A program made the translations under genes and the position numbers. From a virus: 27,925 nucleotides of DNA. This document shows positions 1 to 27,925 of this stretch, in pieces. The stretch is taken from the IMG/VR virus record IMGVR_UViG_3300003321_001333, positions 1 through 27,925 of that record; one strand, given 5' to 3'. The notes beneath the pieces are model-generated. The model did not search any database and was not told the DNA's origin. It worked only from the letters and a program-made list of their open reading frames with translations. Positions within the stretch are counted from its first letter, which is position 1; every line of letters starts with the position of its first letter.

Positions 1-261
1 AAGCATCTGCTCAGTGACCCCGTCACTAGCTCTTCTTGTATAAAGGCCATCAAAGGCATTCGTTCCAGCTGCTGTTGTATTGAGTTTTACTCCCCCTTGC
101 CGTGTGCCTACTGCAGCACTGATGAATTCTACATTAAGACAATCAGGAGACTCATTTTCAGGTAAGAGAGCTTTTTGAAACTTGGTGTCAATACCGCCAT
201 CGAAGGTCAAATATTCTTGAGGAGGATAAATCTTTTGATAAATAGCAAGATCCCCACTCAT
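1..261 (-). CDS. Phage structural protein, C-terminus beyond the window (partial)
   Basis: The first 87 codons of a gene that runs off the left edge. It starts at an ATG at 261, preceded by GGGAGAAGC, and overlaps the stop of the upstream adaptor gene as ATGA. The visible N-terminus has the pattern FDGGIDTK, then LPENESPDCLNVEF, then VGTRQGGVKLN. This 'load few, list the variables, normalise' type of opening recurs in beta-rich tail-hub or neck proteins encoded after head-tail adaptors. Its place directly after the adaptor supports a neck, hub or tail role. The specific family cannot be settled from the fragment. Confidence 0.8.
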   Translation of the reverse strand, partial: MSGDLAIYQKIYPPQEYLTFDGGIDTKFQKALLPENESPDCLNVEFISAAVGTRQGGVKLNTTAAGTNAFDGLYTRRASDGVTEQML

Positions 262-902
262 GCTTCTCCCACAATAGTGACAGGTAGTACGTCCTCGGAT
301 TGTACTGTTGCAAAAGAATCCGCCCTTTTCATCTTTTTCTTATAGTTAATGGCTTCCATTATCTCCCCTTGCCATTTAGCATCCCAAAAACTCATCAGAT
401 CAAGTGCTTTATCTTTAGCGGCCATCATCATGAGTAAGTAATAGACGGTACTAAAGTGAAAAAGAGAGGGAATCTCAAGAGAAGACGTGGCAGTTATTTG
501 CTGAGCATCATTATAAGAATAAATAAGAAGAGTATAAGCAGAATCGGGGATGGGCCGTAAAGACGCTGTATAATTCCATAGAGTATAATAAATTGGCCAT
601 CCCTGAGTGGTGACTTGTTGATTTGATAAAGTAATTGAATCATCATAGCGGTGAGTAATGTTTTTAAGCTTTCTTCCGTTCACTAAAAGTCTTTTAATCG
701 CTATCGTGTTAGTCGGAAAAGCATAATCCTGAGTCGCTGCGACGGTTGTCGTCTGATAAGTCCTTTCAATGAGCCAAGCCTTTTTTGCTAAGATATGACT
801 TGCCTGCCATTGCCAATTGTAAAGCTGAGTGTCTGCAAAGTAGGTATCGCCTGTGGCGTTATAGAGGTCTCTTGCCGCGGTATTAACTTCAGTAGGCGTC
901 AT
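258..902 (-). CDS. Head-tail adaptor-like protein (SU10/gp6-type connector)
   Basis: 214 residues. The opening (MTPTEVNTAARDLYNATGD, then an aromatic NWQWQASHILAKK helix), a central beta-rich stretch ending in Pro-rich loops and a helical C-terminus (YLLMMMAAKDKALDL, then KWQGEIMEAINYKKKMKR) match the layout of phage adaptor proteins that dock under the portal ring. The length suits the family. It overlaps the genes on both sides by four bases, so it is translated as part of the virion operon. I assign the family by pattern rather than by a unique motif; a neck protein of another family is the alternative. Confidence 0.6.
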   Translation of the reverse strand: MTPTEVNTAARDLYNATGDTYFADTQLYNWQWQASHILAKKAWLIERTYQTTTVAATQDYAFPTNTIAIKRLLVNGRKLKNITHRYDDSITLSNQQVTTQGWPIYYTLWNYTASLRPIPDSAYTLLIYSYNDAQQITATSSLEIPSLFHFSTVYYLLMMMAAKDKALDLMSFWDAKWQGEIMEAINYKKKMKRADSFATVQSEDVLPVTIVGEA

Positions 903-1348
903 AGGGAGCTCCAGGTGATTGTTGAAACTGCGTTTGAGGTATAAGAGACGCTAGCTGCGGCGTTTGATGAATAAGAAGGCAAGAGCTGATTTTCTTCATT
1001 GATAGTCGGTGAGGGATAGACGTAAAAAAAGCCTCTACCGTCAGTGAGGTTCTTATTCGAATTGGCATAAGAGACATTTAATGTGTGCTTATGAACTTTA
1101 TTTTGAGATTTAAAGATAGAAGAAGCGGGACACGAGATCCCAACACTCATGCTGGAATGAGTGAGCGTTCTAAAAAGAGCTTTCTGGATTGAGGTCGTCG
1201 CCTGACACGCTGCGCTTTTCATTCCCCAAGTCCCGTTGCCAGGTCCAACGCCCGAAGCCGTCCACCTGAAGGAGTTCCATTTCGTAGAGGGAGAAGGGCC
1301 AAATGTGTCTAGTATTTGAGTCTTTAATGTAATTGTCTTGCTCGCCAC
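899..1348 (-). CDS. Small virion-cluster protein, unknown
   Basis: 149 residues, rich in Ser, Thr, Asn and aromatic residues and probably beta-structured. I place the start at GTG 1348 because GGAGGG lies at the right distance upstream. The ATG four bases earlier is in a different frame that soon closes. The end overlaps the adaptor start as ATGA. The sequence has repeated small-residue segments (SYSSNAAASVSYTSNAVST) typical of a minor virion surface protein. I do not recognise a family. Position between the adaptor and a decoration-like gene suggests a structural role. Confidence 0.65.
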   Translation of the reverse strand: MASKTITLKTQILDTFGPSPSTKWNSFRWTASGVGPGNGTWGMKSAACQATTSIQKALFRTLTHSSMSVGISCPASSIFKSQNKVHKHTLNVSYANSNKNLTDGRGFFYVYPSPTINEENQLLPSYSSNAAASVSYTSNAVSTITWSSL

Positions 1349-1366
1349 TCATCCCTCCTTTCTCCC

Positions 1367-1855
1367 TTAACTTAAAGTGATCTGTGCCGTGACCGTCAAA
1401 GTATCGCCTGCTCCAACATTGATTACGCTCTCAGTGTCGCGCGCAAGCATCGTTCCAGCAGTAGAGCTTGAGAAAATTCCGTACTCAGTTACCGCTCCCG
1501 TTGCCGAATTCGTAGCAAAGCTAGCAACGAGTTGGTAAACGCCCGTGCCATTGTGAGACACCGTAGCAGTAGTCCTATTAAGCTCTGAGACAAGTGCTGT
1601 GTCGCTTGCCGTCTCTGGAGTGGTTCCTGTTCCCACAGCAACGTACTTACATGTGAAAGTAGAGGCTGCGGCGGCGGCACTAACCAGAAAGCTTGCGACG
1701 AAGTCTTTTCCATTGGTGGTAACCACGTTGGTTCCCACGATTTGGGTGATAAGTTGTCCATCTGATCCATAATGAGAAATCGTCCATTTGCCTTTTGGAA
1801 TAATGGCTGTAGCTAACTCTTCAGCTGAATAAATTCTTTCGAACTTATCCTTCAT
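1367..1855 (-). CDS. Virion structural protein, tail-tip or decoration-like
   Basis: 162 residues. It shows the recurrent phage pattern NVVTTNGKDFVASFLVS, then YVAVGTGTTPETASDTALVSEL, then TEYGIFSSSTAGTMLARDTE and a final DTLTVTAQITLS. Proteins with this series of short beta strands are common in siphovirus and podovirus virion operons and are often annotated as tail or structural proteins. It overlaps the previous gene (ATGA at 1852-1855) and is followed by an 18-base gap holding the ribosome site of the next gene. The exact virion position is unknown. Confidence 0.65.
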   Translation of the reverse strand: MKDKFERIYSAEELATAIIPKGKWTISHYGSDGQLITQIVGTNVVTTNGKDFVASFLVSAAAAASTFTCKYVAVGTGTTPETASDTALVSELNRTTATVSHNGTGVYQLVASFATNSATGAVTEYGIFSSSTAGTMLARDTESVINVGAGDTLTVTAQITLS

Positions 1856-2310
1856 GAGGCTTGAATCTCCGTTTGAGTTTCAGTCTGTGCTCTTTTCTTT
1901 CTGACTCGAATGGCTTTATCCTCATCAGGAAGGACTAAAGTTTCAGCATCTGCATGACGTGCCTGTACATGAGCGCTTAGCTCTTTTTCAGTCGTACCAA
2001 CAAATCTACATTCCCTAGCCATACACTTAAAGCTTGGAACATCATCATCTGTGTCATGAGTTTCTTGATCGACAGGCTCAATTCTTAGCATTTTAAAGAA
2101 TTTAGAATCCTCTACACGCTTTCCTGAGCCGTCAAAGGGCATCGGGCGATACTGGCCTTTAAACTCAATGGCCTCATAATGATCGACTTCTTTAATCTTA
2201 CCTTTTTTGTCTCTCCAATAATCTTGAGGAGCAATATGCACTTCTTCTCCTTTAAACATTTCATCAAGCGGGTGAGTATTGAGATTAAAAACAGTTACTT
2301 TCTTAGCCAT
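1852..2310 (-). CDS. Virion-cluster protein with a C2H2-type zinc finger
   Basis: 152 residues. Residues about 95-120 hold C-x4-C-x12-H-x4-H (CMAREC, then HVQARH), a spacing compatible with a classical C2H2 finger. The N-terminal half (VTVFNLNTHPLDEMFKGEEVH) looks like a small phage structural or assembly protein. The C-terminus is basic (IRVRKKRAQTETQTE). It has the strong site AAAGGAAATTT before ATG 2310. A finger of this kind amid structural genes may bind DNA or another virion protein, which is inference. It does not resemble a transcription regulator. Confidence 0.7.
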   Translation of the reverse strand: MAKKVTVFNLNTHPLDEMFKGEEVHIAPQDYWRDKKGKIKEVDHYEAIEFKGQYRPMPFDGSGKRVEDSKFFKMLRIEPVDQETHDTDDDVPSFKCMARECRFVGTTEKELSAHVQARHADAETLVLPDEDKAIRVRKKRAQTETQTEIQAS

Positions 2311-2322
2311 AAATTTCCTTTA

Positions 2323-2673
2323 CTAATCATTTCCACAAATAATATTAAAACCTAATGCTGCTGTTGGAGCAGAATCTGTTGCTATAATCTTGTAATACTT
2401 AAGCCCTCCAGGGATAGGCACTATCCCACCATTTGCTCCAGCGCTTGCTGCCACAGTAAAAGTCCAAGATTGAACAGTCGTTGTATTGGGAACAGGTTTT
2501 CTCAGTTGATAGTAATTAGTGCCATCGATACTCCCATAAACATCTAATGCTGAAGCCGATGCCATTGTTGGGATTTGAAGATAAATCGGGTCATAAAAGG
2601 CTCTTTGAAGGTTGACAGAAGCACTCGAACTTGTTGCTCCCATCGTAAAAGCGTAGTAGGTTCCAAAACCCAT
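2323..2673 (-). CDS. Small beta-rich virion protein, unknown
   Basis: 116 residues from the ATG at 2673 (MGFGTYYAFTMGATSSSA). This start is preceded by GGAAGGAG and lies just after the stop of the upstream gene at 2679; an in-frame ATG at 2727 would overlap that gene and lacks a ribosome site. The sequence is rich in small residues with alternating hydrophobics and contains DVYGSIDGTNYYQL and GGLKYYKIIATDS, typical of a compact beta sandwich. Such proteins often decorate capsids or tails. No family recognised. Confidence 0.65.
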   Translation of the reverse strand: MGFGTYYAFTMGATSSSASVNLQRAFYDPIYLQIPTMASASALDVYGSIDGTNYYQLRKPVPNTTTVQSWTFTVAASAGANGGIVPIPGGLKYYKIIATDSAPTAALGFNIICGND

Positions 2674-2678
2674 AACCC

Positions 2679-2951
2679 TTAGCTCCTTCCGTAAACGTGA
2701 AGATAAAAATGATCCCCGTTTACGCATCCAGAAAGGTGAACCGATCCATTTGCGGCTGATCCTGCTGCATTTTTATTAATAACAACCGTAATGGCAGCCG
2801 TAGCCATTGAAACTGGACCAATATAAGCAGCTGTAATGTAGCCTAAGCTTGTGGCAACTGCTCCGCTTAGGGCATCTGCAGTCACGTCATAGTGAGCCAT
2901 TCTTTCGTCACCAACTACGTTTTGTCTAATCAACGTTCCTGTAAAAGCCAT
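2679..2951 (-). CDS. Small phage structural protein, unknown
   Basis: 90 residues, opening MAFTGTLIRQNVVGDERMAHYDVTAD, followed by GPVSMATAAITVVINKNAAG and a closing VNGDHFYLHVYGRS. Short proteins with this opening and a run of beta strands occur in many phage structural operons; I know no assigned function. AAGGGGGAATTCT precedes its ATG. It lies directly downstream of the Maf-like gene and upstream of another small structural gene, so it is probably co-transcribed with both. Confidence 0.65.
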   Translation of the reverse strand: MAFTGTLIRQNVVGDERMAHYDVTADALSGAVATSLGYITAAYIGPVSMATAAITVVINKNAAGSAANGSVHLSGCVNGDHFYLHVYGRS

Positions 2952-2963
2952 AGAATTCCCCCT

Positions 2964-3986
2964 TTAGAATAAAATCCTTTTTTCCTGAATTTCAGGATTT
3001 TCACAACTCGGTCTTAATTGTTCATGCATTCGATACATTTCAATGAAGTCTTGAATTCCCATTTGTTTAATAGCCATGAGGTTACCTTCAGGGTAAGCAC
3101 CCATCATTCCGCCTTCTGTACAATTGATATAAAGTCCTGGTACTTGGAGTGCGATATAATCAAACCAATATTTGAAATTCATATAAGAAGGCCAGGTGAG
3201 GACCTTGTTGCCAAACACATCGACTCCCCGGAGGACATTCCCGAGTTTTTTATCGTATTTTGAATCCCAAGAATGAAACCGCTTATCATAGCCAAAAGAA
3301 AAATCAGCCCCCATAAACGCAATAGGGTTTGAACCCATGATTCCTTTGGAAATATAAAGGCAAGCCCCAAGGACATTACCGCCATTGCTAACATAGGTAT
3401 TAAACTCCTCAAGTCCTGCTACCGTTTGAATGTAAGCTTGATCAGGCACAGGAGCGTTAAAAAGATAGATCTCTCCTTGCCATTTTTCAAAGAGCTTAGG
3501 AGACGACCCAATGAAAGCGCAGAGTTTTTTATCTTTCGTTGAATCCCAGTATTCTTTTTCGCTCTTAGTACCGCCTTCTGCAATTTCCTCTAAAACAATT
3601 TCTCCAGCATCTAAAGACACATAGTAATCAATAGGAATATTTCGATCTTCGAAGAAATGATAATTATGAAGGCATGAAACGGCTAGGAGAGGACCACGGT
3701 CCTTAAGCTTATCCCCATTATACCCTAAAGAAGGTCCTGAACCGACAATGATGGCCGGCTTATAAGAATTAATTCCAAAAAGCTTTCCAATAGAATGATC
3801 TTTAAAATTTCCAAAGCGCTTCTTATTAGCTTTGACGTTTTCAATCCAAATTCCCCGCCAAGATTCAATAGTAATCGTGTCACTTGAGCATGCGTTTCCA
3901 TAAAGCTGCTGAGGGCTTGCAGGTGGAGTCTCAATGGAATTTTGATAATCTAATTCTAATGTAATTTTTCTTTTCTCTTTTGCCAT
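2964..3986 (-). CDS. DUF115/Maf-like glycosyltransferase (6-hydroxymethylpterin pyrophosphokinase MptE-like fold)
   Basis: 340 residues. The core matches the DUF115/Maf family: PAIIVGSGPSLGYNGDKLK (about residues 77-95), a following LLAVSCLHNYHFFEDRNIPIDYYVSLDAG, then the C-terminal signature GGNVLGACLYISKGIMGSNPIAFMGADFSFG (about 203-233). In flagellated bacteria Maf proteins transfer nonulosonic acids (pseudaminic, legionaminic) to flagellin; other members are pterin kinases or of unknown role. Here the gene sits inside the virion operon, after a large hairpin terminator (4015-4085) that separates it from the capsid genes. With a NeuB-type synthase and a GNAT elsewhere in the window, a sugar transferase acting on a virion or host surface protein is the favoured reading, but this is inference. 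Its N-terminal about 75 residues are unlike Maf and may be specific to phages. Confidence 0.75.
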   Translation of the reverse strand: MAKEKRKITLELDYQNSIETPPASPQQLYGNACSSDTITIESWRGIWIENVKANKKRFGNFKDHSIGKLFGINSYKPAIIVGSGPSLGYNGDKLKDRGPLLAVSCLHNYHFFEDRNIPIDYYVSLDAGEIVLEEIAEGGTKSEKEYWDSTKDKKLCAFIGSSPKLFEKWQGEIYLFNAPVPDQAYIQTVAGLEEFNTYVSNGGNVLGACLYISKGIMGSNPIAFMGADFSFGYDKRFHSWDSKYDKKLGNVLRGVDVFGNKVLTWPSYMNFKYWFDYIALQVPGLYINCTEGGMMGAYPEGNLMAIKQMGIQDFIEMYRMHEQLRPSCENPEIQEKRILF

Positions 3987-4014
3987 TTCTTTAAGTCCTA
4001 AAATTCAAAAAAAG

Positions 4015-4085
4015 GTGCGGGCTGGATATTTGTAAAGGGCTATCATTCCAATTGAGCCTAAAGCCCCACGCATAGGCGCCCGCAC
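4015..4085 (-). terminator. Large hairpin module with trailing poly-T between capsid and Maf-like genes
   Basis: On the minus strand an 8-bp arm GTGCGGGC is matched by GCCCGCAC 55 bases later, and the second arm is followed by CTTTTTTT. An inner GGGCT/AGCCC pairing is also possible. This fits an intrinsic terminator or attenuator after the decoration and capsid genes. The long interior is unlike a simple terminator. The arm and flank (GCGGGC-TGGAT on the plus strand) resemble those of the modules at 17353-17732. Confidence 0.55.
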
Positions 4086-4095
4086 TTTTAAATAG

Positions 4096-4605
4096 TTAAC
4101 TTCCAAAACACCGAACGTAGCCGTAGGCAGTGCCCGCGGAAGCGGTTCCTTGAACCACAACCCCGTGCACCATCAAACCAAACTCAGAAGTAACCTGCGA
4201 AAAGGTTGTCGTAAGAGTGTTGGCTGTACGAATACTGTAAGCGGTTCCAGAAAGACCAAGCGAAATAGGTCCCCCTACGATGCCGCTTGAATTAGCGTCC
4301 ATAATGATATTTGTAAAACCGCGAGTCAGTAACCACCCGTAAGTGAGTGATGGGAATGTCGCATGCTTTACATATCCAACACACACATTGAAAAATGTGG
4401 TGCTTGAAATAGTAACGCTCATGCCAGTATTTCCAGACATGACGCAGCCCAGTCCTACAGGCATTGACGTATTACTATCGTTATAAACGTAAACATACTC
4501 CTCGCCATTGACGATTCTCACTGTTCCTAAATCTACAGAAGGCGAAAGCGTTACGTTTGAAACGGACTCAAATTCAACAGGAAGACCATGAAAATTAAGT
4601 GCCAT
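4096..4605 (-). CDS. Capsid decoration or head-fiber-like protein
   Basis: 169 residues of small and hydroxyl residues in short beta strands (VSNVTLSPSVDLGTVRIVNGEEYVYVYN, then TSMPVGLGC, then the closing GTAYGYVRCFGS). It lies immediately downstream of the major capsid gene and starts at an ATG preceded by AAGGAGGGTAATCAG. Proteins of this size and composition after the capsid gene are usually decoration proteins that reinforce the shell. This is inferred from context; no signature motif was recognised. Confidence 0.6.
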   Translation of the reverse strand: MALNFHGLPVEFESVSNVTLSPSVDLGTVRIVNGEEYVYVYNDSNTSMPVGLGCVMSGNTGMSVTISSTTFFNVCVGYVKHATFPSLTYGWLLTRGFTNIIMDANSSGIVGGPISLGLSGTAYSIRTANTLTTTFSQVTSEFGLMVHGVVVQGTASAGTAYGYVRCFGS

Positions 4606-4623
4606 CTGATTACCCTCCTTTCT

Positions 4624-5544
4624 TTATGCAGCAAGAGCGCTTAGGTTGCCCTGTAAGCGCATGTTGGATGTCCCAAAAGCCCCCATCCAGTAGATCTTGG
4701 CAACTTTCACGTTTTGGTTAATCGGTTTTGCAAACGGTTCAAACCTCATGTCCTCTTCCTTATGCGCAAACAAGTGAACGTAATCTTCATTAATGAAGAA
4801 AAAGTTACTTGATGGGCAGTGAGAGTCAGGAAGAACCGGCAAGCCGTTAAACAGAAGCGACTGAAAGCCTCCGCGAGCGGAATCCGTGTCCTGAAACCTC
4901 TGCTGAGGCTGAAGGAGTGCATAATAGTAATTGAAGATCGATCGGGTCGTTATAGCAACCGTCGGGCTCCAAGAACCAATTGTGCAGCTATTCCACACAA
5001 CCTGAAGCGCTGATAGCGATGTGGTTGTCGTCGTGCTATCCAATTGTGGCTGCCACCACGAATAAGAGCTCTGAGAGATGCCCCCAATCGTATTCGAAGT
5101 ACTCATCCAGTACTGAAGACCCACAATCGACTTAGCGTTTGTGTTATTAGAGAAAATCCCAGTGCCCAGCTGATCTTCCATATTCTTTTCAGCAATTTTC
5201 ACTTTCGATTTAACGAGAGACACCATTTGCTCATCGCCGGCATTTTTCAATTCATCCGTACGAAGAATTGAAATATTCGTATAGAGCGCCTTCCACGAGT
5301 ATTCAGCGGCTGTGATCTGGTCATTGTCGTTGACGTTTAAAGTGTCAGCTCCAAAATACCATCCAGATGCTGTTGGTGTTGCATAGTTGAGCGGTACTAA
5401 GATCGAAGTACCCCCGTCCACAAGCTCATAACTTCTTTTCCTAAGCCTTTGCAATAAAGGGTTTGAATTGAAAATATTGTCATAGAGCTTGGGAATAAAC
5501 TTTCTCTCAGTGATCCCTGAGATTTGATCATAGGTAAGTGCCAT
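4624..5544 (-). CDS. Major capsid protein
   Basis: 306 residues, in the expected position after the scaffold gene and before the decoration-like gene. The opening MALTYDQISGITERKFIPKLYDNIFNSNPLLQRL, the early loop GTSILVPLNYATP, the spine-helix-like DEQMVSLVKSKVKIAEKNMEDQL and a closing beta segment with KVAKIYWMGAFGTSNMRLQG match HK97-fold capsid proteins of tailed phages that have a separate scaffold. The start has AAGGGG upstream. No N-terminal protease-cleaved delta domain is visible, consistent with use of the separate scaffold gene at 5567-6514. Confidence 0.85.
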   Translation of the reverse strand: MALTYDQISGITERKFIPKLYDNIFNSNPLLQRLRKRSYELVDGGTSILVPLNYATPTASGWYFGADTLNVNDNDQITAAEYSWKALYTNISILRTDELKNAGDEQMVSLVKSKVKIAEKNMEDQLGTGIFSNNTNAKSIVGLQYWMSTSNTIGGISQSSYSWWQPQLDSTTTTTSLSALQVVWNSCTIGSWSPTVAITTRSIFNYYYALLQPQQRFQDTDSARGGFQSLLFNGLPVLPDSHCPSSNFFFINEDYVHLFAHKEEDMRFEPFAKPINQNVKVAKIYWMGAFGTSNMRLQGNLSALAA

Positions 5545-5566
5545 ATGATGATTCCCCTTTGGTTAC

Positions 5567-6514
5567 TTACGAAGCGCGAGTGCGTCTGAGTTCCTCTCGG
5601 ATCTCGTTTTCAAGCTCTTCGTAACTGGTTTCTCTAATGCTCTTATTTCTGTTCAATTCCCTTCCCTTTTGAGGCATGGGCGATTCGCCTAAGATGCCTA
5701 GCTTGGTTCGGGTTTGAATTCCTTTGGCAACCGATTGCTGTGCTTTTGCCTGAGCACGATTTAAGAGCTCTTCATGGAGTAGGTCACGGAAGGCCGTTTG
5801 AAACTTGGCAATGCCGTTATTTTGCGCATGCTCCAAGACTCTGACCTCAAGTGATTTTCCATTTTCATCAAGAGTATTCCAATCTAGATCAGGGTGTTGC
5901 TCCCTGATGGATTTGATCTCTTGATCAAGCGCTTGATCTTCTTGCTGATGAGTGGACTGGGTTTTCCAATCCTGAAATTGCTGAACTGCAGGTAAAATTT
6001 GTGAGAGCTGCTGCTCTAAAGATTGAATTTTAGTGAGATAAGGCTGAATTTCAGACGAAACTTGCGTATTTTGTGGCTGAGTTTGCGGGCTCTGTGTGAG
6101 CGCTGCAGGATTTTGCATCCCGCGCTTCCACATCTCTTGAAGCTGCTGCCATTGAGTGGGATTTTTAGCAGCCCATTCATCGATTTGAGTGTAAGGAGAG
6201 TATTTTTGCTTTAATTGCTCCCATTGGCCACGCTCTTCTTCCCATTTAGCCTTTTCCTGGTTGAACTTCTGCATGAATTGAGGCCGGTCATAGCCCATCT
6301 GAGCCCATTTGATGATTTGGTCTCTTGTTGCCTTAATGGGTTTTCCGTTATGCGTAAATTCATACTCATCTTTAGCGGCCTTTTGATCTTTCTCCTCTTT
6401 AGGAGTAGACATTGGCCGCTCAGTATTTCTTGCTTTATCTGTTTGATCAGCAAGGAGGTCTAGCTCCTCATTTGTGCGCGTATCTTGTGTTTCTGTAACT
6501 TGCGTTTCTTCCAT
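5567..6514 (-). CDS. Scaffolding-like protein
   Basis: 315 residues, strongly charged and Gln-rich with long predicted helices: an acidic Thr/Glu-rich N-terminus, KYSPYTQIDEWAAKNPTQWQ, then Gln-rich coiled-coil segments (TKIQSLEQQLSQILPAVQQF) and a basic C-terminus ending EELENEIREELRRTRAS. Size, composition and position directly upstream of the capsid gene are the usual marks of a capsid scaffold that binds the shell interior through a basic C-terminal helix. It follows the 112-residue gene with a two-base gap. Family assignment is by context and composition. Confidence 0.75.
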   Translation of the reverse strand: MEETQVTETQDTRTNEELDLLADQTDKARNTERPMSTPKEEKDQKAAKDEYEFTHNGKPIKATRDQIIKWAQMGYDRPQFMQKFNQEKAKWEEERGQWEQLKQKYSPYTQIDEWAAKNPTQWQQLQEMWKRGMQNPAALTQSPQTQPQNTQVSSEIQPYLTKIQSLEQQLSQILPAVQQFQDWKTQSTHQQEDQALDQEIKSIREQHPDLDWNTLDENGKSLEVRVLEHAQNNGIAKFQTAFRDLLHEELLNRAQAKAQQSVAKGIQTRTKLGILGESPMPQKGRELNRNKSIRETSYEELENEIREELRRTRAS

Positions 6515-6516
6515 TT

Positions 6517-6855
6517 TTAACCTTGTGGGATTCCTTGAGATGAGTTGACAGCTGCATTTTCAGGCATAGGGCCTCCTGCTGGAGAGGGCTTTTGTGCTTG
6601 CTGAGCTTGATCTTGAGAACCACCAGTGAGGGATTCAATCATGGCATCAGTTGCCTGAGCGGCTTGTCGAAAAAGCTTAATGTCATCAGGCGGAAGTTGG
6701 CTTCCTCCTGCTTGGAGAGCTTTGCCTAAAGCCAAAAATCCGTGCTCAATCATTTGAATAGCTTGCGCTGGAGAAACTTGTGGTGAGGGCTGGCCTTGAG
6801 GAGCCGCTTTAGGACCGGGAGCGGACGCAGCTTGTGCGCCAGGTGCAACTCGCAT
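6517..6855 (-). CDS. Pro/Ala/Gln-rich portal-scaffold linker protein
   Basis: 112 residues with a low-complexity N-terminus (APGAQAASAPGPKAAPQ), a central helical part (AQAIQMIEHGFLALGKALQ, then IKLFRQAAQATDAMIESL) and a disordered Gln/Pro tail. It lies between portal and scaffold genes, where many phages have a small helper of assembly. Function unknown. The ATG at 6855 has AAAGGAA upstream at a somewhat long distance. Confidence 0.65.
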   Translation of the reverse strand: MRVAPGAQAASAPGPKAAPQGQPSPQVSPAQAIQMIEHGFLALGKALQAGGSQLPPDDIKLFRQAAQATDAMIESLTGGSQDQAQQAQKPSPAGGPMPENAAVNSSQGIPQG

Positions 6856-6915
6856 GGAGATACATTCCTTTAGCTAACAATAATTTTAGTGATTTTCTTA
6901 TAAGTCAGTCTTGAA

Positions 6916-6941
6916 TGCTGGGAGAGTGAGATCTCCCAGCA
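6916..6941. other. Perfect 10-bp hairpin between portal and assembly genes
   Basis: TGCTGGGAGA and TCTCCCAGCA flank a six-base loop. No poly-T follows on either strand, so it is not a standard intrinsic terminator. In leftward mRNA it would lie between the portal stop and the start of the 112-residue gene, where it could stabilise or process the transcript. Confidence 0.6.
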
Positions 6942-6967
6942 CCGAAAGGTACCATGAACAAAAACTA

Positions 6968-8920
6968 TTATGCCGCACCTTGTGGCTGATTTCCACCCCC
7001 TAATGGAGGAGGAATAAAAGCAGCCTGAGGTGTAGCCTTCACAGCTTGTTTGCCAGCCGTTTGTAACATCAAACCATGTTGCTGCATTTGCATCTGCATC
7101 TGCTGCATGGCTTGTTTCTTCTGGTTTACTCGCTGCAAAACCATTTCGTAATTTGGATAATCTAAATTTTTTAAGAGTTCCTCGTCATCTATGACGCCAA
7201 GTTCAAAAAGTTTGAAGCTTTTTTCTTCATTAGCGTCTTTTACAAAGGGAAGCCCAGAAGTCATCGAAACTCTGACATCAAAGTCGGCAATGATCTCGAT
7301 TTGTTTAGCCTGACCGTTTTCATTAATATGAGCTATTCGCTTTGTAATTGGATTGCCATTTTCATCCTGAGATTCAAGTTTTTCGACGTGGAAATAAAAA
7401 TATTTTTCAGCATTAGGATTTCCGGATACTCGAATTAAACGCGGCACTGAGTAAAATTGAAAAACTCGACTTAAATAAAGCTTTCCAAACTCCACTAAGA
7501 AAGCTTCTAGATTTCTAGCCTGAAGGCGTAGTCTCGTTTGTGCTGCTTGCTGTAAGCTTTGAATAGCTGAGTTGGCTGTTACATCTGTGGGCTCTACTCC
7601 TTTTGATAAATCAGTGCTCCCTGAGATGCTACCAAAGAATTGTTTATAACGGTCTAAAAGAGCCATGACAAACGGAGGAAGGTCAACCCCCGGCTCCCGC
7701 ACGATTTGAGTAACATCGTCCGCTTCCACGACTAACCCTGGCTTATTAAATAGATTATCCGTGTCAATATTGGCTGGCGATCCCACTTTCCAAATAGGAT
7801 TACTCATTAAAGCCATTGTGTCTAAAATGTGGGCTAAAATTTTATTTATACTCTTTTGAGGATTGTCTAGCTGTTCAACTTCACCCATTCCCCAAAACTC
7901 ACGCGGTAAAATATAATTTGTATATTTTGCGTATGGAAAAAGCCCATCCTCAAAATCAAATTCACCGTCGTCAAGTAAAACACCGCCTGCTACAACGATC
8001 TTTCGGCCATTTGGATATTTAAGCTTTTGAATAAACTTCTTTTTTGGCTCATTATTTTCGTCAAGTTTAGGCGTGCCATCATCGTTTAGCTCAATTTTCT
8101 CTTCTTCCTCAAAATCATCGTCTTTGGAATAAAGAGTAATCTTTAATGCCTGATTTTTGGCAATCGTGTCATAACCAGAAGGCCCTTCGATAATGAGTTT
8201 GCTATCGGTGGGACTCTTAAACATCACTTGATAGATGTCAGCTTTATCAGCTTGCGAAAAATCAATAATGTCAGCAGCAATAAATTGCGCTTTATCAGGA
8301 TACTCTTTTTTAAGCTCTACAATGTCAGTAGGAATAGCCTCAATCCAATACTTAGTACGCTTGCCGTTTACATCTCTTGCATTAGGATCAGGAAACTCAT
8401 AAAAGGAATCTGAAGATTCAAACTCAATTGAGCCTAGTCCCATATTAGCTTTTGAGTTAAAGCCTACGTAAGCTAAACCTGAGCAATAAATTTTTCCATC
8501 CTTTAAAACCTCTACAAGAGTCAAATCCCAATTATTATGTTCCCAGTCGTTTTCAAGAACCTTATTTAAAATATCGGCCAACTCTGTCTGCTGTGGAAGA
8601 GTCGACATAAACTCCACTTTGGGTCGAGAGTCTGTCAAAATTGGCACTTGAGATTCAATAGTATCAAAAATAAGATTTAAAACTTCACTTGACCTATAAG
8701 AGGGCCTGACTTCCTTCCACTGGCGCCCGCGGTACATTTTGTACCAATCAATCCAGCGGGCATCGTAGCGCTTTCGATATTTTTTAGCTTTGGAATATAG
8801 ATTATCAACTAAACGTAGAATCTTCTTTTCATCTTCTGAAGGATTATAGCCCGGTAGTCCGCCGTTCGGATTTTCGGCGCTCTGATGCTCTTGAAGGTAG
8901 GGGACTGTGATTTCGCTCAT
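6968..8920 (-). CDS. Portal protein
   Basis: 650 residues, a normal length for podovirus-type and SU10-like portals. It starts MSEITVPYLQEHQSAENPNG. Typical features are the N-terminal YDARWIDWYKMYRGRQW segment, VLNLIFDTIESQVPILTDSRPKV (wing/stem entry), a central PREFWGMGEVEQLDNPQKSINKILAHILDTM followed by long helices (SAIQSLQQAAQTRLRLQARNLEAF), and a low-complexity Gln/Met-rich crown/barrel tail (QAMQQMQMQMQQHG). The portal forms the dodecameric ring through which terminase packages DNA. The start overlaps the end of the 62-residue gene (ATGA). Confidence 0.85.
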   Translation of the reverse strand: MSEITVPYLQEHQSAENPNGGLPGYNPSEDEKKILRLVDNLYSKAKKYRKRYDARWIDWYKMYRGRQWKEVRPSYRSSEVLNLIFDTIESQVPILTDSRPKVEFMSTLPQQTELADILNKVLENDWEHNNWDLTLVEVLKDGKIYCSGLAYVGFNSKANMGLGSIEFESSDSFYEFPDPNARDVNGKRTKYWIEAIPTDIVELKKEYPDKAQFIAADIIDFSQADKADIYQVMFKSPTDSKLIIEGPSGYDTIAKNQALKITLYSKDDDFEEEEKIELNDDGTPKLDENNEPKKKFIQKLKYPNGRKIVVAGGVLLDDGEFDFEDGLFPYAKYTNYILPREFWGMGEVEQLDNPQKSINKILAHILDTMALMSNPIWKVGSPANIDTDNLFNKPGLVVEADDVTQIVREPGVDLPPFVMALLDRYKQFFGSISGSTDLSKGVEPTDVTANSAIQSLQQAAQTRLRLQARNLEAFLVEFGKLYLSRVFQFYSVPRLIRVSGNPNAEKYFYFHVEKLESQDENGNPITKRIAHINENGQAKQIEIIADFDVRVSMTSGLPFVKDANEEKSFKLFELGVIDDEELLKNLDYPNYEMVLQRVNQKKQAMQQMQMQMQQHGLMLQTAGKQAVKATPQAAFIPPPLGGGNQPQGAA

Positions 8921-9105
8921 TCACTCATCCGCTTTTTAGCTAATCTTCGTTTCATTGCCTCAGCACTAATGCCTGCGTGGCTTGCCTCTCCCATAACTTT
9001 CTTGCCGTATTTCTTATCGCCTATAGCTGCAGTGATTCTTGCTGCTGAATCAGCTGAGTAACCTTTATTTTCTAAAGCGCCTTGCATTCTTTTAAATGCA
9101 CTCAT
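8917..9105 (-). CDS. Small basic phage protein, unknown
   Basis: 62 residues: KRMQGALENKGYSADSAARITAAIGDKKYGKKVMGEASHAGIS, with a basic C-terminus. Short proteins with this 'L-x-x-K-GYS-x-x-SAARI-A-A-I' arrangement occur in many phage head-gene clusters without a known role. It overlaps the portal start and the previous gene's end, so it is part of the same translation chain. Confidence 0.7.
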   Translation of the reverse strand: MSAFKRMQGALENKGYSADSAARITAAIGDKKYGKKVMGEASHAGISAEAMKRRLAKKRMSE

Positions 9106-9323
9106 TTTTGAACCTTCAATTTTTCTTTCAGAAATTTGGTCAAACTATCAATGCATTCGAAAACATATTCGTTGTAATTAATTTTTAAAATGTAACCGTT
9201 TGCGACTAGGCGAATTTGATAAGGAAACGAAGGGTCAGAATTTTGAATATAATTGATACAATTCGGCCAACCCGTATAAGGAATTACACAATTTTGCGTC
9301 ACTCCGCCCAAGTTATTAGTCAT
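9102..9323 (-). CDS. Hypothetical small protein
   Basis: 73 residues, with three Cys (QNCVIP, PNCINY, FECID) and several aromatic residues, and a Lys-rich end. It overlaps neighbours by four bases on both sides, which supports it as a real gene. I do not recognise it. Possibly a small secondary virion or host-interaction protein. Confidence 0.65.
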   Translation of the reverse strand: MTNNLGGVTQNCVIPYTGWPNCINYIQNSDPSFPYQIRLVANGYILKINYNEYVFECIDSLTKFLKEKLKVQK

Positions 9324-9688
9324 ACACCCACATCTCCGCAGCCTACCCAGCCTTTATCTACTTCAGCCCAGGCCTGCTCTCTTTTTTCTTCTCGTTTTTG
9401 ATCAAAGTATTTGTGAAGGGATTCAGGCTTTTCGTTCCCGATTTCTTCAACGCCTTTTATTTTACAAAGCTCTTTTCGGTGAGAGCTATTTCGAACGATG
9501 CAACCAAGCCCTGGGTTGTATTCGGCGTGCTCTACTTTCGTGCCATTAAACCACACGCGAGTCGGTATAAACTCGCGTGTGGCAGGAGTTAGGCAACGAA
9601 GACAATTTTCAGGTGAATCCATTTCTTTTGCGGATTTCACCACATCAAATCGGTTTTCGCATTTTTGGCAATGATATTGATAGATCAT
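9320..9688 (-). CDS. FmdB-type zinc-ribbon phage protein
   Basis: 122 residues. The N-terminus has a zinc ribbon, C7-x2-C10 and C29-x2-C32 (CQKC, then CLRC) in the FmdB arrangement (MIYQYHCQKCENRFDVVKS). The middle contains TRVWFNGTKVEHAEYNPGLGCIVRN and the end HKYFDQKREEKREQAWAEVDKG, a pattern shared by a common phage family near portal and terminase genes. Function unproven, probably nucleic-acid or protein binding. The ATG at 9688 is the first after a non-coding inverted-repeat module. Confidence 0.75.
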   Translation of the reverse strand: MIYQYHCQKCENRFDVVKSAKEMDSPENCLRCLTPATREFIPTRVWFNGTKVEHAEYNPGLGCIVRNSSHRKELCKIKGVEEIGNEKPESLHKYFDQKREEKREQAWAEVDKGWVGCGDVGV

Positions 9689-9692
9689 AAAT

Positions 9693-9817
9693 GGCGCCCC
9701 TGGAGACCAGTTATTTCCCGGCTGTGGCCTCTCCGCGCGACGAATATTCGTTTCAGATGCGTTATTTCCTCATTAGGCGCAAAAATGCCGGGACAGATGC
9801 TACATGCATAGGGCGCC
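9693..9817. repeat. Non-coding module bounded by GGCGCCCCT / AGGGCGCC arms
   Basis: The 9689-9866 gap holds no gene. It is bounded by inverted GC-rich arms and contains the 12-bp palindrome ACGAATATTCGT (9740-9751). On the minus strand GGAAATAAC-type sequence occurs twice (GAGGAAATAACGCATCTG and CGGGAAATAACTGGTCTCC). It lies in front of the zinc-ribbon gene, so in leftward mRNA it would be a 5' leader of that gene. No poly-T terminator or known riboswitch was recognised. Confidence 0.45.
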
Positions 9818-9866
9818 GTTTGTAGCCCACGCTCTGTTTGTCGCATCGACAATCCTTGTTTAACCT

Positions 9867-10016
9867 TTATTTCTTCTGTGGAAGTTCAGGAACAGCAAGA
9901 TCCTCAACACCTTGGTCACTTGGATCTGCATCGTTATGAGCCATATCGCCTTTTGCGCTCTCTGGAACTACTGGCCCATCTCCGCTATCAAATGTTTCGT
10001 ATTGTGATTTACCCAT
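9867..10016 (-). CDS. Small acidic phage protein
   Basis: 49 residues (MGKSQYETFDSGDGPVVPES, then acidic HNDADPSDQGVEDLAVPELP and a KK end). The ATG at 10016 has GGGGGAAATCTTT upstream, and the gene fills most of the gap between the terminase-side 80-residue gene and the 9693-9817 module. Composition suggests an intrinsically disordered protein. No family recognised; support comes from the ribosome site and context. Confidence 0.6.
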   Translation of the reverse strand: MGKSQYETFDSGDGPVVPESAKGDMAHNDADPSDQGVEDLAVPELPQKK

Positions 10017-10031
10017 AAAGATTTCCCCCTT

Positions 10032-10274
10032 TTAGTAAGCTTTTGCCATTCGGCGTTTGATTGCAGCTAGTCTTGATGCTTTTTGCTGAGCAGAATCATC
10101 TTTGCCTGAATTCATTAAATTGCCGTGATAGTTTCCGAAACCGGAATTGAGATCTTGTTTAGGAGATACGCCTTGCGCTTTTGCTCCTGAGGAGCTTTTT
10201 CCTGGTGCACCATGAGGTGAGCCCGGAAGTTTCCCCTGCTTCATTTCTTCATCGCCGTCATTGTCGTTATACAT
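10032..10274 (-). CDS. Small Gly/Ser/Lys-rich protein
   Basis: 80 residues, low-complexity and disordered until a basic C-terminal helix (QQKASRLAAIKRRMAKAY) like that of several small phage head proteins; the 62-residue gene at 8917-9105 ends in a similar KRRLAKKRM. It lies 16 bases after the terminase stop. The start lacks a clear ribosome site; a shorter start at the internal ATG (MKQGKLPGS) is possible. Function unknown. Confidence 0.55.
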   Translation of the reverse strand: MYNDNDGDEEMKQGKLPGSPHGAPGKSSSGAKAQGVSPKQDLNSGFGNYHGNLMNSGKDDSAQQKASRLAAIKRRMAKAY

Positions 10275-10290
10275 GCGGTACCGAAACTGT

Positions 10291-11631
10291 TTAGTCTTGT
10301 TCAGCCCTAATAGATACAGGGCGCATTAAGCGTCTAAGTCTTTGCTCTTGAGTTTCGGCCCTTTTACTTGAGAAAGAAGTTTCTTCTGGCACAAATGGCT
10401 TAAGTCGATGGCCTGACCGATGTGTTTTGAGTGTAACAAATCTATTGGCACTCATGCAATGATCATTTTGACCAACAGGCAACTGATCTTCACTATCTTG
10501 ATCAGGGTGTAAGTCTTCCGGCTCAGGGTAATGATACGTCTCGTATTCATCAAGGGTCTGAGGGCTAGTGCCTGAGAAAACTTGATAGCGCCTTGTTTTA
10601 ATGAGCTCATAGTGTAAGTCAGTGCCTACTTGAATATCTTTTTCGGGCACTCCCACTGCTGGAATTCCATTTTGATTAAAGTATAAAATATTTTCAGGCC
10701 TCTCGTGGCCGCAATAAAATTGCCGGATGTTAAAGAGCGCCATCTTTTGCTTAGCTATTTGCATCTGCTCAGGCACTGTCATTCCGGTTTTGTAAAATTC
10801 CGATATCTGATAATGCTTATGGTCAGGAGTAATTGCGCGAACCACAATGACAAACGGCTCAGTGTGTCCCCAGTCGATTCCCGCATAGAAAACTGTACCA
10901 TTTGGAAGGCGTAACGGAGCACAGACGTTTGTAGTTTCCTCAAAGCAGTCATAGACAAGTCCCGCCATCTGGCCAAATTCACCGCCAAATAACATTTGAA
11001 AGCGTCTTGCGTCCATTTCAGCTTTAGCTTTAATGCGTTTAGATTCGTCATAGAGCTCATGATAAGGCGACTCCCAGCTTGAGGCCTCAATCAATTTAAA
11101 ATCGCGCTTTAAACCCTTTTTGTAGGGCTTAATATAGTCCTTCCAAAGCCAATTTAAAGAGTAAGGCGAAGTAGTCCCAAGCGTTCTTCCACCTTTAGCT
11201 AGGATTCTTGCTTTATAATTCTCCCAAAAATAAAGACGCATCTTACCCAGCTCATCAAGCCAGCCTGCCATAACATTTGGAATACCCACAATTGAGTCAG
11301 GATCGGTTTCAGTGCGTAAATAAACGCGCCGCTTATCTGGCATTTCAAAAACAGATTCCGTTTTATTATAGGTCCCTCGGCCCCGCAAAAGATCCAGGAA
11401 ATAGGGAGCCATACTTTGATTCATGATCTTATAGCTTGGAGAGCAAAGAAGAAAATTGACATTTGACTCAGTGCAATCGCTAATTTGTTTACCGATCCAA
11501 AGTGCGCCGCTCCTAGATTTTCCCCATTGAGTGCCAGTGATCGCAAGAGTCAAGGATTCTTTAGATGTAATTAAGTCATATTGTTTTTGAGAGTGCGCTT
11601 CAAAGACTTCTTGTGTTGTTTCAGCTGACAT
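10291..11631 (-). CDS. Terminase large subunit
   Basis: 446 residues from the ATG at 11631. The open frame extends further upstream, but that part reads through the tRNA-like element and is not protein. Motifs: Walker A-type GTQWGKS (about 33-39), Walker B-type AGWLDE (about 120-125), an RNase-H nuclease start FYAGIDWGHTEPF (about 240-252) and a C-terminal acidic active-site region ending NDHCMSANRF. The enzyme is the ATP-driven packaging motor and headful or cos nuclease. Only a weak AAAAGA precedes the start. The small subunit candidate is far away (17815-18201), an unusual separation. Confidence 0.9.
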   Translation of the reverse strand: MSAETTQEVFEAHSQKQYDLITSKESLTLAITGTQWGKSRSGALWIGKQISDCTESNVNFLLCSPSYKIMNQSMAPYFLDLLRGRGTYNKTESVFEMPDKRRVYLRTETDPDSIVGIPNVMAGWLDELGKMRLYFWENYKARILAKGGRTLGTTSPYSLNWLWKDYIKPYKKGLKRDFKLIEASSWESPYHELYDESKRIKAKAEMDARRFQMLFGGEFGQMAGLVYDCFEETTNVCAPLRLPNGTVFYAGIDWGHTEPFVIVVRAITPDHKHYQISEFYKTGMTVPEQMQIAKQKMALFNIRQFYCGHERPENILYFNQNGIPAVGVPEKDIQVGTDLHYELIKTRRYQVFSGTSPQTLDEYETYHYPEPEDLHPDQDSEDQLPVGQNDHCMSANRFVTLKTHRSGHRLKPFVPEETSFSSKRAETQEQRLRRLMRPVSIRAEQD

Positions 11632-11672
11632 GTCTTTTAGATATATCGCAAAAAGTGGAAAATAATAACATA

Positions 11673-11753
11673 TGGCTGGGACGGCGGGATTCGAACCACG
11701 CAGGAATCTCCCTAGCGACCGTAGGGCGGCTTTACCAGTTTGCCAACGTCCCA
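11673..11753 (-). tRNA. tRNA-like element, degenerate, Asp-type anticodon GTC possible
   Basis: On the minus strand a perfect 7-bp acceptor (TGGGACG/CGTCCCA), discriminator G and encoded CCA, a 3-bp D stem GGC/GCC with GG in the loop, a 5-bp anticodon stem CCCTA/TAGGG with 7-base loop CGGTCGC, and a TTCGAAT T-loop. Two oddities: position 33 is G rather than T, and the T stem pairs only with a bulged base. G73 with CCA and a GTC triplet at 34-36 point to Asp. The G33 and damaged T stem suggest a decayed or unusual gene. It starts one base beyond the stop of the MBL gene. Confidence 0.6.
11735..11748. repeat. Left copy of a 14-bp tRNA-derived direct repeat
   Basis: CCAGTTTGCCAACG, the D-arm/acceptor part of the tRNA-like gene, recurs in the same orientation at 15034-15047, with further imperfect matching (YYCCAA after it). 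The two copies flank the cargo genes. Confidence 0.6.
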
Positions 11754-11754
11754 A

Positions 11755-13002
11755 TCAAACATGTAAATAACATAACAAAAAATGCACATCCGGCTGATAA
11801 ATATTTGGTCGCCTGTCAAATTCAATGTGGCATCCGATCTCAGCATTATTCCAATGGGCTTTGCGAGTTAGGATTTGAAATAAAAGGGCAGGATCGAGGT
11901 TGGCATTTAAAAGAACCTGGTCTTTGTTACCAGCTAAACCCGCAAAATCAATGATCCAACGATTATTAATAACAACTTTACAATTCACAAGGCATCCGAA
12001 TCGCTCTTGAGCTTTTAAAACATTTCTCATAGCCTCTTGCATCAAACAATCAAGTTCGGGCTGTGCAGGAATGGGTTCCGATTCGTAGTCGTATTTTTTG
12101 GTAGCTAAAATATTTTGTAAATAATGCTTAGAATCCCTCAGTAAAAGCTCACGATTTGAGCTTTCTAACGTACTTAAATTTAGGCGTTCTCCTTCAGTCG
12201 GAGCCCAGTATCGGTGACCAGTCTGAAGATAATAATAGCGTCCAGCTTCTTCTGAATCAGTCGTACCAAGATATTCATTTTTTTCCCAATTTTTCCCACC
12301 CAACACATATTGGCCAGCAAAGGGCATCAGGATCTTAGGAGCTAAGATCTCACAAAGGCTAATCATATGATCTAAGTTTCGTTGAATGAGCCTGTGGTGT
12401 TCTAAATATTTTTCCTCATTGGTTAAGTTATTAAAACAAGAAGGATACGGCCCCGCCGCATTGTAATTGAGTTGCGCTACATCGAAGTGTTTGTAAATCC
12501 CTTTGAGTCTTTCAGCGCTTTTAAGATCTGGTGTATTATCATTTGTATTTAAAACGGTGTGCTTATCATCCATGACCACTAAAGCGCTATCAATTGTATT
12601 GCCAATAGCACAATCAAAAAACGGATGCTTAACAAAAGGCTTATACATCGTTAAGGTAAAAGGACCAAAAAAGCGTGATTCATTGTCTTTTAGTTTTACA
12701 ATATTCTTAAAACTTTCAAAACGCAGAAGCTTTTCTAAATAATTTGGCCCTTCGTCATCCAGAATGATAACAGGCTTATTTTTATCGAAATCTTTTAAGG
12801 TTTTTGGATCAAAATGATCAGGATGAAGATGACTAATGTACAATAGATCGTAATCAGCCACGTCTTGAGGTTTTGTTTTAAGAGGAGGGTAGTGATACCA
12901 AGACCCGTAGAATGCACCATCAATAAGCCAAGGATCACACAAGATTTTAAATCCATTTGATTCATAGATGCAGCAGGCGTTTGCGATAAAGGTGAGGTTC
13001 AT
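11755..13002 (-). CDS. MBL-fold metallohydrolase related to the catalytic domain of CMP-sialate hydroxylase
   Basis: 415 residues from the ATG at 13002, which overlaps the previous stop as ATGA. The N-terminus MNLTFIANACCIYESNGFKILCDPWLIDG and the metal motif SHLHPDHFD (H-x-H-x-D-H, about 59-67) define an MBL fold of the UlaG/CMAH type. NTNDNTPDLKSAERLKG and NYNAAGPYPSCFNN further resemble bacterial proteins found in sialic-acid-type gene sets. CMAH-like enzymes act on CMP-Neu5Ac, but they use an N-terminal Rieske domain and there is none here, so the reaction is open (hydrolase, hydroxylase partner, or moonlighting). It is the last gene of the synthase operon and abuts the tRNA-like element. 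Confidence 0.7.
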   Translation of the reverse strand: MNLTFIANACCIYESNGFKILCDPWLIDGAFYGSWYHYPPLKTKPQDVADYDLLYISHLHPDHFDPKTLKDFDKNKPVIILDDEGPNYLEKLLRFESFKNIVKLKDNESRFFGPFTLTMYKPFVKHPFFDCAIGNTIDSALVVMDDKHTVLNTNDNTPDLKSAERLKGIYKHFDVAQLNYNAAGPYPSCFNNLTNEEKYLEHHRLIQRNLDHMISLCEILAPKILMPFAGQYVLGGKNWEKNEYLGTTDSEEAGRYYYLQTGHRYWAPTEGERLNLSTLESSNRELLLRDSKHYLQNILATKKYDYESEPIPAQPELDCLMQEAMRNVLKAQERFGCLVNCKVVINNRWIIDFAGLAGNKDQVLLNANLDPALLFQILTRKAHWNNAEIGCHIEFDRRPNIYQPDVHFLLCYLHV

Positions 13003-13304
13003 TTGCACTCATCTTGAAGTTTTTTGAGCATCCTTTTTCCCCTATTAATATCTTTTTTAGACCTCCCCCAACTTTTTAGTTCATTTTCCTGATCATGCGT
13101 CATATTGGCAATCTTGTAAGGAGGAGATGAGATTTTTGAAAGACATTGTAAACAAAGAGTGAGGCCAGGAATTTTTGACCTTTTTAAAACTGTACTCTTA
13201 GCAATCCAAATTTCACAAAGACATCGTTCGCATTTTTCAAGCGAAGAACCAGCGCCTGGATTTTTCTGATCAATTTTTCGTTGGCAAAGGTAAATTTGAT
13301 TCAC
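12999..13304 (-). CDS. Small zinc-ribbon protein of the nonulosonate cassette
   Basis: 101 residues. Cys pairs CERC (near residues 25-28) and CLQC (near 52-55) form a probable zinc ribbon; the C-terminus is basic and helical (SKKDINRGKRMLKKLQDECK). The start is GTG at 13304 with AGGAGGATGT in front, and the junction with the synthase is GTGA. Its placement between synthase and MBL genes implies translation with them, perhaps as an assembly or electron-transfer helper. No family recognised. Confidence 0.65.
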   Translation of the reverse strand: MNQIYLCQRKIDQKNPGAGSSLEKCERCLCEIWIAKSTVLKRSKIPGLTLCLQCLSKISSPPYKIANMTHDQENELKSWGRSKKDINRGKRMLKKLQDECK

Positions 13305-14338
13305 ACATCCTCCTGAGTCAACGCATCACCTATTTGGATCTCGTTTTTTGCTTTCCTGCCTTCCACTTCATGGATTCTAAACGGCGTAAAAAAACTAGGA
13401 GAATCTCGCAAAGACCGATAGATGCCGAAATTACTGTTTTCTCTGAAAACTTCTCCAACTTTAATGTCTTTTGTCGCAATGAGCCTCCTATTGTGGCGTA
13501 AGATCATGGCTTGTTCTGATTGTGTAAGTAGTTCTCGATTCTCTTTTCCGCGTATGGCAGATACCATTTGGCTAAACTGTTGAATATTAAGACTGTGAGA
13601 AGAATCTGGGCTATCACACTCAATAGCTTTGAAATGCTTTTCGATAACACAGGACCCAAGGGCTGCAGCCAGAGTAGGAATGTTTCGGATATCCAAAGAA
13701 TGATCAGAATAGCCCACCAAAGTATTAAATTTTTGTCGATAATAGGAAACATTTTCTAAATAAATCTCCTGTGCAGGGTAGCTAGATACGCAGTACATGA
13801 GGACTAGTGGCGTAAACCAGACATCGGGATTACCCATTCGCCCTCCTCCTGAATAACCAAAGATATTTAACGATCTTCCGATTTCCTCAAGCGTATGTCC
13901 TCCAGTACTTATAAAAACTGGCTTATCTATTTTAGCTAGCTTTTCAAGCATTCTCACATGACACATTTCAGCTGAAGCTAGCTTATGGATATTGACGTAA
14001 GGATCAACTTCCTCAATTAGCTCAGGGGAGAAGGCTGAGCACATGAATTCGATGCCGATAGAATCAGCACGGTTTTTTAGATGAGGTAGCCAATCAAGAG
14101 ATAAAATTGAATCAGCAAGTTTTGATAACCCCCAAAAGACCTTTTCTCCGTATTTCATTCCATAAAGGGATTCATAATCAAACGCCTGAAACTTAACCGC
14201 ATCAGCGCCCGCTTTTTTTGCCGCTTCAATACTTGCTAAACAATCATCAAGCGTACGCCAGTTAGAACCAACTTCGGCGATGATAAAAGGCTCACAGCCA
14301 TCTCCAATTTCTAAATCATCACGAATCTTAATTTTCAC
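13301..14338 (-). CDS. neuB: NeuB/PseI-type nonulosonate synthase
   Basis: 345 residues from the GTG at 14338 (MKIKIRDDLEIGDGCEPFIIAE). This start matches family N-termini; a TTG at 14368 would add ten residues. The N-terminal TIM-barrel holds FIIAEVGSNW, AAKKAGADAVKFQAFD, KPVFISTGG, YCVSSYPAQEIYLENV, GYSDHS and CVIEKHF, the metal-binding and catalytic blocks of NeuB. The C-terminus is an antifreeze/SAF domain (RRLIATKDIKVGEVF, ending IGDALTQEDV). The family condenses PEP with an N-acetyl-hexosamine to give a nine-carbon acidic sugar. The usual NHNG after the first strand is replaced by NWRT, so substrate may differ. The gene heads a three-gene operon. Confidence 0.85.
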   Translation of the reverse strand: MKIKIRDDLEIGDGCEPFIIAEVGSNWRTLDDCLASIEAAKKAGADAVKFQAFDYESLYGMKYGEKVFWGLSKLADSILSLDWLPHLKNRADSIGIEFMCSAFSPELIEEVDPYVNIHKLASAEMCHVRMLEKLAKIDKPVFISTGGHTLEEIGRSLNIFGYSGGGRMGNPDVWFTPLVLMYCVSSYPAQEIYLENVSYYRQKFNTLVGYSDHSLDIRNIPTLAAALGSCVIEKHFKAIECDSPDSSHSLNIQQFSQMVSAIRGKENRELLTQSEQAMILRHNRRLIATKDIKVGEVFRENSNFGIYRSLRDSPSFFTPFRIHEVEGRKAKNEIQIGDALTQEDV

Positions 14339-14527
14339 AGAGTTTCTGTTACAGCGGTCAAAAAACAATTACAAGGTCCTAGGCTAAATTATTTCTCATT
14401 ATATAAACTTTATCATTAAGATTATTATAACTTTTATATTTCTCTCTCATTTACAAATTTCTTCTTGCGCTTTGGACGTTGGCCTTGTAGTTCACTCAGT
14501 TGCTCGCTTTTGAGCAAAGGAGAAAAT
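14339..14527. promoter_or_regulatory. AT-rich divergent intergenic region with hairpin at the start of the plus-strand genes
   Basis: Between the divergent cargo operons lies a very AT-rich segment (14390-14450), likely to hold promoters for both directions, though no consensus -35/-10 pair stands out. At 14500-14517 the hairpin TTGCTC/GAGCAA sits immediately before AAAGGAGA of the plus-strand gene and could modulate its translation. Confidence 0.4.
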
Positions 14528-14881
14528 ATGCAATTAAGAACTATCGTTCCTGTTATTTCACTTTTAGCCTTAAGCAATTTTGCAATTGCCGAAAGCTTTG
14601 ATGACTCGCAAATCACTGACTCAGTCATGAATATTGATGACGGAAGTATTGATGCTAATCAGCCAGGGCAATTTAGAGGAGAAGGAGAACATCAATGCTG
14701 GCATGAAAGATTCATTGGCTATAAGTGCACTAATTTTGGCGTAGGCTATACCGATTGCAACAATGCTTTTTTTAGACTAAAGCAAGACAACTGTTGCGAT
14801 AAGCTTTATTGGCAAGGTAAACGCCTAGAAGGTGCTATTTCGATCGATTTTAAAATCACAAAGTGCACGCGAATGAGATAA
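14528..14881 (+). CDS. Secreted Cys-rich protein (moron candidate)
   Basis: 117 residues from ATG 14528, preceded by AAAGGAGAAAAT. The N-terminus MQLRTIVPVISLLALSNFAIA is a signal peptide, with a likely cut at AIA-ES. The mature part is acidic at first, then holds seven Cys (QCWHER, YKCTNF, TDCNN, DNCCDK, TKCTR), enough for three or more disulphides in a periplasmic or exported domain. It opposes the direction of the virion genes and pairs with a membrane microprotein, typical of lysogenic-conversion or superinfection-exclusion genes. No family recognised. Confidence 0.75.
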   Translation: MQLRTIVPVISLLALSNFAIAESFDDSQITDSVMNIDDGSIDANQPGQFRGEGEHQCWHERFIGYKCTNFGVGYTDCNNAFFRLKQDNCCDKLYWQGKRLEGAISIDFKITKCTRMR

Positions 14882-14892
14882 GGAGTGAAAAT

Positions 14893-15024
14893 ATGTGGGA
14901 GCTTGGTGGTCTTATCATCCTTTACTTAAAAAAAATTGGCCGTCCAGTTCCCATTTTTATTATCTTCTTATTGATTGCTCTAGGACTGATTCTAGGAACG
15001 ATTGGAAATCATATCTTAAGATAA
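14893..15024 (+). CDS. Single-span membrane microprotein
   Basis: 43 residues: MWELGGLIILYLKKIGRPVP followed by the hydrophobic IFIIFLLIALGLILGTIG. AGGAG lies eight bases before the ATG and overlaps the preceding stop region, so it is translated together with the secreted Cys-rich gene. It ends at the start of the hairpin at 15025. It could act in the inner membrane with the secreted partner; function unknown. Confidence 0.65.
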   Translation: MWELGGLIILYLKKIGRPVPIFIIFLLIALGLILGTIGNHILR

Positions 15025-15055
15025 ATTTGGCTGCCAGTTTGCCAACGCTCCAAAT
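15025..15055. terminator. Hairpin between convergent genes containing the second tRNA fragment
   Basis: ATTTGG and CCAAAT flank an interior that includes CCAGTTTGCCAACG (15034-15047), identical to part of the tRNA-like gene at 11673-11753. It lies precisely between the stop of the plus-strand microprotein and the stop of the minus-strand gene at 15058. It may act as a bidirectional terminator. It looks like the 5' end of a decayed tRNA copy. Confidence 0.5.
15034..15047. repeat. Right copy of the 14-bp tRNA-derived direct repeat
   Basis: The same 14 bases as at 11735-11748, in the same orientation, about 3.3 kb apart. Together the copies bracket MBL, zinc-ribbon, synthase and the two plus-strand envelope genes. 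Confidence 0.6.
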
Positions 15056-15057
15056 AT

Positions 15058-15507
15058 CTAGACTTCTTCTTCGCCTAAGTTTTCCACAATAATTAATAAG
15101 CCCTTTAATTGCTCGGCCAGATATTGGTTTTCCCTTCGGAGATTTTCCCCGATTCCATGCATCTCAGTAAAATTTAATGCGGCATTTATACCTAACTTAA
15201 GACGCGTAATATATAATTCCCTAGCCTTTTCGAATCCGGCTATAAAACCATCTTCATAGGCCTCCACTGTTTCTACATTTTCTTCAGATTGCCATTGGTC
15301 ACCTGGCCATAGAATTGAGAAATAATCATTTGTAAATTCATCACGTAATTTTTCCTTAAGCTTCATACTTCCTTTTCGCCTATCAAAGCGGTAAACGCGT
15401 CTTATCATCTCATTATCCCATCCCGCTTCTTTCATTATCAAAATGAAATCAAGGAGACAAAAGCGGGCATTTTTTCTTATCTTGTGACCACATGCTGCGC
15501 ATTTCAC
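15058..15507 (-). CDS. Small phage protein with N-terminal zinc-ribbon-like segment
   Basis: 149 residues from GTG 15507, preceded by GGGGTGAGAA. It opens KCAACGHKIRKNARFC (C-x2-C, then a third Cys), like half of a zinc ribbon, followed by a helical charged region (KAGWDNEMI, then EDGFIAGFEKARELYITRLKLG). A second ATG with AAAAGGAAGT upstream lies at the MKLKEKLRDEF segment, so the protein may also be made from there, or two genes may have fused. Unknown function; early-region accessory gene. Confidence 0.6.
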   Translation of the reverse strand: MKCAACGHKIRKNARFCLLDFILIMKEAGWDNEMIRRVYRFDRRKGSMKLKEKLRDEFTNDYFSILWPGDQWQSEENVETVEAYEDGFIAGFEKARELYITRLKLGINAALNFTEMHGIGENLRRENQYLAEQLKGLLIIVENLGEEEV

Positions 15508-15625
15508 TTCTCACCCCCCGACGCTCTTTTTCTAAAATAATGTCTAATACAGTATTTTATGAACCAAAACATTTCTATTCCACATTTGAACTGACCTTTG
15601 CGTCTGATACGCCAGAGATTCCAGG

Positions 15626-15820
15626 TCATTTGCGTGCCCGGATATTATGGGCAATCACCTTACCATGTTTGCTCGCATCAGCAATCTTGGCGCATTGCTC
15701 GCGCTCTTCTAAAACTGCGGCTACCACTTCTTTAGAAAAGCTTTCACATAAATCAAGGGCAGTCCTAGATTCCAAATAGTGCTTTAAAAATATTTGTTTA
15801 AGATTTTCTTTCAGCGGCAT
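15626..15820 (-). CDS. Small hypothetical protein
   Basis: 64 residues, mostly helical: NLKQIFLKHYLESRTALDLC, then EVVAAVLEEREQCAKIADA. The segment EEREQCAKIAD is common in small phage proteins of unknown role. It overlaps the upstream 59-residue gene. The gap 15508-15625 after its stop contains no open reading frame of note. Confidence 0.6.
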   Translation of the reverse strand: MPLKENLKQIFLKHYLESRTALDLCESFSKEVVAAVLEEREQCAKIADASKHGKVIAHNIRARK

Positions 15821-15990
15821 TTTTCATCCTTATTAGGAATATCTTTTTTTTGTTTCTCTTCATGATCTATAAAATAATAGCAATCGCAAACAGAACATTT
15901 GCCCTTTGGAGCCCAGTGGCGGCAAGTATGTTTCGCGCATTCTTTGCATTGAGTTATAAATCTTTTACCATGCGGACATTCAGGCGTCAT
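15811..15990 (-). CDS. Cys-rich microprotein (zinc-ribbon-like)
   Basis: 59 residues with Cys at PECPHG, TQCKECAKHTCRHW, GKCSVCDCYY and a closing KCR: eight or nine Cys including two C-x2-C pairs. The ATG at 15990 overlaps the HNH stop as ATGA and the stop overlaps the next start, so it is embedded in the translation chain. It likely binds one or two zinc ions. No family recognised. Confidence 0.7.
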   Translation of the reverse strand: MTPECPHGKRFITQCKECAKHTCRHWAPKGKCSVCDCYYFIDHEEKQKKDIPNKDEKCR

Positions 15991-16592
15991 TTCTTATCAC
16001 CTGGCATAGATTCGAGTTCATTTACCTCTTGGAAAAAGCATTCCGGATGTAGCGTAGGTCTATATTTTCGTAACAACTCACATGCCATTTTAAGTCTCCT
16101 AGCCAGTTCCTCTTTTTCCTTATGCGTGTCTAGATATAATTTCTGATATCTATCGCGATCGGCTTCTAATTTTGCTAGCCATTCCAATCGGCCTTTGCTG
16201 CTAGCATCTTGCATATTCTCTTTATGAGTGCCCAAAAATAAATGGTCTGGGTTTACACATCTAGGATTATCGCACTGATGACAGATTTCTTTACCCGGTT
16301 GAACCGGTCCTTTCCAATATTGATATGACCATTTACACGCTTTTATTTTTTTACTTCCGTACCAAAAATTTGGATAAGCTGTTTTTGATTTCCAAACCCA
16401 ACACCCGTTAGGTTCTTTATTAAGAAGCTCAAAAAAACGTTGTTCTGGAGTTTTAATCTGGCGGCCCCAGTTTGAACAAATTTTTGAACAATATTTCCCT
16501 TGGCCTCTCATTACAGAGTAATGAAAAGCCATAAAGTCTTTTTTGCAATAAGCACAAACAGAAGGTATCGATCTTTTATTTTTACCGCCCAT
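15987..16592 (-). CDS. HNH endonuclease, free-standing homing type
   Basis: 201 residues. An N-terminal Cys cluster (CAYCKKDF, then GKYCSKICSNWGR) is followed by the HNH core: GCWVWKS, ACKWSYQYWKGP, EICHQCDNPRCVNPDHLFLGTHKENMQD (about 85-132) and KGR. This is the ICHxCxNPxCVNPxHLxxGT pattern of phage HNH homing nucleases, with the zinc Cys and catalytic His. The C-terminus is coiled. AAAGGGACAA precedes the ATG. It is not within an obvious intron and probably spreads at intergenic sites. Confidence 0.8.
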   Translation of the reverse strand: MGGKNKRSIPSVCAYCKKDFMAFHYSVMRGQGKYCSKICSNWGRQIKTPEQRFFELLNKEPNGCWVWKSKTAYPNFWYGSKKIKACKWSYQYWKGPVQPGKEICHQCDNPRCVNPDHLFLGTHKENMQDASSKGRLEWLAKLEADRDRYQKLYLDTHKEKEELARRLKMACELLRKYRPTLHPECFFQEVNELESMPGDKK

Positions 16593-16647
16593 TTGTCCCT
16601 TTCTCTGCCAGTTCCAATGCGTAGTCTGCGAGTGTTTGTTTAGGCAT
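16582..16647 (-). CDS. Tiny leader-like ORF before the HNH gene
   Basis: 21 residues (MPKQTLADYALELAEKGTNG and R). It overlaps the end of the 41-residue gene by eight bases and the beginning of the HNH gene by eleven, so it could serve mainly to couple their translation. Support is limited to this arrangement. Confidence 0.35.
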   Translation of the reverse strand: MPKQTLADYALELAEKGTNGR

Positions 16648-16765
16648 AATAATAAATCCTCATTATCACGGGAATTTGCTGAGTATATCCGTCATAATTT
16701 ACAAGCACTGCAGTGTTGCCAGTTCCGGCATAAATAACCCAAGCGGTCCATGTATTTGCCTTCAT
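16640..16765 (-). CDS. Small hypothetical protein
   Basis: 41 residues (MKANTWTAWVIYAGTGNTAV, then YDGYTQQIPVIM and an aromatic IYYYA end). GAGGCAGAGAG precedes the ATG. It is one of a chain of very short overlapping minus-strand genes. Unknown function. Confidence 0.5.
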   Translation of the reverse strand: MKANTWTAWVIYAGTGNTAVLVNYDGYTQQIPVIMRIYYYA

Positions 16766-16797
16766 CTCTCTGCCTCATTCATAAATGCGCCTCGCTC

Positions 16798-16911
16798 TCA
16801 TTTCACCAAATCCTTGTACAAATCTTTATCCGGATCTTCATGCCATGCCACAGACCTGAAGCTCATTGCCCATAGCCAAACAGCAAGTAATGTAAATAAA
16901 ATAAGTTTCAT
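16798..16911 (-). CDS. Single-span membrane microprotein
   Basis: 37 residues: MKLILFTLLAVWLWAMSF forms one membrane helix or signal anchor, followed by a short charged tail (HEDPDKDLYKDLVK). The ATG overlaps the stop of the 75-residue gene as ATGA. After its stop an ATGA-coupled 8-codon ORF (16775-16801) leads toward the next gene. Unknown function. Confidence 0.55.
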   Translation of the reverse strand: MKLILFTLLAVWLWAMSFRSVAWHEDPDKDLYKDLVK

Positions 16912-17135
16912 CCCTCTGCCTCATCGTCTTTGGCTAATGCTTCACGCTGATAACACACCATGCAGGAACATTTTCCATGGTTTGGCCAATCGTCTTTCGG
17001 AATGTATCGTTTCATCGCTTCTCTCAAATTCTTGATCCGCTCCTTTAGCCTGTCGATCTCATCTAGAAGCTCTGTCACATGGGCATGCCTGACAACGCTC
17101 CCCCAAATCTCTTGTTCTCTTTCTTTACTCAGCAT
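16908..17135 (-). CDS. Coiled-coil protein with short Cys cluster
   Basis: 75 residues. HVTELLDEIDRLKERIKNLREAMK is a heptad-like helix; the C-terminal part holds KCSCMVC, three Cys in a CxCxxC arrangement, followed by an acidic end. Typical of small early phage proteins without a known role. It is coupled to the membrane microprotein downstream. Confidence 0.6.
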   Translation of the reverse strand: MLSKEREQEIWGSVVRHAHVTELLDEIDRLKERIKNLREAMKRYIPKDDWPNHGKCSCMVCYQREALAKDDEAEG

Positions 17136-17137
17136 TT

Positions 17138-17332
17138 CTAATCTCCATGTAGCACATGATGCCCAATTGCATAGGCAAGCCCTAAAATAATTGAGATCCC
17201 TAGAAACCCAACAATAATCTCAGCCCCATTGATGTTAAATCGATCCTGAAGCATATGGATTATAAAGCCGGTGAGCAACAAACTCGCTATCGTGAATGCC
17301 ATTACTAAGAGACCAACGATTGTTTCTTTCAA
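17138..17332 (-). CDS. Two-span membrane protein
   Basis: 64 residues from a TTG at 17332, preceded by AGGAGATGGA. The only nearby ATG closes after two codons, so TTG is the plausible start. Two hydrophobic segments (VGLLVMAFTIASLLLTGFII and ILGLAYAIGHHV with its preceding IIVGFLGIS) make it an inner-membrane protein. It lies directly downstream of the non-coding tract 17333-17814. Function unknown; a holin or immunity role is possible but unsupported. Confidence 0.55.
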   Translation of the reverse strand: MKETIVGLLVMAFTIASLLLTGFIIHMLQDRFNINGAEIIVGFLGISIILGLAYAIGHHVLHGD

Positions 17333-17352
17333 TCCATCTCCTAAACTTTATT

Positions 17353-17444
17353 AGCGCGGGCCATAAGGCCTTTTATAAAAAAGGGTACCACCCTAATCTA
17401 AGTTCGGCTTCCGTCTGTGGTTTCAGATTCTCTGTACCCGCGCC
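17353..17444. ncRNA. Inverted-repeat module 1 of the non-coding tract (candidate structured RNA)
   Basis: Plus-strand arms AGCGCGGGCC and ACCCGCGCC enclose the interior. Inside are TCTG-TGGTTT-CAGA (17414-17427) and a GGGTACCACCC element. On the minus strand the module begins GGCGCGGGT and ends GGCCCGCGCTAA, as in modules 2 and 4. It lies in front of the membrane gene at 17138-17332. Confidence 0.4.
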
Positions 17445-17479
17445 TTATTTATGCCGAAGCATAAACATTCATAAATTTC

Positions 17480-17555
17480 AGCGCAGGCCGGGTTTATTTC
17501 CGTAGAGTTTAGCACCCGTTTATCCAACTCCAGCAAAAGTCTAGGCACCCGCGCC
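17480..17555. ncRNA. Inverted-repeat module 2 (candidate structured RNA)
   Basis: Arms AGCGCAGGCC and ACCCGCGCC; one arm base differs from modules 1 and 4 and leaves a G-T pair on the minus strand, a change that keeps pairing in RNA. The minus strand also has an inner CGGGT/ACCCG stem. Tract length is tRNA-like (76 bases) but no T-loop is present. Confidence 0.4.
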
Positions 17556-17557
17556 TA

Positions 17558-17628
17558 TTCTGGCCAACCCTTTACCGTGTCAGGTCCGTTACGGCTTTAC
17601 GATGATCCGGCATCATTGCTCACCAGAA
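17558..17628. ncRNA. Inverted-repeat module 3 (different arms)
   Basis: TTCTGG and CCAGAA enclose 59 bases that include an ATGAT/ATCAT hairpin with a CCGGC loop (17602-17616) and CCGTTACGG. It follows module 2 after two bases and so continues the array, but its arms are not related to the GC-rich ones. Confidence 0.35.
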
Positions 17629-17633
17629 AACTG

Positions 17634-17670
17634 CCTAATATGTTCTAATATTAGGACTTTTGCCTAATAT
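17634..17670. repeat. CCTAATAT repeats with hairpin
   Basis: CCTAATAT (17634-17641) pairs with ATATTAGG (17648-17655) across a six-base loop, and a third copy of CCTAATAT stands at 17663-17670. The set could be a protein-binding site or a rho-independent signal on the plus strand. Confidence 0.5.
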
Positions 17671-17673
17671 ATC

Positions 17674-17732
17674 AGCGCGGGCCTGGATTGCTAAGCCAGC
17701 TTTCGTCCGGATTAGGCTAGAGAACCCGCGCC
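17674..17732. ncRNA. Inverted-repeat module 4 with poly-T on the plus strand
   Basis: Arms AGCGCGGGCC and ACCCGCGCC, the latter followed by TTTTT on the plus strand. The interior (CTAAGCC, GCTTTCGTC, GGATTAGGCTAG) aligns in part with module 1 (CTAAGTTCGGCTTCCGTC). Shortest member (59 bases). Confidence 0.4.
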
Positions 17733-17734
17733 TT

Positions 17735-17811
17735 TTTATCTCATGGCCTGGACCGCCCAACTAGGTCGACGACTAGTGTCCCGATGGCAGCTTATCGCCG
17801 CATGAGATAAA
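17735..17811. ncRNA. Inverted-repeat module 5 next to the DUF5681 gene
   Basis: A perfect 11-bp pair, TTTATCTCATG and CATGAGATAAA, encloses 55 bases with an ACTAG/CTAGT stem (17760-17777). It begins three bases beyond the stop of the DUF5681 (small-terminase-like) gene, so it may serve as its terminator, an RNA element, or part of a packaging site. Confidence 0.4.
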
Positions 17812-17814
17812 CTT

Positions 17815-18201
17815 TTATTCCTCTTTTTTCTTAGTGTCACTAGCCAAAGGCGGCGTCACCACTATTTGAGTAGCAACAGAATGCTCTACTTGATCTTTTA
17901 CTTTGCCAAGTAGGCGCATCAAAATAGCCTCTAATCTAATGGCATCAGCCTTCCTAATTCCTTCTTTCACAATAGAAGCAACCCAGCGCTTAATATTGTC
18001 ATCATGAGGAGAATCAACAATTTCAGAAAGATCTGCTTTTTTGCCAAAAAGTAACAAGTTGCATAAATAGCTATAGCTTTGCGCGTCAAGCTTAGCGATC
18101 TTAGTGCGCTCTCTTGCTCGCCTAGAGCCACCTTTTGGATTTCCGCTTTGGCCCTTTTGCCAACGCTTAGGTTTTAAATTTGGATAGTCTTCTAGCGCCA
18201 T
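17815..18201 (-). CDS. DUF5681-type protein, probable small terminase subunit
   Basis: 128 residues from the ATG at 18201 (MALEDYPNLKPKRWQKGQSG). The KRWQKGQSGNPKGGSRRARER segment is the DUF5681 signature, widely found in phage proteins encoded where small terminase is expected. The rest is helical and ends acidic. A GTG at 18234 would extend it by 11 residues, but AAGGAG lies between the two and favours the ATG. The gene lies about 6 kb from the large subunit and next to the repeat tract, which might hold the packaging site; this is inference. Confidence 0.6.
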   Translation of the reverse strand: MALEDYPNLKPKRWQKGQSGNPKGGSRRARERTKIAKLDAQSYSYLCNLLLFGKKADLSEIVDSPHDDNIKRWVASIVKEGIRKADAIRLEAILMRLLGKVKDQVEHSVATQIVVTPPLASDTKKKEE

Positions 18202-18240
18202 AATTTCTATTGCCGCTCCTTGTACCAATGACACAGTTTA

Positions 18241-18459
18241 TCACGCATGCTCTTCGCCTTCTTCAGCTGGCACATTGATGTGATAAGTGGCAATCATCTC
18301 GCTATTCATGACAACCACTTTTAAATTATCTTCTCTTAAAGCTGCCAATTCTAAAAGTGATCCACTATCACTTGCCGGTACATCAAAGCTTACTCGCCAG
18401 CCGCCGTCTATGGTGCTTGTAATTTTATTAAAAATAGCGTTAAAGCTGATGGCTTTCAT
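18241..18459 (-). CDS. Small hypothetical protein
   Basis: 72 residues from the ATG at 18459 (MKAISFNAIFNKITSTIDGG), chosen because it overlaps the upstream stop as ATGA and has AAAGGG in front. The body (WRVSFDVPASDSGSLLELAAL, then LKVVVMNSEM) reads as a small alpha-beta fold with an acidic tail. It resembles short phage proteins near recombination and replication genes, but I cannot name a family. Confidence 0.6.
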   Translation of the reverse strand: MKAISFNAIFNKITSTIDGGWRVSFDVPASDSGSLLELAALREDNLKVVVMNSEMIATYHINVPAEEGEEHA

Positions 18460-18653
18460 TTGAGTGCCCTTTTTTTCACACAAATTTGATTTGCATCACA
18501 AACGTTCTTTAGAGCGTATAAAAACAAACCTGGCATATCTTTTTCTTCCGCAGCCATTTTTAAATATTCAACCGCTTCATATGGGTCTTTCAAAGCTTTC
18601 ATCAGATTGTCTTTATAGGCCATCGTTTGAGAATCCTTCTGTCTGATTTTCAT
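18456..18653 (-). CDS. Antitoxin-like N-terminal fragment (HI1420/HigA-type), lacking the HTH
   Basis: 65 residues. LMKALKDPYEAVEYLKMAAEEKDMPGLFLYALKNVCDAN matches the N-terminal half of putative addiction-module antidote proteins (LKDPEEAAxYLNAALEEGDPxxFLLALRDVA). In that family an HTH domain follows; here the chain ends after VKKRALK. The start overlaps the HNH stop (ATGA) and has AAGGAG. It may be a truncated antitoxin that still binds a host toxin, or a domesticated small protein. No toxin gene is adjacent. Confidence 0.55.
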   Translation of the reverse strand: MKIRQKDSQTMAYKDNLMKALKDPYEAVEYLKMAAEEKDMPGLFLYALKNVCDANQICVKKRALK

Positions 18654-19093
18654 TTTAACTCCTTCGTATTTAAACTTCTCTGAACAGCGCCGTGGCTGAC
18701 CCCTAGACGTTTAGCAATAGCTCTATACGATAGGCCCTGTGTGCGCAGATTTGCGATTTGGGCGTCGTTTCGCTTCATGGGACGCCCCAAACGCTTTCCT
18801 AATTTAAGTGCCCGTTGCAGTCCTAGTTTTGTCAAATCTCCGTGCCCAAAAGAAATACCATGCGCTTTTCCGTGACAATTTGTGCATAGAGGAATCGTTC
18901 TAATTCCCCCTTTAATTCTTGGAACCACATGGTGCAGATGGTCCGCATGATTTCCACATTCAAAACAAACAAAAACTTCCTGCTGGGACTCGTTTATTGG
19001 TATTTCATCATCTACTAATTCTCGAATAAACTCATCAATCTCTAAAACGTGGGGCTCCAATAATCTGTTCTTCAACTTTTCATAAATATTCAT
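18650..19093 (-). CDS. HNH endonuclease with C-terminal resolvase-like HTH
   Basis: 147 residues. The HNH core is CFECGNHADHLHHVVPRIKGG, then TIPLCTNCHGKAHG (about 42-82), with two C-x2-C zinc pairs and HH. The C-terminal 40 residues (RNDAQIANLRTQGLSYRAIAKRLGVSHGAVQRSL) are a recombinase-type helix-turn-helix for DNA binding. Such fusions are mobile or host-directed nucleases in phage genomes. It overlaps neighbours at both ends by four bases. Confidence 0.8.
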   Translation of the reverse strand: MNIYEKLKNRLLEPHVLEIDEFIRELVDDEIPINESQQEVFVCFECGNHADHLHHVVPRIKGGIRTIPLCTNCHGKAHGISFGHGDLTKLGLQRALKLGKRLGRPMKRNDAQIANLRTQGLSYRAIAKRLGVSHGAVQRSLNTKELK

Positions 19094-19206
19094 GAAAACT
19101 GCCCTATATCAACGTAGATGCTAAACGCAGCATGAACGTCAAAAATACGGCAAGACACCGCGTGAATACAGTCGTTATTCCTGGCACACTTTTTAAAAGC
19201 CTGCAT
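19090..19206 (-). CDS. Cys-containing microprotein
   Basis: 38 residues (MQAFKKCARNNDCIHAVSCR, then IFDVHAAFSIYVDIGQ). Its stop overlaps the HNH start as ATGA and its start overlaps the end of the 42-residue gene, supporting real translation. Three Cys in a short span may bind a metal. A longer open frame on the same strand at 19104-19304 looks like its shadow. Confidence 0.5.
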   Translation of the reverse strand: MQAFKKCARNNDCIHAVSCRIFDVHAAFSIYVDIGQFS

Positions 19207-19321
19207 CTTGAAATCTTGTTGTTGCATTCGGCACGATCTCTTCCACAAGTATCATTCTTAATCCCTCCCCCGGAAAATAACAAAGTTGATCGCATTTTGA
19301 GCATTTTATAAAGATGCTCAT
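19193..19321 (-). CDS. Microprotein carrying a copy of the DUF1064 C-terminal strand
   Basis: 42 residues: CSKCDQLCYF followed by GEGLRMILVEEIVPN. The second half repeats the end of the DUF1064 nuclease (GKGLRMILVEEIIPS) with few differences, so it arose by local duplication and acquired a zinc-like CxxC start. The ATG at 19321 follows directly on the stop of the 30-residue ORF (TAAATG). Confidence 0.55.
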   Translation of the reverse strand: MSIFIKCSKCDQLCYFPGEGLRMILVEEIVPNATTRFQDAGF

Positions 19322-19414
19322 TTACGGCGGCCCTATCAGAAAAAGCCCGCCAAGTATAAAAATACCCATAAGAGTCATTTCAGCCAGCTTCAACCACTCA
19401 CAATGATTTTCCAC
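19322..19414 (-). CDS. Membrane microprotein, GTG start
   Basis: 30 residues (MENHCEWLKLAEMTLMGIFI, then LGGLFLIGPP): a short polar start and one hydrophobic segment. The GTG lies within the end of the DUF1064 gene, ten bases after AGGAG. It is supported mainly by its place between tightly packed genes. Confidence 0.35.
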   Translation of the reverse strand: MENHCEWLKLAEMTLMGIFILGGLFLIGPP

Positions 19415-19745
19415 TTGGAATAATCTCCTCAACTAAAATCATCCTTAATCCCTTTCCCTTATAAATCTGTAGCCTCCCAGGGCCATAAACTTTCCAGAGT
19501 TTTTTTATTAAAAGCCATCTATGATCCTCAAAGCCTTTAAATTCAATAAAGACAAACTCATGTATCGTTCTATCCCAAACTTTAAAGTCGGTTTTATGAG
19601 TAATGCCCGCGGTTAATTCACTAGTTACCTGGCACTCGATATCTGTAATTTCTCCTGCTTTTTCTCTAAGCTTTAGCATCTGGTAGCAATCATGTTCGCC
19701 TTTTGATGTAAAGCCGTTAGTGCGGATAGCGCGATATTTGTTCAT
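19398..19745 (-). CDS. DUF1064 phage endonuclease-like protein
   Basis: 115 residues from the ATG at 19745 (MNKYRAIRTNGFTSKGEHDC), the usual start and length of the family; the open frame upstream is the shadow of the 69-residue gene. Blocks: SKGEHDCYQMLKLREKAGEI, then THKTDFKVWD (DF), FIEFKGFEDHRW (E-x-KG), the residues of a PD-(D/E)XK-type fold, and the closing GKGLRMILVEEI. Probably a recombination or Holliday-junction-type nuclease. It overlaps the preceding gene by 29 bases. Confidence 0.7.
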   Translation of the reverse strand: MNKYRAIRTNGFTSKGEHDCYQMLKLREKAGEITDIECQVTSELTAGITHKTDFKVWDRTIHEFVFIEFKGFEDHRWLLIKKLWKVYGPGRLQIYKGKGLRMILVEEIIPSGKSL

Positions 19746-19926
19746 GATTCTGTTTACTCGCGAGCCAACTACATCCTGCTGAAAATGCCATGCAGGCAAC
19801 TGCCATGACATGACTAAATTTCTCAGGTTCGATTTGTAAATCGTTAACAATTTTGGAAAGAACTGAGAAAATCTCTCCCTGTTCTTCATTTATCAGCGAT
19901 TTATAATCAACGCTTTCATGCTCCAT
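19717..19926 (-). CDS. Small hypothetical protein
   Basis: 69 residues from ATG 19926, preceded by GGAGAACCGTT. Helical: YKSLINEEQGEIFSVLSKIV, then HVMAVACMAFSAGCSWLASK. It could be a small soluble early protein; the Ala/Cys-rich segment is not clearly a membrane helix. No family recognised. Confidence 0.6.
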   Translation of the reverse strand: MEHESVDYKSLINEEQGEIFSVLSKIVNDLQIEPEKFSHVMAVACMAFSAGCSWLASKQNHEQISRYPH

Positions 19927-20215
19927 AACGGTTCTCCAATGCACTAAAAAATTCTTTTTTGTCGTCCTTTTGAGTAGCTTCTTTAAACATTTTTAATAAA
20001 TTCAAAATAGTTAATTTGTAAATTTGCCCCTCCCTTTGAGCATAACTCCAATCTTTTGACTCAAGCGCTACTGAGAGGGCCCCATCAAAGCGTGTAATCG
20101 CATTTGACCATGCATTATGATGATTTTTATCAGACCATGCGATTGCTCCTGGCCAATATTCCGTTTGTAATTCACTTTCAATTTCCCAGATAAGTTGACT
20201 GAAACCTAAACTCAC
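19916..20215 (-). CDS. Small hypothetical protein of the replication block
   Basis: 99 residues from a GTG at 20215 that overlaps the helicase stop as GTGA. Tryptophan-rich helical protein (LIWEIESELQTEYWPGAIAW, then DKNHHNAWSNAITRF) ending AENRYGA-like (SALENRYGA). It may help the ATPase or nuclease next to it; this is inferred from position only. Confidence 0.6.
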   Translation of the reverse strand: MSLGFSQLIWEIESELQTEYWPGAIAWSDKNHHNAWSNAITRFDGALSVALESKDWSYAQREGQIYKLTILNLLKMFKEATQKDDKKEFFSALENRYGA

Positions 20216-21096
20216 AAAAGATCACCCTCTTCATAACCAGCGCCGTTAGCAGACTTAAAAATAAGAGTCTTTCCTACAAATTTCCCTTTCCGTCTCATCT
20301 TTGCGATATAAAGCTCACGATCAGAGAATTGACACCTTTGCGCTTGAATGAGCTCTTGCCTTGCGCGATTGAGTAAAAACACATTGTGTGATTCTTGGAC
20401 CGCAGTCGATGAGCCTTTGATATCAAATTCGCTTAAAACTCTGCCACTATCTGTTTTTTTAGGATGCATAACCATGACCACATGCACATCCGTTTTTTTA
20501 CAAAAAATAATAAGCTCATGAATCACGCGATCCATTTCGAGAATCTGTTTTTCAGCCGTTGTTACGTCTAAAATGAAATTCAAATTATCAACGAAGGCAA
20601 CTTTGATGCCGTGATTCTTTACGTGCCATTCAATATCAGCCATGAGCTCATGAACACCAAACCTGTCCTCGTGAAGAGATAGATGCAGATAATCCTCGGA
20701 CAAAAGCTGCCCATATTCGGCATTAACTTTTTTTAAATCACCAAGAGACACACTTTCACCTGTGTTCATATCCTTTCGCCCAAACACAGAGAGCACGCGC
20801 TTAATAAAATCAGTCGCTCCTGTCTCAACGCTCGCGACAAAATGAGGGACCTTTTCGGCGATAAGGGCACTGCTCAAGTTGGCTAAAAAAGTCGTTTTCC
20901 CCACTCCAGTTGCGCCACACAAGATTGAAAACTCATGCGCCCTAAAGCCGCCAGTGATCGTGTCAAACGATTTAAACCGATTGGTCTTCACCGAAGGGGC
21001 AGGATCAGCAAGCTCTCGCATGGCTTGAACGTAAAGCTCTGAACAGGGTTTCGAGTACGGCTGATAATCATTCGGCAAATCAAACGAATTACTCAT
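20212..21096 (-). CDS. DnaB/RecA-fold replicative ATPase
   Basis: 294 residues from the ATG at 21096 (MSNSFDLPNDYQPYSKPC), chosen for GGGAGCGTCT upstream. Walker A GATGVGKTT (about 62-70) after the FKSFDTITGGFRAHEFSILC strand, Walker B VAFVDNLNF and a later VVMVMHPKK sensor, then DIKGSSTAVQESHNVFLLNR. This is a DnaB C-terminal-type or Twinkle-like helicase core without the DnaB N-terminal domain, so it presumably works with the host or with the initiator encoded upstream. Role: loading or unwinding at the phage origin. Confidence 0.8.
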   Translation of the reverse strand: MSNSFDLPNDYQPYSKPCSELYVQAMRELADPAPSVKTNRFKSFDTITGGFRAHEFSILCGATGVGKTTFLANLSSALIAEKVPHFVASVETGATDFIKRVLSVFGRKDMNTGESVSLGDLKKVNAEYGQLLSEDYLHLSLHEDRFGVHELMADIEWHVKNHGIKVAFVDNLNFILDVTTAEKQILEMDRVIHELIIFCKKTDVHVVMVMHPKKTDSGRVLSEFDIKGSSTAVQESHNVFLLNRARQELIQAQRCQFSDRELYIAKMRRKGKFVGKTLIFKSANGAGYEEGDLL

Positions 21097-21910
21097 AGAC
21101 GCTCCCTGGGTCAATCGGCACTAAATTTAACGCTGGCATCGGAGGGTTTAGGCCATTGGGACGCTTCCGGTAATCTTCCCATCCCCGAGAAAGCCATTGG
21201 CTTAAAAAACGCGCCCAAGCCGCTCGTGGGGCCCTCTTGGGATTTGATTTGCACCACACCCAAGCCTTGCCAATCTCGGACTTAATCCAAGCAGGATCGG
21301 GGTAAAGACTCACCCAGGAGTCCTGGACGTCTCTTTTCACACGGTCTAGGATTTCTTTGGTTGCCGTTCCCTCCAGAAGAGGATTGTTCCCGGCAGAGGC
21401 CCGAGCAGAAGCCGAAGGCTCTGCGAGGGAATGAGTTTTTGTATTGTCGCCTGTTTCCTCGTTCTGCGGATTACAGATTACAGATTCCAGATTACAGATT
21501 ACAGGCGGTTTAGCATTGGCGTTAAACTGTTCTGACACCGTGCTAACACCGTGCTCACATGGTGCTGAGAGGAGTTCAGTAGGAATGTCGTACCGGGCTT
21601 TTTCCTCTTTATGGAAATGCTGATGCTTCTTAAAGGTAGGACAAAAGAGGTAGGCGCGGCCATGATGGCTGAATTTCCGCAGTCGGCCAGAATTCACAAG
21701 CTCATCAACGAGATTACGAACGGCATCTACAGTAACGCTGTCGTCGTAAGGGAATACCTCGCGTTTTAAGAGTTTTGCGTCATCGACAGTCACTCCTTGT
21801 CTGTCCAGCTGACAAAACAAGCCAATATAGAAATATCGGCAGGTAATACTTAAGTCCGCCAGTAAGGTATCTGAATAAAATTCGGGTTTAATTGATCGAG
21901 TGCGTGCCAT
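21089..21910 (-). CDS. Phage replication initiator (O-like, winged-helix)
   Basis: 273 residues. The opening MARTRSIKPEFYSDTLLADLSI, DRQGVTVDDAKLLKREVFPYDD, a wing RLRKFSHHGRAYLFCPTFKKHQHFH and a Ser/Ala linker are typical of phage replisome-organiser proteins; the C-terminal part (AAWARFLSQWLSRGWEDYRK) resembles helicase-loader contact domains. Five 7-bp repeats lie inside the gene (21469-21503), as origin iterons do in lambda-type O genes. It ends in an overlap with the helicase gene. Confidence 0.75.
   Translation of the reverse strand: MARTRSIKPEFYSDTLLADLSITCRYFYIGLFCQLDRQGVTVDDAKLLKREVFPYDDSVTVDAVRNLVDELVNSGRLRKFSHHGRAYLFCPTFKKHQHFHKEEKARYDIPTELLSAPCEHGVSTVSEQFNANAKPPVICNLESVICNPQNEETGDNTKTHSLAEPSASARASAGNNPLLEGTATKEILDRVKRDVQDSWVSLYPDPAWIKSEIGKAWVWCKSNPKRAPRAAWARFLSQWLSRGWEDYRKRPNGLNPPMPALNLVPIDPGSVYE
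21469..21503. repeat. Five tandem GATTACA-type iterons, candidate origin
   Basis: Plus-strand GATTACA repeats five times head to tail, the third copy being GATTCCA. They encode VICNLESVICN within the initiator, at the boundary between its DNA-binding and C-terminal parts. Tandem 7-bp sites inside an initiator gene are the classic arrangement of a phage origin. Confidence 0.55.
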
Positions 21911-21945
21911 CCTTTGGCCTCCTGCTGTCTCTCTTAATGCCGCTC

Positions 21946-21967
21946 GTTTATCACAAAATTATCACAA
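21946..21967. repeat. Left arm-type repeat of attP
   Basis: A 22-bp sequence containing TTATCACAA twice, at an 11-bp spacing, is identical to that at 22165-22186 in the same orientation. Together they flank the tRNA core. They are best read as integrase arm sites. Confidence 0.55.
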
Positions 21968-21988
21968 AACAGGGAGCCAAAACGGGCC

Positions 21989-22017
21989 AATTTCAACCAA
22001 TTCAGTCTAATTTCAAC
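21989..22017. repeat. AATTTCAAC direct repeat near attP
   Basis: AATTTCAAC occurs at 21989-21997 and 22009-22017, 20 bp apart (about two helical turns), in the left arm. It may be a second class of binding site (excisionase or host factor). Confidence 0.4.
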
Positions 22018-22075
22018 TGGTCGAATAGATAAGCCGTTTGCTGAATGATTTTCGATATTTAGATTGGATTCCGGA

Positions 22076-22118
22076 TCGGAGCGGCGGGATTTGAACCCAC
22101 GACCTCTTGCACCCCAAG
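22076..22118. other. attP core from the 3' half of a proline-type tRNA
   Basis: On the minus strand the sequence reads TTGGGGT (a loop with GGG anticodon), GCAAG, GGTCG, a TGGGTTCAAATCCC T-arm and CGCTCCGA. This is the anticodon loop to 3' end of a tRNA, with no 5' half. Together with the integrase gene 75 bases away it marks the site of recombination with the host tRNA. Confidence 0.7.
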
Positions 22119-22164
22119 TTTGGAAACTGTTAAATAAGTATGTGAAATCATTACTCCCAAAATT

Positions 22165-22186
22165 GTTTATCACAAAATTATCACAA
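22165..22186. repeat. Right arm-type repeat of attP
   Basis: Second copy of the 22-bp TTATCACAA-pair repeat, between the core and the integrase stop. Confidence 0.55.
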
Positions 22187-22193
22187 CGATTTT

Positions 22194-23303
22194 TCATTGT
22201 TTTAAAGTGCCAGTATGTAACGAAAGCTTCGCGTCACAGATCTCTCTAAATTGCTGCGAGGTCTCTGTCTTTAGGTGGTTGTAGATTTGATCGATCGTTT
22301 CAGGAGTTGCTCCAAAGATCTGACTTGCACTGCCTTTCGGAAGTCCTGCTGCTAATTGATCAGTGATTGCCACGTGTCTAGTATCGTGAAAACGCGCTAC
22401 AACTCCAAGAGCTTTCTTAGCTTTCTTCCAAAAATATTTATTATCTTGCTGTGGTTGGCTCCAGTTTACCGGCCTGCCTGGCTTATTCCTAATTATTCTA
22501 GGAAAAATATAAGGACCTTGTGCATCGTCATAAGCTTTTTTAAGAAGCGGAAATACGCTTGCTGGAACGGGAATAGAAACCTTTCGCTGCATTCGGGTTT
22601 TAATTCTAAATGGGTCAAGATTAATTTCTTTGTGAATCAAATCAATCTCCTGCTTTTGAAGATGTAAAATTTCTGACTTTCGCATTCCCATCGTCCAAGC
22701 CATCAGAAGCTGCAGATAGAATTTTGGCTCTGATTTACACCAGTCAAGTAGAGCTAAAATATCATTTTTATCAATAGGTGGGCGACCCAAAGCTTTTTTT
22801 ACTATCGTTAACTCTAAATCTTTCCCTTCAAAATAGCGTTTCACATCTCCAGATGTATAACCAAGGCGCAGGGCCTGAATTAGGTATCTTCTGTCATGCT
22901 GAAGTAACCGTCCGGGAGTTTCTATTTGCTGATCAAGCTTATATTTCGCCCAGAGTTTTTTATAGTATTTCTCAAACGAAGCTATTTCAGGACAATGCTG
23001 ATTAAACCACGGCCTTAAATGCTGGATAGAATATTTTGTATTTTCGTAAGTACCTTTTGATTTAGGCCGCTGGACATCAAGGAGATCATCAAAAAGTTGA
23101 TCAAAACTATATTTCTGTCGTTTAGCCATTTCTGGTTCTTTTCGTATCTTATCAGCTTCTTCTTTTGCCAAGCCGATCTTATTGGTCTTGAGGCTTTTCT
23201 CGATAAACTGACCTGAGACTGTACCTCGAAAATAGTAGGTACCTTTTTTGCTTTCCGTATTCTTAAAAATATACTCATAATTGGTCTCTTTAAATCTTTT
23301 CAT
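22194..23303 (-). CDS. int: Tyrosine integrase
   Basis: 369 residues. An N-terminal arm-binding and SAM-like part is followed by a catalytic domain with the first Arg in MGMRKSEILHLQK, the HxxR box HDTRH (about 306-310) and the active Tyr in IYNHL (about 341). This matches lambda-type tyrosine recombinases that integrate at tRNA genes. It overlaps the excisionase gene (ATGA) and its 3' end borders the attP arm repeat. Confidence 0.9.
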   Translation of the reverse strand: MKRFKETNYEYIFKNTESKKGTYYFRGTVSGQFIEKSLKTNKIGLAKEEADKIRKEPEMAKRQKYSFDQLFDDLLDVQRPKSKGTYENTKYSIQHLRPWFNQHCPEIASFEKYYKKLWAKYKLDQQIETPGRLLQHDRRYLIQALRLGYTSGDVKRYFEGKDLELTIVKKALGRPPIDKNDILALLDWCKSEPKFYLQLLMAWTMGMRKSEILHLQKQEIDLIHKEINLDPFRIKTRMQRKVSIPVPASVFPLLKKAYDDAQGPYIFPRIIRNKPGRPVNWSQPQQDNKYFWKKAKKALGVVARFHDTRHVAITDQLAAGLPKGSASQIFGATPETIDQIYNHLKTETSQQFREICDAKLSLHTGTLKQ

Positions 23304-23506
23304 ACAGTAAAACGTTCCCCGAATTTTTTGGTCCGCTCTTCTAAAAACCTATCTAAATCTTCTGGACGATAGCCCACGCGCTTACCTAATTTGACCCATG
23401 CAGGACCTCTTCCATGGCACCTACTCCGCCATTTCTCTAACGTCTGGGGGCTTATTACCCTCAAATACTCCGCCGCCTCTTTCGTGTTTAAAACTTTCTT
23501 TTCCAT
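23300..23506 (-). CDS. xis: Excisionase-like HTH protein
   Basis: 68 residues with a MerR/AlpA-type winged HTH: LNTKEAAEYLRVISPQTLEKW (about 6-26), a Gly/Pro turn and KLGKRVGYRPEDLDRFLEER. Encoded just before integrase and overlapping its start, as expected for an excision or directionality factor that bends attP. Confidence 0.75.
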   Translation of the reverse strand: MEKKVLNTKEAAEYLRVISPQTLEKWRSRCHGRGPAWVKLGKRVGYRPEDLDRFLEERTKKFGERFTV

Positions 23507-23518
23507 GCGTAGTTACCC

Positions 23519-23611
23519 CTAAATAACGTGCAATGAATACAAAGCTAAATAAATGATTGCTACTCCAAAAATAATGAGAAGTGCCGCCTCAGGATGCCCT
23601 CTCGGTCTCAT
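23519..23611 (-). CDS. Membrane microprotein
   Basis: 30 residues: MRPRGHPEAALLIIFGVAII and YLALYSLHVI, one hydrophobic helix after a basic start. The ATG lies inside the end of the 61-residue gene. It fills most of the gap before the excisionase gene. Confidence 0.5.
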   Translation of the reverse strand: MRPRGHPEAALLIIFGVAIIYLALYSLHVI

Positions 23612-23774
23612 CTGCCCCAAGTCCTTCTCTTGCGTAGTTTCTTACATGCTCAATATAGGCCTCAGATTCTGGGTCTACTGATAAAATCAGATCCAAAAAG
23701 GTCCTCATCCTGACATTTTCAAATATGAGCGCCTCTATCCTGTGATAAAGGCGCATTTCAGCGTCCCTACTCAT
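23589..23774 (-). CDS. Small helical phage protein
   Basis: 61 residues (RLYHRIEALIFENVRMRTFL, then DPESEAYIEHVRNYAREG). Helical and charged, linked to neighbours by an ATGA overlap. Unknown function in the early region. Confidence 0.6.
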   Translation of the reverse strand: MSRDAEMRLYHRIEALIFENVRMRTFLDLILSVDPESEAYIEHVRNYAREGLGADETERAS

Positions 23775-24001
23775 GCCGCGTTTTCCTTTTTGTCTTTGAC
23801 TTTCTCTTTGAAAGCCCAGATGAGCTGATCTAGAACCTCAAGCTGAGCCGAGAGTTTCTTGGCCTCTATATATTCGTTGTAGCTGAGATTTTCACGCGCG
23901 ATGAATTCCTTTTTTTGATCATCCCAATACGTAACAACGTCATTGTAACAGGCCTGAATCCTGGCCCTTAGCTTCCCTAAGTACTTCATTCGAATATTCA
24001 T
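23771..24001 (-). CDS. Small helical phage protein
   Basis: 76 residues, basic and helical (KYLGKLRARIQACYNDVVTY, then EYIEAKKLSAQLEVLDQLIW, then Lys-rich end). Encoded between the ssDNA-binding protein and the small 61-residue gene. Unknown. Confidence 0.6.
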   Translation of the reverse strand: MNIRMKYLGKLRARIQACYNDVVTYWDDQKKEFIARENLSYNEYIEAKKLSAQLEVLDQLIWAFKEKVKDKKENAA

Positions 24002-24022
24002 ACTTCCCCCTTTTAATGCCCT

Positions 24023-24508
24023 TCAATCAGGCATTTCGTTATCGTCCGTCTGCGTGCTTAGAGCATGCAGCGAGACACTTTCTAATTTCTTCTTTAGCTC
24101 ATCGGTGATCGGATAATCTTTGAGCGGGAAAATCTGATACTTCGTTTTAGTCCCTAAGCCGATGCGGGTGATCTCAACAGCCATTTTTGAAAGGTCGTAT
24201 TTCTTATCTAACGTTTCTAAAAGGTCGTAAGTCTCCCCGCCGCTTTCAAAGATCTTAGCTGACCATTGGTTATCCTTATTGGTGACAAAGTTGATTCTGA
24301 AGCGGAAAGTAGGAAATTGTTTCTTATCTCCTTGAGCTGCTTTACAAACGGTGCAGGTAGGGCCATCACACTCAACTCCCCGTCCATTCACCCAGTGACG
24401 TTTAAACTTATAGATGTCTCCTCTAAAAGCTCCCGTGACGCTCTCTCCGTCATTGAGTTTTAGAAAATTCTGTCCACCTAATCCCTTAGGTCTCGGCGTA
24501 AATAGCAT
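24023..24508 (-). CDS. ssDNA-binding protein, gp32-like
   Basis: 161 residues. FLKLNDGESVTGAFRGDIYKFKRHW, a Cys group (ECDGPTCTVCKAA, with C-x4-C-x2-C), FRFRINFV and KMAVEITRIGLGTKTKYQIFPL resemble phage single-stranded DNA-binding proteins of the gp32 fold. The end (STQTDDNEMPD) is the acidic tail expected for partner binding. It follows directly on the nuclease gene, forming a recombination pair. Confidence 0.65.
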   Translation of the reverse strand: MLFTPRPKGLGGQNFLKLNDGESVTGAFRGDIYKFKRHWVNGRGVECDGPTCTVCKAAQGDKKQFPTFRFRINFVTNKDNQWSAKIFESGGETYDLLETLDKKYDLSKMAVEITRIGLGTKTKYQIFPLKDYPITDELKKKLESVSLHALSTQTDDNEMPD

Positions 24509-25489
24509 TTATTCCTCCTCATCTACTCTCCCAGTAGAAAAATTGATCTCTCTCTGATACTGCTCGCAAAACTTCGAAACTGGACAATAAGACTTGCATC
24601 TCACACTCATGCCAGGACGTCGAACCACTGACAGATTCCTATCAAACCCTACGTGCATCCTTGCTTCCTGCTCAGTGTTGTAAAGTTTCAGCGCTCTTTT
24701 CATTCCTTTTTTCATAACAGCCCATTGAGTAGGGCGCGCCCAGCGCTCTTCTGGAGTGCACTCAGGGATTCTCTGTCTAGCTTGCAGATGTAAAATGACT
24801 CTCTCTCTTAAGAAGGCATAGGCTTTCTCAGGCTGCCATAATGGGATTGGAATATTGACAATCTGCGCTTGCGGGTAAGTGGGGTCGCGATCAGCTTCCA
24901 TTTTTGACCAATCCCGAAGGATGGCGATCACCTGGAGCTTTTCTACTTTATGATTGTGGTGTCTCAGTAACACCGAATAGCAATTAAGCTGCTGCGTCCA
25001 CTCTGAGATATCACCTTTGACTACTTTCCAAACAGAAGTGACTTTGTAATCAGTTAAAATGCTGCTTTCTTCATAGACATCCATCCCGCCTGAGATCTTT
25101 AGGCCGTCTATTTCTATAGAAAGCCGTCTCTCTGCTATAGCTTCTCGGTTAGCTCTTTCTAAAATGGTGTGAATCGACTGGCCGAGTAACGACCAGATTC
25201 TATCGCTTGCATCTTCGACAATTTCATCCCGATGCTGCTCTTCTAAGATTCCTATCTTAGGAGGCCGTAAAAGCCCTGTAATCGTGAAATCGGCGTCTCC
25301 CTTAGAGTAAGGGTCATTCTTTACAGCATCGATAATTGCTTGTGGCAGCTCTGCTTTATTCGTGAGAGCCGGACGCTTTTTTTCGCCTTGATCAAAGGAA
25401 TTCTTTTTAACCGGAAAATCCCAATTCTTTTTTTCAGCCTGAGGAGACTCCACAAGGGATAAAGTTGGCTTGTTTTCCAACTTAGTCAT
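24509..25489 (-). CDS. RecB/Cas4-like PD-(D/E)XK nuclease with Fe-S-type Cys
   Basis: 326 residues from ATG 25489, preceded by GGGGGGACTTT. GQSIHTILERAN, then SGGMDVYEESSILTDYKVTSVW (D then DYK) and QLNCYSVLL are the nuclease motifs of the RecB/Cas4 family. Cys occur at RIPECTPE and CKSYCPVSKFC, spaced as in AddB/Cas4 proteins with a 4Fe-4S cluster. Likely a 5'-3' exonuclease for recombination or replication. It overlaps the small gene at 25482. Confidence 0.75.
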   Translation of the reverse strand: MTKLENKPTLSLVESPQAEKKNWDFPVKKNSFDQGEKKRPALTNKAELPQAIIDAVKNDPYSKGDADFTITGLLRPPKIGILEEQHRDEIVEDASDRIWSLLGQSIHTILERANREAIAERRLSIEIDGLKISGGMDVYEESSILTDYKVTSVWKVVKGDISEWTQQLNCYSVLLRHHNHKVEKLQVIAILRDWSKMEADRDPTYPQAQIVNIPIPLWQPEKAYAFLRERVILHLQARQRIPECTPEERWARPTQWAVMKKGMKRALKLYNTEQEARMHVGFDRNLSVVRRPGMSVRCKSYCPVSKFCEQYQREINFSTGRVDEEE

Positions 25490-25607
25490 AAAGTCCCCCC
25501 AGACGCTTTGCCTGCCCACTGCTATTAGGGTAAAGGGAAATTCCGGAGCAGTGGCCTACTTTGCAGACAAATTCAAACTTGATGTCGTCCATAACTAAAA
25601 AACGCAT
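25482..25607 (-). CDS. Small Cys-containing protein
   Basis: 41 residues (MRFLVMDDIKFEFVCKVGHC, then GISLYPNSSGQAKRLGGL). Either ATG 25607 (AGGTGTGT upstream) or the ATG five codons later may start it. It overlaps the nuclease start by eight bases. C-x4-C may bind metal. Unknown. Confidence 0.5.
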   Translation of the reverse strand: MRFLVMDDIKFEFVCKVGHCSGISLYPNSSGQAKRLGGLYD

Positions 25608-25664
25608 ACACACCTATCCCTTCCATTTGACTGGTACTCATGCATGCTGTATTGCTACTAGGTG

Positions 25665-25889
25665 TTAACCAATGGAGGCTTTCTTGCCCTCCTTTGGCTT
25701 AGACTCAGCTAGGAGTGATTCTTCTGAAACACCCATAACCTGAGCTAAAACGGTGATTAATGGTCTGTATGGCCTTTTGCCATGCAGAATATTTTGAACA
25801 GTAGCAAAGGATACCTTAAGCTTGACTGCCAGTTCTTCTGGCCTCATCCGTTCTCGTTGCAACCACTCTCTAACCATTAAACCATTCAT
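25665..25889 (-). CDS. Cro-like XRE-family regulator
   Basis: 74 residues. HTH_3 core: VREWLQRERMRPEELAVKLK, then VSFATVQNILHGKRPYRPLI, an XRE fold of Cro length. It is the first gene after the divergent regulatory region, transcribed with the early leftward genes. The promoter's likely start lies at about the first base of ATG 25889, so the mRNA may be leaderless; an ATG four codons later is a weaker option. Confidence 0.75.
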   Translation of the reverse strand: MNGLMVREWLQRERMRPEELAVKLKVSFATVQNILHGKRPYRPLITVLAQVMGVSEESLLAESKPKEGKKASIG

Positions 25890-25895
25890 AACTCT

Positions 25896-25940
25896 ACTTT
25901 ATCAAAGTTATGTGAAAGTTGTCAATAAGAATTCACATAA
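25896..25940. promoter_or_regulatory. Divergent operator and leftward early promoter
   Basis: On the minus strand TTGACA (25925-25920) is followed after 17-18 bases by ATAAAG/TAAAGT (25902-25896). The -10 lies within the palindrome ACTTT-ATC-AAAGT (25896-25908). A 9-bp inverted pair TTATGTGAA (25908-25916)/TTCACATAA (25932-25940) encloses the -35. Both are good repressor sites. Confidence 0.7.
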
Positions 25941-25960
25941 TTCTTTTAATCCGGACACCC

Positions 25961-26302
25961 ATGGCTAAATCTTGGAATCTACTAAGAAAACGTCTAATCG
26001 CAAGTCTCGAGCCCTATGGTGCAGTATCGGAATTTTGCCGAAAAACCGGGTTTAGCAGAACAGCCGTCGATAATTGGATGAATAACGTGGCTATTCCTAA
26101 TCTAGAGCATATTGATAAGATTGCCGATGCCTTAGGGTATAGACCGGATCAATTGATCTCCGAAGGCGGCCACCCTATCCATAAAGCCCATACAATGGAA
26201 GATTGCTATCGAACACTAGGCGATGCTGTCCGATATTGGAATGAAAATGACGACGGCCCTCCACTGTTGAAAGCCTCAGAGCCAAAAGGTAGTCATTCCT
26301 GA
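25961..26302 (+). CDS. XRE-family repressor without peptidase domain
   Basis: 113 residues from ATG 25961; the upstream open frame begins at TTG and is part of the operator. HTH: GAVSEFCRKTGFSRTAVDNW, then NNVAIPNLEHIDKIADALGY. After the HTH only about 50 residues remain, so the LexA/S24 self-cleaving domain of CI-type repressors is absent. It faces the Cro-like gene. Its probable role is lysogeny maintenance. No good ribosome site is seen. Confidence 0.7.
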   Translation: MAKSWNLLRKRLIASLEPYGAVSEFCRKTGFSRTAVDNWMNNVAIPNLEHIDKIADALGYRPDQLISEGGHPIHKAHTMEDCYRTLGDAVRYWNENDDGPPLLKASEPKGSHS

Positions 26303-26341
26303 CACATTATATACACTGCGAAAAAGCACGATAATATAAGT

Positions 26342-26722
26342 ATGAAGTACTTAATTAGTTTTATAGGTTGTTTGGTTTTTGTAGGCTGTGGGAGCGATTA
26401 TTTTCCCCAGGATGCAACATGTAATGGGTCGGAAAAAGCGACGGACGGTAGTACCACAACCTATTACTTCAAGACGGTCCATGTCGCTGGAGTCGTCAAT
26501 TATACCTGCGGTGTAAACGGACAAATACTTACTGCAGCTTACGGAGATCAACAGTTCATAAAAACTACGAATCCCTCATGCGTCGTAATCTTCCCCAAGA
26601 CCACTGCTTACTTTGTTTTTACTGATTTGAGCGATACAGTCGTCGCAACGGTTAATAATCCTGGCGGAGCCTCTGACGGCCATACGTTTAAATTTCAAGA
26701 TTCTCAATGCACCCGTCCTTAA
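26342..26722 (+). CDS. Predicted lipoprotein
   Basis: 126 residues. MKYLISFIGCLVFVGCGSDYF carries a lipoprotein signal, with VGC as the likely lipobox. The mature part is beta-rich with three more Cys (ATCNGS, YTCGV, PSCVV) plus a QCTRP end. It lies just after the repressor on the same strand, so it may be expressed in the lysogen. Stop codons of this gene and the convergent lysozyme gene share the same bases. A lysogenic-conversion or superinfection-exclusion role is plausible. Confidence 0.7.
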   Translation: MKYLISFIGCLVFVGCGSDYFPQDATCNGSEKATDGSTTTYYFKTVHVAGVVNYTCGVNGQILTAAYGDQQFIKTTNPSCVVIFPKTTAYFVFTDLSDTVVATVNNPGGASDGHTFKFQDSQCTRP

Positions 26723-27159
26723 ATCTTAAAAAAGAGCTCTCGCTCCTTAAGTCTTCTCTCAAAAAGTCCAGGATTATAGACGCCAGCTACTTTATTCCAG
26801 ACCAAGAATTGATTTCCAGCTTCAAGAAGATGCTTTTCGTTAATGAGTCTTAGAATCTTAGAATGAAGAAACGCACCAAAGCCAATGTTGTAGATCAAAC
26901 TTAAAAGGCCGGCGATTTCATTTTCTGTAAGAGGAGTGTGCACCACTTTAAGAAGCTCTTCTCTTAGCATCTTAAGCCTTCCTCTTAGCCAATTAGCGGC
27001 TAAGGGCTCAGTAACCTCGACTCCCTCTCTCACATGGGGGCCAGTTTCGCCATAGCCTATTGTCCAAACTCCGCCTTGATCCTGATAAGCTTTAGCCCTA
27101 AATCCTTCACATTCTTTAATGAGCTTTAGTCCTTCTTCATTTATCGGCATGTCGCTCAT
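26719..27159 (-). CDS. GH24 phage lysozyme (endolysin)
   Basis: 146 residues. E18 in ECEGF, D27 in AYQDQGG and T33 in VWTIGYGET form the T4-type triad. LLSLIYNIGFGAFLHSKILR and NPGLFERRLKERELF are family blocks of the C-lobe. There is no signal or SAR helix, so export depends on a holin, possibly the gene at 27156. The enzyme cuts peptidoglycan at host lysis. Confidence 0.9.
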   Translation of the reverse strand: MSDMPINEEGLKLIKECEGFRAKAYQDQGGVWTIGYGETGPHVREGVEVTEPLAANWLRGRLKMLREELLKVVHTPLTENEIAGLLSLIYNIGFGAFLHSKILRLINEKHLLEAGNQFLVWNKVAGVYNPGLFERRLKERELFFKI

Positions 27160-27380
27160 CTTCTCTCCCTAAACTCCTTTTGCTCTTTTAGCCATTCCTC
27201 TTCTTCAGTAAAGCTCTTTGGCTTTTTTTTCTGATTGGTTTGCCGTGTAAAGAATAATGGCCCTTGGCTTCCAGTTTGTGATTGAGGAGTGTCCTTGATA
27301 AATGATCGTAAAAACCAAAGAGAGAAACACAAAAATACAATAGAGGTGACGCAGCCTAGAAAATAACCTAGGTAGAACAT
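27156..27380 (-). CDS. Membrane protein of the lysis region (holin- or spanin-like)
   Basis: 74 residues from the ATG at 27380 (MFYLGYFLGCVTSIVFLCFS), one N-terminal membrane segment followed by a charged C-terminal part (KKKPKSFTEEEEWLKEQKEF). A TTG start at 27392 is also possible. It overlaps the lysozyme start as ATGA. The N-in anchor with charged coil could be an i-spanin or pinholin, but no class is certain. Confidence 0.5.
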   Translation of the reverse strand: MFYLGYFLGCVTSIVFLCFSLWFLRSFIKDTPQSQTGSQGPLFFTRQTNQKKKPKSFTEEEEWLKEQKEFRERR

Positions 27381-27925
27381 AAAACGCGGCAATCGTTGAA
27401 AATACTAAGATGCTTCCATTCATCGATTAACATTGAAAGAAAGTAACTCTTGATGTGTTTCCCTTCTTTAAAATAGCATTTTCCGGGGCCTTCGTTAACA
27501 TGAAATCCTAATTTCTTAAACAAATGTTGTGCGGGATTATTCTCGAAAGTCTCTCCCCAAATTTGATAAAGTCCGTAGGTTAAAAAGCCGTGAGAGAGAA
27601 GCGTCTTTAACGCAGCTTCTCCATAGCCTCTCTTTTGATATTTAGATGCGATGTATAATGAAAACTCAGCGGTGCGATTGATAAGATCTAAAGAGGTGAG
27701 CCCGCAAACTCCAATCTCGTTTTTATTCCTATCATAGATTAAATACATCTTAAGAGTTGGATCATTAGGAAGTCTTTCGGCCCATGAATAATGGGATGCT
27801 TCATCAAGTAAATCATGCTGTCTGGTCCACTTAAAGATCTTAGGATCATTTCGCCATTCTCTGAGCAGATTAAGATTAAAATGATCAATCGTGCCGAGTG
27901 TCACGCCCTGGCGGTAATCAATCAT
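27368..27925 (-). CDS. GNAT acetyltransferase, RimJ/PseH-like (start at the window edge)
   Basis: 185 residues visible, opening at the last base of the window, so the true start may lie further right. LREWRNDPKIFKWTRQH and HYSWAERLPND, then IGVCGLTSLDLINRTAEFSL, the acetyl-CoA loop KYQKRGYGEAALKTLL and ENNPAQHLFKKLGFHVNEG are RimJ/RimL-type GNAT motifs. PseH, which acetylates a UDP-amino sugar in pseudaminic acid synthesis, has the same layout, but so do many other phage GNATs. Substrate unknown. Confidence 0.75.
   Translation of the reverse strand: MIDYRQGVTLGTIDHFNLNLLREWRNDPKIFKWTRQHDLLDEASHYSWAERLPNDPTLKMYLIYDRNKNEIGVCGLTSLDLINRTAEFSLYIASKYQKRGYGEAALKTLLSHGFLTYGLYQIWGETFENNPAQHLFKKLGFHVNEGPGKCYFKEGKHIKSYFLSMLIDEWKHLSIFNDCRVLCST

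Follow-up and report, generated by a model that had tools for sequence, protein, structure and literature searches.

Some bacteriophage genomes hold genes for sugars as well as for particles, which raises the question of whether a phage may make a sugar itself and attach it to its own virion. The question arises here from IMG/VR record IMGVR_UViG_3300003321_001333, the whole of which (27,925 nt) was analysed and is called the window. An earlier note, made from the letters alone, had proposed that scattered genes for a nonulosonic acid in this DNA serve the decoration of the virion or a change of the lysogen's surface. The window holds terminase, portal, capsid protein, tail-side genes, integrase and lysozyme, and its genes are cut at both ends. 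Position 1 lies inside a gene with homologues of 633-650 residues, and the start codon of an acetyltransferase (GNAT) gene on the minus strand is the last triplet (27925 is its first base), so that an operon is cut here. A second contig, L003, is identical to the window over the common part, and when contigs were searched for an exact overlap with the right end, none was found. Because the close relative G002 (capsid protein 87% identical) has about 10 kb at the place matching the window gap, the complete genome of the window phage is estimated from sequence to be ~38 kb. The features used below are as follows.

2964-3986, minus strand: putative nonulosonate transferase of DUF115/Maf-like type, virion operon, 340 residues (PF01973, E 5e-16)
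4096-4605, minus strand: Ser/Thr-rich protein, 169 residues, between the capsid and DUF115 genes
4624-5544, minus strand: major capsid protein, MCP (phrog_9953, E 2e-56)
5567-6514, minus strand: scaffold-like protein between portal and MCP (named by position only, syntenic in relatives)
6968-8920, minus strand: portal protein (phrog_156, E 2e-54)
10291-11652, minus strand: terminase large subunit (phrog_2, E 1e-29)
11673-11753, minus strand: tRNA-Asp(GTC) between the MBL and terminase genes (ARAGORN)
11755-13002, minus strand: metallo-beta-lactamase-fold (MBL) protein, accessory, NeuB operon (PF13483/PF12706)
12999-13304, minus strand: small zinc-ribbon-like ORF (ZnR) overlapping both neighbours (weak DksA-type match, E 1e-3)
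13301-14338, minus strand: NeuB/PseI-type ulosonate synthase (PF03102, E 5e-50; SAF domain above cut-off)
22194-23303: tyrosine integrase
26719-27392, minus strand: lysozyme (Phage_lysozyme, E 9e-33) and a small protein after the GNAT, used as a synteny marker
27368-27925, minus strand: PseH-like GNAT (TIGR03585, 78 bits)

A Maf-like gene among the virion genes

The DUF115 protein contains a PF01973 (Maf_flag10/MptE-like) domain, scoring 59 bits where the cut-off is 34.6. The capsid alignment, run against 2.9 million viral contigs, gave 80 loci, and merging left 74 contigs with enough downstream sequence. In 72 of these, the DUF115 gene lies 486-1850 bp downstream of the MCP gene on the same strand, and the two contigs in which it is missing are those whose capsids are most distant (31-32% identical). 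DUF115 distances correlate with MCP distances (Spearman rho 0.70) about as portal distances do (0.71), and with aminotransferase distances at rho 0.80. DUF115 is a core virion-operon gene of this clade, and the earlier note had placed it correctly. Scans of genome contigs with the DUF115 and MCP alignments found no relatives.

Alignment of 52 DUF115 homologues gives 20 invariant columns, including a GxGP motif, H107, D126 and D228, and S86, L87 and H238 are more than 90% conserved. The AlphaFold model built from this 52-sequence input has a pLDDT of 95.7. In a PDB fold search, the model matches Maf 5mu5 from Magnetospirillum magneticum (E 4e-10) ahead of MptE 8sd5 (1e-5) and human sialyltransferase ST8SiaIII (3e-4), and a profile of the phage family also places 5mu5 first (E 4e-7) and MptE second (3e-3). 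By predicted fold and profile, the best match of DUF115 is therefore the flagellin glycosyltransferase Maf, rather than the archaeal pterin kinase MptE or the sialyltransferases. The reading of the protein as a pterin kinase only, which the earlier note had named as a danger to its proposal, was rejected on this ranking.

Published Maf proteins put CMP-nonulosonates on Ser/Thr of flagellin, and their central domain is PF01973, which resembles the sialyltransferase Cst-II (PMC11339370). The phage protein and Maf 5mu5 have in common this domain and a nonulosonate pathway nearby. Maf 5mu5 is a three-domain protein of 666 residues, whereas the phage protein covers its central region only, lacks the N-terminal Rossmann-like and C-terminal helical domains (TM 0.52 on query length), and is encoded among virion genes without a flagellin partner. 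No PHROG family matches DUF115, tblastn against 50,697 phage records found no match to DUF115 or to the cytidylyltransferase described below, and relatives carry the name 'MptE-like', so standard resources miss the system. No useful match came from plasmids searched with tblastn for bacterial Maf sequences.

The Ser/Thr-rich protein encoded between MCP and DUF115 has a homologous ORF in 70/72 relatives, where it is ~160 residues long with a median Ser plus Thr content of 20%. It has no match in Pfam or PHROG. Its composition and position make it possibly the glycan acceptor, or a decoration protein.

Sugar genes in the window and its relatives

The NeuB-type synthase with a SAF domain was recovered as the earlier note had described it, with an alternative TTG start possible at 14368. 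Its closest solved relative is the pseudaminic acid synthase 8h2c (E 1.6e-37), to which it aligns over the whole length; SpsE (1vli) and SiaC align over most of it. Compared with these three, the protein keeps E21, the K and Q of VKFQ, the K, S and E of KLASAE, SDH and EKH, residues to which catalytic roles are assigned as in SiaC. The aligned active-site positions are intact at the sequence level, and the loss of such residues on alignment with PseI, SpsE and SiaC, which the earlier note had considered, is not seen. There is no equivalog match, with 166 bits for NeuB (cut-off 400) and 159 bits for PseI (cut-off 340). Since these scores are nearly equal and both far under the cut-offs, they do not tie the product to one nonulosonate. 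NeuB proteins of ~211 residues, which have no SAF domain and a shortened N-terminus, were also found (L115:16692-17339, L116:7981-8616 and L112:9411-10046). We read them as minimal or degenerate synthases; they are true PF03102 matches, which rules out profile drift as the cause of the short matches.

The GNAT that had been noted at 27368 is PseH-like, TIGR03585 (PseH) being the top-scoring NCBIfam family, with GNATs at 78 and 81 bits under the curated cut-off of 93.1. The window GNAT is syntenic with GNATs that close a sugar operon in G002, G003 and G009, and a homologue of the small protein g27156 comes after the GNAT in G002 and G009. The operon in these three relatives encodes a PseB-like dehydratase, a short Gfo/Idh protein (GFO; absent or undetected in G002), a CTP_transf_3 cytidylyltransferase (CTP) resembling CMP-sugar synthetases, a class-III aminotransferase (AT3) and the GNAT. 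The dehydratase scores 200-240 bits against TIGR03589 (cut-off 408), and every NCBIfam match of a sugar enzyme is under its curated cut-off. AT3 keeps the invariant Lys in an LGKA motif. The exact order PseB-GFO-CTP-AT3-GNAT is found in 10/25 contigs and NeuB-GFO-CTP-AT3-PseB in 5/25, while AT3 is opposite in strand to the virion genes in 8/25. NeuB, virion genes and sugar operon share one strand in G003, G010, G021, G022 and G049. In G003, where the two ends have sequence in common and each lies within the portal gene, NeuB heads the operon of terminase, capsid and tail genes, with the sugar operon placed after the tail genes and a peptidase gene. The gene content of G021, G032 and G047 is probably complete, as they have direct terminal repeats. 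The description of the sugar genes as scattered thus holds for the cut-off window record and not for the relatives, where the pathway is conserved.

To assess co-occurrence, we counted genes in 13 records of at least 33 kb that were reached via capsid, DUF115 or GNAT queries. DUF115 is present in all 13, CTP and AT3 in 12 each, NeuB and GFO in 11 each, PseB in 10, GNAT in eight and MBL in none. A query with the aminotransferase alone gave 17 further records of 32-40 kb, of which all 17 have PF01973 and the clade's capsid and 16 have NeuB. Outside the capsid clade, contigs with AT3 have no match to PF01973 that exceeds the cut-off. So specific an association is strong evidence that transferase and pathway belong together in the clade, and related phages do not carry these genes independently, as the earlier note had feared they might.

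G050 (L124/L125), a 33-kb record of 31% GC, has DUF115 but lacks every gene of the sugar pathway, and may draw on a CMP-sugar of the host. We also observed a second phage group with a different capsid gene and NeuB-PseB-AT3-GNAT-CTP near it (L193, L197, L198, L201, L203, L205, L208, L211 and L216). In L208, the sugar genes sit between head-tail and tail genes. PF01973 was not found in the tested members of this group, and an uncharacterised protein of 440 residues (L208:12581-13903) may be its transferase.

Proposed pathway and rival explanations

The pseudaminic/legionaminic (Pse/Leg) pathway has six steps, namely 4,6-dehydratase, aminotransferase, acetyltransferase, hydrolase, synthase and cytidylyltransferase. 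The relatives hold candidates for five of the six and lack the hydrolase: DegT-type (PseC) aminotransferases and GT28-type (PseG) enzymes were found in 0/22 relatives, and Epimerase_2 (NeuC-type) enzymes in 0/13. The absent steps are either replaced by AT3 and unknown proteins or supplied by the host. Compared with cellular Pse/Leg pathways (PseB-C-H-G-I-F, LegB), the phage clade also has PseB-, PseH-, PseI/NeuB- and cytidylyltransferase-like enzymes, but has AT3 for PseC, an additional Gfo/Idh protein, and neither PseG nor NeuC. Cellular Gfo-CTP-AT3 glycan clusters, as on a Halorussus plasmid and on Pseudosulfitobacter pSMR1-1, have the CTP and AT3 pair beside NeuB/PseI as in the phages. These clusters are chromosome- or plasmid-borne and also contain a DegT-type aminotransferase, and pseG in pSMR1-1, both of which the phages lack. 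On the Pseudosulfitobacter plasmid, one gene (L159:8998-11031) in a pseB-pseC-pseG-pseI cluster covers both a cytidylyltransferase match and an AT3 annotation, and is probably a fusion of the two. Its place between pseC and pseG/pseI suggests that the CTP and AT3 pair belongs to nonulosonate chemistry.

Glycosylation of capsid or tail proteins by phage-encoded enzymes is known from mycobacteriophages, where ordinary sugars and glycosyltransferases are used; we know of no nonulosonate pathway or Maf-type enzyme in those systems. Sialic-acid-like sugars on viruses are usually derived from the host. Shewanella sfmABCDE (PMC3765264) is closer in content, as a NeuB-like enzyme is needed there for an O-linked nonulosonate on protein, the gene set is non-canonical and a Maf gene adjoins it. 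That system modifies flagellin with a TPP enzyme, a methyltransferase and an ATP-grasp protein, whereas the phages have AT3, CTP and GFO.

We consider it probable that the phage makes its own CMP-nonulosonate-like sugar and that a virion protein receives it from the Maf-type DUF115. The computation established gene content, fold, conservation, co-occurrence and position, and from these we infer the substrates, the order of steps, the nature of the sugar, its acceptor and the glycosylation of the virion. The PseB-like enzyme would dehydrate a UDP-HexNAc, AT3 would aminate the product in PseC's place, and the PseH-like GNAT would N-acetylate it. Release from UDP is normally the task of PseG or NeuC, and may be carried out by the host. 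The NeuB/PseI-like synthase would then condense the sugar, whose identity we give as nonulosonate-like by homology, with phosphoenolpyruvate, and the CTP_transf_3 protein would activate it with CMP. Glycosylation of the virion would follow in the host cytoplasm during assembly, DUF115 transferring the sugar to Ser/Thr residues in a protein associated with the capsid, for which the Ser/Thr-rich neighbour is a candidate. This reading is supported by the likeness of DUF115 to Maf and its co-divergence with MCP, the NeuB active site, the co-occurrence in both directions, the sugar operon of the relatives with its AT3 Lys, the one-strand layouts and the Ser/Thr-rich partner. We count against it the absence of PseC, PseG and NeuC, the below-cut-off NCBIfam scores, the short DUF115, the lack of pathway genes in G050 and the opposite strand of some AT3 genes. 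The window itself holds part of the pathway only, and the remainder comes from the relatives.

Of the two purposes named by the earlier note, decoration of the virion appears from sequence to fit better than a change of the lysogen's surface, as the transferase has a constant place in the morphogenesis operon and an integrase is rare among the relatives. The sugar might still alter the host surface or flagella for receptor masking or superinfection exclusion, with DUF115 as a late transferase for host glycans or flagellin. Known Maf proteins do act on flagellin (PMC11339370), the window phage has a tyrosine integrase, and some sugar operons run opposite to the virion genes. We nevertheless regard this as unlikely: the place of DUF115 between capsid and tail genes is constant, its divergence follows that of MCP, a late gene of the virion operon is badly placed for lysogenic conversion, and a tyrosine integrase was found in only 2/22 relatives. 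That DUF115 instead serves in structure or assembly, or is a pyrophosphokinase of the MptE kind, with the sugar pathway serving another purpose, would agree with MptE as the second fold match and with the Pfam family name. The lead of Maf by fold and profile with sialyltransferases next, the presence of DUF115 with AT3 in all 17 independently selected records and the rho of 0.80 make this quite improbable. The distance between the sugar genes in the window, and a near copy of a tRNA end beside the NeuB-ZnR-MBL cassette that suggests past insertion, could point to separately acquired passengers (morons) without joint function. We rejected this idea, and hold it to be very improbable, since in the clade the genes occur together almost without exception, keep their positions and diverge in a correlated way.

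A broader proposal extends virion decoration to the whole clade, and we give about equal weight to its being right and its being wrong. Phages of 33-40 kb would have self-made nonulosonate-like glycosylation as a core of particle building: a Maf-type transferase of one domain would be encoded in the head-tail operon next to its dedicated acceptor on the capsid surface, and CMP-ulosonate would come from a non-canonical pathway in which known PseC/PseG enzymes are absent. The second group may have this pathway in its virion operon too, served by a different transferase. Each element, the Maf enzyme, the nonulosonate pathway and the glycosylated virion, is already known by itself. A search of the open-access literature, with subscription papers and preprints outside its scope, found no account of a phage Maf or a phage nonulosonate pathway, and neither this literature nor PHROGs nor the phage records searched show the three combined as core genes nearly universal in a phage clade. 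The results suggest that a large uncultured phage family coats its own particles with sugar. If this is true, a viral lineage with a near-complete pathway and a transferase among its core genes would represent autonomous glycosylation of a kind rare in phages. Enzymology and glyco-engineering would gain a small Maf of one domain, CMP-ulosonates could be reached by a new route through a class-III aminotransferase and without PseG, and capsid glycans would have a testable role in adsorption, stability or escape from host defences.

The synthase cassette and other minor features

The MBL protein had been assigned to the CMP-sialate-hydroxylase (CMAH) kind. Its MBL fold stands (Lactamase_B_3, E 2e-7, HxHxDH motif); the hydroxylase assignment, a superfamily link only, was rejected, as the Pfam matches are generic MBL families and, among solved structures, the isothiocyanate hydrolase SaxA matches best (E 4e-5). 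A homologue, 44% identical, adjoins NeuB in G009/L012 only, and MBL is an accessory gene, present in two phages. Its fold model was too poor (pLDDT 41) and was discarded. The zinc-ribbon gene reported between MBL and NeuB is present as the ORF listed above. The tRNA-Asp gene is absent from the relatives tested, except the identical L003. A 20-nt, 90% copy of its 5' end (11735-11754) is found at 15034-15053, on the far side of the 3.3-kb NeuB-ZnR-MBL cassette, and may mark a past insertion of the cassette beside the tRNA gene. Directly downstream of the integrase gene there is an exact 22-nt direct repeat (21946-21967 and 22165-22186, 219 nt apart), possibly a regulatory or att-related site.

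Follow-up and report, generated by a model that had tools for sequence, protein, structure and literature searches.

What occupies the roughly 480 bases of an uncultivated virus genome that lie between a DUF5681-like gene and a short open reading frame (ORF), and that seem to hold no gene of their own? The record in question, whose full 27,925 bases are referred to here as the window, encodes a P22/SU10-type portal, a large terminase and a tyrosine recombinase, and its genes lie mostly on the minus strand, which is also the coding strand at the locus (17333-17814). The flanking genes are a 139-aa DUF5681-like gene (17815-18234) and a 64-aa ORF (17138-17332). The original prediction, made from the sequence, was that of a gene-free array of hairpin-bounded modules, which could be a cluster of structured RNAs, a packaging (pac/cos) region or the relics of repeated insertions. 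The absence of genes was borne out on the coding strand, namely, no minus-strand ORF of at least 50 aa was found over 17333-17814; a 69-aa plus-strand ORF (17296-17505), called mechanically, extends into the region.

Organisation of the array

Read on the minus strand, the array is made of three tandem copies of one composite, in which a hairpin, A, is followed after 2, 2 and 3 nt (copies I, II and III, respectively) by a second hairpin, B (Table 1). Hairpin B has a 9-bp GC-rich stem closed by GGCGCGGGU/GCCYGCGCU, and the motifs AGCGCRGGCC and ACCCGCGCC each occur three times without mismatch in the window, always within the array. The arms foreseen by the original prediction, namely those of three GC-rich modules, a TTCTGG/CCAGAA pair and an 11-bp perfect pair, are all present and correctly placed. 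The unit, however, had been misread: these modules pair up as A-B composites, which escaped notice because the hairpin at 17448-17465, which on the minus strand immediately precedes the module at 17353-17444, had been overlooked. Judged from its sequence, therefore, the array represents three copies of one two-domain element lying on the coding strand.

Table 1. Coordinates of the A-B composites and of their domains in the window.
Feature	Position	Strand	Description
Copy I, whole	17811-17674	-	A 17735-17811 + B 17674-17732
Copy I, domain A (77 nt)	17735-17811	-	11-bp closing stem UUUAUCUCAUG/CAUGAGAUAAA
Copy I, domain B (59 nt)	17674-17732	-	stem GGCGCGGGU/GCCCGCGCU
Spacer hairpin between copies I and II	17648-17670	-	AUAUUAGG-loop-CCUAAUAU, seen in the sequence
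Copy II, whole	17628-17480	-	A 17558-17628 + B 17480-17555
Copy II, domain A (71 nt)	17558-17628	-	stem UUCUGGU/GCCAGAA
Copy II, domain B (76 nt)	17480-17555	-	stem GGCGCGGGU/GCCUGCGCU, one G-C to G-U change
Copy III, whole	17465-17353	-	A 17448-17465 + B 17353-17444
Copy III, domain A, minimal hairpin	17448-17465	-	UUUAUGC-UUCG-GCAUAAA, 18-base perfect hairpin
Copy III, domain B (92 nt)	17353-17444	-	stem GGCGCGGGU/GCCCGCGCU

Recurrence in other phages and evidence for pairing

Conservation and covariation in related phages were among the tests named by the original prediction, and both speak for a cluster of structured RNAs. First, IMG/VR was searched with a pattern of the two B arms; the matches listed were mostly GC-rich coding sequence, and a few AT-rich contigs were followed. 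Among the matches listed, the A-B pair was found in two other phage contigs, L022 (33.5 kb) and L244 (8.8 kb), the latter via the A-B junction, and these were also the only contigs matched by loosened A-B patterns. In L022, domain A (UUUAUCUCGGA...UCCGAGAUAA) is followed by B and then by a tRNA-Asn gene, which starts 6 nt past the copy; in L244, domain A reads UUUAUCUCAU...AUGAGAUAAA and is again followed by B. Order and spacing of A and B are the same in the window, L022 and L244, and the arms UUUAUCUC/GAGAUAA of domain A in copy I recur in both contigs. A fourth record, L019, a relative of the window phage which has several early genes in common with the window at 43-71% identity, carries a lone B at a different site, upstream of the homologue of window gene 23300-23506.

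The L022 phage gives only weak matches to the window and the terminase of L244 belongs to another family, phrog_38, so that the A-B pair is present in three phage backgrounds; by sequence comparison, the L022 and L244 phages appear to have almost no recognisable proteins in common with the window phage. In all four records the element is intergenic and reads in the same direction as the genes on either side. The genes found 3' of it are a 64-aa ORF in the window, a tRNA gene plus an 87-aa ORF in L022, a MazG-like NTP pyrophosphohydrolase gene in L244 and a small HTH-like gene in the L019 record. Outside these records the element was not encountered: blastn of the array against 50,697 phage records gave no match, blastn in phage records returned nothing like the element (the L022 copy matched only through its tRNA), and the same was true of plasmids. 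The B-arm pattern found no convincing non-coding match in 84,980 species genomes, as judged by GC content and flanks rather than ORF by ORF, and looking for more A-B composites with general stem descriptors did no better than on shuffled sequences. B-arm matches in L057, L017 and L063 were dropped, since they lie within or against coding sequence.

Second, five composites, namely, the three of the array plus those of L022 and L244, were compared after aligning their arms by hand. The stem of A shows compensatory, both-side changes at five of its seven pairs. In this alignment 97.5% of the cells pair, a figure that falls to 41-53% when partners are slid by 1-3 columns, and that is to be read knowing that only the arms were included, with loops swapped for a fixed linker, and that the alignment was thus built to fit the stems. 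Since the counts are of sequences and three of the five composites come from one array, the independent compensatory events are few. The stem of B, being fixed in sequence, cannot show covariation: it is nearly invariant, with one G-C to G-U change (copy II) and one mismatch (L244). Taken together, these stems suggest, at the level of sequence, that A must pair while its sequence is free to change, and that B is almost fixed.

Third, the pairing is strand-specific. The B stem has constant G-U pairs at both of its ends on the coding strand only, their counterparts on the opposite strand being A.C; likewise, the G-T pair noted by the original prediction in a changed arm holds on the minus strand, but the plus strand gives A.C. 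On the same coding strand, the A hairpin of copy III is closed by a cUUCGg loop, which is a stable RNA tetraloop. Wobbles alone, however, do not decide between an RNA and a DNA hairpin.

Predicted folding was less telling. The sense-strand loops fold slightly better than shuffles and the antisense loops do not (Stouffer -2.1 versus -0.4), yet folding energy does not single out the region, as the sliding-window mean z is -0.45 in the array and -0.14 over the entire minus strand. The case for the element rests on recurrence and compensatory change, not on folding energy. Loop lengths in the array range from 4 to about 120 nt, and loop contents are unrelated among copies, the only pair near 0.015 being domain B of copy I and that of L019. 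No conserved loop core could be proven among the copies by descriptor, pseudoknot or shared 6-mer tests: a B-fold with a pseudoknot and a GGAA core was left unproven, since its descriptor could not tell the copies apart from shuffled sequence, pseudoknot scores of about 0.05 were obtained in three modules only, and a CGGAAG-like 6-mer common to the copies reached about 0.03.

Based on the recurrence of A-B, the compensation in A, and the coding-strand wobbles and cUUCGg loop, the array probably consists of a transcribed structured-RNA element, as the first of the predicted possibilities had it.

Candidate functions and competing explanations

The element does not fall into a known RNA class. 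Rfam 15 models, including ribozymes, STAXI, GOLLD and riboswitches, gave no match up to an E value of 10 over window positions 17300-17850, and only chance-level matches in L022 and L244 apart from the tRNA gene of the former. ARAGORN, in default, low-threshold and mitochondrial modes, detected no tRNA or tmRNA in the array, its one permuted-tmRNA call (low threshold) being in L244 only; a tRNA or degenerate tRNA was rejected on this basis. The STAXI motif of phage-like or mobile contexts is likewise a small folded unit in tandem, mostly as three copies (PMC2864571), but it is a repeated pseudoknot, whereas here the unit is two adjacent hairpins. The best reading of the sequence is a previously undescribed two-hairpin RNA element of phages, with a putative function.

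The closest functional parallel is the put RNA (putL/putR) of phage HK022, in which two adjacent stem-loops of an operon RNA, without a dedicated protein encoded alongside, bind the zinc-binding domain of the RNA polymerase beta' subunit and suppress termination (PMC9378689). The A and B stems, as read from the DNA, would likewise give two adjacent stem-loops, 2-3 nt apart, in the transcript of a phage operon, again with no dedicated protein encoded alongside. put RNA, however, is about 70 nt long, is present once per early operon near the promoter and has conserved bulges (PMC9378689), whereas the element spans 113-215 nt, is repeated three times in tandem in mid-operon and has stems without long-range conserved loops. 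Similarity to putL/putR was looked for only through blastn of the array against the 50,697 phage records, which gave no match.

With this parallel in mind, the element would be transcribed with its operon and act as a folded RNA, whose B stem and A/B junction may be bound by one factor, such as RNA polymerase, a ribonuclease or a phage protein. A docking platform is suggested by the presence of a sequence-fixed stem beside a pairing-fixed stem, with free loops. Since the loops vary freely in content and length, and since each of these phages has different genes beside the element, this would probably be a generic platform rather than a gene-specific switch, and a gene-specific riboswitch is unlikely for the latter reason. 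Within a long unidirectional operon, the element may act in cis, either on transcription complexes as they pass or on the processing or stability of the mRNA. By analogy, such a cis mechanism in the manner of put RNA would be the likeliest one, which we nevertheless propose tentatively. It is also tempting to speculate, with still less assurance, that the element is a portable phage module, with a fixed B and a freely evolving A, which tolerates almost any loop content, controls operon transcription or RNA fate, and has been amplified in tandem and become common to otherwise unrelated phages. To our knowledge, few portable RNA elements of phages have been described, most of them from cultured coliphages. 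Conserved closing stems with free contents would suggest that some factor recognises a short RNA helix, and a tandem array with natural loop variants makes this directly testable.

Alternatively, the copies may be stable trans-acting small RNAs cut from the operon transcript, similar to the extra stable RNAs of phage tRNA clusters, where the fixed B stem would be a mark for processing or protein binding and the loops a variable working part, either targets or decoys. The tandem copies with different loops, the tRNA gene directly 3' of the L022 copy, and the different downstream genes, which argue against gene-specific control, would all fit. Against this, the copies in the window and L244 have no adjacent tRNA, and one A loop is just UUCG, which leaves no space for a working part, at least in domain A. 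Phage tRNA regions encode stable RNAs as well as large ornate ones such as GOLLD, structured and without an assigned role; the element resembles them in being structured and, in L022, in lying beside a tRNA gene, but it is much smaller. We find this alternative possible yet doubtful, and lean, on the analogies available, towards a cis role first, with stable trans-acting RNAs close behind.

An improbable but still not negligible explanation is that the hairpins work as single-stranded DNA, as integron-attC-like or MITE-like structures or ends for a recombinase or transposase, their contents being passive cargo. In its favour, single-stranded DNA can form G.T pairs as well, and fixed arms with unrelated contents look cassette-like; moreover, copies lie at different places in related phages and the window encodes a tyrosine recombinase. 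The compensatory changes in A, including the minimal UUCG-loop hairpin, and the co-direction with transcription in all four records speak against it. No target-site duplication or empty site was established, and the flanks of the array are AT-rich and show no clear duplication. Integron attC sites resemble the element in length and in being folded, their arms being conserved around a variable middle, but they have gene cassettes between them, whereas no coding-strand ORF of at least 50 aa separates the copies here, and the unit includes a covarying hairpin A. The copies are alike in stems and not in contents, and the predicted relics of repeated insertions were thus not substantiated.

That the array is a packaging (pac/cos) region used by the gene next to it is highly improbable, even though calling that gene small-terminase-like is supported by context, a large terminase being found immediately or almost immediately beside DUF5681 in all eight loci tested: no A-B pair was found in 35 DUF5681 loci nor a DUF5681 gene in the other element-bearing records, so that the two do not travel together, and the array of the window lies 6 kb from the large terminase and has a strand-specific pairing signature. 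One DUF5681 locus (L153) has a lone B-arm match, which looks like chance.

Other structures in the window and in L244

Two further closed modules were seen in the window. A 137-nt module at 9687-9823, with a 13-bp stem ACAAACGGCGCCC/GGGCGCCAUUUAU (minus strand) and strong internal folding, lies between two head-region ORFs; the equivalent sites of the relative L266 and of L267 showed no hairpin like it. A 79-nt module at 4011-4089 has 12 closing pairs followed by a T run, and is terminator-like with an unusually long loop; as a further copy of the element it was set aside, given this T run and the different hairpin present there in L266. In addition, a 19-pair minus-strand hairpin (25437-25504) lies at the start of a 336-aa gene (24509-25519); in a relative, the first 43 residues of this gene's product show no conservation. 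A tRNA gene at 11673-11753 (Asp by ARAGORN; Rfam, 33.8 bits), whose anticodon is preceded in the loop by G instead of the usual U, overlaps the start called mechanically for the large-terminase ORF (10291-11754); the terminase probably starts 3' of the tRNA, as relatives align only from about residue 43. Between this terminase and the DUF5681 gene, genes for an HNH endonuclease, a NeuB-like synthase and a metallo-beta-lactamase-fold protein (11755-16592) are probably inserted cargo, since the two flanking genes adjoin in other phages. In L244, a run of GGGTACGGG/GGGTCCGGG-type repeats (3010-3110) is found directly upstream of the A-B element, and the large terminase (7003-8805) is interrupted: its two ORFs flank a third, of 124 aa and no known family, which may represent an intron or an intein-like insertion.
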